DNA of 64,000 bases from Methanoculleus formosensis (GTDB taxonomy: Archaea; Halobacteriota; Methanomicrobia; Methanomicrobiales; Methanoculleaceae). Made by a program: the position numbers and the translations under genes. The notes beneath the pieces were generated by a model. That model saw only the letters and a list, made by a program, of their open reading frames with translations. It had not been told where the DNA came from and ran no database searches. Shown here one piece after another: positions 1-64,000 of the stretch. The DNA lies in assembly GCF_025384765.1 (NCBI RefSeq), contig NZ_VHLL01000001.1, positions 434,001 to 498,000 on the forward strand, read 5' to 3'. Each line of letters begins with the position of its first letter. Within the stretch, counting starts at the first letter, position 1.

Positions 1-1224
1 CAATCGGAGGGCGAGGCGCTCGTCCCCATTCTGAACGCCCTCGCCTTCGATGCCATGACCGCCCACTGGGAGTTCGCTTACGGCCCGGAGCAGTTCAAGA
101 GCGTGGCGGGGAGGCTCGACTACCCCGTCCTCGCCGACAACTGCTACGACGACGTGACCGGCGATCTGGTCTTTCCCCCGCATACCGTCTGCGAGACCGA
201 CGACCTCATGGTGGGCGTCATCGGCATCGCCGCCACGATCGTCGACAAGGTGATGCCGGAATCGTTCTCGAAGGGGATCCGTTTCTCTCTCGGGAACGCC
301 GAACTCCCCGGTCACATCACCCATCTCCGCGAAGAGGAGGGGGTGGATCTCGTCGTGGTGATCTCGCACCTCGGGTTTCCGCAGGAGGTGAGACTCGCCC
401 GCGAGACGGACGGGATCGACGTCCTCCTCTCGGGGCACACCCACAACCGCCTCTTCGAGCCGGTGGTCGTGAACGAGACCATCATCATCCAGTCGGGCTG
501 CCACGGTTCCTTCCTCGGGAGGCTCGGTCTCACGGTCGAGAACCGGCGGGTGAAGGGGTTCGACCACGACCTGATCGTCGTCGGCGAGGAGGTCCGGCCT
601 CACCCGGAGGTCGAGGAGATGGTCGAGGTGGTCATGGAACCCCACCGGGAGTACCTCTCCCGGGTTGTCGGGGAGACCAGGACGGGTCTTAACCGGAACA
701 CCGTCCTCGAGGCCACGATGGACAACTTCCTCCTGCAGGCGCTCATCGACGTCACGGGCGCAGAGATGGCCTTCTCGAACGGGTGGCGCTACGGCGCCCC
801 GGTGCCTCCGGGGCCGGTGACGCAAAACGATCTCTGGAACATCATCCCGGTCAACCCTCCGGTCTCGACGGTCGAGATCATCGGCCGGGAGCTCAGGGCG
901 ATGATGGAGGAGAACATGGAACGGACGTTCTCGCGCGATCCCTACCAGCAGATGGGCGGCTACGTGAAGCGGTGCATGGGGGTCAACCTCTACTGCAGGG
1001 TAGAGAACCCGGCAGGATACCGGATCCAGGAGTTCTTCGTCGGTGGACGGCGACTCGACCCGGACGCCGTCTACCGCGCGGCGTTCGTCACCGGCCAGGG
1101 CGTGCCGCCGAAGTACGGGCGGAACCGGGAGAACCTGGACCTCCCGGCGATCGAGGCGCTCGAACGCTACCTCTCAAAAGGGCCGGTCAGCGCCGAACTC
1201 CGCGGGAGCGTGACGGCGATATGA
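1..1224 (+). CDS. Metallophosphatase / 5'-nucleotidase family protein, 5' end cut by window
   Basis: The reading frame is open from base 1, so the N-terminus lies outside the window; 407 codons are visible. The protein has the two-domain UshA-like layout: a calcineurin-type metallophosphatase domain, then a C-terminal nucleotide-binding domain (roughly codons 220-400). The metal motif SGHTHN is at codons 144-149 and the ISHLG block at about 121-125. Where most family members have GNHEF, this one reads AHWEF (codons 20-24), so the asparagine-histidine pair is changed. The substrate is probably a nucleotide or other phosphomonoester/diester, but it is not fixed by sequence. The gene overlaps the next one by four bases (ATGA), so the two are likely co-translated. 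An export signal cannot be judged because the start is missing. Confidence 0.85.
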   Translation, partial: QSEGEALVPILNALAFDAMTAHWEFAYGPEQFKSVAGRLDYPVLADNCYDDVTGDLVFPPHTVCETDDLMVGVIGIAATIVDKVMPESFSKGIRFSLGNAELPGHITHLREEEGVDLVVVISHLGFPQEVRLARETDGIDVLLSGHTHNRLFEPVVVNETIIIQSGCHGSFLGRLGLTVENRRVKGFDHDLIVVGEEVRPHPEVEEMVEVVMEPHREYLSRVVGETRTGLNRNTVLEATMDNFLLQALIDVTGAEMAFSNGWRYGAPVPPGPVTQNDLWNIIPVNPPVSTVEIIGRELRAMMEENMERTFSRDPYQQMGGYVKRCMGVNLYCRVENPAGYRIQEFFVGGRRLDPDAVYRAAFVTGQGVPPKYGRNRENLDLPAIEALERYLSKGPVSAELRGSVTAI

Positions 1225-1556
1225 CGCCGCCGAAGGTCGTCGTCCACCTGGACGAGCGCGAGAAGGTGCCTCTCGTCTTAAAGAACGTGAAGAACCTCAT
1301 CGACGAACTCGAAGGCGTCGAGGTCGAGGTGGTCGCCCATGCCAGCGGGGTGGAGGGGCTCCGCACCGTCACCTCTCACGCGGCGCTCGTGGAAGAGCTC
1401 GCGGAACGGGGGGTCCGGCTCATCGTCTGCGAGAACACTCTCCGCTCCCGGGGCATCCCGCGCGGTGATTTTCCCGGGTATATCGGGACCGTCCCGTCCG
1501 CGATCGTGGAACTGGTTGTCAGGCAGGCCGAAGGCTGGTGTTATCTGAGGCCGTGA
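1221..1556 (+). CDS. DsrE-family protein
   Basis: A 111-residue protein with the DsrE/DsrF-like fold pattern: a VVVHLDE first strand, a helix (VLKNVKNLIDEL), a second strand (VEVEVVAHASGV) and a VRLIVCENTL strand carrying a cysteine at about residue 73. DsrE relatives act in sulfur relay or as small oligomeric proteins of unknown role. The ATG overlaps the stop of the upstream nucleotidase (ATGA), which suggests one transcript. The start is well fixed because the frame has no better ATG upstream. The specific function is unknown. Confidence 0.75.
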   Translation: MTPPKVVVHLDEREKVPLVLKNVKNLIDELEGVEVEVVAHASGVEGLRTVTSHAALVEELAERGVRLIVCENTLRSRGIPRGDFPGYIGTVPSAIVELVVRQAEGWCYLRP

Positions 1557-1565
1557 AAAAGAGTA

Positions 1566-1943
1566 TTATACGAGCAGGACGGCGTTTACGACACCGTCCT
1601 GGCTCGGTCTGCTGACGATCCGCGCGTTCCCCATCTCGGTCTTGATGACGGCGCCCTTCGTGAGAAGTTTCCGCCGGACGTAGTTCGGGTTGGCGCTGTT
1701 TGCCTCGACCGCCTCGATCTTCGCCTTTTTGGTCTCGCCGGTTGCGGGGTTCGAGACCGTCGCGTACTCCACCCGGAGTGCCCGGACCTTCTGGTTGCCG
1801 CCGAAGGTGCGGACGATTCTCCTGCGATCTTCACCGATATGCGTCTCTGCCGGAGCTCTTCCGATCTCCGTTCTCTTCTTGCCCTGGGAGGTGTGGTAGC
1901 GTCCGCCCGATGGCTTCCGTACTGATCTTCCTTGCCACTGCAT
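1566..1943 (-). CDS. rps8e: 30S ribosomal protein S8e
   Basis: A small-subunit ribosomal protein found in archaea and eukaryotes only. At 125 residues the length is normal for archaeal S8e. The N-terminus MQWQGRSVRKPSGGR is the family signature, followed by basic segments and a C-terminal block (NPNYVRRKLLTKGAVI) that is strongly conserved. The frame stays open 17 codons further upstream, but family alignment and a GGTGGT stretch just before the ATG favour the start given. An A/T-rich stretch near 2005-2040 could hold its promoter. Confidence 0.95.
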   Translation of the reverse strand: MQWQGRSVRKPSGGRYHTSQGKKRTEIGRAPAETHIGEDRRRIVRTFGGNQKVRALRVEYATVSNPATGETKKAKIEAVEANSANPNYVRRKLLTKGAVIKTEMGNARIVSRPSQDGVVNAVLLV

Positions 1944-2047
1944 GTGACCACCGATATACTCTGCTGAGGACGCAGTCCCCTCAGGGGGTAGCAATCTCTC
2001 GTTAAAGTGCTATAACTATTCGATACCGGGATATTTAACTCTGCTGA

Positions 2048-2695
2048 TCACGCGAGGATAGCGTCCAGCAGCGCCTCAAGCCCTTCCCCGGTCTTCATGT
2101 TCGTCCGGAAGATCTTCATCTCCGGGTTATAGCGGCGCATATCTGCCTCCATCCGGTCGAGGTCGGAGCCGATGAAGGGGGCGAGGTCGACCTTGTTGAT
2201 GACGCCGATGTTGCTGCTCCGAAACATCATCGGGTGCTTGTTCACCACGTCGTCGCCTTCCGTCGAGCTGATGACGACGATCCTCTTCTCGGCGCCCAGC
2301 CGGAAGTCGGTCGGACAGACCATGTTGCCGACGTTCTCGATGAAGAGGACGTCGATCTCGTCGAGCGGGAGGTGGTCGATGGCGTGCTCGACGAGGTGGG
2401 CGTCGAGGTGACACTCCTTCCCGGTGTTCGCGTTGTAGGCCGGGACGTCGAGGGCGACGATCCGCTTGAAGTCATCGTCGCCGTAGACGTCCCCGGCGAT
2501 GGCGCCGGCGCGGAGACCCCGTTTCCGGATAAGCGGCACGAGCCGCTCGATCGTGGCGGTCTTCCCCGACCCGATGGCGCCGAGGAGATCGAACGCCCGG
2601 ATGCCGTGGTCCTTGAGGTGGGCCGCGTTGGCGTCTGCCAGGCGGTTGTTGACGTCGTAGATGTCCTTCTCCACGTGGACGTCGATATGATGCAT
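2048..2695 (-). CDS. hypB: Hydrogenase nickel incorporation GTPase HypB
   Basis: This SIMIBI-class GTPase delivers nickel, together with HypA, to [NiFe]-hydrogenase precursors in the cytoplasm. The P-loop GAIGSGKT is at about residues 36-43. GKECHLDAHLV (about 93-103) carries the Cys/His residues that bind metal at the dimer interface. ENVGNMVCP is the switch/second Cys block and NKVDLAP the guanine-specificity motif. Length 215 matches archaeal HypB. I chose MHHIDV over an ATG six codons upstream because archaeal HypB proteins begin this way; that upstream ATG (2713) stays possible. No hypA is adjacent. It is divergent from srp19. Confidence 0.93.
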   Translation of the reverse strand: MHHIDVHVEKDIYDVNNRLADANAAHLKDHGIRAFDLLGAIGSGKTATIERLVPLIRKRGLRAGAIAGDVYGDDDFKRIVALDVPAYNANTGKECHLDAHLVEHAIDHLPLDEIDVLFIENVGNMVCPTDFRLGAEKRIVVISSTEGDDVVNKHPMMFRSSNIGVINKVDLAPFIGSDLDRMEADMRRYNPEMKIFRTNMKTGEGLEALLDAILA

Positions 2696-2713
2696 GGTAT
2701 ATACTGTGATCAT

Positions 2714-2749
2714 GATCTGTTTATAGGTTAACCACCCAAACCTACAACA
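2714..2749. promoter_or_regulatory. Divergent promoter region of hypB and srp19
   Basis: This short A/T-rich spacer separates divergent genes. A TTTATAG box at 2719-2725 sits about 26 bases before the ATG at 2750, the spacing expected for an archaeal leaderless transcript of srp19. No clear Shine-Dalgarno sequence precedes either start. This is inferred from spacing alone. Confidence 0.45.
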
Positions 2750-3022
2750 ATGAGCGCTGAGCGCATCCTGTACCCCTGTTACTTCGACGCCACCCTCAAG
2801 CGGCGGGAAGGGCGTCGCGTTGCTAAAAACTTCGGCGTGAAGTCCCCGGAACTCCCCGCCATCGAGGCAGTGCTCCGGAAGATGAAGGTCACCCACCGCC
2901 TGGAAGAGCATCACCACCCCGCCCGGTGGGCAGAGCGCGAAGGCCGGATCGTGGCGGAATGGGAGGGGAGCAAGGAAGACCTTATCCGGAAGGTCGCGAG
3001 CGGTCTTGTCGGCCGGAAGTGA
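2750..3022 (+). CDS. srp19: Signal recognition particle 19 kDa protein
   Basis: SRP19 binds helices 6 and 8 of archaeal 7S RNA and primes assembly of SRP54. The protein is 90 residues, the usual archaeal size. The N-terminal block ILYPCYFDATLKRREGRRV is the family signature, and the central PELPAIEAVLRKM and C-terminal RIVAEWEGSK-like segments match the expected order. It is probably leaderless (TATA-like box about 26 bases upstream). The PHP phosphoesterase starts five bases after its stop. Confidence 0.95.
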   Translation: MSAERILYPCYFDATLKRREGRRVAKNFGVKSPELPAIEAVLRKMKVTHRLEEHHHPARWAEREGRIVAEWEGSKEDLIRKVASGLVGRK

Positions 3023-3026
3023 TCGC

Positions 3027-3671
3027 ATGTACGACCTGCACACCCATACCCTCCTCTCCGACGGCGAACTCCTCCCGACCGAGCTGGTTCGCCGGGCCGC
3101 CGTGCTCGGCTACGAGACGCTTGCGATCACCGACCACGCGGACGCCTCGAACCTCCGGCACCTGGTTGAAGCGGGGGAGAGTCTCAGGGAGTCGGCGCGG
3201 TGCTACGGGTTGACCCTGCTCGTCGGGGTGGAACTCACCCACGTCCCGCCGTCCCAGATCCCGGCCTTTGCGCGCGACGCAAAGAGGTTCGGCGCCGACG
3301 TCGTCGTGGTCCACGGCGAGACGACGATGGAGCCGGTCGCCCCGGGAACCAACCGCGCTGCCTGCGCATGTGAATACGTGGACGTACTCGGCCATCCCGG
3401 ACTCATTGCGGCCGAGGACGCGCGCGCGGCCGCGGAGCACGGAGTGGCGCTCGAGATCACCTCGCGCGGGGGGCATAACCGCACCAACGGCCACGTGGTC
3501 CGGGTGGCGCGGGAGGCCGGGTGCCGGCTCGTGGTCGATTCCGATACGCACGCTCCGTCCGATCTGATGTCAGCGGAGGCACGGCGGGCGGTCGCGCTCG
3601 GCGCCGGGCTGACGGAGACGGAATCCCGGGAGGTTCTCTCCCTGGATATAAAACGGCTTCTTCAGAAGTGA
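3027..3671 (+). CDS. PHP domain phosphoesterase
   Basis: A 214-residue member of the PHP (histidinol-phosphatase-like) metal-dependent hydrolases. HTHTLLSDG (residues 5-13) gives the first metal ligands. ITDHAD, VELTH, VVHGE, LGHPG and DSDTHAPSD supply the remaining conserved His/Asp/Glu positions, so the trinuclear site looks complete. The frame extends seven codons upstream inside srp19, but the ATG of MYDLHTH fits the family. It follows srp19 by five bases. The substrate is unknown; archaeal relatives are often annotated histidinol phosphatase without proof. Confidence 0.85.
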   Translation: MYDLHTHTLLSDGELLPTELVRRAAVLGYETLAITDHADASNLRHLVEAGESLRESARCYGLTLLVGVELTHVPPSQIPAFARDAKRFGADVVVVHGETTMEPVAPGTNRAACACEYVDVLGHPGLIAAEDARAAAEHGVALEITSRGGHNRTNGHVVRVAREAGCRLVVDSDTHAPSDLMSAEARRAVALGAGLTETESREVLSLDIKRLLQK

Positions 3672-3697
3672 GATATTGTATTTATATTTTAGCAAAA

Positions 3698-3730
3698 GGT
3701 TTTTATACCTGCCCGGTCAATATATATATG
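3698..3730 (+). promoter_or_regulatory. Candidate promoter of gar1-tfb
   Basis: The 80-base spacer after the PHP gene is strongly A/T-rich compared with its surroundings. It holds two TATA-like stretches: TTTTTATA at 3700-3707 and an alternating AT run at about 3720-3728. The second lies about 26 bases before the GTG of gar1, so either a short-leader or a leaderless transcript is possible. Confidence 0.4.
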
Positions 3731-3752
3731 TTACTCAATACGCCCGGGTATA

Positions 3753-3998
3753 GTGTCCCCTAGAGGTTGCAGTTTGCGGTTAATCGGTCGTTCTGTAAGT
3801 ATTTGCGGCAATCGCTTGTTAATCTTGCGATGTGATGCTGCACAGTTGCCCCGCCTCTACGGTGAGGCCGTGGATCGCCGGTTGAAACCCATTGGGAAGG
3901 TAGTCGATATATTTGGGAATATATCATCGCCGTATGCCACAGTCCTCTGCTATAATGGCTGCTCCGTGCAGGTTGGCGAGAAGATCTTTGCGAGATAG
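3753..3998 (+). CDS. gar1: H/ACA ribonucleoprotein core protein Gar1
   Basis: Gar1 is part of the H/ACA snoRNP (with Cbf5, Nop10 and L7Ae) that makes pseudouridine in rRNA. The 81-residue frame has the Gar1 beta-barrel pattern: a short N-terminal strand pair (LRLIGRSVSICGN), then LYGEAVDRRLKPIGKVVDIF, the SSPYATV loop and a final VGEKIFAR strand. The start is a GTG; an in-frame TTG at 3774 is an alternative. It ends 11 bases before tfb, with the AGGTG that probably serves tfb overlapping its stop region. The small size and non-ATG start make it easy to miss. Confidence 0.85.
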   Translation: MSPRGCSLRLIGRSVSICGNRLLILRCDAAQLPRLYGEAVDRRLKPIGKVVDIFGNISSPYATVLCYNGCSVQVGEKIFAR

Positions 3999-4009
3999 GT
4001 GTATAATCG

Positions 4010-5023
4010 ATGGCTGAAGTAGAAAAACTGAAACAGCTGCAGTTGCAGCGCGAGGCCCTGAAGAAGAGGGGAGAACAGAAGGTCAAGGAGACGGAGAAGA
4101 AGCGTACCGAGGAGAGCGTTCAGTCCGTCTGCCCCGAGTGCGGCAGCCGCCAGCTCGTCCACGACTACGAGCGTGCCGAGCTGGTATGCCAGAACTGCGG
4201 TCTCGTCCTCGACGAGGAGTTCATCGACCGCGGCCCCGAGTGGCGTGCATTCGACCACGACCAGCGCATGAAGCGCTCCCGTGTCGGCGCACCGATGACG
4301 TTCACGATCCACGACAAGGGTCTCTCGACGATGATCGACTGGCGGAACCGTGACTCCTACGGCCGCGCGATCTCGAGCAAGAACCGCGCCCAGCTCTACC
4401 GGCTCCGGAAGTGGCAGCGGCGTATCCGCGTCTCGAACGCGACCGAGCGGAACCTGGCGTTCGCGCTCTCGGAACTGGACCGGATGGCCTCCGCGCTCGG
4501 TCTGCCCCGGAACGTGCGCGAGACCGCCGCGGTCGTCTACCGCGACGCGGTGGACAAGAACCTGATCCGCGGCCGGAGTATCGAGGGGGTTGCCGCGGCC
4601 GCGCTGTATGCGGCGTGCCGGCAGTGCAGTGTCCCCCGGACGCTCGACGAGATCGCCGAGGTGTCCCGTGTATCCCGTAAGGAGATCGGCCGCACCTACC
4701 GCTTCATCTCGCGCGAGCTCGGGTTAAAGCTCCTGCCGACGTCCCCGATCGACTACGTACCGCGCTTCTGCTCGGGCCTGAACCTGAAGGGTGAGGTCCA
4801 GAGCCGGGCGGTCGAGATCCTCCGGCAGGCCGGAGAACGCGAACTTACGAGCGGAAGAGGCCCGACGGGCGTCGCTGCGGCCGCCATTTACATCTCGTCG
4901 ATCCTCGGCGGAGAGCGGCGCACCCAGCGCGAAGTCGCCGAGGTTGCGGGCGTGACCGAGGTCACGATCAGGAACAGATATAAGGAACTGGCAGAAAAAT
5001 TAGATATCGAGATCATACTCTGA
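4010..5023 (+). CDS. tfb: Transcription initiation factor IIB
   Basis: TFB bridges TBP-promoter DNA and RNA polymerase in archaeal initiation. A lysine/glutamate-rich N-terminal extension (residues 1-36) precedes the zinc ribbon with CPECG at 41-45 and CQNCG at about 60-64. The B-reader/linker follows ([11 protein letters not shown]), then two cyclin-like repeats (roughly 140-230 and 240-330) with the second repeat's recognition helix near the C-terminus ([12 protein letters not shown]). The 337-residue length is normal. It lies 11 bases after gar1 and is probably co-transcribed with it. Confidence 0.97.
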
Positions 5024-5045
5024 TCTCATATCATTTCACACCCTT

Positions 5046-5117
5046 GGGCTCGTAGATCAGGGGTAGATCGCTACGTTCGCAACGTAGAAGCCGCGGGTTC
5101 AAATCCCGCCGAGTCCA
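5046..5117 (+). tRNA. tRNA-Ala (anticodon CGC)
   Basis: A complete cloverleaf can be folded. The acceptor stem GGGCTCG pairs with CGAGTCC (one G-U), followed by discriminator A. The D-stem is GATC/GATC and the anticodon stem CTACG/CGTAG with loop TTCGCAA, so the anticodon is CGC. The T-arm is GCGGG-TTCAAAT-CCCGC. CCA is not encoded and no intron is seen. A T-rich stretch follows directly (TTCTTCTGTTTTG) and may terminate transcription. Confidence 0.97.
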
Positions 5118-5248
5118 TTCTTCTGTTTTGTGACTTCACGTTTGTACGGTAATCTCTCCGTTTCGAGGCGGTAGGAGGTCGCCGGGGGTTTGAATGGGGC
5201 GCAGTTTCTTCGATTGGATAAAGAGGGGTGGGTTCGGCTCCCGCCGGC

Positions 5249-6427
5249 TCACCGCCGCCGGAGACGGCTTGCAGCGCCCGCGGCAGCAACGGCGAGGAGC
5301 CCGATAAGCACACCAGCCCCTCCGGCCTCGGTCGGCTCCGTCGCGGCGGTTCCCGTCTCTTCCTCCGCGGCCGTCACCGGCTCGTCGGCCGTCCGAAAGA
5401 TGAAGGCCCGCTCACCCGCGCCCGCTGCGAGGTAGTCTCCTTTCTCCGAGAGGGCGACCGCACTGACGGGGGCGCCGGCGTCAAACGTCCAGCGGGGGTT
5501 GCCGTTGTTGTTCCAGAGGTGCACGATCCCGCCTGCGTTCCCGGCCGCGACCGCCTCGCCCCGCCGGGAGACGTCCACGGCAAGGACGGTGCTTCCCGTC
5601 CGGTTCGTCCAGAGGGGGGCGTCGTTCGGCCGGTAGCACTCCACGTCGCCGCCCTCCTTGCCGATGACCACGAACCGCCCGTCACCGGAAAGAGCGAGCG
5701 CGAGGATCGGCGCTCCGGTGGGGAGCGCCCAGGGGAGCCCGCCGGCCCGGCCGTAGACCTGGAGGGCACGATCCTGCCCTCCGGCGGCGACGACCGACCC
5801 GTCACGGGAGGCATCGACCGCGGTGACGGCCCCCCGGGCGAGCCCCTCCCAGATCAGGTTTCCCGCCCGGTTCATGAAGAGGATAGCCCCGTTGCTGCTC
5901 CCGGCAACGACGAATTTACCGTCGTCGGTGAACGCAACGGACGTGACGTGCGGCGGGGTCTCTCCGGAGCGGGTGCCCGGCTGCACGGCCCGGGTCCACT
6001 CCTCCTTCCCGAGGTTGGTGAAGAGGACGATGCGATCGCCCGCCACCGCGAGCGACCGGCCGTCACCTGCGAGAGCAAGGTCGTGAACGGATCCCGCGAC
6101 GCTCTCCGTCCAGTAGCGGCCGCCGTTGCCGTCGAAGAGGAGCACGTCGCCCCCCACGGTTCCGGCGGCGACGTAGTCCCCGGAACCGGCGACGGCAATC
6201 GCGGTCACCGTACCCGGCGCGCTCACGTTCCATGCGACGGTGCCGTCCCGGTGCAGGCAGGCGATCTCCCCGCCGCCCGTCCCCGCGACCATATACCTCC
6301 CGTCGGCGGTTATCGCAACGTCGTTGACGATGCCTCCCGTCGATACGCCGTGGTAGGTGGCCTCGGCCCCGACCGCCGCCGGAACCAGGGCGACGATCAG
6401 GGCGATGATCAGTGCAGTTCTTTTCAT
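5249..6427 (-). CDS. Exported, membrane-anchored WD40/PQQ-like beta-propeller protein
   Basis: A 392-residue protein with an N-terminal signal peptide (residues 1-21, ending AAVGA). About seven repeats of 40-45 residues follow, each with a pattern such as VAITADGRYMVAGTGGGEIACLHRDG, consistent with a seven-bladed propeller facing the outside. A Thr/Glu-rich linker (about 350-368) leads to a Gly/Ala-rich C-terminal membrane segment ending RLRRR, a typical archaeal surface anchor. No catalytic motif is visible; a binding or scaffolding role is likely. It is convergent with tRNA-Ala and divergent from the C_GCAxxG gene. Confidence 0.8.
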   Translation of the reverse strand: MKRTALIIALIVALVPAAVGAEATYHGVSTGGIVNDVAITADGRYMVAGTGGGEIACLHRDGTVAWNVSAPGTVTAIAVAGSGDYVAAGTVGGDVLLFDGNGGRYWTESVAGSVHDLALAGDGRSLAVAGDRIVLFTNLGKEEWTRAVQPGTRSGETPPHVTSVAFTDDGKFVVAGSSNGAILFMNRAGNLIWEGLARGAVTAVDASRDGSVVAAGGQDRALQVYGRAGGLPWALPTGAPILALALSGDGRFVVIGKEGGDVECYRPNDAPLWTNRTGSTVLAVDVSRRGEAVAAGNAGGIVHLWNNNGNPRWTFDAGAPVSAVALSEKGDYLAAGAGERAFIFRTADEPVTAAEEETGTAATEPTEAGGAGVLIGLLAVAAAGAASRLRRR

Positions 6428-6554
6428 GGTTAGTCCCTGCCCGGGAATGGATTCCCGGAATACGTCTACTTTCTCGGGCGGGTTCTTAAACTATTCCGGC
6501 ACCGGAGAGCACCGCGGAAGCTTGAAGAACCCCGGCGCGCAATCTCCGAATCAT

Positions 6555-7028
6555 ATGGCTAACAGAGCGGACGAAGCGGTCTCCCGCTTCATGCGGGGCT
6601 ACAACTGTGCACAGGCGGTCGGCTCGGTCTTTGCGGACGATGTCGGGGTGCCTGAAGAAGTCATCCTCAGTGCGGTCACCGGGTTCGGTGCCGGGGTGGG
6701 ACGTACCGGGGGCATGTGCGGCGCAGTCTCGGGCGGGGTCATCACCCTCGGGCTCCTGTTCGGGGGTACCGGTCCCGGCGAGAAGGAAGCGAAGGACCTG
6801 ACCTACGACCTCACCCGAAGGTTCGCCACGCGTTTTGTCGAGAAGAACGGCAGCGTCTCCTGCACTGAACTCCTCGGCTGCGATCTCTCGACCGGCGAAG
6901 GGTTTGCCCGGGCGCGCGACGAGAACCTCACCCGGACGCTCTGCCCCTGCTACGTCAAAGATGCGGTCGAGATCCTCGAAGAGGTTCTCGCGTCCGCCAT
7001 CACTTCCAGGCAATCCACCACGCAGTGA
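6555..7028 (+). CDS. C_GCAxxG_C_C family protein
   Basis: A 157-residue protein of the C-GCAxxG-C-C family, also called split-soret cytochrome-like. YNCAQAV (about residues 16-22), GAGVGRTGGMCGAVSGG (about 47-63), the SCTELLGCDL pair and the CPCYV block supply the spaced cysteines. In this family they are thought to bind a metal cluster or act in redox chemistry. The biochemical role is unproven. The last 29 bases overlap the 3' end of the convergent acyltransferase gene. Confidence 0.85.
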   Translation: MANRADEAVSRFMRGYNCAQAVGSVFADDVGVPEEVILSAVTGFGAGVGRTGGMCGAVSGGVITLGLLFGGTGPGEKEAKDLTYDLTRRFATRFVEKNGSVSCTELLGCDLSTGEGFARARDENLTRTLCPCYVKDAVEILEEVLASAITSRQSTTQ

Positions 7029-8100
7029 GGGACTCCGGGAGGAACGGGCGCCTGAGTCTCTGTCGCAGGTCCTCAGCGCCGAGGTTCTTTGCCGCGAGAG
7101 CCCGCTTCTCGACGATGTGCCAGGAGAGGAACGCGAGGGCAAACGTCACGGCAAATGAGAGCCCGAAGAGCGCCGGGAGGAGGAGCGCGTTCGCCGTGAT
7201 CTGGATCAGCGCCTGCTGCACCGGGTAGTGGTAGATGTAGATGCCGTAGGAGAAGTCCCCCGCTCTCCCGAAGGCGCCCAGGTACGGGATCGGGAGGTGC
7301 GCGGCGTAGATGGTGAGGTAGGGGATGGCGATCACCCCGGCGACGGTCAGGTACGGGGTCAGGGCAGACGCGCCGAGGACCAGCAGCAGCGCCCCGGCGA
7401 TGACCGGCCGGTAGGCGATCCGCTCCCGGTGGATATAGAGGTAGGCCCCGATCAGGAAGTAGAGGGTGAACCGGACTTTCGCCATCCGGGGATCGTCGAA
7501 CCAGTACATCCAGGCCAGGGCGTTTACGGCGGCGAGGGCGGGGATGGCCCCCCACCGGTGCAGGAGCCCGGCGGTCCCGAGGAGCGCGACGACCCCGTAC
7601 ATGAAAACCTCGACGGGTATCGTCCAGAGCGACCCGTTGACGTAGGACCACGGGTTGCCCTGGAAGAGACCTATCACCGATCCGTCTTCAAAGTAGGGAG
7701 CGGTAAAGAGTGCTGCCGGAGATAAGAGGGCGGCGAAGTACTCCTCCGGGGGAAGCGACGTCAGCAGCGGGCCGACGACGAAGAGCGTGATGAGGATCGC
7801 GACGACGAGGGCCGGGATAACCCGGAGGAGCCGTTTCCAGGCGAACCGGAGCGCCGATGCGGTCGACTCCCAGCTCATCGTGATCAGGTAGCCGCTGGTG
7901 ACGAGGAGAGCGGCGAGCCCTGCCTGTGCCACGAGCATGATCGGGTCGTTGTTCTCTATCCCGACGTAGCCGAGCCTGAGGGCGTAGGCGTGCGCAAAGA
8001 CGATCAGCGCCGCCGCCGCGAACCGCAGGAAGTCGAAGTTGTTCGAAAACCGGCCTGCACCGCCGGGAGCGTCTCTCCCCTCCGGATACTGTATGGTCAT
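7000..8100 (-). CDS. Acyltransferase 3 (OafA/YrhL-like) membrane protein
   Basis: A multi-pass protein of about 366 residues in the acyltransferase-3 family, whose members O-acetylate surface sugars or lipids. The early block NNFDFLRFAAAALIVFAHAY contains the family's Arg and the catalytic His (FAHAY). About ten hydrophobic segments follow. The frame is open to a GTG at 8130, but a TATA-like element at about 8141-8149 would place the transcript start after that codon, so I use the ATG at 8100. It shares this A/T-rich promoter patch with the divergent YhfC-like gene. Confidence 0.85.
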   Translation of the reverse strand: MTIQYPEGRDAPGGAGRFSNNFDFLRFAAAALIVFAHAYALRLGYVGIENNDPIMLVAQAGLAALLVTSGYLITMSWESTASALRFAWKRLLRVIPALVVAILITLFVVGPLLTSLPPEEYFAALLSPAALFTAPYFEDGSVIGLFQGNPWSYVNGSLWTIPVEVFMYGVVALLGTAGLLHRWGAIPALAAVNALAWMYWFDDPRMAKVRFTLYFLIGAYLYIHRERIAYRPVIAGALLLVLGASALTPYLTVAGVIAIPYLTIYAAHLPIPYLGAFGRAGDFSYGIYIYHYPVQQALIQITANALLLPALFGLSFAVTFALAFLSWHIVEKRALAAKNLGAEDLRQRLRRPFLPESLTAWWIAWK

Positions 8101-8137
8101 GGGAGTCAGGGTAACTGCACAGTTATTCACCGGCGGT

Positions 8138-8150
8138 TATTATATAATCA
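8138..8150. promoter_or_regulatory. Shared divergent TATA-like element
   Basis: TTATTATATAATC is nearly symmetrical and lies between divergent genes. It is about 25 bases before the ATG at 8169 (leaderless spacing). On the other strand its spacing puts the start of a short leader before the ATG at 8100. This is inferred from position only. Confidence 0.4.
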
Positions 8151-8168
8151 GCAGAAGTATTCTCTCCG

Positions 8169-8954
8169 ATGGATCCGCTCGTTGTCGCCACGTTCGCCGT
8201 CGTCGCCCTGCTTGAGATCCTCGTTCCGCTCGCGCTTGGCTACTGGATCGTCAAAAAATTTGGCCTTTCATGGCGGGTCTTCGGGCTCGGCGCCCTCTTC
8301 TTCATCGTCGTGCAGGTCTTCCACGCGCCGTTCGTCATCTTGACGCAGAACCCACTCTACTCCGCCCTCCTGCCGTTCGGGACAACCGCAGCCCTCGCGG
8401 TCCTCGCCCTCTACCTCGGCCTCATGGCCGGGCTCTTCGAGGAGGTCGGCCGCTACCTCGTCTACCGCTATCTCTTCCGGCGCCGGGAGATCCCCCTCAC
8501 CCGGGAGAACGGCCTCCTCTTCGGGACCGGGTGGGGCGGCGTCGAGAGCATGATCGTCGCGCTGGTCGTGCTTGCGGGCATGGCCTCCTACATCCTTCTC
8601 ACCGGCGACGGGGGAGCGATCCCCCTGCCCGACGACCCTGCCGTCCAGGTGCAGGTCGACGCTCTCCGTGCCCTCACGCCGCTCGATATCCTCCCCGGGC
8701 TTGCCGAGCGGATGATGACGATCACCCTGCACATCGCCTGGTCGCTGATGGTGCTTGCTGCCGTCGTCTACGGCAAAAAAGCGCTCCTCGCCCTTGCCGT
8801 CCTCTGGCACGCCGCAGTGGACGCCGCCGCCGTCTACCTCGTGCAGACGCACGGGATTCTCGTGACCGAGGGGGTCATATTCCTCTTTGCGGTGCTCGCC
8901 CTCGCGTATATACTGTGGGAGTGGCGGCGGATGGGGGTAAGGGCGGCGGCCTGA
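8169..8954 (+). CDS. YhfC-like intramembrane metalloprotease family protein
   Basis: A 261-residue polytopic membrane protein of the YhfC family, a relative of CAAX/PrsW-type intramembrane proteases. Key motifs are GLFEEVGRYLVYR (about residues 87-99, the glutamate pair), GTGWGGVESM (about 118-127) and LWHAAVDAAAVYL (about 216-228, the histidine). These are the positions expected for a membrane-embedded metal site. The substrate is unknown. No Shine-Dalgarno sequence is seen and the TATA spacing suggests a leaderless message. Confidence 0.8.
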   Translation: MDPLVVATFAVVALLEILVPLALGYWIVKKFGLSWRVFGLGALFFIVVQVFHAPFVILTQNPLYSALLPFGTTAALAVLALYLGLMAGLFEEVGRYLVYRYLFRRREIPLTRENGLLFGTGWGGVESMIVALVVLAGMASYILLTGDGGAIPLPDDPAVQVQVDALRALTPLDILPGLAERMMTITLHIAWSLMVLAAVVYGKKALLALAVLWHAAVDAAAVYLVQTHGILVTEGVIFLFAVLALAYILWEWRRMGVRAAA

Positions 8955-9296
8955 CTTCACTCCTCCCTTCGCGTTCTTCGCGGCTTCGCGTGAGACCTCG
9001 CTATCGTCTTCCAATCTGCTCACGCGAAGAGCGCGAAGCCGCGAAGTGCGACGGTTCGGAGCGCGATGGTGCGTAAGAACCGGAGGATGAGAAGACCGAC
9101 TTTCCCGAAGGGAAAGGAGTTCGAGCACCGTCAGGTGCGAAGGGGAGCGGTCACCTATAACGTGCGCTGAATTTCGTGTTTTTCGCGAGTCGCGCCTTCG
9201 ACGCTCCAACCCTGCTCCGTAGGAGCATCGTGCCTTGAAACCCATGGCTTCTCATGGGGTCAACCGTTGGCCTGGAGATACTGGATACCGCGGGCA
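8955..9296. other. Non-coding spacer rich in hairpins
   Basis: I see no gene in this 342-base spacer. It holds a long dispersed palindromic repeat (8967-9046), then four short perfect hairpins: 9100-9116 (stem 7), 9125-9138 (stem 5), 9213-9227 (stem 6) and 9241-9258 (stem 6). Both flanking genes point into the spacer (YhfC-like on plus, thiL on minus), so it is a 3'-3' region where hairpins could protect or end both transcripts. Confidence 0.5.
8967..9046. repeat. Dispersed palindromic repeat, copy 1
   Basis: Two inverted arms of about 28 bases (8967-8994 and 9019-9046) are built from GCGAAG-type words and end in GTGAG facing CTCAC. The same arm sequence recurs at 20672-20744, 46383-46464 and 48082-48150. 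Here the arms are in the opposite order from the other three copies. It lies at the 3' ends of two convergent genes. Confidence 0.8.
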
Positions 9297-10163
9297 CTAC
9301 CCGCTCCACTCGTGCAGGTATCCCCGGCGTTCGAGCGGCTTTCCGTCCGCGAGGACAGTTCGCTCTGCTACGACCTCCCCGATGACGTGTGCAGTAACCC
9401 CCGGAACCGGAAGGATACCGGCGGGAGCGGTAAAGAGGAGTTCGAAGTCCCCCCCGCCGTAGAGCGCGAGTTCCCGCCCCTCCTCCTCCGGGACGCCTGC
9501 CGGGAGCGGGAGGCGGGCGGTATCGATAGAGAACCCGCAGTCGTTCACGGCGAGGAGGTCGTGGAGCGAGAGAATGAGACCGTCGGAGATGTCCATCATC
9601 GCCGAGACCCCGGCCCGGCCGAGCGCCTGCCCCTCCCTGACCCGGGGCTGCGGTTCGAGGAGTTCCTTTCGGTGCCGGTCGTGGCCGGCGAGAGCGGCCT
9701 CGGCCTCCCCGAGCGGCCCGGTGACGGCGATGACGTCCCCCGGCCGCGCCCCCCGCCTCCGGACGAGGTGCTCGGGGGCGACGAGCCCAAGTCCCGTGCT
9801 CACGATCGTCAGCTCCCGGTGAGCATCGAGATCGCCGCCCACGAGTTCGGCGCCGAACGCGGTGCAGCAGTCCCGGGCGCCCTCCATGATGCCCCTGAGG
9901 CGTTCCGGTTTATCGAGGCCGACCGCGAGGAGCACCTCTCCCGGCGCCGCGCCCATGCTCGCGATGTCCGAGAGGGTGACTGCCGTCGTCATCCAGCCGA
10001 TCTGCCAGTCGGTCATTCCGGCCGGAAAATCGGTCGTCTCGTGGAGCATATCGGTGCTCGCGACCATGAGGCGGTCGCCGCAGGGGATGACGGCGCAGTC
10101 GTCACTGAGTCGCTCCGGGCCGATGATCGTCCCGATCAGCCGGTGCAGGCCTCGCTCATCCAC
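9297..10163 (-). CDS. thiL: Thiamine-monophosphate kinase
   Basis: ThiL phosphorylates thiamine monophosphate to the diphosphate cofactor. The 288-residue protein shows the PurM/ThiL fold signatures: DDCAVIPCG near residue 21, ASTDMLHETTDFP, VTLSDIASMGA, ELVGGD, AVTGPLG, MMDISDGL and GGGDFELLF. I chose the GTG at 10163 because a strong GGAGGTG lies nine bases before it and the N-terminal sequence matches the family; the frame is open further upstream only inside the neighbouring gene. It overlaps the COG2433 gene by eight bases, so translation is coupled. Confidence 0.93.
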   Translation of the reverse strand: MDERGLHRLIGTIIGPERLSDDCAVIPCGDRLMVASTDMLHETTDFPAGMTDWQIGWMTTAVTLSDIASMGAAPGEVLLAVGLDKPERLRGIMEGARDCCTAFGAELVGGDLDAHRELTIVSTGLGLVAPEHLVRRRGARPGDVIAVTGPLGEAEAALAGHDRHRKELLEPQPRVREGQALGRAGVSAMMDISDGLILSLHDLLAVNDCGFSIDTARLPLPAGVPEEEGRELALYGGGDFELLFTAPAGILPVPGVTAHVIGEVVAERTVLADGKPLERRGYLHEWSG

Positions 10164-12108
10164 CGCGGCGCACCTCCTTCTCTCGCTCGCTCCGGTACTC
10201 CTTGAAGAGATACTCGAGGCGCTCGGCCTCCTGCTCGCGCCGGAACTCTTTCTGCTCCTCCTCCCATTCGGCGATCGCTTCATCGAGGGCGCGGGAGAGC
10301 GCCGCCCCGGTCCTGCCGCGGATATCCGGCCGGACAGCCTCTTCCCGGAGGAGGGGAAGATCGCCCTCCCGTGCGATCCGGACGAGGTTCGGGTCGGGCG
10401 GCTCCCCCCCGGCGATCAGCGCCCGGACGCCTGTCCCGGCAAGGTCCTTCACCACGCCGCGCCCCCAGCCGTGCGTTCGCGGGACGTAGAGGACGTCTCC
10501 TCCGGCGATGCCGATCCCCTCCTGGAGAGCCCGCACCGCTTCGCGGGTGAGGGAGTCGAGCACCTTGAGCGGGGTGTAGTCCTCCGATATCTCGAGTTTC
10601 GCGACCTTCTGCATCCTCTCCAGGCGCTTCTTCAGCTGCCGGGACCGCCGCCGCTCGCCCCGGAGTTGCTCGCGCAGGCTCTCGATCGTCGCGTCCTTCG
10701 CCGCCAGCTCCGCGTCCCGGCGGATCTTGCGCTCCGTCGCGGATCGCGCCCGGCGTACGGCCGCTCGCAGGCGCTCCCCCTCCCGGTCGCGCTCCCGGAG
10801 TTCTTCCTGGAGTTCCTGGACGTAACTCCGGAGCCGCTTCACCATCCCGTCGAGCGCCATCACCCGCTCGTCCTCGACCGTCCGCTCCGGTTCGGCCTCC
10901 GCCGCCGGTGCCTCTTCCTTCTTTGCCGCCGGAGCTCCCTTCAGGTCTGCAAGAACGGTATCGAGCGGCTGGCCCCGGAGCACCCGCGCCCGGACCTCGT
11001 CGAGGTCGTAGCCCGGCCCCACCCTCTTTGCGATGTTGCGGAACTTGTTCTGGAGACTCCGGTAAGCGTCCAGCGCCGCAGAGAGGGCGTCGCGCTCGTG
11101 GTCGTTGGTGTAGGAGAACGGCGCGGTCAGGTCATACTTCGCCTCCACCGAGAGCGACTGCTTCGGGGTGTAGGGGATGGCGTTGAACGCCCGCCGGATC
11201 TTCTCGACCGAGTAGGGCATCTCGCGGACGTCGGAGGCGACAATGAGCGGTTTTCCCGCACGATAGAGTTCTTCGACGATATCGGACATCGTCATCTGCC
11301 GCGAGCTCGAGAGGAGAACCAGGTTCCCGTCGAGGTCCACGGCGGCGATCCCGGTGGTCGTCCCCGGGTCGAGCCCGACGATCAGGTAGCGGGGGCGGCC
11401 GGAGAGGGGTTCGAACCGTATCCGGTCGAGTTGCCTTCCTGCCACCCGCACCTGGACGTCGGCGCCCCGGGTTGAGTGAACCGGCACCATTTCCCGGGGG
11501 GCCCTGACCCGGAACGCGACCCTTGAGTAGCCGCCGAAGGCCTTCGTCTCCTTCTTCTCGTAGTCGAGGCCGGCGCCCCGGAGCCGCCCCTCGATCTCCC
11601 GGGCCGTCTGCAGCACGCCGCCGTGGATCTTCCTCGCGTAACGGTTCTGGCTCCACCCGCCCCGGCCCGGCGAGCGGTGCCGGCTCACCGTGATGTCGGT
11701 GGTGTTCTCGAACGCGATCACCTCGACGCCCGCCCCGAGCGCGGCCACCCGGGCGGTGGTCCGCGCCTCGGCGTTGGGGTCGAACTTGTTGAAACTGATG
11801 TTGTAGCGGGCGGCGACCTTCCCGAGGCTCTCTGTGCGCTCGCCGCCGGTCACCTGGACGAGTTTCGTTGCGGGGGGGAGCGACTGGAGGAAGGCGTGGA
11901 GTTCGCGCTGGTCGGCGGCGATCTCCTGGAGGCTGTCCACCGCGAGGATATCGGGCTCTTCGGCGGCGAGGAGGCGCTGGAGCCGGAACCCGGTCACCTC
12001 CTCGACGCCCAGGACCTCCCCGTCCTCCACCCGGGCGAGAGCGTAGACCGGTCGTCGGGTACGGGAACGGACTGAGCCTTTGATGATGTCGATCCCGAAG
12101 ACCTTCAC
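10156..12108 (-). CDS. COG2433/DUF460 protein, RNase H-like with coiled coil
   Basis: A 650-residue archaeal protein of the DUF460 family. The N-terminal half is RNase H/RuvC-like: VFGIDIIKG at residue 3, and a second block LIVGLDPGTTTGIAAVDLDG near 245, whose Asp residues resemble a nuclease active site. Residues about 380-420 are a low-complexity Ala/Glu/Lys linker. They are followed by a long charged coiled coil (about 425-515) and a C-terminal domain. Function is not established; a predicted RNase H-fold nuclease is the usual description. It sits between rio2 (4-base overlap) and thiL (8-base overlap), which hints at a link to ribosome or RNA work. Confidence 0.85.
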   Translation of the reverse strand: MKVFGIDIIKGSVRSRTRRPVYALARVEDGEVLGVEEVTGFRLQRLLAAEEPDILAVDSLQEIAADQRELHAFLQSLPPATKLVQVTGGERTESLGKVAARYNISFNKFDPNAEARTTARVAALGAGVEVIAFENTTDITVSRHRSPGRGGWSQNRYARKIHGGVLQTAREIEGRLRGAGLDYEKKETKAFGGYSRVAFRVRAPREMVPVHSTRGADVQVRVAGRQLDRIRFEPLSGRPRYLIVGLDPGTTTGIAAVDLDGNLVLLSSSRQMTMSDIVEELYRAGKPLIVASDVREMPYSVEKIRRAFNAIPYTPKQSLSVEAKYDLTAPFSYTNDHERDALSAALDAYRSLQNKFRNIAKRVGPGYDLDEVRARVLRGQPLDTVLADLKGAPAAKKEEAPAAEAEPERTVEDERVMALDGMVKRLRSYVQELQEELRERDREGERLRAAVRRARSATERKIRRDAELAAKDATIESLREQLRGERRRSRQLKKRLERMQKVAKLEISEDYTPLKVLDSLTREAVRALQEGIGIAGGDVLYVPRTHGWGRGVVKDLAGTGVRALIAGGEPPDPNLVRIAREGDLPLLREEAVRPDIRGRTGAALSRALDEAIAEWEEEQKEFRREQEAERLEYLFKEYRSEREKEVRRGG

Positions 12109-12962
12109 CCCACCACCCTTGCCAGTGCTTCGTCGAAGGCGTATTCGATGCCGTATTTCCGTTTGAAGTACTGGAGGATGTTCTCGATGTCGCGTGCCAG
12201 GATCTCATCGGCGTTCGGGTGGGCGGTCTCCACCCACTGCGGCCAGTCGATCAGCCAGCACTGCTCATCGTCGACCATGACGTTGAACTCGCTCAGGTCG
12301 CCGTGGATGATGCCGAGGCGATAAGCCTCATGGAGGTTCTCGAGGATCGCATCGAGGACCGGCCGGGGCTCTGCGAGGTCGGCCCGCGAGAGGTTGACGC
12401 CGGGGACAAACGACATCGCCACGACGTGCCGGTTCTGGTCGATCGGGAGCGGAACCGAGACGGCGGGGTGGAGGGTCTTCAACGCGTCGTACTCCATCTT
12501 CGCCGAGTTGCTGGAGGCGAAGATCCAGGGGCAGTGCCCGGTCTCCGGCATGTAGCCGCGCTTCACGCGGGCGGACTGGAACGACCGCTGCCCGACCCGG
12601 TGGAACTTCAGCACGACGACCCCGAGCCCCATCGCCTCGTAGACCTCCGACTCCTTCCCGACGCCGATCAGCGTCCCGAGCGCCTGGACGGTGCCCCGGC
12701 GGGTGAGGGTGTGGAGGGCCAGGGTGTCGTAGCCGTTGAAGACGAGCGCATAACCCTCGTAGGGGGTCTTCTCGTACCTGACCATATCCATGGCCATCAG
12801 CCTGCCCAGACGATAGGAGAGCTCGGACTCCGAGAACCTTGTGGACGACTTGAGCACCTCGAGCGGCACCCACCGGTACCGGCGCATGAGACGTTCGAGG
12901 GCGAGCAGGATCCGGAGTTCGTAGGCGTGCAGGGATCGCACGTATTCTGCAGGAACAGGCAT
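12105..12962 (-). CDS. rio2: RIO2 serine/threonine protein kinase
   Basis: The atypical kinase RIO2 acts in late maturation of the small ribosomal subunit. The 285-residue protein has an N-terminal winged helix (residues 1-85), the flexible P-loop substitute GVGKESEVYEA (about 101-111), the catalytic loop HGDLSEFNVM with Asp and Asn, and the metal-binding block LIDWPQWV. The RIO2 variant (rather than RIO1) is indicated by the N-terminal domain. The upstream TTTTATCA at about 12988-12995 is a good TATA box for a leaderless start. It heads the rio2-COG2433-thiL operon. Confidence 0.95.
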   Translation of the reverse strand: MPVPAEYVRSLHAYELRILLALERLMRRYRWVPLEVLKSSTRFSESELSYRLGRLMAMDMVRYEKTPYEGYALVFNGYDTLALHTLTRRGTVQALGTLIGVGKESEVYEAMGLGVVVLKFHRVGQRSFQSARVKRGYMPETGHCPWIFASSNSAKMEYDALKTLHPAVSVPLPIDQNRHVVAMSFVPGVNLSRADLAEPRPVLDAILENLHEAYRLGIIHGDLSEFNVMVDDEQCWLIDWPQWVETAHPNADEILARDIENILQYFKRKYGIEYAFDEALARVVG

Positions 12963-13011
12963 CTTCTACACCATTTATGTAGCGCGGTGATAAAAGGATG
13001 ATCGAGAAAAC

Positions 13012-13905
13012 ATGAAGTGCAGCAAGTGCCACCGCGACGCGATTCTTTTCCAGCGATACTCCGGGCTGCACCTCTGCGAGCAGCACTTCAACCGGGATTT
13101 CGAGGCGAAGGCGAAGCGGGCGATCCGGGAGCACCGCTGGATCAGGCCCGGAGATACGGTGGCGGTGGCGCTCTCGGGGGGGAAGGATTCGAGCGCCGTC
13201 CTCTTCTTCCTCCACCGGCTCCTCGGCGAGCGCCGTGACGTTCGGCTGATGGCGATCACGGTGGACGAGGGGATATCCGGCTACCGTGACCCGAACCAGG
13301 CCCGCGAGATCGCGGAGAACATGGGCGTCCCCTGGGTGACGGCAACATTCGTCGACGAGTACAGGATCACGCTCGATGAGATCGTAAAAAGAAGGGGAAC
13401 CCGGCTCTCCTGCTCCTACTGCGGCGTCCTCCGCCGGGCGCTGATGAACCGGATCGCTCGCGAGCATGGGGTCACGAAGTTCGCCTACGGGTTCAACCTG
13501 GACGACGAGGCCCAGTCGGTCCTGATGAACGCTCTCCGGGGTGATGCCGACCGGCTCACCCGCCCCATGCGGGAGGTTGAGGGGATGGTTCCCCGGATCA
13601 AGCCGTTCATGTACATCCCGGAGCGTGAGGTGGCGCTGTATGCCTTCCTCCACGTCGAGGGGTTCGACCTTGCGGGCTGCCCCTACGCGGGCGACGCTCT
13701 CCGGGGAGACGTCCGCGGCATCCTCGACGACTACACCTACCGCCACCCGGCGACGAAGTACTCGCTTGTGAACCTGGGCGAGGCCCTCCGGGAGCCGGAG
13801 AGGGTTACCGGCGAAGGGCTCCGGGTCTGCGAGCGGTGCGGTGAGCCGTGCGGGCGGATCTGCCGGACGTGCCAGGTACTTGACGAGGTTCGGCGGGGAG
13901 CCTGA
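13012..13905 (+). CDS. tRNA 2-thiolation ATPase, TtuA/Ncs6 (TIGR00269) family
   Basis: This 297-residue PP-loop enzyme activates a tRNA uridine with ATP for sulfur insertion. An N-terminal zinc finger (CSKCHRDA, residues 3-10, with CEQHF) precedes the PP-loop VALSGGKDSSA (about 52-62). CSYCGVLRR (about 139-147) carries the central cysteines of TtuA/NcsA, and a C-terminal CERCGEPCGRICRTC finger closes the protein. Whether it modifies U34 or U54 cannot be told from sequence. It is divergent from rio2 with overlapping promoter sequences. Confidence 0.88.
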   Translation: MKCSKCHRDAILFQRYSGLHLCEQHFNRDFEAKAKRAIREHRWIRPGDTVAVALSGGKDSSAVLFFLHRLLGERRDVRLMAITVDEGISGYRDPNQAREIAENMGVPWVTATFVDEYRITLDEIVKRRGTRLSCSYCGVLRRALMNRIAREHGVTKFAYGFNLDDEAQSVLMNALRGDADRLTRPMREVEGMVPRIKPFMYIPEREVALYAFLHVEGFDLAGCPYAGDALRGDVRGILDDYTYRHPATKYSLVNLGEALREPERVTGEGLRVCERCGEPCGRICRTCQVLDEVRRGA

Positions 13906-13982
13906 GTGGAAGGCGCCTGATAGGGGATTGGTGTGTGTCTACCAACCGCAGGGGTGAAGCGTCAAATGGAACGTTTCCGGGA

Positions 13983-14002
13983 TCACCCTATTTATAGGGT
14001 GA
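13983..14002. repeat. Near-perfect 20-base palindrome
   Basis: TCACCCTATTTATAGGGTGA has 9-base arms around a TT centre. It is the most A/T-rich spot downstream of the thiolation gene. It could be an operator, a promoter element (TTTATA inside) or a terminator hairpin; nothing decides among these. Confidence 0.5.
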
Positions 14003-14053
14003 ATTCCGAGGCAATTTTGTTCTACTCGCTCAACCCATCAACCGATACCCTCT

Positions 14054-14182
14054 GGATATCGCCATCGGGGAGACGGCCCGCCCCTGTCTCTGCAACGTAA
14101 AGGAGCACTGTAGCCCCCACCCCGCCCGGCCTCCGGCCTCCTCCCCCGCCCCGAGGGGCGAGGGCAGTGCGTGGCGATAGCC
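14054..14182. repeat. 129-bp inverted-repeat unit A (MITE-like)
   Basis: The ends GGATATCGCCAT (14054-14065) and GTGGCGATAGCC (14171-14182) are inverted repeats matching at 10 of 12 positions. The interior carries a small GC hairpin and the core GGGCAGTGCGTGGCGATA (14162-14179), also found in unit B. No coding potential is visible. Confidence 0.55.
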
Positions 14183-14255
14183 GGTGGGAAGCCGTGTCCC
14201 GGGAGCGAGTTGGCTATCTATCTTTTCCGGGATCTCCCATGCAGTGGACCGTGGG

Positions 14256-14384
14256 GGTATCGCCACTGGGGGTGGGGCCGACGGGGAGGGGGGAGCATCC
14301 CCCCTCCCCTGTCTCTATCCGTCCTGAATATCTCTAGCCCCCCACTCCCGCCCCTCGAGGGGCAGGGCAGTGCGTGGCGATACC
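14256..14384. repeat. 129-bp inverted-repeat unit B (MITE-like)
   Basis: The ends GGTATCGCCAC (14256-14266) and GTGGCGATACC (14374-14384) are perfect 11-base inverted repeats. The unit has exactly the same length as unit A and shares the CCCCTGTCTCT block, the small GC hairpin and the terminal core. The copies are 73 bases apart and imperfect, so the duplication is not recent. Confidence 0.6.
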
Positions 14385-14469
14385 TATTGGAAATCCGTCT
14401 ACAGAATATGCAATGTTCTAAAACGGCAGGCGGTAGAGGTTAACGTCGCTTGACCAGCGCCTCGCCCCT

Positions 14470-15192
14470 CTACCGCATCGCGAGACACCCGCCGGTCACG
14501 TCGGCGAATATCTCCATAAACTGCTCCGGGTGATTCAAAAACGCGACCGACCGGGGCCGCCCGATCAGGTCGTAGAGCCCGACCTCTCTCTCGATCCCGA
14601 TCTCCGGGACCTCCATCGGGTTGCAGTAGCGCACCGGGGGCGCGTCGGGGTAGCGCGGGTTCTTCACCAGCGCCCCGCCCTCCATCTCATAGTACGCGGC
14701 TCCTTTCAGGTCCGCGTAGGGGCCGTAGTTGCTTGAGAACTCCGACGAGACGAGGTTCGCCATCACGAGATCCTCTCTTGCCGGGTTGATCGTCACGTGG
14801 CCGTAGCCCGGCGGGATCAGGATCTTGTCACCGGCGGACGCCTCGATCATCACCACGTCGTCGGCATCGCGGGTCTGGAGGAGGTAGTGCCCTGTCCCCT
14901 CGAGCACCTCGTAGATCTCCGGGTAGAGTTCCCCTGCCAGGTTCTCGGTGTGGTAGTGGCCCTTTGTCTTGACGTACTCCCCGCAGAGTGTCCGGGCAGG
15001 AATGACGGTGATATCGTAGCGAATGTGTTGCTGCCGGAGCCATTCCCGGTCGCTCTCATTCCGGGCGAGATCCCGGTACATAAAATAGAGGGGGTGATCG
15101 GAGGTACAGGTCGGATCTGCGAGCACCTCCCGCATTTCCTCGATTATCCTTACCTGCGGCTCCGGCTTAGGGCCGTCCCAGTACCCGTTCAT
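14470..15192 (-). CDS. pgiA: Archaeal cupin-type glucose-6-phosphate isomerase
   Basis: PgiA interconverts glucose-6-phosphate and fructose-6-phosphate using a metal-bound cupin fold unrelated to the common isomerase. In the 240-residue protein the cupin motif GHYHTENLAGELYPEIYEVL (about residues 88-107) holds the His-His-Glu metal ligands plus the conserved ExYE. The second motif PPGYGHVTIN (about 137-146) gives the last His. The gene overlaps the COG1361 gene upstream by four bases (ATGA), so both are likely translated from one message under the same control. Confidence 0.93.
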   Translation of the reverse strand: MNGYWDGPKPEPQVRIIEEMREVLADPTCTSDHPLYFMYRDLARNESDREWLRQQHIRYDITVIPARTLCGEYVKTKGHYHTENLAGELYPEIYEVLEGTGHYLLQTRDADDVVMIEASAGDKILIPPGYGHVTINPAREDLVMANLVSSEFSSNYGPYADLKGAAYYEMEGGALVKNPRYPDAPPVRYCNPMEVPEIGIEREVGLYDLIGRPRSVAFLNHPEQFMEIFADVTGGCLAMR

Positions 15193-16472
15193 CTCTGTTT
15201 CTTACGGTACACGAATATATAATACCCTGCACCGACGATGACGGCCAGGACTGCGATCAGGAAGACCGGGTTGGTGAAGAGCGTGCCCTGCCTCTCCTCG
15301 AGCGCAACCCGCACCTTCATGCTGTCCGATATCTTGCTGTTGTCGAGGTTGTCGCGGTAGCGGATCTCGGAGTCGATCCCGTACTCCTTCGCGGTGCCGG
15401 CACCGTCGACGTTCACCTCGAACCTTGCCGTCGCGGTCTCGCCGGGAGCGAGGTCGCCGAGGAAGGCGGTGTCGTCGCTGCTGGTGAAGGGGTCGACGGC
15501 GCTGATCCGTGCCTGGGCATTGTAGACCGTTGCCGCCCCGGAGTTCCTGTACTCGACTTCAAGGATGCTCTTCTGGCCCTGGTAGAGCGTCTGCGGAGGT
15601 GAGACGACCTCGAAGGCGATCTTGCCGCCTACGGGAAGGCCGATTGTCGCCGGCCTGGAGGTCACCGTCTTGCCCTCGTAGTCCTCGTAGGTGACCGCGA
15701 CGTCCAGCGGGTAGGACTGGGGCTCTGCGGTGTTCGCGACCGAGACCTTGAACTTCACGTCCACCGTCTCGCCCGGTCCAAACGTCCCGATGTATGCGTT
15801 GCCGTCGGTGGGGATGAGCGGGCTCGAGCCGCTTCTCGTGACCATCGCGATCGCCTTCTCTGCCGTCTCGTGACCGACGTTCTTCAGGGTCATGTAGACG
15901 TAGCCTTCCGTGCCGACGTTCAGCGACTCGGAGCGGACATCAAGGACCTCGACCTGGAGGTCGGGCGTGACCCGCACGGTGAGCGGCAGGGTCAGGGTCT
16001 TCTTCTGGTAGTTGTAGCGGAGAACGTCGCCGTAATCTTCAGCGTCCTGCAGGTAGGTGTAGGTCACCTCGAGCGGCAGCGTGTATGTGCCCGGCTCGGC
16101 AGAATCCGCCACCTTCACGTTGAAGACGGCGTTCGCGGCGGCGCCGCCCGCGATGTCTCTCACGAACTGGGGGTCCGTCTTGACGGTGAACGGCGCGTCG
16201 CTGCTCTTGAGCGTCACGGTGACCAGTTTTGCGGTGTTCGGCTGGTCGTCGGGCGTGACGAGGGTCGAACCGACCATCTTGTGGGTATTCAGGCCGCTGT
16301 TGGATATGATGACCCCAAGTTGGGTCTCGTCCCCCGGTGCAAACTGGTTGGTACCGGAGATTGTTGCCGACAGATCGGGGCTTCCATAGAGGTATTTAAC
16401 ACCCTGTGCCGCCCCCGGCGCAGCCAGGAGTGCCAGCAGGAGCATCAGTACGGGTAGGTATTGCCAACGCAT
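15189..16472 (-). CDS. COG1361-type exported S-layer-like protein
   Basis: A 427-residue surface protein. A signal peptide occupies residues 1-22 (ending APGAAQG). At least three immunoglobulin-like NEW3/CARDB-type repeats follow; each has a GxxxxLxVxxxNxG block such as NVGTEGYVYMTLKNVG and a FGPGETVDVKFKV block. One membrane helix (about 402-422) ends in a basic tail YRKKQR. Such proteins sit on the outer face of the membrane. It is co-transcribed with pgiA, an unexpected partner for a sugar isomerase. Confidence 0.8.
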   Translation of the reverse strand: MRWQYLPVLMLLLALLAAPGAAQGVKYLYGSPDLSATISGTNQFAPGDETQLGVIISNSGLNTHKMVGSTLVTPDDQPNTAKLVTVTLKSSDAPFTVKTDPQFVRDIAGGAAANAVFNVKVADSAEPGTYTLPLEVTYTYLQDAEDYGDVLRYNYQKKTLTLPLTVRVTPDLQVEVLDVRSESLNVGTEGYVYMTLKNVGHETAEKAIAMVTRSGSSPLIPTDGNAYIGTFGPGETVDVKFKVSVANTAEPQSYPLDVAVTYEDYEGKTVTSRPATIGLPVGGKIAFEVVSPPQTLYQGQKSILEVEYRNSGAATVYNAQARISAVDPFTSSDDTAFLGDLAPGETATARFEVNVDGAGTAKEYGIDSEIRYRDNLDNSKISDSMKVRVALEERQGTLFTNPVFLIAVLAVIVGAGYYIFVYRKKQR

Positions 16473-16482
16473 CTCTTCACCT

Positions 16483-16504
16483 TGTTGTTATTTTAGCAAC
16501 AACA
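16483..16504. promoter_or_regulatory. Palindromic operator candidate between COG1361-pgiA and trmB
   Basis: TGTTGTT at 16483-16489 and AACAACA at 16498-16504 are perfect 7-base inverted arms with an 8-base spacer. The site lies in the 64-base divergent spacer, upstream of the COG1361-pgiA operon and next to its TATA-like AATAAATG (about 16505-16512 read on minus). A repressor here could cover the start of one or both transcripts. A TrmB-like protein is encoded just beside it. Confidence 0.5.
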
Positions 16505-16536
16505 TTTATTGCTGAACAGTATATATACATGATGGA

Positions 16537-17328
16537 ATGAAGGCACTCCGGGACGTTCCCGTCCACCTCCTCGACTCCCTCAAATCGCTGGGACTTACGA
16601 AGTACGAAGCTCTCGTATACATAGGGCTTCTCAGAACGGCGGGAGCGACCGCGACGGAAGTCCACGAGATCTCCGGCGTGCCGCGCGCATCCGTCTACCC
16701 GGTCCTCGACCGGCTCGTCCAGAAGGAACTGGTCAGCGTCTCGCACACGACACCCAAACGCTTCGATGCGGTTCCTCCCGACCAGGGCGTCGAGAACCTG
16801 ATGCGCCGGATTGAGAGCGACGCAGAGAGCGCCCGGGAGGGCCTCGAAGCCGTTTACCGGGAGAAGGAACTGGAAGGCCCGGGCGGCCAGGAACTGGTCT
16901 GGACGATCTACGGCGAAGAGAATATCAGAACCCGCCTTGCAGGAATGTTCAAGAGTGCGGAGCGGAGTGTGGAGTTGCTCGCATCGGGGGATCTCCTCCA
17001 GAGGAGCGTCCTCCCGCTGCTCGATCCCGTTCCCGGCTCCGTGCAGGTCGATATCGTCACCGAGCGCTGGGCGGACGAGCAGCCTTCCCGGTTCCGTCTC
17101 CATATCATCTCTCTCGCCTCTCTCTACAAAACCCCAATCTTAGCTGAGAAACTGCTGCCGTACGAAAGGTCGGGCGTCTTTTTAGTGGACGATACCCGGG
17201 CGCTGCTCTGGATGGAAGGAGCCGACGGTCAGCCCTCCGCCCTCTATTCTGAGTCCGCGGGGCTTGCCCTCTTCGTGCGGCGGCATATCGCCACCGTCAT
17301 GGAATGGACGAAGATTGCGGTTCAGTAG
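16537..17328 (+). CDS. TrmB-family transcriptional regulator
   Basis: A 263-residue regulator with an N-terminal winged helix-turn-helix (LKSLGLTKYEALVYIGLLR ... GVPRASVYPVLDRL, residues 14-65), the hallmark of the TrmB family. A coiled linker (about 80-110) precedes a C-terminal domain of the TrmB C-terminal/PLD-like kind, possibly effector-binding. TrmB proteins in archaea often respond to sugars and control sugar metabolism. It is divergent from the COG1361-pgiA operon with a palindrome in between, so it may regulate pgiA and itself. Confidence 0.85.
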   Translation: MKALRDVPVHLLDSLKSLGLTKYEALVYIGLLRTAGATATEVHEISGVPRASVYPVLDRLVQKELVSVSHTTPKRFDAVPPDQGVENLMRRIESDAESAREGLEAVYREKELEGPGGQELVWTIYGEENIRTRLAGMFKSAERSVELLASGDLLQRSVLPLLDPVPGSVQVDIVTERWADEQPSRFRLHIISLASLYKTPILAEKLLPYERSGVFLVDDTRALLWMEGADGQPSALYSESAGLALFVRRHIATVMEWTKIAVQ

Positions 17329-18071
17329 TCGTCGAGGTAGCCCATTGCCTGGATATCGATCAGCCCTTTGAGGGCCCGGGTCACGACCGACCGCCCGGTC
17401 TCTCGTACGGCCGCCATAGCGTTTGTGCCGCCGACCATCGCCACGCCCAGGTACTGCGGGCTCACCGGGACCCCGAGCAGGGGGACGTTCGGGGCGCCGA
17501 CGTCCAGGATACCGGAGAACCCTATGGACGCAAGTTCATCGAGCACCGTACCCAGGAGGTGTTCGGCCTCCATGTGGCACTCCCTGATGTTTGCGAGGAT
17601 GTTGCCCTTTCCGTGATCCATGACGTCGAGGATCGACGTGGCCTCCTGGGAGATGAGGACCTCGAGGGGATCGAGCGTGGTGTCGCGGTAGAGGATCAGG
17701 CTCGTGAACCGTTGCGCAACCCTCCCGTCGACCTCGACGATCCCGCCCCCGATCGGGCTCGCCGGGATGCCGCGCTGGAGAAGAAGCGCGTCGAGCGTGA
17801 TACTGCACATCGTGCAGATGGCGTGCCGCCCGTCCGGCACGATAAAGCCGCCGACCTGCTCCCCCGGCCCGGCGACCAGGAACCGGTCGCTGATGGTGAT
17901 GCCCCGTCTGTGCGCCTCTTTCATGACGGAGAGCGCGAACTCGAGGTCGGGGCTCTCGATGAGCGAGAGGTTGTAGATGATCTTCCCCGTGTCGTCCTCA
18001 GGGCGGTAGGTCACCTTGAGCGCGTACTCCTCGATGCGGTGGTTGGTGAACTTCAGGGGAGCGTGCATCAT
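17322..18071 (-). CDS. Stand-alone DUF128 (NrpR regulatory domain) protein
   Basis: About 249 residues of DUF128, the domain that senses 2-oxoglutarate in the nitrogen repressor NrpR of methanogens. Recognisable blocks are FLVAGPGEQVGGF, the CTMCSIT cysteine pair, GIPASPIGGGIVEVDG, NILANIREC and a C-terminal GTNAMAAVRETG. Full NrpR has an N-terminal winged helix before one or two such domains; no helix-turn-helix is encoded here. The protein therefore resembles an NrpRII-like partner without its own DNA-binding part. It overlaps the 3' end of the trmB gene by 7 bases (convergent). Confidence 0.8.
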   Translation of the reverse strand: MMHAPLKFTNHRIEEYALKVTYRPEDDTGKIIYNLSLIESPDLEFALSVMKEAHRRGITISDRFLVAGPGEQVGGFIVPDGRHAICTMCSITLDALLLQRGIPASPIGGGIVEVDGRVAQRFTSLILYRDTTLDPLEVLISQEATSILDVMDHGKGNILANIRECHMEAEHLLGTVLDELASIGFSGILDVGAPNVPLLGVPVSPQYLGVAMVGGTNAMAAVRETGRSVVTRALKGLIDIQAMGYLDDY

Positions 18072-18267
18072 CAGATCTCTTGCTCTGCAGAAGAAAAATG
18101 TGTTGTCTTCCGGATCCGACGGATTCTGCCGAGAGAAACTCAGGGCGCCGCCACCCTTTCGCCGTCCCGCGCATCCCGGGGTCACGCTTTTCTCCTGCCC
18201 CGTTAACAGCCGCCAACCCTCCTCGAAGGGAAAACTTGTTCTATCTCCCTGTGATATTGTAAGATGA

Positions 18268-19233
18268 ATGGAGAGTGGGACTCGGGAAAAAGCCCGGAAC
18301 GTGCTGAAGCGGATCCTTGCCGCGGCCTCCTACGACGTTGAGGAGGTCGGCGACCCGTTGGATCTCTCCGCCGTCGGGAACGAAGACGCCCTGGTGGTGC
18401 TCTGCTCGGACGATCCGGAGACGATTGGGAGCTTCGATTCGATGATCTACCGCCTGCGCATCGGTGAGGATGACTGGGCCTGCAGGAAACTGCTCTTCAC
18501 CCTCGATCCGGCGGTGCAGACAGAGGACTGCATCCGGTGGGGGCCTGATGAGTTCGCCTGCTACGCGGGCAGGGCCGCGCTCGCGGAGGTGCTCGGACAG
18601 ACCCTGGTCCTGAACCTCCCCGGCCCGGCCCGGACGGCTTGGCGGGGGCAGATCGAGGCTTCTCCTGCGGCGGTGAAGGAAGAGCTGCAGGATGGGCCGG
18701 CGCTCCCTCATCTCCCGCTGAAAATCTCCGAGATGCGCGCCTGCGGTATCGCCGGGCTGCAGGGGACGGCGAAGTGCCGGTTCATCCCCTACTGGAACTA
18801 CCGCTACGTGAGCACCGGCGAGCGCGAGGTGAAAGACCGGCTGGTCTCCTTCGACGCCGAGGGCACCGGAGCGGTCAATGCCATCAACGGCCTGAAGATG
18901 GAGATCAATCCCGACGATATCGAGCGCGGCCCGGTTCCGTTCGGCTCCGAGATCGTCGCCACCCGGCTCGTGCGGGAGGACGTGGAGGAGCAACTCGTGC
19001 GGGACATCATCGACCGCCTCACCCAGAGGGTGCGGTTCCGCTACGAGAAGGGCGACGCCATCTTCTACGAGGAGAAGACCCTCAAACCCGATCGTAGCAA
19101 CATCAAGGTCGATATCGAGGCCGTTTACGTCCCGGTCTGGCAGGTGCGGGGCGGGAGTAAGATCGTCGAGGTCAACGGGTTCACCGGCGAGATCCTCTCG
19201 ATGCCGATGGACGAAGGCGTCGAACTGCTGTAG
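18268..19233 (+). CDS. Conserved-looking protein of unknown function
   Basis: I do not recognise this 321-residue soluble protein. Residues 1-110 form an alpha/beta-like part with ALVVLCSDDPETI and a conserved-looking Trp/Cys stretch (DDWACRKLLF). Residues 160-321 contain CRFIPYWNYRYV and VPVWQVRGG, reminiscent of proteins that carry a YWxYR/VP-W pattern. There is no signal peptide or membrane helix. The flavoprotein gene follows after nine bases with a GGGAG ribosome-binding sequence in between, so the two are likely one operon and one functional pair. An ATG four bases upstream is in another frame. Confidence 0.6.
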   Translation: MESGTREKARNVLKRILAAASYDVEEVGDPLDLSAVGNEDALVVLCSDDPETIGSFDSMIYRLRIGEDDWACRKLLFTLDPAVQTEDCIRWGPDEFACYAGRAALAEVLGQTLVLNLPGPARTAWRGQIEASPAAVKEELQDGPALPHLPLKISEMRACGIAGLQGTAKCRFIPYWNYRYVSTGEREVKDRLVSFDAEGTGAVNAINGLKMEINPDDIERGPVPFGSEIVATRLVREDVEEQLVRDIIDRLTQRVRFRYEKGDAIFYEEKTLKPDRSNIKVDIEAVYVPVWQVRGGSKIVEVNGFTGEILSMPMDEGVELL

Positions 19234-19242
19234 GGAGAGATC

Positions 19243-20568
19243 ATGATCGTCGTCATCGGCGGCGGGCCCGCGGGAAGGCTCGGGGCGATCCACCTCGCGC
19301 AGGCGGGGAAGGATGTCCGGCTCGTCGAGCAGCGCAGCATCGGGGGACAGTGCCTTCACGAGCGGTGCATGACAATCTGTGCCTTGAACGACGTTGCACG
19401 GCTCATCGAGTGCGCCAGGACCCAGAAGGACCTCGGCATCCTGGACTCTGTGCCGACTGTCTCGTATCCGGCCATCCGGAAGCAGCTCTCCGAAGTCCAG
19501 AATAAACTCTCCTCGGTTCTTGATGCGGAGACCCGCCGGGCGGGGGTCGAGATCGTCTACGGGGCCGAAGGCCGGTTGGAGGGGAACCGGGTCTTCATCG
19601 GCGACGAGGAGGTCCGGGCGGACGCGGTCCTCGCGGCCACCGGGTCGCGGCCGGCAATCCCCGATATCCCCGGCACCGACCTCTCCGGCGTCCATACCTA
19701 CCGGACGCTCCCCACCATGGCCGACCTCCCCCGCCGCATGGCCGTCATCGGCGGCGGGGTGGTGGCGGCGGAGTTCGCCCATATATTCCACGCCTTTGGT
19801 GTCGAGGTCGATATCATCGCCCGGCACGGGCTGCTCCGGGACCTCGACGAGAAGATGCGCTCCGCGGCGTTGCGCGATCTCGCCGGGGTCGGAATCCGCG
19901 AGGGAACTCCGGTTACGAGCATCGAAGGCGGCGGACGGGTCCGCTCGGTCATTTTGGCCGGCGGCGAGGAGATCGAGGCCGATGCCGTGCTGCTTGCAAC
20001 CGGGCTCGTCCCCAACTCGGAGATGCTCCAGGGGCCCGCGAAGCGCCCGGACGGGGCGGTCATCGTCGACCGGCGGATGCGCACGAGTGTTCCGGGCGTC
20101 TACGCCGCCGGCGACGTCATCGGCCCGCCTTTCCTCACCCCCGCGGCCCGGAGGGAGGGCGTGGTGGCGGCCGAGAACATCCTCGGCCGCGAGACCGTCA
20201 TGGACTACGAGGGCATTCCGCAGGGGATGAGCCTCCGCTACGATTACGCCTTCGCCGCGACCGCCGGCGGCGACGGAGGTATCACCCTCTCGGCCCCCGC
20301 GCCTGCGGGCCCCGGTTCGTTCTGGGACGTCGCGGGCGGCTGGGCGGGGCTTGCCCAGATCCGGGTCGATCCCGGGAGCGGCCGGCTCCTCGGGGCGGCC
20401 GCCGCCGTTCCCGGGGCGTCGCTCCTCCTCTCCTACATCGGCTACCTGATGAAGCAGGGCATCACCGTCGATGACTTCGACGAGATCGTCGAGGTCCACC
20501 CCTCGACCGACGGCGTCTACGGGCTCGCCCGCTACGCTGCCGGGCTGCTCAAGAAGAAGAACGAGTGA
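19243..20568 (+). CDS. Dihydrolipoamide dehydrogenase-like flavoprotein disulfide reductase
   Basis: A 441-residue member of the pyridine nucleotide-disulfide oxidoreductases. It has an FAD-binding GGGPAG motif at residues 6-11 and a redox pair CLHERC (about 38-43) with the usual CxxxxC spacing. An NAD(P)-binding VIGGGVVAAE lies near 165-175, the second FAD block YAAGDV near 287, and a dimer-interface VHPSTD at the end. The canonical lysine after the second cysteine is absent. No 2-oxoacid dehydrogenase genes are nearby, so the partner disulfide is unknown; the upstream unknown protein is the obvious candidate partner. Confidence 0.82.
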   Translation: MIVVIGGGPAGRLGAIHLAQAGKDVRLVEQRSIGGQCLHERCMTICALNDVARLIECARTQKDLGILDSVPTVSYPAIRKQLSEVQNKLSSVLDAETRRAGVEIVYGAEGRLEGNRVFIGDEEVRADAVLAATGSRPAIPDIPGTDLSGVHTYRTLPTMADLPRRMAVIGGGVVAAEFAHIFHAFGVEVDIIARHGLLRDLDEKMRSAALRDLAGVGIREGTPVTSIEGGGRVRSVILAGGEEIEADAVLLATGLVPNSEMLQGPAKRPDGAVIVDRRMRTSVPGVYAAGDVIGPPFLTPAARREGVVAAENILGRETVMDYEGIPQGMSLRYDYAFAATAGGDGGITLSAPAPAGPGSFWDVAGGWAGLAQIRVDPGSGRLLGAAAAVPGASLLLSYIGYLMKQGITVDDFDEIVEVHPSTDGVYGLARYAAGLLKKKNE

Positions 20569-20804
20569 GCCTAGGAGTAATAGTAGAGCCTCATGCGACG
20601 GACGCGAAGAGGCGTTGCTATACCCATACACGGAAATTCGTGGGTAGTAATAGGGGCGACAGCAATATGGCCTCACGCGAAGAACGCGAAGGGAAGTTGC
20701 TCTCAAATAAACCGATCTTCGCGTTCTTCGCGGCTTCGCGTGAGTTACTTGCCGGGGATAACAATACAGCCCCACACGAAGCCGCGAAGGGAAGTGGCTT
20801 GTTG
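20569..20804. other. Convergent spacer with palindromic repeat
   Basis: No gene is visible here. The spacer carries palindromic repeat copy 2 (20672-20744). Degenerate partial words of the same repeat lie on either side, near 20592-20612 and 20772-20792. Confidence 0.5.
20672..20744. repeat. Dispersed palindromic repeat, copy 2
   Basis: The left arm CTCACGCGAAGAACGCGAAG (20672-20691) and right arm (20717-20744) are inverted, joined by 25 bases. The element lies between two convergent genes. The same arms occur at 8967, 46383 and 48082. Confidence 0.8.
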
Positions 20805-22427
20805 TTAGATCTGCCGGAACATATGCCCGAACTTCGGGATGAAATCTTTTTTGCGGGACATGACGCCTTCGAGCCGGACGGGCTGGTCCCGAAGGTCCAT
20901 CTTGGCGATGCAGGCTTCATCCCCGGCGGCGAAGAGATCGCTTGCGTTACTAAAGACGTTCGTAAAGAGGGCGAAGAAGCAGTCGACCCCCATCGTCGTC
21001 CGGAGGCGCTCGATCTCCTTGCGGATCTCAGCGGCGTGGGTCTCTGCGAAATCAAACGACGACGCCATCACCTGCGAGACCATGATGCTCTTCCCGAAGA
21101 GGTTGTAGCGCTTCATATCCCGGGTGAGGAGTTCATCCTTCGGGAGGCTGTCGAGGTCCATGCCTTTCCGGATCAGTTCCGGCCCATACTCGGCCGGGTC
21201 GACCCCGGCGATCCCCGCGAGGTAGTCGGCCGCCCGGATATCCGCCGGGGTGGTCGTCGAGAGTTTCATCACCATCGTGTCCGAGAGAACCCCCGAGAGA
21301 AGGAGCCCGGCGGTCGACGGCGTGGGTTCCACGCAGGCCTCGATGAACTTGTTCGCGACGATCGTCGAGGTCGACCCCACGGGGTCGTTGAGGAACCGCA
21401 CCGGCTTTAAGGTCGAGATCGCCCCGAGGCGGTGGTGGTCGATGATCTCAAGGATATCCGCCTGCTCGATCCCGTCCACGGCCTGCGAGTACTCGTTGTG
21501 GTCGAGGAGGATCACCGACTTCTGGACATCCTGCATCAGCGTCGTCCGGGATACGAGCCCGATATGTTGCCTTTCGTCGCCGACGACGCAGGCCGTCCTG
21601 AACTTGGAGTTCGAGACGACGCTCTTTGCGTATTCAAGCGAGTCGTCCAGACGCACCGTGGGGATGTCGGTCTCCATGATCATGCTCGCGGGGAGAGAGA
21701 GGCTGATCATCTTCCCGACGCTGAAGGCGTCGAGCGTCGTCGCGAGTACCGAGGCCCCTCTTGTCCGCGCGGCATCGATCACCCGCTCGCCCACCGGCGC
21801 CCCTTCGGCGATGATGAGCGCGGCGACCCCTGCCGATATCAGCGCGAGCTGGGCGGGTTCGTTGTCCCCGACGATCGCGATGTCGTCGGGCGTCATCCGG
21901 GAGAGGGTGACGTGCAGGGCGTCGATGACGGTGTAGACCCGGGCTTGCCCGAGCGCCTCGCGCGACGAAACGAAGATTCGGGCATCCAGGATGCGGGCGA
22001 GGGTCTCGAGCGGCATCGGGATGAGCGAGAGCTGTTCCCGGGGGTTCTTTCTGACGTAAGACCGGGCGAGGCCGTACTCGCTCACGAGACCGACCAGAGT
22101 CTCGTCCCCGTTTGTGATCGGCATGTTTCGCATGTCGTAGGTGTCCATCAGGGCGGCGACGTCGATCGTCGGAACGTCCTGGCGGGCGCTCCGGGTATCG
22201 AGCGGTATATCCGATACGGTGGGCTCGACGCTCGCTACGTAGACCGGCGCCTCGGCGTTGAACGTATCGAGTGCAAACCGTGTCTCTGGGCTCACCTCCC
22301 CGCACCTGGCGGGGATGTACTTCCCGGGCTCGGCGCGGTTCAGGAGCTCGGCGTAGCCGATGACGCTGCAGATGCTGTCGGTGTCGGGCTGCTTGTGGCC
22401 GATGATATAGATCTTATTCAGTCCCAT
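20805..22427 (-). CDS. Manganese-dependent inorganic pyrophosphatase with CBS and DRTGG domains
   Basis: A family II (DHH) pyrophosphatase of 540 residues that hydrolyses pyrophosphate in the cytoplasm. The DHH part is split: IIGHKQPDTDSICS at residues 8-21, the DHN motif LLDHNEYSQ near 308, the DHH motif EIIDHHRLGAI near 326, and the DHHA2 domain with SRKKDF near the C-terminus. Inserted between them (about 65-295) are CBS pairs flanking a DRTGG-type domain, the arrangement known to make the enzyme adenine-nucleotide regulated. Confidence 0.92.
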   Translation of the reverse strand: MGLNKIYIIGHKQPDTDSICSVIGYAELLNRAEPGKYIPARCGEVSPETRFALDTFNAEAPVYVASVEPTVSDIPLDTRSARQDVPTIDVAALMDTYDMRNMPITNGDETLVGLVSEYGLARSYVRKNPREQLSLIPMPLETLARILDARIFVSSREALGQARVYTVIDALHVTLSRMTPDDIAIVGDNEPAQLALISAGVAALIIAEGAPVGERVIDAARTRGASVLATTLDAFSVGKMISLSLPASMIMETDIPTVRLDDSLEYAKSVVSNSKFRTACVVGDERQHIGLVSRTTLMQDVQKSVILLDHNEYSQAVDGIEQADILEIIDHHRLGAISTLKPVRFLNDPVGSTSTIVANKFIEACVEPTPSTAGLLLSGVLSDTMVMKLSTTTPADIRAADYLAGIAGVDPAEYGPELIRKGMDLDSLPKDELLTRDMKRYNLFGKSIMVSQVMASSFDFAETHAAEIRKEIERLRTTMGVDCFFALFTNVFSNASDLFAAGDEACIAKMDLRDQPVRLEGVMSRKKDFIPKFGHMFRQI

Positions 22428-22557
22428 GCTCTCCTCGGCACCCCGGCGGGGTGATGGTTGTTCCAGAAACTATCGCTCTCTGCCGTCAAAGGTCTTATGC
22501 CGGCTCGGGGGTGGTGCGGGGATAACGTTGAAGTAGAGGCCCTCTCCATTCTTCCGT

Positions 22558-23688
22558 GTGGAATCTGGTTTCGCCCTCCTCACGTTCGTCCTGGTCTGCC
22601 TTCTCGTCTCCTCCCCGGTCGTGGGGGCGCAGGGCGACGTAACGGTGACGTCCGTTGCGGTCGAGCCTGAGGTGCTGATGCCGGGCGACGCGGGCTTTGT
22701 GACGGTTACTGTGCAGAACACCGGCCCGTACACCCTCCCGCTCGGCGGCGCCCGCCTCTACGGGGACGGCGTCGTCCCGACGGGCGAGCCCTACCCCTCG
22801 GTCGGGGCTCTCGGGGCCGGCCTCAACCGGACGTTCACCTTCGCCGTCCGGGCGGATGCGCCGAACGGGACATACTATCCGCGGTTCTCCCTCGATCTCC
22901 GGGAGAACGGAACCCTCACCCACCCGGTTCCGGTCAGGGTCGACGGCACCCCGCTTGGGGTGTCGGTCTTCGAGAGGCCCGAGACCTTCTCCGGGTCCCG
23001 GACGGCCGGCATCACGGTTCTGGTGGCGAACCCGCGGTCGAACGCCGCCTCCGGTGTCCAGGTGATCCCCCGGGGCGCGGACTTCTCCGTCACGCCAGAG
23101 AGCGCGTTCATCGGCACCCTCGAACCCGATGCGTCCGGAACCGCCGCCTTCAACCTGACCCCGGCAGCGGAGACGAACGTCACGTTCCAGGTGGTCTGGC
23201 GCAACGGGATCAACGCTCACACCGTGGATCTCGTGCTGCCGGTCGCGTTCGGCGAGGACAAGAAGCAGGCCGATCTCATCGTCACCAACGTCGAGATCGT
23301 TGTGGAGGGAGATGCCTACCGCGCGACGGGCGACGTCATGAACGCGGGGTTCGAGCCCGCCCGATCGGTCATCATCTCCGCGGGCGCCCCCGCAACGCCG
23401 GTCGATCCCTTCCGGGTCTACGTCGCCGGGACGCTCGATCCCGACGACATCTCGACGTTCGAGGTGACGTTCAAGACCGACGGAACCGTGGAGGAGATCC
23501 CGCTCGTCATCGAGTACCGGGACGGCGACGGCAACCCCTACACCGCTGCACGGCCGATCTCGCTCGAGAACCGCACCGCTGAGGAGACCGGCGATACCGG
23601 GCTACCCATCGTGGCCGTTGCCGTCATGGCGCTGGCCGCCATCGCCGCCGGCCTTGTGGTCCTCTGGTATATCCGGAGGCGGCGGTGA
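22558..23688 (+). CDS. COG1361-type exported protein heading an ABC transporter operon
   Basis: A 376-residue surface protein starting at a GTG. It has a signal peptide (residues 1-24, ending VVGAQG), three Ig-like NEW3/CARDB-type repeats with NTGPYTLPLGGARL, NPRSNAASGV and NAGFEPARSV blocks, a membrane helix (about 347-370) and a basic IRRRR end. Its last four bases overlap the start of a MacB-type ATPase gene. It may therefore do the extracytoplasmic job that MacA does in bacterial MacAB pumps; that role is inference. Confidence 0.8.
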   Translation: MESGFALLTFVLVCLLVSSPVVGAQGDVTVTSVAVEPEVLMPGDAGFVTVTVQNTGPYTLPLGGARLYGDGVVPTGEPYPSVGALGAGLNRTFTFAVRADAPNGTYYPRFSLDLRENGTLTHPVPVRVDGTPLGVSVFERPETFSGSRTAGITVLVANPRSNAASGVQVIPRGADFSVTPESAFIGTLEPDASGTAAFNLTPAAETNVTFQVVWRNGINAHTVDLVLPVAFGEDKKQADLIVTNVEIVVEGDAYRATGDVMNAGFEPARSVIISAGAPATPVDPFRVYVAGTLDPDDISTFEVTFKTDGTVEEIPLVIEYRDGDGNPYTAARPISLENRTAEETGDTGLPIVAVAVMALAAIAAGLVVLWYIRRRR

Positions 23689-24359
23689 GCGGTGAACCCA
23701 TCCTCCGGTTCGAGGAGGTCAGCAAGATCTACCCCCTCCCGGCGGGCGATCTCGTGGCGCTCGACCGTGTCTCGCTCACCGTCGATCCGGGCGAGTTCAT
23801 CGCCGTGATGGGGCCTTCGGGCTCCGGGAAGTCGACGCTCTTGAACCTGATGGGCTGCCTCGACGTCCCGACCCGCGGGGAGATCTTCCTCTCCGGGCAG
23901 GAGATCTCGGGGATGAGCGACGACGACCTCACCCGGCTCCGGCGCGACCGCATCGGGTTCGTCTTCCAGCAGTTCAACCTCATCCCGCTTCTCTCGGCGG
24001 TCGAGAACGTCGAGTTTCCCCTCCTCCTCACCACCGGCCGGGAGGAGAGCCGGCGCCGCGCGATCGAGGTCCTCACGGCCGTCGGGATCGCCGAAACCCA
24101 CTTCGCCCATAAACCGGCCGAACTCTCCGGCGGGCAGCAGCAGCGGGTCGCGATCGCCCGGGCGCTCGTCAACGACCCCGACCTCCTCCTCTGCGACGAG
24201 CCGACCGGCAACCTTGACTCGAAGACCGGGTCGGCGATCATGGAGATTCTCGCGGCAGAGAACCGGGAGGGTAAGACCGTCGTCATGGTCACCCACGATC
24301 CAGGGGTCGCCGCATACGCGCGGCGCACGATCCGGATCGTCGACGGGAGGGTGGCTTAG
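23685..24359 (+). CDS. ABC transporter ATP-binding protein, MacB/LolD type
   Basis: A 224-residue ATPase with Walker [13 protein letters not shown] (about residues 43-54), a Q-loop VFQQFNLIP, signature [15 protein letters not shown], Walker [13 protein letters not shown] and H-loop VTHD. The sequence of the D-loop and GNLD block is typical of the LolD/FtsE/MacB branch. It starts at a GTG overlapping the COG1361 gene and its stop overlaps the GTG of the first permease, so the operon is tightly coupled. Confidence 0.93.
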
Positions 24360-25558
24360 TGTTCTTCTCGTTCGCGACGAGAAACCTCCGGCGACACTGG
24401 ATACGCTCAACCCTCTCGATCATCGGGATCGTCATCGGTGTCGTCGCGATCGCCTCTCTCGGCGTCATGGGCAACAGCATCAACCTCCTCGCCGCGAACA
24501 TCATCACCGATGTCGGGGACACCGTCGTGGTCACGCCGCACACCGCGATCGGCGGGACCTTCGCCGGAGACCCGCGGACGGTGGTGGACGCCACCATCCC
24601 CGCCCGCGAGGTCGAGGAGATCCGGCGGGCGGCAAACCCGCACCGGACGATCCCGGTGCTCCAGGGGGCGGACAAGGTTGAGTTCGGCCGCGGCGAGAGC
24701 GGGTATGCCCAGATCATCGGGCTCGAACCGGGGGATATCCCCGTCCTGCTCAATCTCGCGGAGGGACAGCATCTCCGGCAGAACCAGGCGGGCGCGCTCG
24801 TCGGCATCCACCTCGCCCGGGAGTACGGCATAGCCCCGGGTTCGAGGATCGCGATCGGGGGTGAGGACGTCCGGGTGGCGGGCGTGCTTGCGGAGCGGGG
24901 GATGGGGTTTGACATCAACCCGGATTACGCGATCGTCGTCTCCGACGGCTGGTACGAGAGCCACTTCGGGGCGAAGGATTCCTACCCGATGGTCATCGTC
25001 CGGGTCGGCGATGTGGAGCAGATCGATGCCGTAAAAGATGCCATCGAGATCCGGATCAACCGGCGCGAGGATCTGGTCGACGTGTCCGACTCGCGCGAGA
25101 TGCTCGGGCAGTACGAGGAGATCTACGATCAGATCACGGCCTTTCTCCTCGGCATCGGCGGGATTGCCCTCGTCGTAGCCGCCGTCAACATCTTGAACGT
25201 CATGTACATCTCGGTGACCGAGCGGATCAGAGAGATCGGCGTCATGCGGAGCATCGGGGTGCTGCGCGGGGAGATCCTCCGGATGTTCCTCTACGAGGCG
25301 ATGATCCTCGGGGTCATCGGAAGCGTCGTCGGCGGCATCTTGAGCACCGCCTTCGGCTACCTGATCAGCGTTGCCGCGATCGAGGTCGCCACGACCGGGA
25401 CGACCTTCGGCGAGAACTTCACGGTCTTCGACCAGAGTGCGGTCGGGTTCATCATCTTTGGAATGGCGTTCGGTATAGGAACGAGTATCGCCGCCGGGTT
25501 CTACCCGGCGTGGAGAGCCTCAAACCTCGCCCCGGTCGATGCGATGAGGCAGAAATAG
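24359..25558 (+). CDS. MacB-type ABC transporter permease 1
   Basis: A 399-residue permease with one N-terminal membrane helix (IIGIVIGVVAIASLGVMG), a large extracytoplasmic MacB periplasmic-core domain (about residues 45-240) and three C-terminal helices of the FtsX domain (IGGIALVVAAVNILNVM and following). It starts at GTG. It pairs with a second, clearly paralogous permease 11 bases downstream, giving a likely heterodimeric membrane part. Confidence 0.92.
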   Translation: MFFSFATRNLRRHWIRSTLSIIGIVIGVVAIASLGVMGNSINLLAANIITDVGDTVVVTPHTAIGGTFAGDPRTVVDATIPAREVEEIRRAANPHRTIPVLQGADKVEFGRGESGYAQIIGLEPGDIPVLLNLAEGQHLRQNQAGALVGIHLAREYGIAPGSRIAIGGEDVRVAGVLAERGMGFDINPDYAIVVSDGWYESHFGAKDSYPMVIVRVGDVEQIDAVKDAIEIRINRREDLVDVSDSREMLGQYEEIYDQITAFLLGIGGIALVVAAVNILNVMYISVTERIREIGVMRSIGVLRGEILRMFLYEAMILGVIGSVVGGILSTAFGYLISVAAIEVATTGTTFGENFTVFDQSAVGFIIFGMAFGIGTSIAAGFYPAWRASNLAPVDAMRQK

Positions 25559-25569
25559 GGGTGCAGGGC

Positions 25570-26763
25570 ATGATCTTCATCGATCTCGCGGTCCGGAACC
25601 TCAGGCGGCACAGAGCCCGGTCGTTCCTTGCAACGGTCGGCATCGTCATCGGTGTCGTCGCGATCGCCTCCCTCGGCATCATGGGCAGCAGCCTCTCGAT
25701 GCTCGTCGGTGGGATGGTCGCGGACGTGAGCGACACCGTGCTCGTCACCCCCCACCTCGCGGCATCGAGCGGCGATCCCTTCGATCCCCGAAGTGCCCTT
25801 GCGGCGAGCATCTCCACGAAGAACGTGGGGCTGATAGAGAAGGCCGCGGGAGAGCACCGTGTCGTTCCCATGATCGTTACGTCCGACCGGCTGCGGGTGC
25901 GGGATACGAGCGGCTACGCAACGATATATGTCATGCCCGCAACCGACATCCCGTCCTTGATCGAGCTGGAGGCGGGCCTCTACCCCCGGGGAAGGTCTTC
26001 GGGCGTGATGGTGGGCTCGCTCCTTGCCGACGAACTCAACCTTCACCCGGGAAGCCGCATCGAGGTCGGGGGCGAGAGCGTCCGTGTCCTGGGGGTCGCG
26101 GCAGAGCGGGGGATGGGCATCGACATCAACCCCGATTATGCCATCATCGTCACGGAGGACTGGTACACGGAGCGACATGGGCCGCAGGACTACACCCGTG
26201 TCGTCGTGAAGGTGAGCGACCTCTCCGCAATCGAGGATGTCAAGGCCGCCATCGACCAGCAGATCAACCGCAGGAGCGAGGTCGTGGACATCCTGGACTC
26301 ACGCGAGATCCTGGAACTCTACTACGAGACCCTCGACGCCATGAACGTCTTCCTCCTGGGTATCGGCGGGGTGTCGCTCCTCGTCGCGAGCGTGAGCATC
26401 CTGAATGTCATGATCATATCGGTCACGGAGCGGACGGCGGAGATCGGGCTGATGCGGAGTATCGGGGCGCGAAAACGGGAGGTCCTCCGGATGTTCCTCT
26501 ATGAGAGCCTGATCCTCGGGGTCACGGGAAGCATCATCGGCGGCATCGTGAGTGTCGTGATCGCCTCCTATGCCTCCGCCTCCATAGCGGATCTCTTCGC
26601 CGACTTCGCCGTCTCGGGCGGCGCGGGTATCCCCATCTCCGTGGTGATCGGGTATGTCGCCTTTGCGATGGCCTTCGGCATCGGAACAAGTGTCGTCGCC
26701 GGGTTCTACCCATCATGGAAGGCGGCGCAGTTGAACCCCATCGAGGCGCTCCGCTACGAGTGA
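25570..26763 (+). CDS. MacB-type ABC transporter permease 2
   Basis: A 397-residue permease with the same layout as its neighbour: an N-terminal helix (IVIGVVAIASLGIMG), the MacB core domain and an FtsX domain with three helices, ending GFYPSWKAAQLNPIEALRYE. Identical short blocks such as AERGMG and DINPDYAI show that it arose by tandem duplication. The ATG at 25570 follows a GGGGTG stretch; a GTG three codons earlier is an alternative. Confidence 0.92.
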   Translation: MIFIDLAVRNLRRHRARSFLATVGIVIGVVAIASLGIMGSSLSMLVGGMVADVSDTVLVTPHLAASSGDPFDPRSALAASISTKNVGLIEKAAGEHRVVPMIVTSDRLRVRDTSGYATIYVMPATDIPSLIELEAGLYPRGRSSGVMVGSLLADELNLHPGSRIEVGGESVRVLGVAAERGMGIDINPDYAIIVTEDWYTERHGPQDYTRVVVKVSDLSAIEDVKAAIDQQINRRSEVVDILDSREILELYYETLDAMNVFLLGIGGVSLLVASVSILNVMIISVTERTAEIGLMRSIGARKREVLRMFLYESLILGVTGSIIGGIVSVVIASYASASIADLFADFAVSGGAGIPISVVIGYVAFAMAFGIGTSVVAGFYPSWKAAQLNPIEALRYE

Positions 26764-26859
26764 TCTATCCCGCAGGGACCCGGGCGGGCGGTCACGTCGC
26801 CGCCCCTTGTGGTAGTAGCGCATGCGTAATTTCATAGCCATGGAGACCGGAAACTCTAT

Positions 26860-26901
26860 GAGCACTTGCAGGATGATAGACTTCCCTGTCAGGAAGTGCT
26901 C
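26860..26901 (+). other. Stem-loop upstream of the unknown gene
   Basis: GAGCACTT (26860-26867) pairs with AAGTGCTC (26894-26901), and CTTCC/GGAAG can form an inner stem. It lies in the 182-base spacer between the ABC operon and the next gene. It could be a terminator of the ABC operon or a leader structure. No poly-T tract follows. Confidence 0.35.
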
Positions 26902-26945
26902 TGACCCTCATCAGGTCCCCAATACGATAGCAATACCCAAGCTGT

Positions 26946-28160
26946 GTGGAACGAATGTTACAGATGACTACGTGGCTCGACAAGAACTTCAGCTCGCTTC
27001 AGCCAACGCGGGCGATCATCATGAGAGCGCTGCGCCACCTGCGCCCCGCGGATAGAAAAAAGCTCTTCTCCGAGGATCTTCCCGAGATGCGAACCGCCGA
27101 AGGGCGGTGGTTTGAGGCGATCGTCTACGAGATGATCCTCGACCTCTCGCTTCAGACCGATCTCATCCTCTCCGTCGTGGCCCGGGGGGCCGACGGGCCG
27201 TCGAGGGTCAAACGTGCGCAGCTCGGTCAAAACGGGCTCTTCTACTCGAACATCGGCGATATCAAGGTCAGGGGAAACGGCCAGGATCTCGCCGAGGTCG
27301 ACATGGTGCTCGTCGACCACACCGGGGCGCTGACGTTCGGCGAGATCATCACCTCTCCTGCCGACCTAAAAGAGTTCGAGGCGGAGATCCACTACAAGAA
27401 GCAGCTCTTCGGTTACCTCTATGGTCAACCGACCGTGCCGTTCCTCCTCATCTCCTCGGTAGACATATCCCGGACGGCCGTCGTCCGCCGCCTCCTCAAG
27501 GAGCCCGACAACGTCCTCCTCACCACCCCGACCTGTGAGGATTTGAAAGCCTTGATCCGGCCCCGGGATCTCAAACGAAGCCCGCACCGGCAGATCCGGC
27601 ACCCGAAATTGATCTCGATCGCCGATATCCCGCCCCGCCGGCCGTTCGATTACAAGAAACTGCACGACGAACGGATGCAGAGCATCATCGCCGCCGTCAC
27701 CTCGAAGCAAGGCGTCGGGGAACTCGGCACCCCGGACGAGATCCCGCCGATCGTGAAGAAAGTCCTCTTCGGGGGGCTCTACCCCTCCGCTATCCGGATG
27801 CTCGATGCCCGATATCCTATCCGCATCAAGGGGAAGACCTACGACCCGGACACGATCCAGAAACAGTTCTCGAAGGTCATCCTGGCCGTGAACATCCCGG
27901 AATACCGACCGATCATCTACCTGCGAACCCGGAACAAGAAGGAGTACCTCAAGATGGTGCCGAACAGGGCCGGCGGATTCAAGTTCGAGAGCCGGCGAAC
28001 GCCCCATATGGCAGGGTTCTTCCTCTGGCTCGAGTCCGTCCAGCCGTCGCTCGGGGCCGAACTGACGCGGGCGCTCCTTGATGCATTCCCTGCCGTTCAC
28101 GTCCCGGAGGCGGGTGCGGCAGGAAAAACGAACGTCGCCCCTGCAACCGGGAAACCGTAA
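26946..28160 (+). CDS. Protein of unknown function with nuclease-like pattern
   Basis: I do not recognise this protein of up to 404 residues. The N-terminal third has a helix with FEAIVYEMIL. A strand block LAEVDMVLVDHTGALTFGEI (about residues 119-138) follows, which recalls the Asp...Glu core of PD-(D/E)xK nucleases, but the expected lysine after the glutamate is missing. A basic middle part and a C-terminal domain with two strands (IIYLRTRNKKEYLKMV) complete it. No signal peptide or membrane helix is present. The start is uncertain: GTG 26946, ATG 26955 or ATG 26964, none with a good ribosome-binding site. Confidence 0.6.
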   Translation: MERMLQMTTWLDKNFSSLQPTRAIIMRALRHLRPADRKKLFSEDLPEMRTAEGRWFEAIVYEMILDLSLQTDLILSVVARGADGPSRVKRAQLGQNGLFYSNIGDIKVRGNGQDLAEVDMVLVDHTGALTFGEIITSPADLKEFEAEIHYKKQLFGYLYGQPTVPFLLISSVDISRTAVVRRLLKEPDNVLLTTPTCEDLKALIRPRDLKRSPHRQIRHPKLISIADIPPRRPFDYKKLHDERMQSIIAAVTSKQGVGELGTPDEIPPIVKKVLFGGLYPSAIRMLDARYPIRIKGKTYDPDTIQKQFSKVILAVNIPEYRPIIYLRTRNKKEYLKMVPNRAGGFKFESRRTPHMAGFFLWLESVQPSLGAELTRALLDAFPAVHVPEAGAAGKTNVAPATGKP

Positions 28161-28220
28161 GCTACCTATGTTACCCGGGCGCATACTTCCTCAGATGCCC
28201 CTCAGGCGTGGTGATCCGAA

Positions 28221-28877
28221 ATGGACCTGATCGCTCAACTTGCCGAGTTTCTGAGTTTCAGCCTGATCGCGATCGCGTCGATCGTCGCCGTCATGAATCC
28301 CGCCTCTACGGTTGCCGTCTACACGGCGCTAACCAAGGGGATGGCGGAGTGTGAATGCCGGCAGATCATAAATTCTTCCATGAAGATCGCCTTCATTGTG
28401 CTCGCCTTCTTCGCCCTCACCGGGCAGTTGATCTTCACGATCTTCAACATCACCGTCCCGGCGTTCCAGATCGCCGGCGGTATCCTGCTCGTCAGCGTGG
28501 CGACCGGGATGCTCGGCACGAAGGGCGAGACCTACTCTGCCGAGAACCTGGAACACATCTCTGTTGTCCCGCTGGCCTTCCCGCTCTCGGCCGGACCGGG
28601 GACGATCACGACGGTGATCCTGCTCGCCTCGGGACCGGAAGGTCTCTACGGTCTCCTCGCCGTCTTCCTCGGGATCGTCGTAGCCCTCGCCATCTCCTAC
28701 GTCGGAATGATCTACGGGCCCTGGATCTTCTCTCTCATCGGGGAAGGGGGGCTCCGGGTCGTCCCGAAACTGATGGCGATCATCGTGCTCGCGATAGCCA
28801 TCCAGTTCATCATCAACGGGATCGCGGCGGCGATGCCCCAGCTCCTCACGAACCTTGACCTCTCCGGGGTGATATGA
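28221..28877 (+). CDS. MarC family integral membrane protein
   Basis: A 218-residue protein with six hydrophobic segments. MarC signatures are IVAVMNPASTVAVYTALT near residue 22 and PLAFPLSAGPGTITTVILLA near 120. The biochemical role of MarC proteins is unknown; a transporter of small molecules is suggested by the fold. Its stop overlaps the ATG of the PAP2 gene (ATGA). Confidence 0.88.
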   Translation: MDLIAQLAEFLSFSLIAIASIVAVMNPASTVAVYTALTKGMAECECRQIINSSMKIAFIVLAFFALTGQLIFTIFNITVPAFQIAGGILLVSVATGMLGTKGETYSAENLEHISVVPLAFPLSAGPGTITTVILLASGPEGLYGLLAVFLGIVVALAISYVGMIYGPWIFSLIGEGGLRVVPKLMAIIVLAIAIQFIINGIAAAMPQLLTNLDLSGVI

Positions 28878-29845
28878 CCGAATTTCAGATTGCGCTCATC
28901 CAGATGCTTCAGGATCAGGCGGCGTGGCTCGCGGTCCCGATGCAGTTCTTCTCGTTCCTGGGCCAGCCTGAGTTCTACCTGCTCGTCGTCGCGATCCTCT
29001 ACTGGTGCTGGGACCCGCGCCTCGGTCTCCGTCTCGGTCTCCTCCTGGGGATATCGGGTGGGATCAACGAGGCGCTCAAGGTCGCGTTCCACCTCCCCCG
29101 CCCTTACTGGGTCAGCCCGGAGGTCCGGGCGCTCGGGAGTCATCCGTCGTTCGGGTTGCCGTCGGCCCACGCCCAGGGTGCGGCGACGTTCTGGGGGCTG
29201 GTCGCCGCAGACGCCCGGCGTTGGTGGGTCTCTCTCTTTGCAATCGCTCTGATCTTTCTGATCGGCGGTTCAAGGGTCGTGCTCGGGGTCCACTTCCCGA
29301 TGGACGTCATCGCGGGCTGGGCGGTCGGGTTCGTCGTCCTCATCGGGTTTCTCGCACTAGAGGGGCCGGTGGGCCGCAGGGTCGCCGCCCTCCCGCTCTC
29401 CCGGCAGGTGCTCCTCGCGTTTACAGGCTCCCTCGTCCTGGCGCTGCTCTCCTTTGCCGCCCTCGCCTCGCTCGGTGACTGGCAGGTCCCTGCGTCATGG
29501 GCGGCGGGGGCGCTCGAGCGCTCCGGCGAACCGATTCATCCACTCTCCCTCCAGGACGCCGTCACGGCGTCAGGGCTCTTCTTCGGGTTTGCCGCCGGCG
29601 CCGCCGCCGAGCATCACCGCGGGAGCATGTGCGCCGTCAGGGAGGGATCTCGCCGTCTCTTCCGTTACGCCATCGGGATCGTCGTGACAGGAGTGATCTG
29701 GTTCGGGTTCGGCCTCCTCATCCCGCCGGACCCAGCCTGGGTTGTTTACATCCTCCTGTATCTCCAGGCTGCCGTTGCCGGTGCCTGGGTCTCGTTCGGC
29801 GCTCCGATGCTCTTTGCCCGCCTGAATCCGGCGGGCGGTACCTGA
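28874..29845 (+). CDS. PAP2-type membrane phosphatase
   Basis: A 323-residue membrane protein with the three acid-phosphatase motifs of PAP2 enzymes: KVAFHLPRP (about residues 70-78), PSAHAQ (about 97-102) and SRVVLGVHFPMDV (about 134-146). All catalytic Arg/His positions are present. Extra C-terminal helices (about 175-320) go beyond the core domain. Likely substrates are isoprenoid or lipid phosphates. It is translationally coupled to marC upstream. Confidence 0.88.
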   Translation: MTEFQIALIQMLQDQAAWLAVPMQFFSFLGQPEFYLLVVAILYWCWDPRLGLRLGLLLGISGGINEALKVAFHLPRPYWVSPEVRALGSHPSFGLPSAHAQGAATFWGLVAADARRWWVSLFAIALIFLIGGSRVVLGVHFPMDVIAGWAVGFVVLIGFLALEGPVGRRVAALPLSRQVLLAFTGSLVLALLSFAALASLGDWQVPASWAAGALERSGEPIHPLSLQDAVTASGLFFGFAAGAAAEHHRGSMCAVREGSRRLFRYAIGIVVTGVIWFGFGLLIPPDPAWVVYILLYLQAAVAGAWVSFGAPMLFARLNPAGGT

Positions 29846-29895
29846 AGAGGAGATTTTTCCATACTCTTTTATCCCGCCCGCCCCCATTCCTCCTT

Positions 29896-30354
29896 ATGCT
29901 TGCAGAGGGGATCGCTCTCGGCTGGATTCTGATCGTGCTCGGGGCGGTGCTGCTCCTGGTGGAGGTCTACCAGCCCGGGTTCTTCATCGCCGTCCCGGCG
30001 ACGGTCCTGATCATCCTCGGAGTTCTCCTTCTCCTCGGCGTTGATATCCTCACGTCCCCCTGGGGCCTCGTCATCGGGGTTCTCGCGGCGATCGTGGCGG
30101 CCTCGGTCACCGTATGGCTCTACAGCCGCCTCACGCCCGGTCATGAACCGCCGAGGACGCTCTCCCGGGACTCGCTCGTCGGTCTCGAAGGGACGGTGGT
30201 CGCGCCGGTTGATCCGGAGACACTCATGGGGAAGGTGCGGCTCGGGAGCATGGAGTGGAGCGCCCGTTCGGAGTCGGGAGAGATCCCGGTCGGGAGAAAA
30301 ATTATCGTCGTTCGCTCTGAAGGGGTGCACGTCGTCGTGAAGGAGGTCACATAA
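29896..30354 (+). CDS. NfeD-like membrane protein
   Basis: A 152-residue protein with an N-terminal membrane part of three helices (VLLLVEVYQPGFFIAVPATVLIILGVLLLL) and a C-terminal OB-fold domain (about residues 95-150; LVGLEGTVVAPV ... GRKIIVVRSEGVHVVV). This is the short NfeD1b form, lacking the protease domain. It is followed after one base by a SPFH gene, the well-known NfeD-stomatin pairing. A good GGAGGT for the SPFH gene lies inside its last codons. Confidence 0.9.
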   Translation: MLAEGIALGWILIVLGAVLLLVEVYQPGFFIAVPATVLIILGVLLLLGVDILTSPWGLVIGVLAAIVAASVTVWLYSRLTPGHEPPRTLSRDSLVGLEGTVVAPVDPETLMGKVRLGSMEWSARSESGEIPVGRKIIVVRSEGVHVVVKEVT

Positions 30355-30355
30355 G

Positions 30356-31441
30356 ATGCTGTTAACCGGAGAGTTTCCATGGACCGGGCTGATCACGGTC
30401 TTTCTCATCATCGTCATCATCATCATATTCGCCCGCGGCGTGGTGATCGTCCAGCCGTATGAACAGGGGCTCCAGATCCGTCTGGGCCGGTACATCGGGA
30501 GGATGAACCCCGGTTTCAGGTGGGTGGTCCCGCTGGTCACGGTGGTCAAGAAACTCGACCTCCGGACCGAGGTGATGGACGTCCCGCGGCAGGAGGTGAT
30601 CACGAAGGACAACTCCCCGACGAACGTCGATGCGATCGTCTATGTCCGGGTGATCGACCCCGAGAAGGCCTACTTCGAGGTGATGAACTACCGGTCGGCG
30701 ACGGTGGCCCTCGCGCAGACGAGTCTTCGTGGGATCATCGGTGACATGGAGCTCGATGAGATCCTCTACAACCGGGACATCATCAACACCCGTCTCCGGG
30801 ATATCCTGGACCGGGAGACCGACGCCTGGGGTGTGAAGGTCGAGCGGGTGGAGATCAAGGAGGTCGATCCGGCGGGGGCGGTCAAGCAGGCGATGACCGA
30901 ACAGACCGCGGCCGAGCGGGAGCGGCGTGCGGCGATCCTTCGCGCCGACGGCGAGAAGCGTGCGGCGATCCTCAAGGCAGAGGGGAACCGGCAGAGCATC
31001 ATCCTGGAGGCCGAGGGCGAGCGGCAGAGCAAGATCCTCCGTGCGGAGGGCGAGCGGCTCTCCCGGATCCTGCAGGCGCAGGGCGAGGCGCAGGGGCTGC
31101 GCATCCTCTCGGTCGGCACCCGGCCGCTCGATAAGCGGGCAATCACGGTCCTCTCGCTCGATGCCTTGAAGAAGATGGCCGACGGTCAGGCGACGAAGAT
31201 CATCTTCCCGTTCGAGCTCTCGAGCGTCGTCAAGCAGGCCGCGGAGTACCTCGGCGCCACCGCAGAGTCCGCGGATGTCCCGGAAGGCACGGACCTGCCG
31301 TCGGAGGATATCCTCGGGGAGATCCCGGGCCCGGAGGCGCTCAGGGCCGCGGAAGAGGCGGCACGGAGCATCGATACCAACATCGACGCGGAGATACAGA
31401 AGAGGCCGCGGGACCTGATGGGGGAGGGAGAGGAGCAGTAA
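30356..31441 (+). CDS. SPFH/Band 7 (stomatin-like) protein
   Basis: A 361-residue stomatin/slipin relative. An N-terminal membrane hairpin (LITVFLIIVIIIIFARGVVIV) is followed by the Band 7 domain (about residues 30-190; MNPGFRWVVP, the VITKDN block). A long Ala/Glu/Arg-rich coiled coil with repeats such as RAEGERLSRILQAQGEAQG (about 190-250) and an acidic C-terminal tail complete it. Such proteins form ring-like scaffolds that organise membrane protein quality control with NfeD. A strong GGAGGT precedes the ATG. Confidence 0.93.
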   Translation: MLLTGEFPWTGLITVFLIIVIIIIFARGVVIVQPYEQGLQIRLGRYIGRMNPGFRWVVPLVTVVKKLDLRTEVMDVPRQEVITKDNSPTNVDAIVYVRVIDPEKAYFEVMNYRSATVALAQTSLRGIIGDMELDEILYNRDIINTRLRDILDRETDAWGVKVERVEIKEVDPAGAVKQAMTEQTAAERERRAAILRADGEKRAAILKAEGNRQSIILEAEGERQSKILRAEGERLSRILQAQGEAQGLRILSVGTRPLDKRAITVLSLDALKKMADGQATKIIFPFELSSVVKQAAEYLGATAESADVPEGTDLPSEDILGEIPGPEALRAAEEAARSIDTNIDAEIQKRPRDLMGEGEEQ

Positions 31442-31455
31442 GCCTGCCTTCCCCC

Positions 31456-31463
31456 TTTTTTTT
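31456..31463 (+). terminator. Oligo-T terminator after the NfeD-SPFH pair
   Basis: A run of eight T follows a C-rich stretch 15 bases after the SPFH stop. Archaeal RNA polymerase terminates at such T tracts without needing a hairpin. Confidence 0.6.
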
Positions 31464-31632
31464 GAGACGCATATCCCGGCATCGTCCGTGCCGGCCAAAG
31501 ACGCACCCGGCGTGAGGCGTCATCGATGCTCCGGGAGTAAAATCTTCCATCCTGGCTGTTTTTCGGTCTAATTCGCCGTGGGGCTGCGGGCCAAAACGAA
31601 ATGGTTATTCCTCATCTCATAGAGTAAATCCT

Positions 31633-32895
31633 ATGAGAAACGCTTCAGCAGCATTCGTGCTTCTCCTCCTTGGTGCGGCAGTCTTCGGCTGCGGGTGTAT
31701 GGGGTCGGAGACGGCCCCTACAGGGCCGGATGCGGATCTGGGCCTCGTCGTCGGCGCTCTCCTGCCGCTCTCCGGCGATTACGCTGGGGGCGGGGAGGCG
31801 AGCCGGGTCGCCCTCGAGGTGGCGGCCGCGGATATCAACGACCACTTTGCCTCTATCGGGTCGGACCGGCGTGTCGGTATCATCATCGAGGACACGAAGG
31901 CCGATCCCGCCACAGCGCTCGCGAAACTCCGGGCGCTTGATGAGCAGGGCGTCCGGATCGTCATCGGGCCCGGCACCAGCGCCGAGCTCGAGGCTGTCCG
32001 GGCGTATGCCGACGAGCACGGCATCCTGATCGTCAGCACCATGAGCACGGCGCCGTCGCTTGCGATCGCGGGCGACAACGTCTACCGGTTCGTGCCGCCG
32101 GACACCTACCAGGCCGACGTCATGGCATACCACCTGAGAAAGCAGGGGGTTACGGCGATCGTACCGGTCTGGCGCGGCGACGTCTGGGGCGATGAACTGG
32201 AGAAGCTGACGGCTGCGGCGTTTGTGAGGGGTGGCGGGAAGGTCCTCGACGGCGTCCGGTACACCCCGGACCGCGGGGAGTATGGTGCGGTGGCAGCGGA
32301 TCTCGATGCCCGGGTGGCCCAGGCGGTCGCGGCGCACGGCAAAGAGAAGGTCGCCGTCTACCTGGTCAGCCTCGACGAGGCGGACAGGGTCATGGAGGCG
32401 GCGGTAGCGAGAGAGAACCTGGCGAAGGTCCGGTGGTACGGGTGCGACGGCAGCGTCCTCCTCGACTCGCTCGCGACGGGGAATGCCGCCCGGTTCGCGG
32501 CAGAGACGAAGTTCACCAGCCCGGCGCTCTGGAACCAGGAGGGTGTCGCGTCGAACACGGCCACCATCCAGAAGATGCGGGAGGCCCTCGGCCGGCACCC
32601 CGACGGTTACGGTCTCGCGACCTATGATGCGCTCTGGATCGTCGCCATGGCCAGGACAGAGGCCGGTACCGCGGATGTCGCCATGCTGAAGACCGCGGTC
32701 GGGAGAACCGCAGAGGAGTCCGGCGGCCCCCTCTTCGGACCGGCGCACCTGAACAGTGCCGGCGACCTCTCGAGTGCGCACTACACCTTCTGGACGGTAA
32801 GTGCCGACGGCGCCGCCTACCGGTGGGTGCCGGTCGTCCAGTACGGCGTCACGGCGGCGGGCGCCATTCCGGAGATCGAGTGGGTCGGTGCGTGA
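31633..32895 (+). CDS. ABC-type substrate-binding lipoprotein, branched-chain amino acid family
   Basis: A 420-residue periplasmic-binding-fold protein (Peripla_BP_6/LivJ-like). The signal peptide has a lipobox-like end (GAAVFGCGC, about residue 16-24), so it is probably a lipid-anchored surface receptor. Matching blocks are GALLPLSGDYAGGGE, IIIEDTKADPATALAKLR and RIVIGPGTSAELEAV in the first lobe, and a YDALWIVAMA hinge region in the second. No permease or ATPase genes are adjacent, so transporter partners, if any, lie elsewhere; a sensory receptor role is possible. Confidence 0.87.
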   Translation: MRNASAAFVLLLLGAAVFGCGCMGSETAPTGPDADLGLVVGALLPLSGDYAGGGEASRVALEVAAADINDHFASIGSDRRVGIIIEDTKADPATALAKLRALDEQGVRIVIGPGTSAELEAVRAYADEHGILIVSTMSTAPSLAIAGDNVYRFVPPDTYQADVMAYHLRKQGVTAIVPVWRGDVWGDELEKLTAAAFVRGGGKVLDGVRYTPDRGEYGAVAADLDARVAQAVAAHGKEKVAVYLVSLDEADRVMEAAVARENLAKVRWYGCDGSVLLDSLATGNAARFAAETKFTSPALWNQEGVASNTATIQKMREALGRHPDGYGLATYDALWIVAMARTEAGTADVAMLKTAVGRTAEESGGPLFGPAHLNSAGDLSSAHYTFWTVSADGAAYRWVPVVQYGVTAAGAIPEIEWVGA

Positions 32896-32901
32896 GTGTC
32901 G

Positions 32902-32923
32902 GGGCACCGCCCCTGTTTTTTTT
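32902..32923 (+). terminator. Hairpin and oligo-T terminator after the binding-protein gene
   Basis: A short GGGG/CCCC stem is followed by eight T (32916-32923), close after the stop of the binding protein and just before the TnpB element. Confidence 0.6.
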
Positions 32924-32962
32924 AGCTGTGCCGGTTCAGTTTCACCCCCCGCACGGTGCACT

Positions 32963-34294
32963 TTAACTTTCGGGGGTGAAGGGGGCAGAGCGGGAAGTCC
33001 CCGGTCTTCAGGCCGGGGATGAAAGCGGGGCCCCCTTCCCAATTCACTTTCACCCCGCATGGATAACGTCTATCTCGTCCTCCAACGTATTTGCAGCGTC
33101 GATGCTCCTCTCCTACAAGTACCGGGCGTATCCCGGCGCAACCACCGAGACACGGCTGAACAGTGCGCTCGATACCTGTAGGTGGCTCTACAACACACTT
33201 CTCGAAGAATGTACTACCGCGCGGGAGCACGGGATCACTCCGACGATGCGAGGAACACAGGCGCGGATCGTCACGCTGAAAGAGGAGAATCCATTTCTGA
33301 AGGGCGTGTACTCCAAAGTGCTCCAGATGGTGAACTATACCCTCTGGAGCAACATCGCTGCACTCTCCCAGACACAGAAGAGAGGACGGAAGATAGGCAA
33401 ACTCCGGTTCAAGAGCGCATTCCGATACCGGACGATCAACTATAACCAGTCCGGGTTCAAGATCGACCGGGAACACGGCACGATCACGTTCTCGAAGATC
33501 GGAGCGATTCCGTTCACCCTGCACCGCCCGTACGCTGGCACGGTGAAGGGCGTCCTGATCACCCGTCGCGGGGATCGATGGTATGTGATCGTTCAGGCAG
33601 AGCAGGAGGCTTCCGCACCAAAGCGTGAAGGACGGTCTGTCGGTATCGATGTCGGTCTGAACTCGTTTGCAGTCGATAGCGATGGTGCGGTGATCGAGAA
33701 TCCCCGGTTCTCTGAGCACTCACTTGACCGGATCAAGAAGTTACACCAGAGTATTGCCCGGAAACAACGGTTCTCGAAAAACTGGAAGAAGGCAAAAGGG
33801 AAACTGGAGAAGGCGTATGAACATATCACGAGCCAGAAGAACGATTTCCTGCACAAACTTTCGCGTCGGTACGTTGACACCTATGCAACGATCTGTGTTG
33901 AAGACCTGAATATCAAGTATCTGAAAGAGAACGGCAACTCTCCGGGACTACACAGGAGCATTCACGATGCTTCATGGGGAAGATTCTATGCTTACCTCGC
34001 GTACAAGGCTGAAAGTGCTGGTACGAACCTTGTCAAAGTCGATCCCAGGAATACATCGCAGATGTGCTCGAACTGCGGAAGCATTGTGAAAAAAACGCTC
34101 TCTGAGAGAGTCCACGAATGTCCACACTGTGGGTTTGTTGCTGATCGAGATTACAATGCTGCGGTGAATATTCACCGCGTGGGGATGGAACAGCCCTTCG
34201 AGCCTGTGGAGACGATACCGCTACATCACATTGCTGTGATGCAAGTGTTGGCCATGAAGCAGGAAGCCCCGCCCTGAAGGGCGGGGTAGTTCAC
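32963..34294 (+). mobile_element. IS200/IS605-type TnpB-only element, copy 1
   Basis: The boundaries come from comparison with the second copy at 54367-55696. Both share TTAAC plus CGGGGGTGAAGGG at the left, then a left-end hairpin (CCCCGGTCTTCAGGCCGGGG here), tnpB, and a right-end hairpin CCCCGCCCTGAAGGGCGGGG followed by TAGTTCAC. They diverge outside these points. No tnpA is present, so movement would need a transposase in trans. It is inserted between a terminator and a methyltransferase gene. Confidence 0.8.
33102..34277 (+). CDS. tnpB: TnpB RNA-guided endonuclease, copy 1
   Basis: A 391-residue TnpB. The N-terminal helix-turn-helix (SYKYRAYP start, TCRWLYN) and beta-barrel come first. 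The RuvC nuclease residues are then present: Asp in GIDVGL (about residue 189-194), Glu in VEDLNIKYL (about 267) and Asp in DRDYNAAVNI. The zinc ribbon has CSNCG and CPHCG. All catalytic positions are intact. The frame extends upstream to base 32976, but MLLSYKYRAYP is the family start and matches copy 2. The 3' end of the gene plus the right end should encode the guide RNA scaffold. Confidence 0.92.
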   Translation: MLLSYKYRAYPGATTETRLNSALDTCRWLYNTLLEECTTAREHGITPTMRGTQARIVTLKEENPFLKGVYSKVLQMVNYTLWSNIAALSQTQKRGRKIGKLRFKSAFRYRTINYNQSGFKIDREHGTITFSKIGAIPFTLHRPYAGTVKGVLITRRGDRWYVIVQAEQEASAPKREGRSVGIDVGLNSFAVDSDGAVIENPRFSEHSLDRIKKLHQSIARKQRFSKNWKKAKGKLEKAYEHITSQKNDFLHKLSRRYVDTYATICVEDLNIKYLKENGNSPGLHRSIHDASWGRFYAYLAYKAESAGTNLVKVDPRNTSQMCSNCGSIVKKTLSERVHECPHCGFVADRDYNAAVNIHRVGMEQPFEPVETIPLHHIAVMQVLAMKQEAPP

Positions 34295-34460
34295 TGGTCG
34301 AAGCGGAAAACATGACGGTGCAGATGTGAAGTTGCCCCCGTGGCGACGGGAACCGCTCATGGGCGAGCGTGCTGCAGTTCATGGTCGTGCCCGCCGCACT
34401 GCCGGGAGGGACTCCGGTGCGGTTATGTAATAAGGGATATTAATCATAGAAAGAGTGGCC

Positions 34461-35477
34461 ATGAGTTCAAGACCTTTTCATCCGCCGGGAACGTTCCCCG
34501 TTGTTGCCGAGAGGCTTTTTTTTATCAATAAGACCGGGCAGGATCAGCCGCTGGAGAACTACGTGCCGGCCGAGATCTTTGAAGTCGCCAGGACTGATGG
34601 GCAGCGGGCAATCCCGAAGATAGCAAAGGATCTCTCACTGATAAAGGAGATCGAGGCCATCTCCGGCAACCTGCCGACAAACCACCGTTTTGTAAATGCG
34701 GATAGCCGCGATCTTGCATTTCTTCCCGACGAAAGCGTCCATCTGGTCGTGACATCGCCCCCCTACTGGACCCTCAAAAAATATCCCGAGAAAGAGGAAC
34801 AGCTCGGGCAGATTGAGGACTATGAGATCTTCTTAGAGGAACTTGACAGGGTCTGGAGGCATATCTACCGGGTTCTCGTTCCCGGGGGCCGTCTGGTCAT
34901 TGTTGTCGGCGATGTCTGCCTGCCCCGGCGGGAAGCCGGGCGCCATGTCGTCATGCCTCTCCATGCGAGCATCCAGGAGCACTGCCGGAAGATTGGGTTT
35001 GATAACTTGGCGCCGGTCATCTGGTACAAGATTGCCAATGCCTGTTTTGAGGCGGATTCGCCAGGATCGTTCCTGGGAAAACCCTATGAGCCTAACGGGA
35101 TCGTCAAGAACGATATCGAATACATCCTCTTTCAGCGGAAACCCGGCGGTTACCGGAGACCTACGCTCGAGGCACGGCTGCTCTCGGTCATATCCGAGGA
35201 GAACCAGAAGGCATGGTTCCGCCAGATATGGGATCTCAAAGGCGCGTCGACAAAAGATCACCCTGCACCCTACCCTCTGGAACTGGCCGAGAGGCTTGTG
35301 CGGATGTTCTCGTTCGTGGGCGATACCGTCCTCGACCCCTTCGGCGGGACGGGGACAACTGCCCTCGCCGCAGCGCGGTGGGGTCGAAACAGCATCAGCG
35401 TCGAGATAGAAGAAAAATACTTTGTCATGGAGGTTGAACGGTTTACTCATCAGGCAAAACAGTCCCGATTGTTCTGA
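34461..35477 (+). CDS. DNA methyltransferase, N4-cytosine type
   Basis: A 338-residue modification enzyme with motif order IV before I (beta class). The catalytic TSPPYW (about residues 99-104, typical of N4-cytosine enzymes) is followed by a SAM-binding DPFGGTGTTALAA near 292. Intervening blocks RVLVPGGRLVIVVGDV and the central target-recognition part fit the class. A GTG six bases upstream is an alternative start. The broken endonuclease gene follows after 13 bases, so this was one restriction-modification pair. The recognised sequence is unknown. Confidence 0.87.
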   Translation: MSSRPFHPPGTFPVVAERLFFINKTGQDQPLENYVPAEIFEVARTDGQRAIPKIAKDLSLIKEIEAISGNLPTNHRFVNADSRDLAFLPDESVHLVVTSPPYWTLKKYPEKEEQLGQIEDYEIFLEELDRVWRHIYRVLVPGGRLVIVVGDVCLPRREAGRHVVMPLHASIQEHCRKIGFDNLAPVIWYKIANACFEADSPGSFLGKPYEPNGIVKNDIEYILFQRKPGGYRRPTLEARLLSVISEENQKAWFRQIWDLKGASTKDHPAPYPLELAERLVRMFSFVGDTVLDPFGGTGTTALAAARWGRNSISVEIEEKYFVMEVERFTHQAKQSRLF

Positions 35478-35490
35478 TAGAGGTTGGCCT

Positions 35491-36262
35491 ATGGTGAGTG
35501 AGAGGATTCTCCGGGAGATTTCCCGGGATGACTATTTTTCTTGTGCGGTGCGGTATTTCTGGGATAAGAGGGCGTCGCAGGCAAAAGATCAGAATGATCG
35601 TGGTGTAAGAGATCAGGGCTTTCGTTCGGAAGCGACGGGCGGAAAGCATATGAATGGATTCTTTTCGCTAATCCGAAATCTGCTGGTGGATATCGGGGTG
35701 CCTGAGGGAGATATCTGCACGCGGAAGAGATCGCTCGACCTTCCGGGGTACTTCCGGGCGGAGAAGCAGTGGGATCTTATCGTTATCAAACACCGTCCTG
35801 ATGGAAAGAAGGAACTGGTTGCCGTCCTTGAACTGAAGTCCCAGAAGGGCCCGTCATTTGGGAACAACATCAATAACCGGGCTGAGGAGGTTTTAGGGAG
35901 CGCATACGATCTCTGGACTGCCTACCGGGAGGGAGGGGGCCTTCAAAACGTCCCCGTCGCCCTGGCTTGGGTATATGCTCCTGCTGGAAGACTGTGAGAG
36001 ATCGCGAACGAGCGTGAGGAACAATGAGCCGCACTTTGAGGTTTTCCCCGAGTTTAAGGGCGCTTCTTACATCGAACGCTATCACCAGACCTGTCTTAGG
36101 CTGGTGCGGGAAAGAGTCTATTCCGAGGTATGCTACCTGCTTGCGCAGGAAGAGGATAAGGCGAAACCCCGGAACTACTCCGAGCCGGATGAGGTCTTAT
36201 CGGGGTCCCGGTTCCTGCGGTCCCTGTGTTCACATCTGAACAACTTCTACAAGATAGCATAA
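35491..36262 (+). pseudogene. Frameshifted XhoI/PaeR7I-family restriction endonuclease
   Basis: Two overlapping frames together make one endonuclease of the XhoI/PaeR7I family. Frame one (35491-35997) holds the PD-(D/E)xK site: KQWDLIVIKH, then AVLELKSQKGPSFGNNINNR. The family's next block, PWLGYMLLLEDC, is in the other frame, which runs to 36262 (FPEFKGASYIERY, NFYKIA end). The shift falls near 35956-35962; removing one base there restores a continuous reading frame. The truncated product keeps the active-site residues but lacks the C-terminal third. A sequencing error cannot be excluded. Confidence 0.82.
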
Positions 36263-36336
36263 CCCCGGCCGCGCGCGGCTGGAATCCTGGGGATGAAGGG
36301 GTTCTCGACCCCCGACAGGAAGTAAGAGACGGATAT

Positions 36337-37671
36337 TTACCCCATCGTCAGCACGAACCGCACCGCCGCGACGATCATCGGCATCGTGATGAGGAGGATC
36401 AGCATCACCGTCACGAACCCGCTGATCGAGGCGACGACCCGCTGCGCGTATTGAGACCAGCCCCGCCGCTCGAAGAACCGCTCCACGCCTTCTTTCATCA
36501 TGTAGCCGCCGTCGAGTGGGACGATCGGTATGGCGTTGAACATCCCGACCAGCAGGTTGAACCACCCCGTCCAGAAGAGGAGGTGGACCGTGCCCCAGAA
36601 GAGAGGGAACGGCTCCTCCCAGGCGATCTGCTCGGGGGTATCGGTGAGCAGGATCCCGAGCTGCTGGGAGTTGCCCTGGATGAAGGCGTCGATCGGGGCT
36701 ATTGTCAGGTAGAGCGGCGCGAGAAGCCCGAGATCCGCGATGTTTCCGATATGCTCCTTCACCGCGGGAGCGTTGTAGTAGTAGACCCCCATGAACCCGG
36801 TGTCCCGGTCGCCGCCGAGCTCTTTCGGCCATTCATCCAGGGTAAGGGTGTAGGTGCTCTCGACCCCGTCCTTTTCGGCCGTCAGGGTGACCGTCTCTCC
36901 CGGCCGCATCTCCTCCATCGCCGCCGAGACCTCCTCCTGGCTTGCCACGGGAACGCCGTTTATGCTCGTGATGACCGAGTAGCCCGGAATCCCCGCGTCG
37001 GCTGCGGGGTAGTCCTGGTAGACTCCCTGGACGAGCGGAACCGCAAGGGGCGTCGCCATCCCCACGAGGAGGAACATCGCTGCAAAGCACGCGAGGCCGA
37101 ATACGATGTTGTTCGTGATCCCGGCGCCGAACATCCGGATCTTCGGCATCCCCTTCGCCGCTTCCACGTCCTCCTCTTCGGGCTCGACAAATGCCCCTAT
37201 CGGGACGACGGCGATGAGGAGGCCCATGCTCTTCACCCGCATATCCTCGACCCGGGCGAGGATGGCGTGGCCGAACTCGTGGATGACGATCGTGAGGAGG
37301 AGGCCGAGGACGACGGCCGCGGTGATCGGGATCGCCTGGTTGACGCCTGGTATCGCGAGGAGGTTTCTCGGGTCGTAGATCCCGGTCGGCTCTGGGGTGT
37401 GCACCAGATACTGGGGGACCGCGAGGAGCAGGGCGAGGGTCATGAAGGCCGAGACCACGACGACCAGCAGGACCCCGAGCGTCGCGTAGACCCGGAGCGG
37501 ACGCCGGAACTTCTGGAACCAGTCGAAGAAGCCGACCCGCTCGGTCTTGATGGCGAGGATCGGGCCGAAGAACATGACGTGATCCTTGAACAGCCCTCGT
37601 TCGCGGATGTAGTAGGCTATCAGGAGATATGCCGCGACGAGGAGAAGGAGTATCTGGAGCCAGTTCATCAC
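36337..37671 (-). CDS. Site-2 protease family membrane metalloprotease with PDZ domain
   Basis: A 444-residue M50/RseP-like intramembrane protease. The zinc motif HEFGH (about residues 128-132) lies in a membrane helix. A PDZ domain (about 215-275; GYSVITSINGVPVASQEEV) is inserted, and the second catalytic motif NAIPIVPLDGGYMM (about 385-398) supplies the Asp ligand. Two N-terminal and several C-terminal helices complete the fold. It likely cleaves membrane-bound regulators. It is convergent with the decayed endonuclease and upstream of nothing obvious to act on. Confidence 0.92.
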   Translation of the reverse strand: MMNWLQILLLLVAAYLLIAYYIRERGLFKDHVMFFGPILAIKTERVGFFDWFQKFRRPLRVYATLGVLLVVVVSAFMTLALLLAVPQYLVHTPEPTGIYDPRNLLAIPGVNQAIPITAAVVLGLLLTIVIHEFGHAILARVEDMRVKSMGLLIAVVPIGAFVEPEEEDVEAAKGMPKIRMFGAGITNNIVFGLACFAAMFLLVGMATPLAVPLVQGVYQDYPAADAGIPGYSVITSINGVPVASQEEVSAAMEEMRPGETVTLTAEKDGVESTYTLTLDEWPKELGGDRDTGFMGVYYYNAPAVKEHIGNIADLGLLAPLYLTIAPIDAFIQGNSQQLGILLTDTPEQIAWEEPFPLFWGTVHLLFWTGWFNLLVGMFNAIPIVPLDGGYMMKEGVERFFERRGWSQYAQRVVASISGFVTVMLILLITMPMIVAAVRFVLTMG

Positions 37672-37705
37672 TCACGGTTGGGGCGCGTGAGGCATAAAAT
37701 CTTGG

Positions 37706-38365
37706 TCAGGCAAAATCCTGCATGGTTGTCTGGCAGAGGTTCGAGACCGTCTTCCAGCTCCGGCGGGCGCAGGGCGGCGGGCTCCCGTGCTCCCGGATGT
37801 AGCCCCGGAGGAACTCGATGGTCACCGAATCAGAGGGGTAACCGCTCCCGATCGCCCCGTACTGCTGCTCGAGTTCCCGGATCGCCCGGTCGCGGGTGAC
37901 TTTCGCGACGATGCTCGCCGCGCCGACGATCTTGTACCGGTCGTCGGCGCGGTGCTCGGCGACGATCCTGCAGGGATAGTCGAGGAACCCCGCGACCGTC
38001 CGCCCGTAGCGTTCCGCGTTCACGTCGCAGGCGTCCACGTAGGCCGACTCCGGCTGGAGTCCCGCGATCGCTTCGGCGTGGAGTTCGGCCACGCAGGTGT
38101 TCATGCTCATCCTGCTCCGGGCATCGTCGATCCCGGAGGCGTCGATGGTGACGATCGCTATCGAAAAATCGCGGTAGAGGATCTCGTAGAGCGCCTCGCG
38201 CTGTTTCGGCCGGAGCGCCTTCGAGTCCCGGATGGGAAGACCCGCAAGGTCTTCGATATCCCGGCACCCGACGGCGGCGACGACCATCGGGCCGAGAACC
38301 GAGCCTTTCCCCGCTTCGTCAACCCCGCAGATCACACAAAGTGGTTTATTCGCAAGGTATTTCAA
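37706..38365 (-). CDS. rnhB: Ribonuclease HII
   Basis: RNase HII removes RNA from RNA/DNA hybrids and single ribonucleotides in DNA. In the 219-residue protein, GVDEAGKGSVLGPMVVA gives the first catalytic Asp-Glu, DSKAL follows, and AYVDACDV supplies the third Asp. IVGAASIVAKVTRD, including the last conserved acidic position, and the archaeal-type GYPSD and WKTV blocks complete the set. The start is not sharply defined: a GTG inside PLCVICGVDEAGKG would give a slightly shorter protein. It is divergent from the TrkA-like gene. Confidence 0.93.
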   Translation of the reverse strand: MKYLANKPLCVICGVDEAGKGSVLGPMVVAAVGCRDIEDLAGLPIRDSKALRPKQREALYEILYRDFSIAIVTIDASGIDDARSRMSMNTCVAELHAEAIAGLQPESAYVDACDVNAERYGRTVAGFLDYPCRIVAEHRADDRYKIVGAASIVAKVTRDRAIRELEQQYGAIGSGYPSDSVTIEFLRGYIREHGSPPPCARRSWKTVSNLCQTTMQDFA

Positions 38366-38388
38366 TCCCGGCGGTTGAATCCAGATGG

Positions 38389-39054
38389 ATGTACACCATC
38401 ATCGTCGGCCTTGGCGGAATCGGCCGGAACCTGACTGCGATCGCCGTCAACGCCGGCGACTCCGTGGTGGTGATCGACCAGGACGAGGAACGCGCGAGCG
38501 ATATCCTGGAGCACTACGACGTCCTCGCCATCACCGGGAACGCGACCGATAAATCGGTGCTCGAGGACGCCGGGATCGACCGGGCGGACGCCCTGGTCGC
38601 CACGACGAGTGACGATGCAGTGAACTTGATGACCTGCTGGCTCGCGAAACGCTATGACGTCAGAAACGTCGTCTCGATCGTCAACCAGAAAGAGCACTCC
38701 GATCTCTTCAACGAGGTCGGGGTGAAGATCAGCGAGAACCCCGACGAGCTGGTGGCGACCCGTCTCTACTACTGGGCAAAGAGCCCGAACCTCCAGCAGG
38801 TCGCCTCGATCCCCGGCGGCACCATCTTCGAGATCGTCGCCGAGGAGGGTGCGCCGATCGTCGATCACGAGATCCGCGACCTCGAAGTCCGCGACTTCGT
38901 CTTCATCGCTATCCGGCGTGCGGGAGGCGACCTCATCATCCCGAGCGGCACCGTCCGTATCCGGCCGGGCGACGTCATCACGGTGTTTACGAAAAAAGAG
39001 GCGGAGACGGAGACCTTAAAGACCCTCAACAAGCAGCTGATACGCTCAGGATAG
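38389..39054 (+). CDS. TrkA-type potassium channel/transporter regulatory protein
   Basis: A 221-residue cytoplasmic protein. The RCK-N (TrkA-N) domain has the NAD-binding motif [10 protein letters not shown] at residue 6, an acidic end of strand two (VVIDQD) and the TGNATD block. A TrkA-C domain (about 140-221; [22 protein letters not shown]) follows. It would gate a potassium channel or Trk transporter encoded elsewhere. The ATG at 38389 fits the family; the longer frame overlaps the rnhB promoter. Its 3' end overlaps the GGR gene by nine bases. Confidence 0.9.
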
Positions 39055-40242
39055 CGTATCTTTCAGCGCTTTGAGTTCGAGGAGCATTTTCGGGTTCCGC
39101 TTGATCAGTTCCTTGATGAGAGCCAGGACCGAGAACTCGCTGAAACTGATGCTTGCAATCGATTCCGCGAGGGTGTTGAGTTTCGCATCGTCGAGGGTGA
39201 CGAAGTACTCCTTGACCTTGTAGTTCCGCTCGATGCCCGCGCCCATCTTCGATGCCCGCCATTCCAGGTCGTAGGGCATCAGCGCCTCCTTCGAGCAGTT
39301 GCCCGCCTCGATGCATCTTGAGGCCACCTGAGCGGCGAGCCGTCCGGTGTACATGGCGTTTCCTATCCCGCCGCCGGTGATGGGATCGACGACCCTCGCC
39401 GCGTCTCCGGCGACCATGAGCCCATCGGCAACCGTACAGGCAAGCGGCCGGCAGACAGGAACTCCGCCCACGATCATCTCGATCGTCTTTCCGTCGGGGA
39501 AGTTCTTCGCGACGAACCGGTCAAGGTAGTCCTTTGCCCGGGCACCGTCGCGGCTCATCTTTCCGGTGATCCCGATCCCGACGTTCGCCGTCCGGTCGCC
39601 CTTCGGGAAGATCCAGAGGTAGCCTTCGGGTGCGACCTCGTTGCCCAGGTAGAAGTCGGTGCAGCCCGGCTCGATATCGATATCCGTCATCACATACTGG
39701 GCGCAGCTCATCATCTCCCGGAGGGGGACGACGGTATTGAGCCCGGCCCGACGGGCGAACTGCGCCTCCGTGCCGTCGGCGGCGATGACGACCTCGGAGC
39801 GGATCTCCGCCGGCGTGCCGACCGAGAGCACCTTCGCGCCCCGGACAGCCCCGTTCTCCATGATCGGCTCGGTCGCCCGGGTCTTGACGATCACGTCCGC
39901 CCCGGCTTCGGCCGCTTGCCAGACGAGTTCGCGGTCAAAGACCTTCCGGTCGAGGACGTAGCCGACCTCGTTTCCCGCCCGGGCCTGATCGAGGCAGATG
40001 GCGGTGCCGTTCGGGGCGATGATCCGGGCACTCTCGATATCGGCGGATATCCAGCGCGGGTCGGGCCTGACGTACTCTTTCAAGAGTTCTTTGCCGATCC
40101 CCTCTGCGCACCGGACGGGCGTGCCGATCGCAGAGCGCTTCTCGATGAGGCAGACCGAGTTCCCCGCCTCGGCCGCCGTCTTTGCCGCAAGAGCGCCGGC
40201 CGGTCCGCCCCCGATGATGAGGATATCGTAGTTACTCTTCAT
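39046..40242 (-). CDS. Geranylgeranyl reductase family flavoprotein
   Basis: A 398-residue FAD enzyme that saturates the isoprenoid chains of archaeal membrane lipids (digeranylgeranylglycerophospholipid reductase family). [14 protein letters not shown] is the N-terminal dinucleotide motif, [10 protein letters not shown] the characteristic PxxCAxG-like block, and [21 protein letters not shown] the C-terminal FAD motif. The adjoining ferredoxin gene overlaps by 11 bases upstream, which fits a ferredoxin-dependent reductase. The frame is open upstream of the chosen ATG only through the ferredoxin gene. Confidence 0.92.
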
Positions 40243-40417
40243 GGTCGACCTCCAGTGCTCCGAGCGGGCACGCTCGCGCGCAGATACCGCAGGCGATGCA
40301 CTCCCCCTCAAGGCTGAGGTAGGCGTCGATCAGCTCGAGCGCATCCTCGGGACAGACTGCGACGCAGGTGCCGCAATATCCGCACTTGTCTCGGTTTATC
40401 CTGAGCATTGTACACAT
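40232..40417 (-). CDS. 2[4Fe-4S] ferredoxin, likely electron donor to GGR
   Basis: A 61-residue bacterial-type ferredoxin with two CxxCxxC-x3-CP sets: [12 protein letters not shown] (about residues 12-23) and [12 protein letters not shown] (about 40-51). It overlaps the GGR gene by 11 bases, so the two are translated together. A CATAAAGG box at about 40442-40449 lies some 26 bases before the ATG, giving an almost leaderless message. An internal ATG three codons in is an alternative start. Confidence 0.92.
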
Positions 40418-40551
40418 AATGTCTTTTGTCCCGCAAAAACCTTTATGTCCCTTGCTTGAGTTGCAGCACCCGGACGTCTCGTTTTGATACCGGATTGGTG
40501 TCCCATAGTCCCGGACTGCCCGGCCCGGGCGGTGCGGCGATCGCTACGCTA

Positions 40552-40558
40552 TTTTATA
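40552..40558 (+). promoter_or_regulatory. TATA-like box of the cbi operon
   Basis: TTTTATA lies in the 169-base spacer upstream of cbiT, about 30 bases before the GTG. It is the only A/T-rich patch near the start, so it probably drives the whole cbiT-E operon. I see no clear operator palindrome next to it. Confidence 0.45.
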
Positions 40559-40586
40559 GACGTTAGCCCAAATCTATCTGGGTAAC

Positions 40587-41126
40587 GTGAACACTATGGG
40601 ATTGAAGGGTGGACCAACAGAGGACGAGGTCATGGCCGTCTCGCTCGCAAAACTCGGTATCCGTCCGGGCGACCGGGTGGTCGATCTCGGGTGCGGGACG
40701 GGGAAGGTCGCCGTCGCTCTATCGGAGACGGCGGGGCGGGTCTACGCCATCGACCGGCGGCCGGAGGCGGTCGCCTATGCCCGGGATGCGGCGACTCGCG
40801 CCGGCAGGGGCAACATCGAGTTCTTCGAGGGCGACGCGGTGGAGATCCTCCCCGGGCTGGGCCCGCTCGACGCAGCCTTCGTCGGCGGGTCCCGCCGTCT
40901 ACCGGAGGTCCTCGCTCTCCTCGCCGACCAGGTGCGGGGGAGGATCGTCGTGAACGCGGTGATGGTCGGGACGCTTCATGAGGCGATAGCAACCATGCGG
41001 CGCCTCGGGATCTTTGTCGAGGCCATCCACCTCCAGGTCTCCCGGTCGGCCGATATTGCCGGCGGGACGATGTTCAAACCGATCAATCCCGTCTACATCG
41101 TCGTCGGGGGTGCCGGGTGCTCGTAG
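40587..41126 (+). CDS. cbiT: Cobalt-precorrin-6B C15-methyltransferase (decarboxylating)
   Basis: CbiT methylates C15 and removes the acetate side chain at C12 of the corrin ring. The 179-residue Rossmann methyltransferase begins GLKGGPTEDEVMAVSL, the family signature, followed by SAM motif VVDLGCGTGKVAVAL near residue 31, AIDRRPEA and a C-terminal GGTMFKPINPVYIVVG. It starts at GTG (or ATG 40596). It opens the operon and overlaps cbiL by ten bases. Confidence 0.92.
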   Translation: MNTMGLKGGPTEDEVMAVSLAKLGIRPGDRVVDLGCGTGKVAVALSETAGRVYAIDRRPEAVAYARDAATRAGRGNIEFFEGDAVEILPGLGPLDAAFVGGSRRLPEVLALLADQVRGRIVVNAVMVGTLHEAIATMRRLGIFVEAIHLQVSRSADIAGGTMFKPINPVYIVVGGAGCS

Positions 41127-41734
41127 GCGTGGGGCTCGGGCCGGGCGACCCGGAACTCCTGACGCTCCGGGCGGTCAGGCTTCTGGGCGAGGCGTCGGCG
41201 GTCTTTGTCCCCGGAAACCTTGCCTACGATCTGGTGCGGCCATACCGGCCCGATGCCGCCGTCCTCAACTTCCCGATGACGAACGACGAGGGCTATATCC
41301 GCAGGTGCCTGGAGGAGAACGCCGACCGGATCGCGCCGTACGCGAGAAACGGTCTTACGGTGTTCGGGATCATCGGCGACCCGAACTTCTACTCGACGTT
41401 CTCACGGCTCTGCGAGGTGATCGCCGGACGCTACCCGGATGTCTCGTTTGCAACCGAGCCCGGGATCAGTTCCATCACCGCGTTTGCGTCGGTCGCAAAC
41501 GTCCCGGTGGCCGGGGGATTCTTTGTCTCGGACGGGAACGAACAGGAGGCGCGGATCTTCATGAAGGTCCGGCGACCGGCGGCGCTCGCGGCCTCCCTCT
41601 CAGAGGAGGGCTACTCGGAGTTCGTCCTCGTCGAGCGGATGTTCATGCCGGAGCAGCGGGTCTACCGGGGGGCCGATCTCCCCGAGAAGAGCGACTACTT
41701 CTCGATCCTCTTTGCGAGGCGGTCGCATGCATAA
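41117..41734 (+). CDS. cbiL: Cobalt-factor II C20-methyltransferase
   Basis: CbiL adds the C20 methyl group, an early step of the anaerobic corrin pathway. The 205-residue tetrapyrrole methylase has the N-terminal VGVGLGPGDPELLTLRAV block, GDPNFYSTFSRL in the active-site loop, and EPGISSITAFAS with the CbiL-type VPV. It starts at GTG inside the cbiT end. It is slightly shorter than some CbiL proteins at the C-terminus. Confidence 0.9.
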   Translation: MLVGVGLGPGDPELLTLRAVRLLGEASAVFVPGNLAYDLVRPYRPDAAVLNFPMTNDEGYIRRCLEENADRIAPYARNGLTVFGIIGDPNFYSTFSRLCEVIAGRYPDVSFATEPGISSITAFASVANVPVAGGFFVSDGNEQEARIFMKVRRPAALAASLSEEGYSEFVLVERMFMPEQRVYRGADLPEKSDYFSILFARRSHA

Positions 41735-42443
41735 GTTCTACATCGTGGGTGCGGGGCCGGGGGCGCCCGACCTCATCACCGTCCGGGGGATGGACCTCCT
41801 CCGGCGGGCGGATGTCCTCATCTACGCGGGTTCGCTCGTGAACCCGGCGCTTGTTGCGGAGTCGGGTGCGGGGGTGAGACTCGACAGCTGGGGGATGACA
41901 CTCCCCGAGATCGTCGATGCTGTTGACGAGCACGTCCGGGCGGGGAGGCTCGTCGTCCGGCTCCACTCCGGCGATCCGGCGCTCTACGGCGCGATTGTCG
42001 AGCAGATGGCGGAACTCGAGCGGCGCGGGATCGAGGCCGAGATCGTCCCGGGAGTCTCGTCGCTCTTTGCGGCCGCTGCAGCCCTGAAGACCCAGTTCAC
42101 CCTCCGTGACGTCTCCGAGAGCCTGGTCGTCACCCGCCCGGCGGGGGCGACGCTTGAGGCCGACCTGATCCCCGAGTTCTCCCGCCTCGGGCAGACGATG
42201 GTGATCTTCCTCGGGACGGAGCGGATGGAGGAGGTCCTCGCGCGGGTGGAGTGCCCGCCCGAGACCCCGGCGGCGGTCGTCTACCACGCTTCCTGGCCCG
42301 ACCAGAAGGTCGTCCGGGGGACGGTGGCTGATATCGCACAAAAGGCCCGGGAGGCCGGGATCGAGCGGACGGCGCTGATCGTCATCGGGAAGGCGATCGA
42401 AGGGGCAACGTCCGGGTTCGGGAGGTCGGTCCTCTACTCATGA
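41727..42443 (+). CDS. cbiF: Cobalt-precorrin-4 C11-methyltransferase
   Basis: CbiF methylates C11. The 238-residue protein shows FYIVGAGPGAPDLITVRG at the N-terminus, YAGSLVN, RLHSGDPALYGAI in the SAM loop and EIVPGVSSLFAAAAAL, all CbiF/CobM signatures. The ATG at 41727 overlaps the cbiL stop region by eight bases; the frame is open five codons further upstream. Confidence 0.93.
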   Translation: MHKFYIVGAGPGAPDLITVRGMDLLRRADVLIYAGSLVNPALVAESGAGVRLDSWGMTLPEIVDAVDEHVRAGRLVVRLHSGDPALYGAIVEQMAELERRGIEAEIVPGVSSLFAAAAALKTQFTLRDVSESLVVTRPAGATLEADLIPEFSRLGQTMVIFLGTERMEEVLARVECPPETPAAVVYHASWPDQKVVRGTVADIAQKAREAGIERTALIVIGKAIEGATSGFGRSVLYS

Positions 42444-43312
42444 CCCGGACGGTCGTGATCGCGCTCGAGCGGTTCCTCCCCGACGCCCGCCGGATCGCGG
42501 ATGCTCTCGGCGCCGACGTCCTTCCCTACGGCCCGGATGCCTTCCGTGCGGCGTTTGCCGGCTACTCCCGGATCGTCGCCCTGATGTCGGCCGGGATCGC
42601 TGTGCGGGGGATCGCGCCCCTCCTCACCGAGAAGTGGCGCGACCCGGCGGTGGTGGTGGTCGGGCCAGACCTGCGGTATGCCGTCCCGGTCGTCGGCGGG
42701 CACCACGGCGGAAACGACCTTGCCCGGGAACTCGCCGCCCTCGGGATTGAGGCAGTGATCACGACCGCGACCGAGACGCGAGGAAGGGAGTCGGTCGAGG
42801 GGATAGCCGCCCGCACGGGCTATGACGTCGTGAACCGCGACTCCACGAGGGCGGTGAACGCCGCGATACTGGACGGCGACGTGCCCCTCTATGCGGTCAC
42901 CGGCCCCGGGATCGTCGTCGCGGGCCCGGCCGTCTCCCTCCTCGTCCGGGAGGGGGAGTACATCGTCGGTATCGGGTGCCGGAAGGGCGTCGGCGCGACC
43001 GAGGTGGCAGGAGCCGTCCGGCAGGCACTCACAGAGGCCGGGATAGCCGAGGGCGAGGTCCTCGTCTATGCGACGACCACACAGAAGCGTGGGGAGGAAG
43101 GACTCCTCCGGGCTGTTGCCGACCTCGGCGGTAACCTTGTCTTCCTGGACGACGAAACGTTGAACGCACAGGAGGCACCTTCTCCCTCGCGGGCCTCCCT
43201 GATCGGGCTTTCCGGGGTCGCGGAACCCGCGGCCCTCGCGGCCTCGAAGCGCAAGGTTCTGGTTCTTGCCAAACAGACGTATGGTGGTGTCACGGTTGCA
43301 ATCGCACGATAA
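42440..43312 (+). CDS. cbiG: Cobalt-precorrin-5A hydrolase
   Basis: CbiG opens the delta-lactone ring and releases acetaldehyde (C20). The 290-residue protein has an N-terminal domain with IVALMSAGIAVRGIAPLL, a middle part with VVGGHHGGNDLAREL, and the C-terminal CbiG domain (about residues 170-290) with GIGCRKGVGATEV. The ATGA overlap with cbiF indicates coupling, and the 3' end overlaps cbiH by 32 bases. Confidence 0.93.
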   Translation: MTRTVVIALERFLPDARRIADALGADVLPYGPDAFRAAFAGYSRIVALMSAGIAVRGIAPLLTEKWRDPAVVVVGPDLRYAVPVVGGHHGGNDLARELAALGIEAVITTATETRGRESVEGIAARTGYDVVNRDSTRAVNAAILDGDVPLYAVTGPGIVVAGPAVSLLVREGEYIVGIGCRKGVGATEVAGAVRQALTEAGIAEGEVLVYATTTQKRGEEGLLRAVADLGGNLVFLDDETLNAQEAPSPSRASLIGLSGVAEPAALAASKRKVLVLAKQTYGGVTVAIAR

Positions 43313-44075
43313 CAGGGGAAAACTCTACGTCGTCGGCACCGGCCCCGGCGACCTGTTGCAGATGACACCCCGCGCCTTAAAAGCCCTTGGCGAGGCAGAC
43401 TGCGTCATCGGCAACGGGTTCTACCTCGATCTCGTCGAGCCGATGCTCGCCGGAAAAGAGGTGATCCGGAGCAGCATGGGCAAGGAGGTCGACCGGGCCT
43501 CACGCGCGCTCGAACTCGCACGCGACCGTGTCGTCGCGATGGTGAGCGGCGGCGATGCCGGGGTCTACGGGATGGCGAGCATCGTGCTCGAGGTGGCCGA
43601 ACGGTCGGGCACGACGGTAGCGGTCGAGATCATCCCCGGGATAACGGCCGCAGTCTCGGCGGGGGCACGGCTTGGTTCGCCGCTCTCGGGCGACTACGTC
43701 ACGATGAGCCTCTCGGACCTCCTGACCCCCCGGGAGGAGATCGAGCGGAGGCTCGATCTTGCGTTCCGGATGCGGGTGCCGGTCGTCCTCTATAACCCGA
43801 GATCACGGGGGAGGCCGCACAACCTCGATGCGGCGGTCGCGATCGCCCGCCGCCACCTCCCGGAGACGACACCGGTCGGGGTGATCAAGAACGCCTACCG
43901 GGAGGGGGAGGAGCGGTTGATCACGACGCTTCGGGAGTTCAACGACCACTTCGCCTTCGTGGACATGCATTCGATCGTTTTTATCGGCGGAGAAGAGACC
44001 AGGATCTGGAGGGATGAGACTGATGCAAGAGGAATCATCACGCCCCGGGGATATCACCGGAAGTACGTATACTGA
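43281..44075 (+). CDS. cbiH: Cobalt-factor III / precorrin-3B C17-methyltransferase
   Basis: CbiH methylates C17 and drives ring contraction. The 264-residue protein has LYVVGTGPGDLLQMTPRAL, the MVSGGDAGVYGMAS SAM loop, EIIPGITAAVSAGARLG with the CobJ/CbiH SPLSGDYVTMSLSDLLTP block, and a C-terminal SIVFIGG. It starts within cbiG. Two in-frame GTG codons follow the ATG directly, so the exact start is open by a few residues. It is the plain CbiH form without an extra ferredoxin or CbiG fusion. Confidence 0.92.
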   Translation: MVVSRLQSHDNRGKLYVVGTGPGDLLQMTPRALKALGEADCVIGNGFYLDLVEPMLAGKEVIRSSMGKEVDRASRALELARDRVVAMVSGGDAGVYGMASIVLEVAERSGTTVAVEIIPGITAAVSAGARLGSPLSGDYVTMSLSDLLTPREEIERRLDLAFRMRVPVVLYNPRSRGRPHNLDAAVAIARRHLPETTPVGVIKNAYREGEERLITTLREFNDHFAFVDMHSIVFIGGEETRIWRDETDARGIITPRGYHRKYVY

Positions 44076-44703
44076 CCTTGCGGCGGTCACGCCGGAGGCC
44101 TACGCGATAGCGAGCACGAGCCGGAACCTGGCCCGGGAGCGGGTGGGGAACGTCACCCTCGAAGACCGGATACGGCAGCGGTGCTCGGTCGCGGTCGGCG
44201 ACTTTGCGATGGCCGATCTCATGCGCTTCTCCGGCGACCCGGTGGAGGCAGGCGTCTCCGCACTCGGGCGGGAGGCGCCGATCATAACCGATATCCGGAT
44301 GGTGCAGGCGGGCATCCTGAAACGCGGGCACGCAAGCGAGGTCGTCTGCGCCCTCGACTACGGCGAGGATATCGCCCGCGAGCGCGGGATCACCCGGACG
44401 TCGGCGGGCTTTCTCGCCCTGCGCGACCGGCTGGAGGGCTCGATCGTGGTGATCGGGAACGCTCCTTCGGCGCTCCTCGTCGTCTGCGAGATGATCCGGG
44501 AAGGAGTCCGCCCGGCGCTGGTCGTCGGAACTCCGGTGGGGTTCGTGAACGCCGCGGAGTCGAAGGAAGCGCTCCGCGCCCTTGAGATCCCGTCGGTCTC
44601 GAACGCCGGCACCCGGGGCGGGACGCCGGTCGCGGTGGCGGCGGCAAACGAGATCATCACGATCCATGCCGAGCGTGGAGGCCATGCGGGACCCGGTTAC
44701 TGA
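44023..44703 (+). CDS. cbiC: Cobalt-precorrin-8 methylmutase
   Basis: CbiC moves a methyl group from C11 to C12 to give cobyrinate. The 226-residue protein has IASTSRNLARE near the start, the MADLMRF and ITDIRMVQAGI blocks, the catalytic-region GNAPSALL and VGTPVGFVNAAESKEAL. I take the ATG at 44023 because GGAGGG ends nine bases before it; the ATG at 44014 touches that sequence directly. The gene overlaps cbiH by about 50 bases, the longest overlap in the operon. Confidence 0.92.
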   Translation: MQEESSRPGDITGSTYTDLAAVTPEAYAIASTSRNLARERVGNVTLEDRIRQRCSVAVGDFAMADLMRFSGDPVEAGVSALGREAPIITDIRMVQAGILKRGHASEVVCALDYGEDIARERGITRTSAGFLALRDRLEGSIVVIGNAPSALLVVCEMIREGVRPALVVGTPVGFVNAAESKEALRALEIPSVSNAGTRGGTPVAVAAANEIITIHAERGGHAGPGY

Positions 44704-45697
44704 CTTCGAGTATCCCGCGGCATGGGTGGCGGCCTGCCGCTCCCCGGCCCTTCTCGACGACGTCCGGCGTGGTCTCGCGGTCCTGACCGCATCGGGAACG
44801 ATCCTCCGCCGGGGGTTCTCGACCGGGACGACGGCAGCCGCGGTTTGCAAGGCTGCCGTCCTCTCGCTCGCCTGCGAGACCGTCCGGGAGGTGGAGGTCA
44901 CCCTCCCCTGCGGCGTCGCGGTCCGGCTCCCGGTCGACGGCTACCGCGGGCAGGCGTCCTGCCGCAAGGACGCCGGTGACTACACCGCCGACGTGACGGG
45001 AGGGCTTGAGTTCGTCGCGATGGCGGCCCCTTCTCTCTCGGGCGGCGTCCAGTTCGTCCCCGGCGAGGGCATCGGGAGTTTCGCCCGCGACACTCCCCGC
45101 CACCGGCAGGGGGCGCCCGCGATCAGCGTCCCGGCCCTCGCCTGCATCCGGCGCTCCATCGACGAGGCGGCGGCGGAGGCGGATATCTCCGGGGTCACGG
45201 TCATCCTCACCATTCCCCGGGGTGCGGAGGTGGCGCAGAAGACGCTGAACCCGCGGATAGGGGTGCAGGCCGGTATATCCGTCCTCGGGACGACCGGGTT
45301 CGTGGAGCCCTGGGACGACCACATGACGGAGGGGGTGATCGACCGTATCGCCCGGGCTCCCGGGGCGGTCGTGCTGACGACCGGGAGGCTCGGCCTGCGC
45401 TACTCGCGTCTCCTCTTCCCGGACCGCGAGGCGATCCTGGTCGGAAACAGACTCGAGGAGGCGCTCCGGGCGACCGACGGCGACACCGTGATCTGCGGGC
45501 TGCCCGGCCTGATCCTGAAGTTCATGAACCCCGACGTCCTCGCGGGGACCGGGTGCGCGACGGTGGAGGAGCTCTCGGCGACCCCGCTCTGGGAGGAGAC
45601 GGTCGACCGGGAACTTCGCTCGTTCCAGGCCCGCTACCCCCGGGTCAGGGTCGTGATCGTCGACCGCGACGGCCGGGTGATCGGTGAGTCGCCGTGA
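44684..45697 (+). CDS. cbiD: Cobalt-precorrin-5B C1-methyltransferase
   Basis: CbiD methylates C1 in the anaerobic pathway. The 337-residue protein has the family signature RRGFSTGTTAAAVCKAAV near residue 43, a KDAGDYTADVT-type block, GIGSFARD, and a C-terminal GLPGLILKFMNPDV. I chose the ATG at 44684 because GTGGAGG lies just before it; ATG 44666 upstream is possible. It overlaps cbiC by 20 bases and cbiE by four. Confidence 0.92.
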   Translation: MRDPVTDFEYPAAWVAACRSPALLDDVRRGLAVLTASGTILRRGFSTGTTAAAVCKAAVLSLACETVREVEVTLPCGVAVRLPVDGYRGQASCRKDAGDYTADVTGGLEFVAMAAPSLSGGVQFVPGEGIGSFARDTPRHRQGAPAISVPALACIRRSIDEAAAEADISGVTVILTIPRGAEVAQKTLNPRIGVQAGISVLGTTGFVEPWDDHMTEGVIDRIARAPGAVVLTTGRLGLRYSRLLFPDREAILVGNRLEEALRATDGDTVICGLPGLILKFMNPDVLAGTGCATVEELSATPLWEETVDRELRSFQARYPRVRVVIVDRDGRVIGESP

Positions 45698-46266
45698 AGA
45701 TCGTCGGGGTGGGCTGCGGCCCGGGGATGCTAACCAAGGAGGCGGCGGGTGCCATCGCGGGTGCGTCGCTCGTCTACGGCTCGGCCCGGGCGATCGCGCT
45801 TGCCCGCGACGCCATCCCGCCGGACTCCGAGGTGCACGAGATCGCGGATTACCGGAGCCTTTGCACCCTCCCCGACCATGCGGTCGTCCTCTCGACCGGG
45901 GACCCGATGCTTGCGGGCCTGGGTTACCTCCCGGGGGAGGTCGTTCCGGGGATATCCTCACTCCAGGTCGCGTCTGCCCGCCTGAAGGTTCCACTGGCGC
46001 GGGTCGTGGTCGTCTCCGCCCACGGGAAGGATCACGCCCGGGCGATAGCCGGGGCCCGGGAGGAGACGCTCGCGGGGCGGGTGGTCTTCCTCATCGCCGA
46101 CCCCGCCTTCGACGTCGAGGCGTTTGCGGCCGCTCTCCCACCGGAGACCCGGCTTGCCGTCTGCGAGGATCTCGGCTACCCTGATGAACGGATCGCCGTC
46201 GGGACGGCGGCAGAGCCCCCGGTGCCCCGGGGCGAACTCTATGTGGTGGTGGCGGGAGAGTTTTAG
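45694..46266 (+). CDS. cbiE: Cobalt-precorrin-7 C5-methyltransferase
   Basis: CbiE methylates C5 and works with CbiT, which is encoded as a separate protein at the other end of this operon. The 190-residue protein has VGVGCGPGMLTKEAAGAI, VVLSTGDPMLAGLGYL, VVPGISSLQVASARL and a C-terminal ELYVVVAG. It starts at a GTG overlapping the cbiD stop. It is the last gene of the operon; no cbiJ (C6A reductase) or cobaltochelatase is found in the cluster. Confidence 0.92.
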   Translation: MKIVGVGCGPGMLTKEAAGAIAGASLVYGSARAIALARDAIPPDSEVHEIADYRSLCTLPDHAVVLSTGDPMLAGLGYLPGEVVPGISSLQVASARLKVPLARVVVVSAHGKDHARAIAGAREETLAGRVVFLIADPAFDVEAFAAALPPETRLAVCEDLGYPDERIAVGTAAEPPVPRGELYVVVAGEF

Positions 46267-46609
46267 AAAGCGTCCGATCCGGATACATCACCAGAGGATA
46301 GGAGATACATCCTCTTCCGGGTTTGAAGTCTCAGTAATTCGCTAATTTCGGTGCCCGACACTGAGCAATGTGATAATTCGGCCTCACGCGAAGAACGCGA
46401 AGCCGCGAAGGGGAGTCACCCAATCTGTCAACCGATCTTCGCGTTCTTCGCGGCTTCGCGTGAGACAGTCTGGTTGAGTACCGGAACGGCCTCGCGTGAG
46501 GTTCTGTCGATATCCCCCCAATTCGCTCGCATGAAGGCACGAAGAACGCGAAGAGACCTGTAGAATACTGAACGTCACGCTATTCCGCGGGCGGCTGGAG
46601 TTATACGCT
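46267..46609. other. Spacer with palindromic repeats
   Basis: I see no gene in these 343 bases. They hold palindromic repeat copy 3 (46383-46464) and further degenerate words of the same repeat near 46490-46505 and 46530-46555. Short frames through the repeat give Arg/Glu- or Phe/Ala-rich peptides that are artefacts of the repeat. Confidence 0.5.
46383..46464. repeat. Dispersed palindromic repeat, copy 3
   Basis: Two 28-base arms (46383-46410 and 46437-46464) are inverted, joined by 26 bases. This is the most complete copy: both arms read as the full GCGAAG-type series, with only a few mismatches between arms. Confidence 0.8.
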
Positions 46610-46924
46610 CTAGACTGCGGAAGCCGCGAGGTCCGCCGCGACGATCTTCTCCTTCCTGAACTCATAGCCCGACCGGAGGAGGTCGAGGAAGATCGCCTGG
46701 TACGCCCCCCGCTCGCAGAGTTCCAGGTGGTAGCGGTGCACCGTTGACTTTGTCCCGTACTTCGCCGGCACGTCGCTCCAGGCGCACCCGGTGGTGAGCA
46801 CGTAGAGAACCCCGTTGAAGAGGCGCCGGGGATCCCGCCGGGGCCTCCCGATATGGGGTTTTTGGGGCGGGAGGTGCCTTTGCACGATCTCCCAGAGATC
46901 GTCGTCGATCTCCCGAAACGTCAT
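46610..46924 (-). CDS. IS5-type transposase N-terminal fragment (orfA-like)
   Basis: A 104-residue protein matching the DUF4096 N-terminal helix-turn-helix part of IS5-group transposases: IDDDLWEIVQRHLPPQKP, GRPRRDPRRLFNGVLYVLTTGCAW and YHLELCERGAYQAIF. The DDE catalytic domain is missing; downstream on the minus strand there is only palindromic repeat. In two-frame IS5 relatives this would be orfA, but no orfB is present, so it is a remnant. Clear terminal inverted repeats were not found. Confidence 0.75.
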   Translation of the reverse strand: MTFREIDDDLWEIVQRHLPPQKPHIGRPRRDPRRLFNGVLYVLTTGCAWSDVPAKYGTKSTVHRYHLELCERGAYQAIFLDLLRSGYEFRKEKIVAADLAASAV

Positions 46925-46974
46925 GGTGCCGCATATCCCGGCGAGGTCTTATAGTTTTGGGACGCCTCAAGGGC

Positions 46975-47898
46975 TCACGCGGATTCGTAGTTCATGACGA
47001 TGATCTCGTGGACCTCTCCCCGTTTCGTCCCGTCGCAGTTGATCGCCCTCCTCGCCGGGACCCGGTCGATGCGGTACCCGCCGTAGAGGTCGTCGAAGAA
47101 CCCGTCCTCCGGGTCGATGTTCTTCGGGTCCGAGTTGCTCAGCATGAGTCTTGCGCCCTTTGTATCGCAGCGTGCGTAGAACGTCGCAAGGCGCCTCTGC
47201 TCCTCGTCGGAGAACCTGTTCTTCGAGTACTGCGTGAACGAGGATGTCCGGTTCAGCGGCCGGTAGGGCGGGTCGAAGTAGACGAAGGAGTCTTTTGAGA
47301 TATACGGCTCCGCCTGCGTGAAGTCGCCGAGATGGATCGTCGTGTTCCGGAACGCGAGCGAATCGGCCAGGAGGACCTCTTCGTGCAGTATCTTCGGCGT
47401 TCTGTACCTGCCGAACGGGACGTTGAACCCGCCCCGGGAGTTCACCCGGTAGAGGCCGTTGAAGCACGTCCGGTTGAGGAAGATGAACCGTCCGGCACGT
47501 TCGATCCCCCCTTCGCCGTACCCGGTAGGACCAATCTCCTTCTTCTCGCGGTTGAACGCATCCCGCACGGCGTAGTAGTAATCCCTCCGCCCCGGTTCGT
47601 CTTTCGAGAGAAACTCGTCCTCAACCTCGCGCAGGTATTCGATGAGGCTGGAGACGTCGTTCTTTACGACGGTATAGGCGAGGACGAGATCCTCGTTGAT
47701 GTCGAAGAGGTGGCACTCCCTGAACGCAAAGGTGCTGTTGAAGTGAAAATAGACCGCCCCGCCGCCCATGAACGGTTCGACGAAGACCGGAAGGGTTCCT
47801 TCGGTGAGTTCCTGCGGAACCCTCGCGGTGAACGCATCGAGCAGTTGCGCCTTTCCGCCTGCCCACTTGAGGAACGGTCGTGCGGTGGTTGTCGCCAT
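46975..47898 (-). CDS. Dam-type DNA adenine methyltransferase
   Basis: A 307-residue D12-class N6-adenine methyltransferase (alpha class, like Dam/DpnM). Motif X/I blocks are FLKWAGGKAQLL near the N-terminus and EPFMGGGAVYFHF. RFIFLNRTCFNGLYRVN is the class signature and FVYFDPPYRPL the catalytic DPPY. The frame is open 18 codons upstream, but MATTTARPFLKWAGGK fits the family and follows GAGAAGAGACC. No restriction enzyme is adjacent. The target may be GATC, as for many D12 enzymes; that is not shown here. Confidence 0.9.
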   Translation of the reverse strand: MATTTARPFLKWAGGKAQLLDAFTARVPQELTEGTLPVFVEPFMGGGAVYFHFNSTFAFRECHLFDINEDLVLAYTVVKNDVSSLIEYLREVEDEFLSKDEPGRRDYYYAVRDAFNREKKEIGPTGYGEGGIERAGRFIFLNRTCFNGLYRVNSRGGFNVPFGRYRTPKILHEEVLLADSLAFRNTTIHLGDFTQAEPYISKDSFVYFDPPYRPLNRTSSFTQYSKNRFSDEEQRRLATFYARCDTKGARLMLSNSDPKNIDPEDGFFDDLYGGYRIDRVPARRAINCDGTKRGEVHEIIVMNYESA

Positions 47899-48081
47899 CG
47901 GTCTCTTCTCATCGGGATGAATGATGGAGGAGAGGTTGGCCTCGAAGGGCATTAGCGTTGTCCGTCTCCCGCATCGGTTTCAGCCGCTACTTACCGCCCG
48001 TCCGAACGCCCTGCTTTTGGGCTTTGTTGAACCCCTCCCTCAGAGGACGAATCACCTCCAGATTGTCTATGCATCACCGAT

Positions 48082-48150
48082 TCACGCGAAGACGCGAAGA
48101 ACGCGAAGGAGTCCATCAGTACCCATCCAGCCTTCGCGCCTTCGCGTGAG
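48082..48150. repeat. Dispersed palindromic repeat, copy 4
   Basis: Arms at 48082-48109 and 48131-48150 are inverted and built of GCGAAG-type words. The element lies between two solitary methyltransferase genes, upstream of the Dam-type gene and downstream of the other. Confidence 0.75.
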
Positions 48151-48176
48151 GCCACATCACTGACTTCTATTGGAAA

Positions 48177-49190
48177 TCAGGTACTATCCAGAGATTGTGG
48201 AAAGCATTTCAACCGCGCTGTTTTTTTCAGCATCTTCTCGATTGCCCACCGGCCCCGGCCGAGTTCTTCTCCCAGGATCTCGACTGCTCTCTTCTTCGTC
48301 TCGCCGGACTCGATGAGTCGGGCAAACCGGGAGACCAGGATCTCGCGGTCGGTATCCGTCCAGGGTTTGCCCCGGTTCGCCGGTCCCTCTCTCCCCGGCG
48401 TCCTCATCGATGGGAGGAGGTATCCGGGTCTGATCTCCCGCAACTCGCTTATCCGGAGATCGAATATCGGCTCCGATATCTCAAACCCGGTCGCCCGGCG
48501 GTTGAGGCCGATGGCCGTTCTCACGGTCGAGAACCCGCCGAGAAACATATCGCAGACGAGATCCCCCTCGTTGCTGCTGTACTGGAGCATCTTTACGAGC
48601 AGTTCCATCGGCAGTTCGTTCTTGTTCTTCGCCTGCCCCGGTTTGTACTCGCGGTTGATGCACCAGACGTCCTCGCGGTCGCGGTAGTTGGGCGATCGGC
48701 CGTCCGGTGTCTTCTCCCCGGTTCCGTAGCGAGACTCCAGGTTGAATGTCCTCTCACCGCCGGGTTTCTCGTAGTAGAGGATGTGGTAGTGGGAAGAGAC
48801 GTACTTTCTGCTCGTGTAGACGCCGAAGTTGTAGCGCCAGATGATATGGTTGACCTCGCGGAGCCCTGTCTCGCGCAGGGCGTGGAGGATGTGGTAGAGG
48901 TTCGTGTAGCCCGAGACGATATAGATCGACCCGCCCGGCCTGAGGATCCGCCCCGCCTCCCGGACCCATTCCCGGCTGAACTCACCGTATTCTGATGCGG
49001 GAACCTCGATGTAGCCCCCGACGACGAACCTCTCGTCCCGGTTGTAGTGCTGGTGCAGCCGGTCGCCGTTGATGCCGTAGGGGGGGTCGGTGATGATCAG
49101 GTCGACCGAATCGTCGGGGATATGCTTCCTTGCCCCCGCGATGCAGTCGCCGTTGTAGAAGGTGTTGCCGTTGACCTCATCATACCTCAT
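48177..49190 (-). CDS. Site-specific DNA methyltransferase, DPPY type
   Basis: A 337-residue N6-adenine-type (or mixed) methyltransferase with motif IV first (beta class). DLIITDPPYGINGD lies near residue 31-44, then GRILRPGGSIYIVSGYTN, a long target-recognition stretch, and the SAM motif CDMFLGGFSTVRTAI near 228. About 60 C-terminal residues (WTDTDREILVSRFARLI) look like a small helix-turn-helix domain. I prefer ATG 49190 because GGGGA lies eight bases upstream; ATG 49196 is possible. No endonuclease gene is nearby. Confidence 0.85.
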   Translation of the reverse strand: MRYDEVNGNTFYNGDCIAGARKHIPDDSVDLIITDPPYGINGDRLHQHYNRDERFVVGGYIEVPASEYGEFSREWVREAGRILRPGGSIYIVSGYTNLYHILHALRETGLREVNHIIWRYNFGVYTSRKYVSSHYHILYYEKPGGERTFNLESRYGTGEKTPDGRSPNYRDREDVWCINREYKPGQAKNKNELPMELLVKMLQYSSNEGDLVCDMFLGGFSTVRTAIGLNRRATGFEISEPIFDLRISELREIRPGYLLPSMRTPGREGPANRGKPWTDTDREILVSRFARLIESGETKKRAVEILGEELGRGRWAIEKMLKKTARLKCFPQSLDST

Positions 49191-49304
49191 GTGCATCTTC
49201 CCCGGGATCAAACGTAGATCTGGTGGGTCCTGCGACAATATGAGTGTGATTCCATCCCGGCACCGGCGCTGCACCCAGGGGACCCCGCTCCCGTAACCTG
49301 CGCA

Positions 49305-49312
49305 GTTTTATA
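49305..49312 (+). promoter_or_regulatory. TATA box of the sensor kinase gene
   Basis: TTTTATAC lies about 40 bases before the ATG at 49351, leaving a short leader that contains GGTGAGG as ribosome-binding site. Confidence 0.5.
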
Positions 49313-49350
49313 CGATCGGGTATGAATGTCAATTGAGAGCCGGTGAGGAA

Positions 49351-51006
49351 ATGCCCTCCGGACATCACATGATGGGACGTTTCGAGGAGATAGAGGCCCC
49401 ATCCTCCGCCGAAGCGGGGGAGAGCGGGAAGGATGAAGCGGAGGCGCTCCGTAAGCGTGTAGCGGAGCTCCAGGCCGATATCGAGATGTTCCGGCGCGAA
49501 AACGCCTTACTCAGGTCGCTCAAGGGTGCGCTGCGGAAGAGCGAGGAGCGTTACCGGCGGCTCTTCGAGGACGCCCTCACCGGCAATTTCCTCGCCACCG
49601 TCGATGGCCGGATCCTCGCCTGCAATCTGACATTTGTCCGAATCTTCGGGTTTGCCTCCATAGATGAAGCGCTGAGCACGAACATCCGGGATCTCTATGC
49701 CGACCCCGATGACCGGGACCGGCTCCTTGAGCGCCTCCGGGGGGAGGGGAAAGTCGAGAACGAGGGCAGGGTGCGGAAGCGTCGGGACGGCGCTCATATC
49801 CACGTCGTCGAGAACCTGGTCGGGCGCTTCGATGCGAACGGCAACCTCTCGGAGATCCAGGGCTATGTCTATGATGATTCGGAGCGTAAACGCACCGAGG
49901 ATGCCCTGCGCGAGAGTGAAGAGCGGTTCCGGGCGGTTATCGAGAACTCGCTCGATGCGGCCTATCAGCGCAACCTGCAGACGGACCGCTACGATTACAT
50001 GAGTCCGGTCATCGAGGAGCTCCTCGGGTTCACCCCGGAGGAGATGGCCGCGATGGATATCGATGAGGTCATGGATCGCATTCACCCCCAGGACCGTCCG
50101 GTGATCGAAGACGATCTCTGTGAGTCTGTCCTCAGGACGAGAGGGTTCCTCGTATACCGGTTCCGGGGGAAGGACGAGCAGTACCGCTGGCTCGAAGATC
50201 ACTTCACGGTAACCTGTGATCCCGGCGGCCGGCCGCTTTACCGGGGCGGCATCGTCCGCGACATCACCGGGCGCAAGGCGGCAGAAGGGGAACTCACCCG
50301 GGTCAACCGGGATCTGACGTCCGCTCACCGGGAGGCAAACCTCTACCTGGATATCCTGACCCACGACATCGGGAACACCGAGGATGTCTCGAACCTCTAT
50401 ACCGAACTGCTCACCGGCACCGTGGAAGGCGAGGCGGCCGGGTACCTGGCGAACCTGAAGCGGAGCATAGCAAAGAGCATCGAGATCCTCGGCACCGTCA
50501 CGAAGATCCGGCAGATACACGCCGGACCCCCTATCCTCTGCCCGATTGATATCGATGCGGTCATCAGGGCGGAGATCGACCACTTCCCGAATATACCCAT
50601 CACCTACGCGGGAACCACGGCCACGGTCCTCGCCGATGACCTCCTCTCCGAGGTCTTCACGAACCTGATCGGGAATGCCGTAAAGCACGGCGGCCCCGGC
50701 GTCACCGTGACCGTCCGGGTCGAAGAGCAGAACGGCGAGGCACGGGTGACGGTCGCGGATACCGGCCGGGGCGTCCCGGACGACCAGAAAGAAGAGATAT
50801 TCCACCGCTACGAGAGAAAGCAGCGAGGCGTGGGCCAGGGGCTCGGGCTCTACCTCGCGCAGATCCTCATCGACCGTTACGGGGGCAGGATCTGGGTGGA
50901 AGACCGGGTGCCGGGCAGCCCCGGGGAGGGGGCGGCGTTTGTCCTCCTGCTCCGGGAGGTGGATGGTGTGGCGGTGCGGTCATGGGATGAGAGAACGGGG
51001 AGGTGA
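49351..51006 (+). CDS. PAS-domain sensor histidine kinase
   Basis: A soluble kinase of about 551 residues. A short N-terminal coiled coil (about 25-60) precedes two PAS domains (about 65-185 and 190-320; YRRLFEDALTGNFLATVDG and FRAVIENSLDAAYQRN). The phosphoacceptor region is LDILTHDIGNTEDVSN near 342-357. The HATPase domain has N-box LIGNAVKHGG, G1 VADTGRGVPDD and G2 GVGQGLGLYLAQ. No membrane helices are present, so it senses a cytoplasmic signal. No response regulator is adjacent. The ATG chosen follows GGTGAGG. Confidence 0.9.
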   Translation: MPSGHHMMGRFEEIEAPSSAEAGESGKDEAEALRKRVAELQADIEMFRRENALLRSLKGALRKSEERYRRLFEDALTGNFLATVDGRILACNLTFVRIFGFASIDEALSTNIRDLYADPDDRDRLLERLRGEGKVENEGRVRKRRDGAHIHVVENLVGRFDANGNLSEIQGYVYDDSERKRTEDALRESEERFRAVIENSLDAAYQRNLQTDRYDYMSPVIEELLGFTPEEMAAMDIDEVMDRIHPQDRPVIEDDLCESVLRTRGFLVYRFRGKDEQYRWLEDHFTVTCDPGGRPLYRGGIVRDITGRKAAEGELTRVNRDLTSAHREANLYLDILTHDIGNTEDVSNLYTELLTGTVEGEAAGYLANLKRSIAKSIEILGTVTKIRQIHAGPPILCPIDIDAVIRAEIDHFPNIPITYAGTTATVLADDLLSEVFTNLIGNAVKHGGPGVTVTVRVEEQNGEARVTVADTGRGVPDDQKEEIFHRYERKQRGVGQGLGLYLAQILIDRYGGRIWVEDRVPGSPGEGAAFVLLLREVDGVAVRSWDERTGR

Positions 51007-51074
51007 AACCTGCTCTCATGGGGCCACTCAATCCACGAGGATCCGGTTGGCCTCCGGCATCTGCCCCTTTCTTC

Positions 51075-51917
51075 TTACTCAACCACCCGGATCACCGCCA
51101 CCCTCCACTCTACCCCGTGGAGTCCGGTCGTCGTCCAGGCTATCGCTTTCTGCACCGTTTCCGCGCCGTCGGCGGCAAACCCGTAGGCCGCAGTGCCGTA
51201 ACGCTCGTCGACGACCCGGCGGGCCGCGTCCTGCAGGTCGGGCGAGTCCGCATAGAGCGGGTCTTCAAACGTCATCTTTCCTGCCTGAGCCGGGTCGGTG
51301 TCGTAGAGCACCCGCCCGTCCGTCTGGACGACCATCACCTGGTAAGGGGTGCCGTTCGCCGCCGGGTCGGCGATGCCTGCGATCAGGTCATACGGTCGGA
51401 AGACGATTGAGGCAAACCCGACGAACCGGCTTTCGTTCGTAAAGATGGGTGCCACGATGACCGTCGCCGGGATCTCTTCCGCGACCGTGATCACCTCGCT
51501 CATGATCGGCCGCTTCGTCGCGAGGATATGCCGGACATGGGCCTGGCCACCGATCTCCGCACCCTCGACGCCGCGATATGCCGCCGGTTCGGCGGCGAGG
51601 ATCGTGCCGTTCGCGTCGCTGACCGTGCAGTCGATGATCGACGGGTCGGTAGCGGAGAGGTTCAGGAGGGTCCCGCGGGCCGCGGTGTCGTTGAGGCCCG
51701 TACTCCCGAGGTTGTAGGCCGCGTGGCTCAATCGACCGTCAAGGGCCTCGAGCGCCACGGTGATATCGGACTGCAGATGCATGAGGAGCATCGCCGCATC
51801 TTCTTCGGCTACGGAGGTGGGCGGCGGCGCCGGCTGATTCAGCGCCGCAAAACCGGCGCCGACGGCGACCAGAATCGCAAGGGCGGTGATGATCCACGGG
51901 TATAGTTGAGCATTCAT
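51075..51917 (-). CDS. Membrane-anchored double-cache (PDC) sensor-like protein
   Basis: A 280-residue protein with one N-terminal membrane helix (about residues 5-25) followed by an extracytoplasmic double-cache fold. Typical blocks are NGTILAAEPAAYRGVEGAEIG, PTVIV-like strand repeats, RFVGFASIVFRPYDLI and QTDGRVLYDTD. There is no signalling output domain after it, so it may be a stand-alone receptor domain. It is convergent with the sensor kinase gene, and the pair could work together; that is only suggested by position. Confidence 0.75.
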   Translation of the reverse strand: MNAQLYPWIITALAILVAVGAGFAALNQPAPPPTSVAEEDAAMLLMHLQSDITVALEALDGRLSHAAYNLGSTGLNDTAARGTLLNLSATDPSIIDCTVSDANGTILAAEPAAYRGVEGAEIGGQAHVRHILATKRPIMSEVITVAEEIPATVIVAPIFTNESRFVGFASIVFRPYDLIAGIADPAANGTPYQVMVVQTDGRVLYDTDPAQAGKMTFEDPLYADSPDLQDAARRVVDERYGTAAYGFAADGAETVQKAIAWTTTGLHGVEWRVAVIRVVE

Positions 51918-51997
51918 CGAAACCACTCGGTACTGGAAAAGAGGACTGCAGGAGATTTAAGGCCTGCGAAATTGCTCTTTTACTCTATCTGCGGCCA

Positions 51998-52711
51998 TCA
52001 GGGCGTTCTGCTCCGGAGACGCTTTTTATGCGCACGCCATCCCACGACGGCGGCCACGACGGCGACGATGATCGTGATCAGGATGCCGATCGCGAGCGTC
52101 GGGTCCTGCCGGTAGACGTCCAGGAGCACGTCGGAGCCGAGGGCAAAGACGAGACAGGAGGTGAGCGACCCGATGCAGACGCAACCAAAAACCCGGTTAT
52201 TGTTCAGCCCGAGCAACCGGCCGAGGACCGACCCGTTCATTGCCCCGGTCCCCTGGAGCGGGAAGAAGACGAAGAGGATGAGCCCGATCGTCGAGAACCG
52301 GCGGAGCCAGGGCTGGCTCTCGGTATAATTCCTGCCAATCGTCATACCGCTCTCGAGGAGCCGGCCGATGATCGGGATCTTCAGTGCCAGCTCGAAGTTC
52401 CAGACGACAAAGAGAGAGACGGCAACGTCGAGGAGGAAGATAACGAGCGTGATAAGCCACCAGGGGTAACCCAGGACGACCGCGAGCGGGATGATCGTCT
52501 CCTTCCCGGCCGGGGGGACGAAGTAAGCGGCGACCAGCCCGGAGATGATGAGGAACTGTTCATAGGGCTCGATCAGATAAAGGGCTGCAAAGACGGCCGG
52601 GATGAGGGCAAGCGGGAGAACGAACTTTATGGAGCCGACAAGGTAGGGGTTTGCGACGAGGTCTTTGTAGCCCTCCGGTCTGGGTGTATCGGTCATATCG
52701 TCTGCGCTCAT
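51998..52711 (-). CDS. Small multidrug export family (COG2426/PF06695-like) membrane protein
   Basis: A 237-residue protein with about five hydrophobic segments. The block GKETIIPLAVVLGYPWW and the later FPLQGTGAMNGSVLGRLLGLN fit the family usually called putative small multi-drug export proteins. No transport activity is proven for archaeal members. The extra N-terminal hydrophobic pair and the polar first 20 residues are longer than in many relatives. Confidence 0.75.
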   Translation of the reverse strand: MSADDMTDTPRPEGYKDLVANPYLVGSIKFVLPLALIPAVFAALYLIEPYEQFLIISGLVAAYFVPPAGKETIIPLAVVLGYPWWLITLVIFLLDVAVSLFVVWNFELALKIPIIGRLLESGMTIGRNYTESQPWLRRFSTIGLILFVFFPLQGTGAMNGSVLGRLLGLNNNRVFGCVCIGSLTSCLVFALGSDVLLDVYRQDPTLAIGILITIIVAVVAAVVGWRAHKKRLRSRTP

Positions 52712-52822
52712 AGGTGGATCCCCGGCGGGGAGATACTCAATTCAGGTTAGGATTTTGGGGTTAATACGTTATCTACAGAGATTCCAGCAGGTTCAAGTTC
52801 ATGAAGCGCAAGGATAGGTAGC

Positions 52823-53089
52823 ATGACCCCTGTTCCCGTTCATCGGTTGCCCCGCTCCCTACCCATTGTCGAGACCGGCACCCGGGAGAGCGCGCTCTGC
52901 ACGATCGCGAACGTCGCGACCGCGCTCGATACCCTGCGCGAGGTGAGGAAGCACGTTCGCGGGGATCACAAGCGGCGCCTCGATGATGTCGCGGTGGTTC
53001 TCCGTGTCGTCGCGCTCGACGCCCAGGCGACCTACGCGATAACCGACGAAGAGGCCCGGTCGTTCATCCGGGACTGCCGCTCGATGTGA
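52823..53089 (+). CDS. Small protein of unknown function
   Basis: An 88-residue soluble protein, rich in Arg and Ala, without Cys motifs or membrane segments. Helical predictions are likely for residues 25-60 (NVATALDTLREVRKHV). I do not recognise the family. Its 3' end overlaps the end of the convergent peptidase gene by 26 bases. Codon use looks like that of its neighbours, which supports it being real, but the evidence is modest. Confidence 0.45.
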   Translation: MTPVPVHRLPRSLPIVETGTRESALCTIANVATALDTLREVRKHVRGDHKRRLDDVAVVLRVVALDAQATYAITDEEARSFIRDCRSM

Positions 53090-54329
53090 GGTCGCCGGGC
53101 AGCGCCGGTTCGGTGAGGGCGTGGACGAAGCGTTCCCACCGACCCGCACCGTCCCCGACGTAGTCCCGGACGATCCGGTAGCCCTCCGCGAGAGCCACCG
53201 GGTATGCCCGGAACTCTTCGATGAGCCGGAGACGCGCCTCTGCCGCTTCCCGGTCGAGGAGCAGAACATCCCGGAGGTGCCGGCACGCCTCCTCCCGCGA
53301 CAGCACACCGCCGAGATACTTGCGGGCCACCCGGGCGTTTCCCGTACGGTTCAGGGCTGTAGACTCAATAACGACGGCATCGAAGAGCCCGGCATCCTCC
53401 GGCTCGAACCCGGCCAGGGGGAAGAGAACCTCCTCGAAGAACTGCGCGCGCTCGTGGCCGGAGAAGATCATCTCCTCCCCGAGCACGGCGGCCCCTTCGG
53501 CGACCGTCGCGAGCGGGGACGCGAGGGTGACGACCGAGTGCTCGATCCAGCCGCGGGCACGGACGAGCGCCGTCTCCCGGATCGTCCGCATCGTGTGGCG
53601 GCCAGGGTAGCCCTCGTGGCAGGCGTAGGCGAGCGCCCGGTCTATGGTGACCGGTAGATCGGCGTTCACCCGGACGAGGCTTGTTGCGTCACCGAGGTAG
53701 CGGATGAACGCTTCCCATGGCTCCCCGGCGGTGTAGCCGATCTCGAGCCGTTCCCCCGCCGGGAGCGGCAGACGTTCGACGGTCCTGCGCCGACTCTCGG
53801 CAAATGCTGCCGCAAAGACCGGTTCCAGCCGGTCGGACGGGATGACGTACGAGTCCATGAACGCCCGGTATCTGACGGAAAGGTTGCCGTCCCCCGGGAG
53901 TCGGGCATCGAGTGTCGCATGGAGTTCGCCGTACCAGTCCGTGTCGTCCTCCGTCGCCGCGACCCCGTAGAGCGCCTCGGTCTCGGCATCAAAGGAGAGT
54001 TTCTCCCCCGCGAGGATCCCGGCACGGGTGTTGAGCGCCCGGATCATCTCCCGGAGGTGGGTGTGGCGCATGCGCCCGGCCTCCTCCAGGCGATCGGGAT
54101 CGATCCTGTCCAGGGTGGCAAGGAGGTCGGCGGCGTATCCGGCGATGCGGTCCGGCGGGACCGTTACCGTGAGCGCCTCGTCCCGCACCGCCGCCGGGCC
54201 GAAATAGGCGTCCACGAAGACGGGATCGTGGACCCCGAGCCAGAGCGCGCATTTGACGTAAAATCGTGCCACGGCGTCCATATCTCTGGCCTCGGCAGCG
54301 TTCTCTCCGGTGTAGGTTGAAGACTCCAT
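53064..54329 (-). CDS. DUF885-like zinc metallopeptidase
   Basis: A 421-residue cytoplasmic protein, mostly helical. The motif CHEGYPGRHTMR (about residues 236-247) matches the HExxPGxH zinc site of DUF885-type M2-like peptidases. A second acidic motif TVAEGAAVLGEEM about 35 residues later can supply the third ligand. A strong GGGAGGTGA precedes the ATG. The substrate is unknown. There is no signal peptide, unlike many bacterial DUF885 proteins. Confidence 0.75.
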   Translation of the reverse strand: MESSTYTGENAAEARDMDAVARFYVKCALWLGVHDPVFVDAYFGPAAVRDEALTVTVPPDRIAGYAADLLATLDRIDPDRLEEAGRMRHTHLREMIRALNTRAGILAGEKLSFDAETEALYGVAATEDDTDWYGELHATLDARLPGDGNLSVRYRAFMDSYVIPSDRLEPVFAAAFAESRRRTVERLPLPAGERLEIGYTAGEPWEAFIRYLGDATSLVRVNADLPVTIDRALAYACHEGYPGRHTMRTIRETALVRARGWIEHSVVTLASPLATVAEGAAVLGEEMIFSGHERAQFFEEVLFPLAGFEPEDAGLFDAVVIESTALNRTGNARVARKYLGGVLSREEACRHLRDVLLLDREAAEARLRLIEEFRAYPVALAEGYRIVRDYVGDGAGRWERFVHALTEPALPGDLTSSGSPG

Positions 54330-54366
54330 CTGTCACCTCCCGGTGAAATGTGCGTTCTCCGGCTAC

Positions 54367-55696
54367 TTAACTTGCGGGGGTGAAGGGGACTGAGCGGGAC
54401 GTCCCCGGTCGATAGATCGGGGACGGACGCACCGCTGCCCTTCTCCACTTTCACACTGCACGGATCATGTCTATCTTCTTTCAGATGAACACTCTTGTTG
54501 TCTATGCTCATTTCCTACAAGTATCGAGCGTATCCAGATGCAACCACTGAGGCACGGCTGAATGCCGCACTCGATACCTGTAGGTGGCTCTACAACAAAC
54601 TCCTTGAAGAGTGTAATACCACGCGAGAAACCGGGGTCACTCCGACGATGCGAGGAATGCAGGCGCGGATTGTCACGCTGAAAGAGGAGAACCCATTTCT
54701 GAAGGACGTGTATTCAAAAGTCCTTCAGATGGTGAACTATACCCTCTGGAGCAACATCCGTGCTCTGTCGCAGACAAAGAAACGAGGGCGGAAGATCGGC
54801 AAACTCCGGTTCAAGAGCGCATCCCGGTATCGGACGCTCAATTACAACCAGTCCGGGTTCAAGATCGACTGGGAAAACAGTAGGATTGCCTTCTCGAAGA
54901 TCGGAACAATCCCATTCACCATGTATCGACCCTACAGTGGGAAGGTGAAGGGCATCCTGATCACCCGTTCCGGTGATAGATGGTATGTGATCGTTCAGGT
55001 AGAGCAGACAGTGTCTGCATCAAAGCGTGAAGGGCGTTCTGTCGGCGTCGATGTCGGGTTGGATTCATTTGCGGTCGATAGCGATGGTATGGTGATCGAG
55101 AATCCCCGATTCTATGAGCACTCGCTTGACCGGATTAAGAAGTTGCAGCAGAGCGTTGCCCGGAAGCAACGCTTTTCACAGAACTGGAAGATGGCAAAAG
55201 GGAAACTGGAGAAGGCGTATGACCATATCACGAACCAGAAGAACGATTTCCTGCACAAACTTTCTCGTCAGTATGTTGACACCTATGCAACGATATGCGT
55301 TGAAGATCTGAATATCAAGTATCTGAAAGAGAACGGCAAATCTCGCGGGTTCCGGAGAAGTATCCACAGTGCGTCGTGGGGACGATTCTTTTCGTATCTT
55401 TCGTACAAGGCTGCAAGGGCTGGTACGAATCTTATCAAAGTCGATCCCCGGAATACGACGCAGATGTGTTCGAACTGTGGGAGTATCGTGAAAAAGGATC
55501 TCTCTGTGAGAGTTCACGAATGTCCATATTGCGGGTTTGTTGTCGGTAGAGATTACAATGCTGCGGTGAATATTCACCGCGTGGGGATGGAACAGCCCTT
55601 TGAGCCTGTGGAGCCAAGACCTCTCCATCACGTTTCTGTGATGCAAGTTTTGTCTATGAAGCAGGAAGCCCCGCCCTGAAGGGTGGGGTAGTTCAC
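54367..55696 (+). mobile_element. IS200/IS605-type TnpB-only element, copy 2
   Basis: The ends match copy 1: TTAAC then CGGGGGTGAAGGG on the left, a left-end hairpin (CCCCGGTCGATAGATCGGGG), tnpB of the same length, the right hairpin CCCCGCCCTGAAGGGTGGGG and the final TAGTTCAC. Length is 1330 against 1332 bases. The sequence differs from copy 1 at many third positions, so the copies are related but not recent. It is inserted between the peptidase promoter and a kinase-family gene. Confidence 0.8.
54504..55679 (+). CDS. tnpB: TnpB RNA-guided endonuclease, copy 2
   Basis: A 391-residue TnpB of the same length as copy 1. The RuvC residues are intact (Asp in GVDVGL, Glu in VEDLNIKYL, Asp in GRDYNAAVNI). 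The zinc ribbon has CSNCG and CPYCG. The start MLISYKYRAYP aligns with copy 1; the frame runs three codons further upstream. The C-terminus ends QEAPP in both copies, right at the conserved right-end hairpin. It should cleave DNA matching the sequence after the element's right end if the guide RNA is made. Confidence 0.92.
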   Translation: MLISYKYRAYPDATTEARLNAALDTCRWLYNKLLEECNTTRETGVTPTMRGMQARIVTLKEENPFLKDVYSKVLQMVNYTLWSNIRALSQTKKRGRKIGKLRFKSASRYRTLNYNQSGFKIDWENSRIAFSKIGTIPFTMYRPYSGKVKGILITRSGDRWYVIVQVEQTVSASKREGRSVGVDVGLDSFAVDSDGMVIENPRFYEHSLDRIKKLQQSVARKQRFSQNWKMAKGKLEKAYDHITNQKNDFLHKLSRQYVDTYATICVEDLNIKYLKENGKSRGFRRSIHSASWGRFFSYLSYKAARAGTNLIKVDPRNTTQMCSNCGSIVKKDLSVRVHECPYCGFVVGRDYNAAVNIHRVGMEQPFEPVEPRPLHHVSVMQVLSMKQEAPP

Positions 55697-55757
55697 CCGC
55701 CGTGATCCGCATCCGCCGACAGAGGGTTTAACCGGTTCCTCGCCGAGATCAGGAGTG

Positions 55758-56306
55758 ATGCACGAGTCGCTCCGGCAGATCGTCCACCTCACCTTCGGTC
55801 TCGGGATCGCAGGGTTCGTCCTCCTCTTCGACCGCGATATCGTCCTCTCCGTCCTCATGCTCGCCCTCTTCGTGGGTTTCATCCTCTCCGACGCCATCTC
55901 CCGGGGCTACACCATCCCGGTCGTCTCGCCGATCATCGCAGGGCTGGAGCGGCGCGACGCCGTACCCGGGAAAGGAGCGCTCTTCTTCACGCTCGGAGCC
56001 CTCTTCTGCATCGTCTTCTTTACAAAAGAGATCGCGTTCGTCGGGCTCGTCGCGCTCTCGCTCCTCGACAGCGTCACCACCCTTGCCGGTCTCCGGTTCG
56101 GCAGGACCCGGATCTATAACCACAAATCGCTCGAGGGCACGCTTGCCGGGTTCGCGGTGACGGCAGCCGCCCTCTGCCTCCTCCTCCCGCCGGGGATCGC
56201 CCTCATGACAGCGGCTGCCGCGGCCATCGCCGAACTAGTGAGCCCGGTGGACGACAACCTCGTTGTCCCGGTCGTGGCCTGCCTCGCCCTCACGCTACTG
56301 CTCTGA
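55758..56306 (+). CDS. Dolichol/phytol kinase-type (SEC59/DGK1/VTE5) membrane protein
   Basis: A 182-residue polytopic protein. The family block is DSVTTLAGLRFGRTRIYNHKSLEGTLAGF (about residues 95-123), with LVSPVDDNLVVPVV near the end; these mark the CTP-dependent lipid kinase family. It may phosphorylate an isoprenoid alcohol or diacyl-type lipid. The ATG at 55758 follows a GTG in the same frame and a GAGATCAGGAG stretch. The TnpB element lies just upstream and may separate it from an original promoter. Confidence 0.8.
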   Translation: MHESLRQIVHLTFGLGIAGFVLLFDRDIVLSVLMLALFVGFILSDAISRGYTIPVVSPIIAGLERRDAVPGKGALFFTLGALFCIVFFTKEIAFVGLVALSLLDSVTTLAGLRFGRTRIYNHKSLEGTLAGFAVTAAALCLLLPPGIALMTAAAAAIAELVSPVDDNLVVPVVACLALTLLL

Positions 56307-56381
56307 GTGCGTTGAACCAGGCGGTTCAATTATTGTATATACGGCAGTCCCGGATCTCTCTTTTACCAGAGGTGAGGATCG

Positions 56382-56966
56382 ATGAAACGCATCATTGCAG
56401 CGATCATGATTGTCTTCCTCCTCTTCCCGGGATTCGCGGCCGCCGCTCCCGGGAACTACGGCAGCCCGGGAGGAGAGCAGATCGGGAACGGCGAGGCGAA
56501 CATGGCGCCGGGGGAAGGGCAGCGGTTGAGGGCGGAGGAGAATGCAATCCCCGGCGCGGAGGCGAGCGTCCCTGACCGTAACGAGGTCCGGCTCGCAGTC
56601 CACGCCCTGCTCGGCGCTGAGAACCGGTCCGGCGGCATAGGACAGAACATCTCCGCCATCGCCCGGGAGGTCAACAACTCGGTCCAGAAGACCTTCGAGG
56701 CCGAGGAGCAGATCCGGGCCCGGCATGGCTTTATACGCTCCCTCTTCGGGGGCGATGTGGAAGCCGCCCGGCTGATCGAGGGAGAGGCGCAGCGGAACCG
56801 GGAGCGGGTCACGGAACTCCGGTGCCTGATCGGGAACTGCACCTGCGATGACGCGACCCGGACGATGCTCCGGGAGCAAGTCCGGACGATCGAGCAGGAG
56901 CAGGACCGGCTGAGAACCCTTGCGAGCGAAGAGATGCAGGTTCGCGGCCTTTTTTCCTGGCGGTAG
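56382..56966 (+). CDS. Secreted protein of unknown function
   Basis: A 194-residue protein with a clear signal peptide (residues 1-22, ending GFAAAAP). A Gly/Glu-rich segment and a helical C-terminal two-thirds with coiled-coil character (TRTMLREQVRTIEQEQDRL) follow. CLIGNCTC adds a cysteine triplet. It lacks a membrane anchor. I do not recognise the family. GAGGTGAGG precedes the ATG. Confidence 0.6.
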   Translation: MKRIIAAIMIVFLLFPGFAAAAPGNYGSPGGEQIGNGEANMAPGEGQRLRAEENAIPGAEASVPDRNEVRLAVHALLGAENRSGGIGQNISAIAREVNNSVQKTFEAEEQIRARHGFIRSLFGGDVEAARLIEGEAQRNRERVTELRCLIGNCTCDDATRTMLREQVRTIEQEQDRLRTLASEEMQVRGLFSWR

Positions 56967-56978
56967 ACCCCCGGCCTT

Positions 56979-57977
56979 TTATTCCTCTTCTTTTGGCCTA
57001 TCGCAGAGCGCGGGCCGATCGCACTCCGGACAGGTGGTGAAGATCCCGCATTCGGAGCAGTCCTCGCCGGTGCAGGGCTGGACCCGGATCGTGACGTTCG
57101 TCCGGGGGAACTCCCGTTTGACGTCGGTCTCCATGTGCTTCACGACACCATACGCCTCCTCGAGGGTTGCGGTCCGCGGGACGACCATGTGGAGGTCCAC
57201 GAACCGGTTTGGACCCGCCCGACGGGTCCGCAGACGGTGGAAGTTGATGACGTCCGTGCAGTGCTCGTTGAGGATCTCCCGGATCCGGGCCTCCTCCTCG
57301 GCGGGAAGGCTCCGATCGACGAGATCCTCGAACGAGCGCCGGATGAGGTCGAATGCTGCCCGGAGGATGATCGCGGCGACCACGAGCGCGATGAGCGAAT
57401 CGAGCACCACGAGGCCGGTCAGCCGGATCAGGACAAGCCCGAGGACGACCCCGGCGGAGGTGTAGACGTCTGTGCGGAGGTGCCAGGCGTCGCTCTCGAG
57501 CGCGATCGACTCGGTCTTCTTCGCCACCGTCATCAGCCGGGAGGAGACGTAGTAGTTTACCCCGGCCGAGAGGAGCATGACCGCGATACCGAGCCCGAGC
57601 CCCTCGACGTTCAGCGTCTCCTCTCCGCCGAGGAGGTTCTTCAACGCTTCATTGACGATCAGGGCGGCGGCCACCAGGATCAGGACCGCCTCGAGGAGCC
57701 CGGATATACTCTCGTACTTCCCGTGCCCGAAGGTGTGGCACTCGTCGGGTGGCCGGGCCGACTGGCGGACAGAAAAGTAGGCGATTATCGCGGCCACGAG
57801 GTCGATCGCGGAATGGATCGCCTCGGATATGATACTGACCGATCCGATGGCAAAGCCGACGACGAGTTTCACCGCGACGAGAAATGTGTTCGATGCAACC
57901 GAGAGGCGTGCCGTCCTCTCCTTCAACACGCCATCCCGGCCCGGCGCATCCTGCTCGTTCGAAACGATCACTCCCAT
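56979..57977 (-). CDS. Cation diffusion facilitator family metal transporter
   Basis: A 332-residue CDF transporter with six membrane segments. The metal site of helix two (SEAIHSAIDLVAA) and of helix five (ALESDAWHLRTDVYTSAG), with their Asp/His ligands, is present. HTFGHGKYE lies in the loop after helix two and the C-terminal cytoplasmic domain (about residues 215-300) binds metal. A C-terminal tail CSECGIFTTCPECDRPALC adds a cysteine cluster. Zinc, iron or manganese efflux is likely; the metal is not fixed by sequence. Confidence 0.9.
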   Translation of the reverse strand: MGVIVSNEQDAPGRDGVLKERTARLSVASNTFLVAVKLVVGFAIGSVSIISEAIHSAIDLVAAIIAYFSVRQSARPPDECHTFGHGKYESISGLLEAVLILVAAALIVNEALKNLLGGEETLNVEGLGLGIAVMLLSAGVNYYVSSRLMTVAKKTESIALESDAWHLRTDVYTSAGVVLGLVLIRLTGLVVLDSLIALVVAAIILRAAFDLIRRSFEDLVDRSLPAEEEARIREILNEHCTDVINFHRLRTRRAGPNRFVDLHMVVPRTATLEEAYGVVKHMETDVKREFPRTNVTIRVQPCTGEDCSECGIFTTCPECDRPALCDRPKEEE

Positions 57978-58032
57978 CTCTAGTATGAGTGTTCGCCCCC
58001 GCCGGGATAGGGTTTTCGCTCTCCGGGATACC

Positions 58033-59532
58033 TCACTCCACCGTGAGGATGATGAGCGAATCGGTCCCTTCGCGCCCGGGGGAGACCCCTTCGGTCAGCA
58101 CCACGCGCTCCCCGGACGTGATCAGCCCCGACTCCCGGACCGATTCGAGGATAGCCTCGTGCCAGTACTCCTTCTCGCTCCGGATCAGGAACGAGCAGAC
58201 CCCGTAGGAGAACGCCAGGAACTTGAAGGTGCTCGGGTTCCGGGTGAACGCGAGGATCCAGGCCTCGGGCTTGAACCGGGAGATGCTCCGGGGGGTGCTC
58301 CCGGAACGGGTGGGCGTCAGCACCAGCCGGATCCCGAGCGCATCTATCGCCTCGATGACGTTTAAGGAGACGACATCGTTGACGGTGATCTTCTCCCTGC
58401 CCTTCCCCTGCCGGAAGTAGGCGAGCGGGCTGCACCCGGCACCGACGAGCGCGCGCTTCTCCTCGGTCGACCGGGCAATCTTCGCCATCATCGCGACCGT
58501 CTCGACCGGGTACTTCCCGATGGACGTCTCCTCGGAGAGCATGACCGCATCCGTCCCGTCGAGGATGGCATTTGCGACGTCGGTCACCTCCGCCCGGGTG
58601 GGCCGGATGTTGTCGGTCATCGACATCAGCATCTGGGTGGCGGTGATCGCCGGGCGGCCGAGGACGTTCGCCTTCTGGATGATCCGCTTCTGCACCGTGG
58701 GGACATCCTCGATCGGCGTCTGAACCCCGAGGTCACCCCGGGCGATCATGACCCCGTCGGTCTCCCGGAGGATCCCGTCGAGGTTTGCGAGCGCCTCCTG
58801 CCGCTCGATCTTGGCTATCACCTGGATGGACTTCCCGGACCGGGCTGCATACTCCCGTGCTTTATGGATATCCTCCGCCCTCTCGATGAAGGAGATGCTG
58901 AAGGTGTCGAGCCCCTCGGCGAGCCCGAACTCAATGCACTCGAGGTCCCGGTCGGTCACGGCGCTGAGGGCAACGATCCCCCCGCCGCCGACGAGGCTCA
59001 TCCCCTTGCGCGAGAGGAGCAGGCCGCCGATGACCACCGTCGCCCGGACCTCGCTTGCGGCAACCTCGTCGACCCGGAGCTGGAGGAACCCGTCGTTGAG
59101 GAAGATGGTGCTCCCCTCCGAGACCAGCTGCGGAAACTGCTCGAAATCGACGGGGATCCGGGACGGATCGCTCGACACCGGGCCGGTCGTGAAGGTGACG
59201 GTCTCGTCTTTGTGGAGTTCCAGGGGTTCGTGTGCGAGATCGCCGATCCGGATCTTCGGGCCCGGGAGGTCGAGCAGGATCGTGACCGGGAGGCCCGTAT
59301 CGTCCGCGGCTGTCCGGATGTTCTTGATGGTCTCCCGGTGCTCGTTGAACGTTCCGTGGGAGAGGTTGAGTCGCGCGACGTTCATGCCGGCGAGGATCAT
59401 CCGGGCGAGCACTTCCGGCGAGCGCGATGCGGGCCCGATGGTACAGACGATCTTGGTCTTCTGGTCGGGCAGGGTCAACCGCTTCCGTTTTGCCTGCCGG
59501 GATATTCGCTGCAACGTCTCTTCGAGCATCAT
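58033..59532 (-). CDS. pyk: Pyruvate kinase
   Basis: Pyruvate kinase makes pyruvate and ATP from phosphoenolpyruvate. The 499-residue protein has KIVCTIGPASRSPEVL and MNVARLNLSHGTFNEH at the start of the barrel, the metal/substrate block VMIARGDLGVQTP, the RPTRAEVTDVANAILDGTDAVMLSEETSIGKYP signature region and a C-terminal domain (about 370-499). About 20 extra N-terminal residues precede the usual start. A GTG and two ATG codons at 59529-59535 leave the exact start open by two residues. Confidence 0.95.
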   Translation of the reverse strand: MMLEETLQRISRQAKRKRLTLPDQKTKIVCTIGPASRSPEVLARMILAGMNVARLNLSHGTFNEHRETIKNIRTAADDTGLPVTILLDLPGPKIRIGDLAHEPLELHKDETVTFTTGPVSSDPSRIPVDFEQFPQLVSEGSTIFLNDGFLQLRVDEVAASEVRATVVIGGLLLSRKGMSLVGGGGIVALSAVTDRDLECIEFGLAEGLDTFSISFIERAEDIHKAREYAARSGKSIQVIAKIERQEALANLDGILRETDGVMIARGDLGVQTPIEDVPTVQKRIIQKANVLGRPAITATQMLMSMTDNIRPTRAEVTDVANAILDGTDAVMLSEETSIGKYPVETVAMMAKIARSTEEKRALVGAGCSPLAYFRQGKGREKITVNDVVSLNVIEAIDALGIRLVLTPTRSGSTPRSISRFKPEAWILAFTRNPSTFKFLAFSYGVCSFLIRSEKEYWHEAILESVRESGLITSGERVVLTEGVSPGREGTDSLIILTVE

Positions 59533-59634
59533 CACGTATCGTCAGGTGCCGGCACCGGATTAACCTTCGCACGGCAGGATGGGGATCACGGGGAAAAGAG
59601 GTTTATGCGTCTTTCCCGGGCTGTACCGGCGAGA

Positions 59635-60837
59635 TCACTCGAAGGCGCCCTCCCGGCGGGGGCGATGGCCTGCCGTTTCCCCCACCGGGGTCGCCGCAAG
59701 TGTCAGTCCACTCTCGGCGCTGTACTCCCCAATACGGCGACGGACGTGCTCGACCATCCCCCCGGTGGTGATGATGAGCGAGTTCTCCCCGATGAGGGCC
59801 TTCAGGATGCACTTGTCGATGACGCCGTAGGTGTAGTCGAGGAGGACCCGTTCCCGTCCGGCGAACTCCTTTGCGCGGGTGCCCATCGCCCCGACGTGGT
59901 CGACCGCCCCCTGCTCGACGAGCCGCCGCAGGTCGTCCCCGCCGGTCAGGTCGGCGTCGCAGAGGTAGATCCTCCCGGTCTCGCTCCGTGCCGGGGCACG
60001 GCCGTGCATCGCCCGCTCGATCCGGTCGGTGAACTCGAGCACACTCTTTGGAGGGACGTCCCGGTCGATGACGCCTCTGAGGTTGAGTTCGTTGTAGAGG
60101 TCGAGGAGGGCGGGAGGTTTCAGCCTGGCGGACGCGAGGAGGCCGTGGTCGGAGAATATCTCCTCCGGCGGCCCCCGGGCGAGGACGCTCCCCTGTTCCA
60201 TGAGCACGATCGAGTCGGCCCAGCGATAGGCGAGTTCGACGTCGTGGGTGGATACGAGCACCGTCCGGCCGCCGGAGGCGAGTTCGTCGAGGAGTTCCAT
60301 CACCTCCTCCGAGCTTGCGGGGTCAAGGGTGTTCGTCGGTTCGTCGAAGACGAGAACCGACGGTTCCATCGCGAGGATGCCGGCGATGGCGACCCGCTTC
60401 TTCTCGCCGCCGGAGAGGCGGTGGGGCGGCCGCTTCTCGTAGCCCCGGAGCCCGACGTAGCCGAGCGCGTCATGCACCGCCTGCCGGACGGCGTCGGGGG
60501 GGTGGCCGAGGTTCACCGGGCCGAAGGCCACGTCTGCTTCGACGGTCGGTGCGATGATCTGGACGTCGGGGTTCTGGAAGACGAACCCGACCCGGCGCCG
60601 GAGTTCGCGAAGGCTCCGGTTGTCGTAGGCGAGCGGCCGGCCGGAGAAGCGGATCTCGCCCGACTCCGGCCGGAGCATGCCGTTCAACATCAACAGGAGC
60701 GTCGACTTCCCGGCGCCGTTCGGGCCGACGATGGCGGTCTTTGAACCGGCTTCTATCCGGACGCTCACCCCGGCAAGGGCGGCGGGGCCGTTCGGGTAGG
60801 TGTAGGTGACGTTGTCGGTCTCAAGCAGTGGTGTCAT
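59635..60837 (-). CDS. cbiO: Cobalt ECF transporter ATPase with extra C-terminal domain
   Basis: CbiO energises cobalt uptake by CbiMNQ. Residues 1-275 are the standard ATPase: Walker A GPNGAGKSTLL near 38, Q-loop FQNPDVQIIAPTV, signature LSGGEKKRVAIAG, Walker B VLVFDEPTNTLDP and H-loop STHDVEL. Residues 285-400 form an added domain with IYLCDADLTGGDDLRRL, HVGAMGTRAKE, DYTYGVIDKCILKAL and LIITTGGMVEHVRRRI, which I cannot assign. Normal CbiO is about 275 residues, so this is a fusion. It overlaps cbiQ by four bases and is the last gene of the operon. Confidence 0.92.
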   Translation of the reverse strand: MTPLLETDNVTYTYPNGPAALAGVSVRIEAGSKTAIVGPNGAGKSTLLLMLNGMLRPESGEIRFSGRPLAYDNRSLRELRRRVGFVFQNPDVQIIAPTVEADVAFGPVNLGHPPDAVRQAVHDALGYVGLRGYEKRPPHRLSGGEKKRVAIAGILAMEPSVLVFDEPTNTLDPASSEEVMELLDELASGGRTVLVSTHDVELAYRWADSIVLMEQGSVLARGPPEEIFSDHGLLASARLKPPALLDLYNELNLRGVIDRDVPPKSVLEFTDRIERAMHGRAPARSETGRIYLCDADLTGGDDLRRLVEQGAVDHVGAMGTRAKEFAGRERVLLDYTYGVIDKCILKALIGENSLIITTGGMVEHVRRRIGEYSAESGLTLAATPVGETAGHRPRREGAFE

Positions 60838-61610
60838 AGAAGTACCAGGCCTCCGGTGGAGAGCGATATGCCGAAGATGGCCCCGATGTAGAGCAGGGCC
60901 GCCGCGAGCGCGGAAAGAGAGAGGGGACGGGTTTTACCCGGGATGCCGAGTTTACCGTCGTAGCAGCGTGCGTCCATCGCAAGCACCAGGGCCTCGCCGC
61001 TCTCCCAGGTCCGGATGAAGAGCGCGCCGGCAAGCATTCCAAATGATTGCACCGACTCCCGAAACCGGCTGTAGCCGAGGCGCATCACCTGCGAGCGGTA
61101 GATCTGTCCTGCCTCCTCGATGAGGATGAAGATGAACCGGTAGGTGAGCATGGCGAGATCGATGAGGACCGTCGGCACCCGGAGGCGCCGGAGGATCTCG
61201 AATATCTCGGTCGTCGGCGTCGTGAGCGCGATGAAGTAGAGCGAGCACATGCCCCCGAAGACCCGGGCGAGGAGGAGGAGGGCGAGGTTCGCGCCGTCCG
61301 CCGTGATTGCGAGAGGGAGACCCGGGACCTCGACGAGCACCGCACCGCCGCCGGTTATGAAGAGGATCACGGCGATGCTCATCACCGCAAACGAGGCCGG
61401 GATGAGGAGGAGCCGGGCGTAGAACCGGGCGGGGATCTTTGCGAGGACGAGGACGGCGGCGCTCATCGCGGCCGCGACCAGCAGGGGAGCGACGGGGCCT
61501 GGCGAAGAGACCGAGACGAGGATGCTTGCAAGCCCGATGAAGAGTTTGAGGGCCGGGCTCACCTCCCTGAGGCGATTTGTCCGGGCAAACTCTTCGAGAA
61601 TATTGTGCAT
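60834..61610 (-). CDS. cbiQ: Cobalt ECF transporter transmembrane protein CbiQ
   Basis: The EcfT-type membrane subunit that couples CbiMN to CbiO. The 258-residue protein has several hydrophobic segments and a coupling-helix block near RSQVMRLGYSRFRES and MDARCYDGK (the ARG-like motifs of EcfT proteins, here degenerate). It is four bases into cbiO and 34 bases after cbiN. Confidence 0.9.
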   Translation of the reverse strand: MHNILEEFARTNRLREVSPALKLFIGLASILVSVSSPGPVAPLLVAAAMSAAVLVLAKIPARFYARLLLIPASFAVMSIAVILFITGGGAVLVEVPGLPLAITADGANLALLLLARVFGGMCSLYFIALTTPTTEIFEILRRLRVPTVLIDLAMLTYRFIFILIEEAGQIYRSQVMRLGYSRFRESVQSFGMLAGALFIRTWESGEALVLAMDARCYDGKLGIPGKTRPLSLSALAAALLYIGAIFGISLSTGGLVLL

Positions 61611-61644
61611 GCGAGCCCCGTCCTCCTATCTCCCGATCAAAAAT

Positions 61645-61935
61645 TCAGGCGGTCTTCCTGCTGCCCTGCCAGTAGCCGAAGATGTATCCGATGACTATCG
61701 CGCCGATGGCGGCCTGCAGGGCGAAGAGGAGCGACTCGATCTCACCGCTCGGGGGTTCCCAGAAGGGCCCGATCCAGGGCTCGTAACCGGAGGCCTCGAT
61801 GAGGTCGGCGGCTGCACCGTCGGCCCCGCCCCAGGCTTCCTCTCCGGTGGCCCGGATCGCGGCGTCCTCTATGAGGAAGACGGCGGCGAAGACGATGATG
61901 AGCGCGGCGACCGCGATCTCAAGACCGTATTTCAT
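61645..61935 (-). CDS. cbiN: Cobalt transporter subunit CbiN
   Basis: A 96-residue protein with two membrane helices (residues 5-22 and about 68-88) and an extracytoplasmic loop with GGADGAAADLIEASGYEPW and FWEPPSGEIES, the CbiN signature. CbiN assists metal insertion into CbiM. It overlaps cbiM by four bases. Confidence 0.9.
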   Translation of the reverse strand: MKYGLEIAVAALIIVFAAVFLIEDAAIRATGEEAWGGADGAAADLIEASGYEPWIGPFWEPPSGEIESLLFALQAAIGAIVIGYIFGYWQGSRKTA

Positions 61936-62624
61936 GCTGCGGCCTCCCGGAGTCTCTGGACGGTGCTCTCAGAGAGGAGGTTCAAGCGCGTGAGGATCTC
62001 GGGTTTGAGCTGGACGATGTACTTGAATACCAGCGCGATGATCGCGCCTTCGATGATGGCGAGCGGAACCTGGGTTACGGCGAAGATCGCGGCGAAGGCC
62101 GTGAACGCCCCGAAGAACCCGACGCTCCCGGGGAACGCGAGCGCGAGCTGGACCGAGGTGACGACGTAGGTGGTCAGATCGGCAAGGGCTGCGGCAAGAA
62201 AGACCGTCGCGTAGGTGTTTGCGCCCGCCCGCGTCCCGGCCTTGTAGATGAGATAGGCGACAAGGGGCCCTGCGATCCCCATCGAGAAGACGTTTGCCCC
62301 GAGGGTGGTGATCCCGCCGTGCGCGAGGAAGACCGCCTGAAAGACCAGGACTATCAGCCCGAGGACGGCGGCGATGCAGGGGCCGAAGAGGATGCCCCCG
62401 AGCCCCGTCCCCGTGGGATGGGAGCAGCTCCCGTTGAACGAGGGGAGTTTGAGCGAGGAGAGGACGAAGACGAAGGCGCCTGCGACCGCGAGGAGCGGCA
62501 GGGCTTCCCGCTTCTCCCGCACAAGTTTGTTCAGCTGGTACAATCCGATGACGATGAAAGGCAGAGAGACGATGAACCAGATCTGCCACCAGGGACTCGG
62601 TAAGAATCCTTCCATAATGTGCAT
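61932..62624 (-). CDS. cbiM: Cobalt transporter substrate-binding membrane protein CbiM
   Basis: CbiM is the metal-binding core of the cobalt ECF transporter. The 230-residue protein begins MHIMEGF, whose N-terminal amine, His2 and a later His (in SCSHPTGTGLGG) coordinate the metal. The NGSCSHPTGTGLGGILFGP block distinguishes CbiM/NikM. Nickel instead of cobalt remains possible, but the adjacent cbiA-type gene and cbiN favour cobalt. GGTGAT precedes the ATG. It heads the cbiMNQO operon. Confidence 0.93.
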   Translation of the reverse strand: MHIMEGFLPSPWWQIWFIVSLPFIVIGLYQLNKLVREKREALPLLAVAGAFVFVLSSLKLPSFNGSCSHPTGTGLGGILFGPCIAAVLGLIVLVFQAVFLAHGGITTLGANVFSMGIAGPLVAYLIYKAGTRAGANTYATVFLAAALADLTTYVVTSVQLALAFPGSVGFFGAFTAFAAIFAVTQVPLAIIEGAIIALVFKYIVQLKPEILTRLNLLSESTVQRLREAAA

Positions 62625-62670
62625 GATATCACCAGTGGCTACCGCCGCGAAGGCAGCAGGACAAATTTGT

Positions 62671-62687
62671 TTTACCTAAGGCAAACT
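62671..62687. promoter_or_regulatory. Palindromic operator candidate between cbiM and cbiA
   Basis: TTTTACCTAAGGCAAAC is an imperfect palindrome (TTT.CCT.AGG.AAA about a central A) in the divergent cbiM/cbiA spacer. For cbiM it lies between a TATA-like CAAATAAG (about 62688-62695 on minus) and the expected transcript start, where a repressor would block initiation. The shape resembles sites of DtxR/MntR-type metal regulators; that link is inference. Confidence 0.5.
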
Positions 62688-62755
62688 TATTTGATGTACC
62701 CTGGTTATCCCCGGTCATATTTATCTTCTGCGGTATTCAACACTACAGGAACGTT

Positions 62756-64000
62756 ATGCGCACGATTCCACGAATTGTCGTCGCCGGAACCCACAGCGGC
62801 TGCGGCAAGACCACGCTTGCAAGCGGCCTGATGGCGGCGCTCGTCGCCCGCGGGCTCGCCGTCCAGCCCTTCAAGGTGGGCCCGGACTTCATCGATCCCA
62901 CGCACCATTCGGCTATCTGCGGCCGGACGTCGCGCAACCTCGACCCGTTCATGATGGGGGAGGCGGGGGTGCGAGAGACGTTCGTCCGTGCCTCCGCCGG
63001 GGCCGATATCGCCGTCGTCGAGGGTGCGATGGGGCTCTTCGACGGGCTCGAAGGAACCGATACCGCGAGCACGGCGCACGTCGCAAAGGTCCTCGACGCC
63101 CCGGTTCTTCTCGTGGTCGACGCGGGGGGCGCGTCACGGAGCGTCCATGCCATGGTCCAGGGATACGCGGGGTTTGATTCGGCCGTCCGGGTCGCTGGAG
63201 CCATCTTCAACCGGATCGGGAGCCCCCGCCACCTTGCCATGATCGAGGAGACGAAGAGCCTCCCCATCTATGGGGGAATCCCGCGGCGAAAGGATCTTGT
63301 GGTCGAAAGCCGGCACCTCGGACTCGCGATGGCGGCCGAGACGGGGATGATGGCGCGGTTCGGCGCGGTGGTCGAGGAGACATGCGATCTCCCGGGGCTC
63401 ATCGACCTCGCCCGGTCGGCCCCGCCCCTCCCGGCACCGGCGGAGGAACCCGCCCGGCCGGAGACCGGGGTGCGCATCGGCGTCGCGAACGATGCGGCGT
63501 TCTGTTTTTACTACGCGGACAACATCGACCGGCTCGTGCGGGCCGGGGCGGAACCGGTCTTCTTCTCGCCGATGACCGACCGGCTCCCGGACGTGGACGC
63601 TCTCTACCTCGGGGGCGGCTACCCGGAGCTCCACGCGGAGGCGCTCTCCTCATCCCGGTGCCGGGAAGATCTCAGCCGCGCTGTCGATGACGGGATGCCC
63701 GTCTACGCCGAGTGCGGCGGGCTCATCTACCTCACCGAACGGCTTGCGACCGGCGAGGGGGATTACCCGATGGCCGGCGTCCTCCCGGCGGCGGCGGAGA
63801 TGACGGGCCGCATCCAGGCCCTCGGGTATGTCGATGCCCGGGTTGCCGGGACGGCACCGATCCTTACCCCGGGGTCGGCCTTCCGGGGCCACGAGTACCA
63901 CTACTCAAGGCTTGACTGTGCTCGTGACGCCCGGTTCGCCCTGGAGCTCCTCCGCGGGCGGGGTATTGACGGCGGCCGCGACGGGCTTACCGTGCAGAAC
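62756..64000 (+). CDS. cbiA: Cobyrinate (or Ni-sirohydrochlorin) a,c-diamide synthase, 3' end cut by window
   Basis: An amidotransferase that converts two side-chain carboxylates to amides with glutamine and ATP. The first domain has P-loop AGTHSGCGKTTLASGL at residue 10, then KVGPDFIDPTHH and DTASTAHVAKVLDAPVLLVVDA. The glutamine amidotransferase part contains ALYLGGGYPELHAE and VYAECGGLIYL with the catalytic Cys. 415 codons are visible without a stop; about 35 more are expected. It sits opposite cbiMNQO, which favours cbiA, but methanogens also have the close homologue cfbB of coenzyme F430 synthesis, so both names stay open. AGGAACG precedes the ATG. Confidence 0.88.
   Translation, partial: MRTIPRIVVAGTHSGCGKTTLASGLMAALVARGLAVQPFKVGPDFIDPTHHSAICGRTSRNLDPFMMGEAGVRETFVRASAGADIAVVEGAMGLFDGLEGTDTASTAHVAKVLDAPVLLVVDAGGASRSVHAMVQGYAGFDSAVRVAGAIFNRIGSPRHLAMIEETKSLPIYGGIPRRKDLVVESRHLGLAMAAETGMMARFGAVVEETCDLPGLIDLARSAPPLPAPAEEPARPETGVRIGVANDAAFCFYYADNIDRLVRAGAEPVFFSPMTDRLPDVDALYLGGGYPELHAEALSSSRCREDLSRAVDDGMPVYAECGGLIYLTERLATGEGDYPMAGVLPAAAEMTGRIQALGYVDARVAGTAPILTPGSAFRGHEYHYSRLDCARDARFALELLRGRGIDGGRDGLTVQN

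Follow-up and report, generated by a model that had tools for sequence, protein, structure and literature searches.

Part of the repeat described here is already known. Chashchina et al. (2021; PMC8044849) described rPQS, repetitive potential G-quadruplex sequences of Methanomicrobiaceae, which are intergenic, lie in about half of the cases between tail-to-tail genes in an orientation unrelated to that of the genes, and carry a motif that forms a G-quadruplex (G4), hairpin or triplex in vitro. What we call the L module of our element is this motif, with four G runs, a CTGAC central loop and then a C-rich tract; its consensus has G-run loops of 1, 3–5 and 1 base, with CTGAC among the central ones, and a C3TC3 tract. 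The main text of that paper, however, treats the G4 and C-tract only, without the R module, the T1 and T2 outer ends, the TATCGCCAC repeats, the arrays or the inversion reported below.

Other systems share further traits with the element. REPINs and BIMEs, as described in the available text of PMC3116915 and PMC2817692, combine two inverted hairpin units into one, form mosaic arrays, are intergenic and reach high copy numbers, and in the available part of PMC3733652 a guide tetranucleotide such as GTAG adjoins the REP hairpin. Our repeat likewise consists of inverted pairs of palindromic units, arrayed and outside genes (2 of 119 segments fall in a predicted ORF), but its genome has no RAYT family, its units are longer with unlike arms, its arrays have a single orientation, and its core inverts. 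MITEs, from the corresponding part of PMC10969869, are similarly short, non-coding and multicopy with inverted ends; here, in contrast, no target-site duplication was read at three loci and no parent transposon with matching ends was found in the element's own genome. Site-specific invertible segments, in the portion of PMC5903667 available, occur in both orientations between inverted repeats, as the core does here between species, but in our case no recombinase gene adjoins the window locus (its neighbors encode a TtuA-like protein and glucose-6-phosphate isomerase, GPI), the repeats are very short, no gene lies inside, and the variation is between species. In the open-access literature searched we found no description of the composite element and its dynamics, and only PMC8044849 covers part of it. 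Nothing recognizable as this element appears in the available parts of the M. marisnigri genome paper (PMC3035220), of the RepRanger paper (PMC12306157) or of a paper on prokaryote satellites (PMC6749651), the last of which names two short families of tandem repeats in Methanoculleus. Thus, while the L hairpin has been known since 2021 as a G4 motif, we found neither the whole element nor the flipping of its core described, and the inversion is our main new result.

Anatomy of the window array and of the intact unit

The window, the whole 64,000-nucleotide stretch of the Methanoculleus formosensis genome that was analyzed, contains two 129-bp units, A (14054–14182) and B (14256–14384), which the first-pass annotation had described as a tandem pair with inverted termini, a shared inner hairpin and no coding capacity. 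We confirmed the units, their termini (GGATATCGCCA/TGGCGATAGCC in A and GGTATCGCCAC/GTGGCGATACC in B) and the C-rich/G-rich inner hairpin common to both, and the tandem, structured character of the repeat, with no sign of coding, was borne out. The equal length, although real, is a coincidence: unit A has lost most of the L hairpin, whereas a different deletion has taken 22 bp of R from unit B. The 129-bp limits need extension, since the element runs about 23 bp further on each side as an outer end of type T1 or T2. Units A and B form one array and are both damaged copies of a repeat that is dispersed between genes. In the intact unit, T1 is followed by TATCGCCAC, the L hairpin, a short variable spacer, the R hairpins, GTGGCGATA and T2. 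The features of the window locus, which lies between convergent genes ending at 13905 (TtuA-like) and 14470 (GPI), are as follows.

13012..13905, + strand: upstream neighbor, TtuA-like tRNA thiolation protein (Pfam TtuA_LIM_N and ATP_bind_3)
14040..14064, + strand: degenerate outer end T2 with TATCGCCA, left end of the array (pattern match with 3 mismatches; same flank in orthologs)
14057..14093, + strand: L-module remnant of unit A, hairpin lost (A–B alignment; fold no better than shuffles)
14109..14179, + strand: complete R module of unit A, with GGCC hairpin, CCGCCCC/GGGGCG hairpin and GTGGCGATA (module match R 1–70)
14171..14179, + strand: inverted end GTGGCGATA of unit A
14180..14202, + strand: outer end T2 of unit A (pattern match 14172–14196, minus strand)
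14236..14257, + strand: outer end T1 of unit B (pattern match 14244–14265)
14258..14317, + strand: L module of unit B, TATCGCCAC and G-quadruplex motif/G-C hairpin (module match L 1–60; fold)
14339..14382, + strand: R module of unit B without the small GGCC hairpin (module match R 29–70; alignment)
14374..14382, + strand: inverted end GTGGCGATA of unit B
14383..14405, + strand: outer end T2 of unit B, right end of the array (pattern match 14375–14399, minus strand; ortholog-conserved flank)
14470..15192, − strand: downstream neighbor, glucose-6-phosphate isomerase (Pfam GPI)

Copies for the anatomy were taken from three genomes, that of M. formosensis itself (G000) and those labeled G003 and G014, and merged into 119 segments. 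The intact unit measures about 145 bp from TATCGCCAC to GTGGCGATA; most of the 62 cores that passed a 125–165 bp length filter are 140–150 bp long. The outer ends are CCCATGCAGTGGACCGTGGGGG for T1 and GCCGGTGGAAAGCCGTG... for T2. The L module combines a G4 pattern with a strong G-C hairpin, followed by about 20 variable bases, and of 131 L modules whose ends are complete, 103 contain a general G4 pattern. The R module consists of a small GGCC or GCGC hairpin and a CCGCCCC/GGGGCGG hairpin. The consensus fold, for which 50 of the 62 cores were used, contains 33 pairs, and four of these vary on both sides: two belong to the GGCC/GCGC hairpin, where 16 and 17 of 50 cores are changed, and two to the R hairpin, with 3 of 50 each. 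Unit B folds much better than its shuffles (z −5.16, 0/200), and unit A no better (z 0.15, 104/200).

L and R alternate, a module being apparently missing at four places, and more than two modules occur in 27 of the 119 segments; arrays run head-to-tail with a period of about 200 bp, and none of the 119 segments is mixed in orientation. Among 41 gaps from an R to the next L, 11 measure 61–63 bp, 21 measure 79–84 bp, one is 74 bp and eight are longer. The two classes (61–63 and 79–84 bp) are about two helical turns apart. All ten back-to-back end pairs less than 200 bp apart in the M. formosensis genome join one T1 to one T2, as head-to-tail arrays require; four more close end pairs point the same way, their partner end probably having been missed by the pattern. 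At one locus (G014:C41 compared with G000) the arrays differ in their number of whole units, and the break lies within repeated T2 sequence.

Copy number, gene context and neighboring repeats

A search for further copies, which had been proposed as the check on units A and B, found many. A 161-bp query around unit B gave at least 93 matches in the M. formosensis genome (40 of 98 candidates scored) and matched 39 of 61 genomes, including 33 of the 34 other Methanoculleus genomes; copies lie in 39 separate segments of the M. formosensis genome. The T1 pattern with TATCGCCA occurred at 46 places in that genome and the T2 pattern with TATCGCCA at 87, part of them in a different 190-bp repeat, with no match for either reversed-pattern control. 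Across the genus, T1 was found in 33 of 35 genomes, compared with six reversed-pattern control matches in 5 of 35. T1-type ends are few in G012, G013, G002, G023, G017 and G029 and absent from G020 and G034; G002, G023 and G029, poor as they are in these ends, still hold at least 17 core matches each. A 17-base piece of the R end matched at least 114 stretches in named genomes, and among the 80 matches listed, 73 were titled Methanoculleus, Methanomicrobiales or Euryarchaeota and seven were bacterial, the latter looking like chance matches. The same 17-mer, the only part compared, matched three viral contigs exactly (L382–L384), and a plasmid search for the repeat gave no match. A chance local duplication, to which a lack of further copies would have pointed, is ruled out by these genome-wide copies, and the original observation therefore survives.

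Copies favor the 3' ends of genes, whether they occur singly or in arrays. With genes predicted by a simple ORF rule, the nearest genes of the 119 segments were convergent in 57 cases, codirectional in 46 and divergent in 4, with 10 segments at edges and 2 inside a predicted ORF, while 111 control gene pairs in the same segments were convergent in 23 cases, codirectional in 62 and divergent in 26 (chi-square p 7e-8, with non-independent loci). Between codirectional genes the core pointed with the genes in 24 cases and against them in 22. Both the tail-to-tail share and the independence of orientation agree with PMC8044849.

At 15 of 30 loci, orthologs of the window spacer had no L or R match at the sensitivity used, at least four of these (G008, G017, G020 and G034) having gaps, or another or no matched downstream neighbor, and several orthologs contain other repeats or almost nothing. 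In G032, G030, G031 and G012 (L073, L075, L076 and L077) no L or R module was found in the spacer, which carries a further repeat based on TCACGCGAAGCCGCGAAGAACGCGAAG; repeats seem to accumulate there.

A second palindromic repeat, GCGACTGCCGGAACGGCAGGAGC...GAGCACC..GGTGCGA, lies in frame within the TtuA-like gene, in its cysteine-rich C-terminal region, where it adds 29–98 residues in 8 of 27 usably translated orthologs from the 30 loci (L067, L068, L069, L072, L074, L075, L076 and L079), a situation that we take to be an archaeal analogue of the Rickettsia palindromic elements. The same repeat is also found within L and R modules of the main element (L067, L072, L062, L207 and others), and at several loci it directly follows TGGCGATA, as GGCGATGTCCC..GGGACATCGC. 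The M. formosensis genome also contains a distinct repeat (L188–L199), about 190 bp long and bounded by GAGGTCATCCCAAAA and TTTTGGGACAACTTC; it carries a single T2-TATCGCCAC-hairpin unit resembling that of the main element, and six copies show, by eye, 3-bp direct repeats at their borders.

Orientation of the core between conserved flanks

As judged by the comparison of species, the core inverts between short inverted repeats. Both outer ends could be typed for 71 of the 91 L-R cores in the three genomes: 53 had T1 beside L and T2 beside R, 10 had the reverse, 8 had T2 on both sides and none had T1 on both, an absence with a probability of 9.5e-8 under independent ends in a set that counts orthologous copies in more than one genome. 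Restricted to G000, the count of close inward-facing end pairs was 33, of which 26 were mixed, 7 double T2 and none double T1. On these counts, the core sits in either direction, usually with T1 at one end and T2 at the other.

Detailed alignment of two loci shows where the orientation changes. In the window spacer the core runs one way in G000, G004, G006 and G028 and the opposite way in G003 and G010, while the left flank is homologous up to TATCGCCA in all six genomes, with G010 showing the most divergence; the right flank is homologous in all but G028, which differs there. At the second locus the core of G014 is reversed relative to G000 and G003; the flank on the T1 side is conserved in all three, and about 95 bp aligned on the T2 side are near-identical in G014 and G000, and less alike in G003. 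At both loci the switch point is TATCGCCAC, between conserved flanks.

For a wider view we compared the sequence 24–140 bp outside each core, using 1959 random pairs, whose 99th percentile served as the threshold; because some of these pairs are themselves orthologous, this threshold errs on the strict side. Among 60 orthologous pairs, which are non-independent, 43 had outer flanks that could be aligned, 36 of them direct and 7 crossed, and 17 had no alignable flank. A crossed pair was found at 5 of 27 distinct loci with alignable flanks in three species, namely the window locus, G000:C3:117449, C4:59287, C6:107436 and C6:137888. Absolute orientation differs in 13 of the 60 pairs, most of them with 60-bp flanks at background level, for which it is therefore no proof of inversion in place; a flip count on this basis was set aside as too loose in favor of the flank test. 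At G000:C3:262943 absolute orientation differs from that in G014, yet the pair was scored direct, the flanks having turned along with the core, and at many loci where orientation differs the close flanks have turned over beyond comparison.

Mobility, competing explanations and significance

The suggestion that the units are MITEs holds for their short, non-coding, multicopy form with inverted ends; in the strict sense it lacks support, since their ends are shared with no autonomous transposon seen in the M. formosensis genome. Three loci aligned with shorter orthologs showed no clean insertion boundary, but turnover of the whole intergenic region or an array differing by units, and because they offer no clean empty site, a target-site duplication could not be read; a search for an empty site from the flank of L022 met a region too variable to yield one. 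The M. formosensis genome showed no larger element bounded by these ends: 33 of the 35 neighboring inward-facing end pairs less than 6 kb apart are separated by 82–249 bp; in the remaining pairs, both ends of the 4.5-kb one and one end of the 3.9-kb one (its other end unread) belong to another short repeat. RAYT, the Y1 transposase family PF01797, had no match in the M. formosensis genome, G003 or G014, while across the genus 7 of 35 genomes matched, six above the cut-off. Since neither RAYT nor such a larger element was found in the M. formosensis genome, present mobility is unsupported there, and a RAYT-driven REP is ruled out by the absence of the family from this genome. An insertion-sequence origin was considered for near-identical ends, some at contig ends, which in the regions read turned out to be the other 190-bp repeat and more copies of the main one.

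Taken together, we consider the repeat to be, with somewhat better than even probability, a REPIN/MITE-like, non-autonomous DNA element of Methanoculleus, whose core flips between TATCGCCAC inverted repeats and whose spread is aided in trans. Copies would spread as DNA with the help of a trans-acting enzyme reading the TATCGCCAC/hairpin ends, recombination between the TATCGCCAC inverted repeats, or strand switching from one to the other, may invert the core, and array length may change through recombination between repeated T ends. The bias toward 3' ends could reflect survival where insertion harms least, and the element may perhaps also serve as a structured 3' end that works in either orientation. 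It is rather unlikely that the family is instead a passive, structure-driven repeat, with hairpins provoking replication strand switching and neither a dedicated enzyme nor a host function. Strand switching alone would then correct arms, invert the core and duplicate units, and quasi-palindrome correction and inversion at short repeats are known processes. The covarying arms (GGCC/GGCC versus GCGC/GCGC in 16 and 17 of 50 cores, R-hairpin pairs in 3 of 50), the mere 9 to 11 bp or so of inverted repeat bordering the core, and the species-to-species variation in array length, where the breakpoint falls in repeated T2 sequence, are all consistent with such a process, which nevertheless leaves unexplained the similar copies in 39 separate segments of one genome and the T1/T2 ends kept at so many of them.

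Enrichment between convergent genes, near absence between divergent ones, independence of orientation (24 versus 22) and the hairpin, triplex or G4 formed by the L motif in vitro (PMC8044849) would suit a putative host-useful bidirectional 3' element, whether terminator, transcript-end stabilizer or G4/triplex switch, selected at convergent gene ends, where flipping would be tolerated because both orientations work. The absence of L or R matches from 15 of 30 orthologous window spacers (at least four with gaps or another or unmatched neighbor) and the lack of a T-tract after the hairpins in the consensus argue against it, and we regard it as somewhat less probable again. More doubtful still is the idea that dozens of genome-wide cassettes bounded by TATCGCCAC are flipped by a putative dedicated recombinase that reads the G4/hairpin core. 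The first-pass annotation had also offered a duplicated structured RNA. The folds are indeed stable and conserved, with some compensatory change, but unit A folds no better than chance, the core lies without regard to gene direction and it is found inverted between fixed flanks, so that a DNA element is the likelier reading. In positions 13800–14700 of the window no Rfam family scored above its gathering threshold (two microRNA matches fell far below), which rules out a known RNA, and an RNA gene family or riboregulator in general seems very improbable.

From what had been published as a list of G4 motifs in methanogen genomes, these results derive an element whose ends, modules and dynamics are defined. 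They also place a REPIN/BIME-like architecture in archaeal genomes where the REP-linked transposase family was not found. If the genome-wide cassettes were real, the 3' ends of many genes would carry a switchable structured segment. Culturable methanogens make the question testable whichever way flipping works: if it is enzymatic, there would be an enzyme to find; if it is passive, the family would be a natural record of the DNA rearrangements that hairpins and G-quadruplexes cause over time.

What the first reader, a model, noticed from the sequence alone, without database searches (positions are those of the whole stretch)
32963..34294. Two TnpB elements allow element ends, TAM and guide to be read directly
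Comparing this copy with 54367-55696 shows shared edges: the left edge is TTAAC followed by CGGGGGTGAAGGG, the right edge ends GGGGTAGTTCAC, and the flanks are unrelated outside. If these follow IS605 rules, TTAAC is the insertion site and TnpB target-adjacent motif. The 16-20 bases after TTCAC (TGGTCGAAGCGGAAAACATG here, CCGCCGTGATCCGCATCCGC in copy 2) would be the guide segments. Both nucleases keep all RuvC and zinc residues and neither has tnpA, so both could be active RNA-guided nucleases that depend on a transposase in trans. The shared edges are seen; the TAM and guide roles are inferred.
Basis: partly seen in the sequence, partly recalled or inferred. Interest (0 to 1): 0.6.

Follow-up and report, generated by a model that had tools for sequence, protein, structure and literature searches.

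The report
TnpB elements re-entering the same sites
Two small selfish DNA elements carrying an RNA-guided DNA-cutting enzyme (a relative of Cas12) sit in this methane-making archaeon without any transposase, and comparison with sister species suggests that such elements spread by being copied into the same spot in different species, much as homing genes do.

Summary
Two of four tnpB elements of one family in this Methanoculleus genome lie at 32967-34294 and 54371-55696, both ending ...GTAGTTCAC. Empty sites in sister species, found for all four copies, join TTAA, not TTAAC, to the right flank, so the C belongs to the element and the predicted TAM is (T/C)TTAA, as shown biochemically for Sulfolobus TnpB (PMC11043419). 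The guide reading is supported by that paper and by empty alleles carrying the TAM plus a guide match. No Y1 TnpA exists in this genome, but other species of the genus carry tnpA-tnpB versions with the same ends. The surprise: at six of eight sites occupied in two species, tnpB is far less diverged than neighbouring genes (copy C against M. chikugoensis: 0 of 268 synonymous sites changed, neighbours 19%; element 2/1326 differences, flanks about 8%), identity ending within 16-69 bp of the element in the three pairs measured. Most species involved lack TnpA. I read this as recurrent same-site acquisition, most likely TnpB homing. That is inferred; no cleavage, RNA or homing was tested, and two shared sites (B, J) do not show the pattern.

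The parts
32962..32966 (+). TTTAA: target site and predicted TAM of copy A (host DNA)
   Evidence: Present without the element in three congeners, joined directly to TGGTCGAAGC
32967..34294 (+). TnpB element copy A (1328 bp), no tnpA
   Evidence: Edges from empty sites and from 26 aligned copies
32999..33018 (+). left-end hairpin CCCCGGTC-TTCA-GGCCGGGG, preceded by GGGAAGT
   Evidence: Sequence; position conserved in the full copies
33102..34277 (+). tnpB of copy A (likely start ATG 33102; the GTG at 32976 lies in the left end)
   Evidence: PF07282, PF01385, PF12323; similarity to TnpB structures 8bf8/8h1j
34267..34286 (+). right-end hairpin CCCCGCCC-TGAA-GGGCGGGG, presumed 3' part of the omega RNA scaffold
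   Evidence: Conserved across the loci listed; weak covariation, 2 compensatory pairs
34295..34314 (+). predicted guide segment of copy A (host flank)
   Evidence: Exact match next to TTTAA in empty sites of three species; not tested as RNA
54366..54370 (+). CTTAA: target site and predicted TAM of copy C
   Evidence: Empty sites
54371..55696 (+). TnpB element copy C (1326 bp), no tnpA; 2 differences from the element at the same site in Methanoculleus chikugoensis (G004)
54403..54422 (+). left-end hairpin of copy C
54504..55679 (+). tnpB of copy C
55669..55688 (+). right-end hairpin of copy C
55697..55716 (+). predicted guide segment of copy C (host flank)
   Evidence: Exact match next to CTTAA in empty sites L108 (G003) and L112 (G011)

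Best explanation
These are tnpA-less members of an IS200/IS605-type family that inserts 3' of (T/C)TTAA. They were originally placed by a Y1 TnpA still encoded by relatives. TnpB with its omega RNA, whose guide is the host flank just after TTCAC, should cut the empty allele (TTTAA or CTTAA plus guide match) and spare the occupied one, where TTCAC replaces the TAM. Repair of the cut from an element-bearing DNA copies the element into the same site. Because the chromosomal site is conserved between species, this acts across species when DNA is exchanged, so the elements persist as homing elements without TnpA. Shown: ends, target, empty sites, absence of TnpA, same-site elements much more similar than their flanks. 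Inferred: cleavage, guide RNA, break repair as the route of transfer.
For: Empty sites for all four copies. Empty alleles carry (T/C)TTAA plus 0-2 mismatches to the 20-nt guide in many congeners. Synonymous changes per site in tnpB against pooled neighbouring genes: C own/G004 0.000 vs 0.193, p 4e-24; D own/G003 0.007 vs 0.199; E own/G017 0.054 vs 0.304; F G003/G004 0.003 vs 0.125; F G003/G009 0.056 vs 0.300; H G011/G015 0.044 vs 0.266; I G014/G031 dS 0.019 vs 0.06-0.12 in its neighbours. At C, D (own/G003) and E the first differences outside the element lie at 16-69 bp, whereas an ordinary transfer patch in this genome runs over 5.7 kb. Site C is empty in G003, whose flank resembles G004 more than own; site E is occupied only in own and G017 among the genomes with both flanks, with contiguous joined flanks in over 20 others. 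Y1 TnpA is absent from own, G003, G004, G007, G009, G011, G014, G015, G031. The left end of copy D in own and G003, TTAAGGCTTTGGGG, combines the empty site TTAAGGCTTTGTGG with the normal end TTAACTTTTGGGG. Homing into transposon-less alleles was proposed for TnpB (PMC8612924).
Against: Two shared sites do not show the pattern: B (own/G003) and J (G024/G018), both with tnpB more diverged than neighbours. Flank co-conversion is only suggestive: one exclusive shared base each at C (-21) and E (+18) near the edges, none at D. No RNA, cleavage or transfer data. A TnpA present transiently cannot be excluded, and G017 does carry Y1 genes. No control with non-TnpB insertions at shared sites was possible; the gene comparison relies on mechanically chosen flanking ORFs.
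Confidence: 0.62

Rival explanations
1. Independent insertion of near-identical elements at the same site by a Y1 TnpA acting in trans, without any role for TnpB cutting.
For: Identity ends close to the element edges, as transposition would give; tnpA-tnpB forms exist in G010 and G017, and Y1 lies beside tnpB in G022 and G033.
Against: The target is only about five bases, roughly 1000 (T/C)TTAA sites per genome, so repeated same-site, same-orientation hits are unlikely; nine of the genomes involved have no Y1 gene. Copy D has an altered left end yet is shared.
Confidence: 0.15
2. Ordinary homologous recombination between species that happened to carry the element, with no nuclease-driven bias.
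For: Multi-kb transfers between these species do occur (own/G007, 5.7 kb at 97.6%); the F pair G003/G004 has a low-divergence tract wider than the element.
Against: For C, D and E the six distances to the first flank difference are 16-69 bp; under exponential tract ends of mean 1 kb this has probability about 1e-9. Neighbouring genes in the C and E windows are not similarly low.
Confidence: 0.13
3. Old vertical insertions kept similar by ectopic gene conversion or by strong constraint on the element.
For: Conversion between copies is bounded by homology and would end at the element edges.
Against: No near-identical donor copy of C exists in own (A and C differ by about 16%) and none was listed in G004; E has no close paralogue among the eight TnpB genes of own. 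Constraint is contradicted by tnpB dS 0.14 and 0.46 at sites B and J and 0.10-0.13 between some D pairs.
Confidence: 0.08

Closest known systems
Sulfolobus islandicus IS605-type TnpB7 (SisTnpB, PMC11043419)
   Same: Archaeal TnpB, TTTAA insertion site and TAM, NTTAA tolerated, guide starts directly after UUCAC, site flanked by TTCAC not cut
   Different: Different host; activity shown there by experiment, here only predicted. Here there is no TnpA in the genome and a same-site transfer signature
ISDra2 TnpB of Deinococcus radiodurans (PMC8612924)
   Same: Same protein family, same logic of target = TAM and flank = guide; that paper proposed homing into transposon-less alleles
   Different: ISDra2 has tnpA and TAM TTGAT; the passages read there report no natural interspecies evidence
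IS1341 group (tnpB-only IS elements, PMC9956272)
   Same: One tnpB flanked by IS ends, about 1.3 kb
   Different: Here a tnpA-tnpB relative with the same ends is at hand (G010), with partial tnpA remnants in sister copies
Homing endonuclease genes and mobile group I introns
   Same: Site-specific presence or absence, elements more similar than flanks across species, decay of some copies
   Different: Target specificity would come from an RNA guide copied from the flank, so each insertion site becomes its own homing site

Membership tests
IS200/IS605 superfamily (tnpB-bearing) | Insertion 3' of a short target without target duplication | tested here: met
   Empty sites of four copies: TTAA joined to flank
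IS200/IS605 superfamily (tnpB-bearing) | Subterminal hairpins at both ends | tested here: met
   Left and right hairpins in the full copies; covariation weak
IS200/IS605 superfamily (tnpB-bearing) | Y1 HUH transposase TnpA in the element | tested here: not met
   None in window copies or genome, so the copies are not autonomous IS605 elements; present in relatives G010 and G017 with the same ends, HYH motif kept
TnpB RNA-guided nuclease | RuvC residues and zinc ribbon | tested here: met
   Pfam and alignment
TnpB RNA-guided nuclease | Omega RNA with guide from the flank | not testable with these tools
   Position only; no Rfam match
TnpB RNA-guided nuclease | TAM identical to target site | tested here: inconclusive
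   Target is (T/C)TTAA; cutting not tested; matches SisTnpB
IS1341 group (tnpB only) | tnpB as the only gene, flanked by IS ends | tested here: met
Homing element | Same-site elements more alike than host flanks across species | tested here: met
   Six of eight shared sites; B and J do not show it
Homing element | Nuclease-dependent copying into the empty allele | not testable with these tools
   Needs experiment

The most novel reading that the evidence does not exclude
tnpB-only elements in methanogenic archaea move between species as RNA-guided homing elements with no transposase: each insertion records its site as guide, cuts empty alleles in recipients, and is copied in with very short flank conversion; the element lineage then follows the history of the site, not of the host.
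Probability: 0.55. Interest if true: 0.82.

Novelty: new member of a known kind. Interest (0 to 1): 0.66.

Why it matters
Homing by TnpB was proposed from biochemistry (PMC8612924) and drive was shown in plasmids (PMC11870625), but how tnpB-only elements persist is open (PMC9956272 calls it unclear whether they are autonomous or decayed). If the divergence signature holds in a wider survey, it is natural, chromosomal, interspecies evidence for RNA-guided homing, and it gives a simple test (element versus flank divergence at shared sites) that can be run on any tnpB or iscB family.

Tried and rejected
TTAAC as TAM: rejected, since the empty sites of A, B and D lack the C (copy C is ambiguous because its flank begins with C). 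Rfam search of copy A: no match. Covariation of the right hairpin: only 2 compensatory pairs, with 45 of 500 shuffles as high, so weak. Exclusive shared flank bases as proof of co-conversion: too few. The first dS script picked wrong ORFs for copies A and D and was replaced. Paper searches found no report of natural same-site spread of tnpB elements, but the library holds open-licence papers only.

Full report
Observation. Four further TnpB genes belong to other subfamilies or fragments. No Y1 transposase is found with PF01797, while the control genomes ring.

Ends and target. I joined the flanks of each copy and searched the genus (35 genomes). Contiguous empty sites were found for A (4 aligned loci), B (5), C (about 20) and D (26). 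In A, B and D the ancestral sequence is TTAA followed directly by the right flank; the C of TTAAC is gained with the element. Copy C is ambiguous because its flank starts with C. Over 26 copies the base before TTAA is T in 22 and the base after is C in 25. The target is therefore (T/C)TTAA in the window copies and the element runs from that C to TTCAC. A Sulfolobus TnpB with the same UUCAC end has TTTAA as cognate TAM, tolerates any base at -5, and does not cut its native target flanked by TTCAC (PMC11043419). Empty alleles in sister species carry TTTAA or CTTAA plus an exact or nearly exact 20-nt match to the predicted guides.

Origin. In G010 three copies, and in G017 one, carry a Y1 TnpA between the same left end and tnpB, in the same orientation; where the ORF was printed it is 135 aa with an HYH motif. 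Another G010 copy keeps only the ends of tnpA. The window copies show no tnpA remnant in that alignment. So the family had a TnpA, and the window copies are derived tnpB-only forms.

The unexpected part. Where the same site is occupied in two species, the element is often far more similar than its surroundings. Copy C in own and G004: 2 differences in 1326 bp, flanks about 8% (29/400 and 32/350), the divergence starting 16 and 21 bp from the edges; G003, whose flank resembles G004 more than own, has the empty site. Copy D in own and G003: 7/1327, flanks 5.6 and 7.5%, first differences at 69 bp on both sides. Fetching about 60 more TnpB loci gave five further shared sites (E, F, H, I, J) in other subfamilies. 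Synonymous divergence of tnpB against pooled neighbouring genes is strongly reduced at C, D, E, F and H, and below its neighbours at I; it is not reduced at J or B. Site E interrupts a DUF2284-like reading frame in own and G017 (family name from memory; not searched) and is uninterrupted in most of the genus.

Interpretation. Vertical descent is hard to reconcile with zero synonymous change in tnpB beside about 20% in its neighbours. Paralogue conversion lacks a visible donor in own. Independent TnpA insertions would need repeated hits on one of roughly 1000 target sites per genome in genomes that mostly lack TnpA. Ordinary recombination can leave long tracts here (5.7 kb) rather than tracts trimmed to the element. 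Homing by TnpB, proposed in 2021 for transposon-less alleles (PMC8612924) and shown as plasmid drive (PMC11870625), fits all of this. The hybrid left end of D in own and G003, TTAAGGCTTTGGGG, can be read as a repair joint between an empty allele and an element; two separate small mutations could also give it. In G004 the D copy has a frameshift, as expected for a homing element decaying after fixation.

Limits. No RNA or cleavage data; flanking ORFs were chosen mechanically; some genomes are incomplete (G015 and G031 about 80%); no control with nuclease-free insertions could be run. B has tnpB more diverged than its flanks, unexplained. The homing route is an inference at about 0.6 confidence; the element anatomy, target and lack of Y1 TnpA are firm.

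Noticed in passing
G000:C1:170001-175750 (L305 1-5752): 97.6% identical to G007 over 5752 bp amid more diverged surroundings: an ordinary multi-kb interspecies transfer.
   Followed up: partly
Copy D in own (L004/L305) and G003 (L279/L306): Left end TTAAGGCTTTGGGG looks like a hybrid of the empty site and the normal left end; shared by own and G003, while G004 and G007 have the normal end.
   Followed up: yes
G000:C6:109736-111079 (element E, L370 6737-8080): TnpB element of another subfamily interrupts a DUF2284-like ORF between PCIY and CEHLHC in own and G017; its target ends ATCTAC rather than TTAA.
   Followed up: partly
Copy B, G000:C2:36996-38329 (L002) and G003 (L278): Own and G003 share the site, but the element (4.8%) is more diverged than its flanks (1-4%), the reverse of C and D; unexplained.
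   Followed up: partly
L281 (G007 copy D) and L280 (G004 copy D): An insertion of about 51 bp near the 3' end of tnpB in G007; the G004 copy has a frameshift.
   Followed up: no
window 32976-33101: The reading frame of copy A is open upstream of the likely ATG through the left end (GTG at 32976); tnpA-bearing relatives start tnpB at the ATG, so the upstream stretch is probably not coding.
   Followed up: partly
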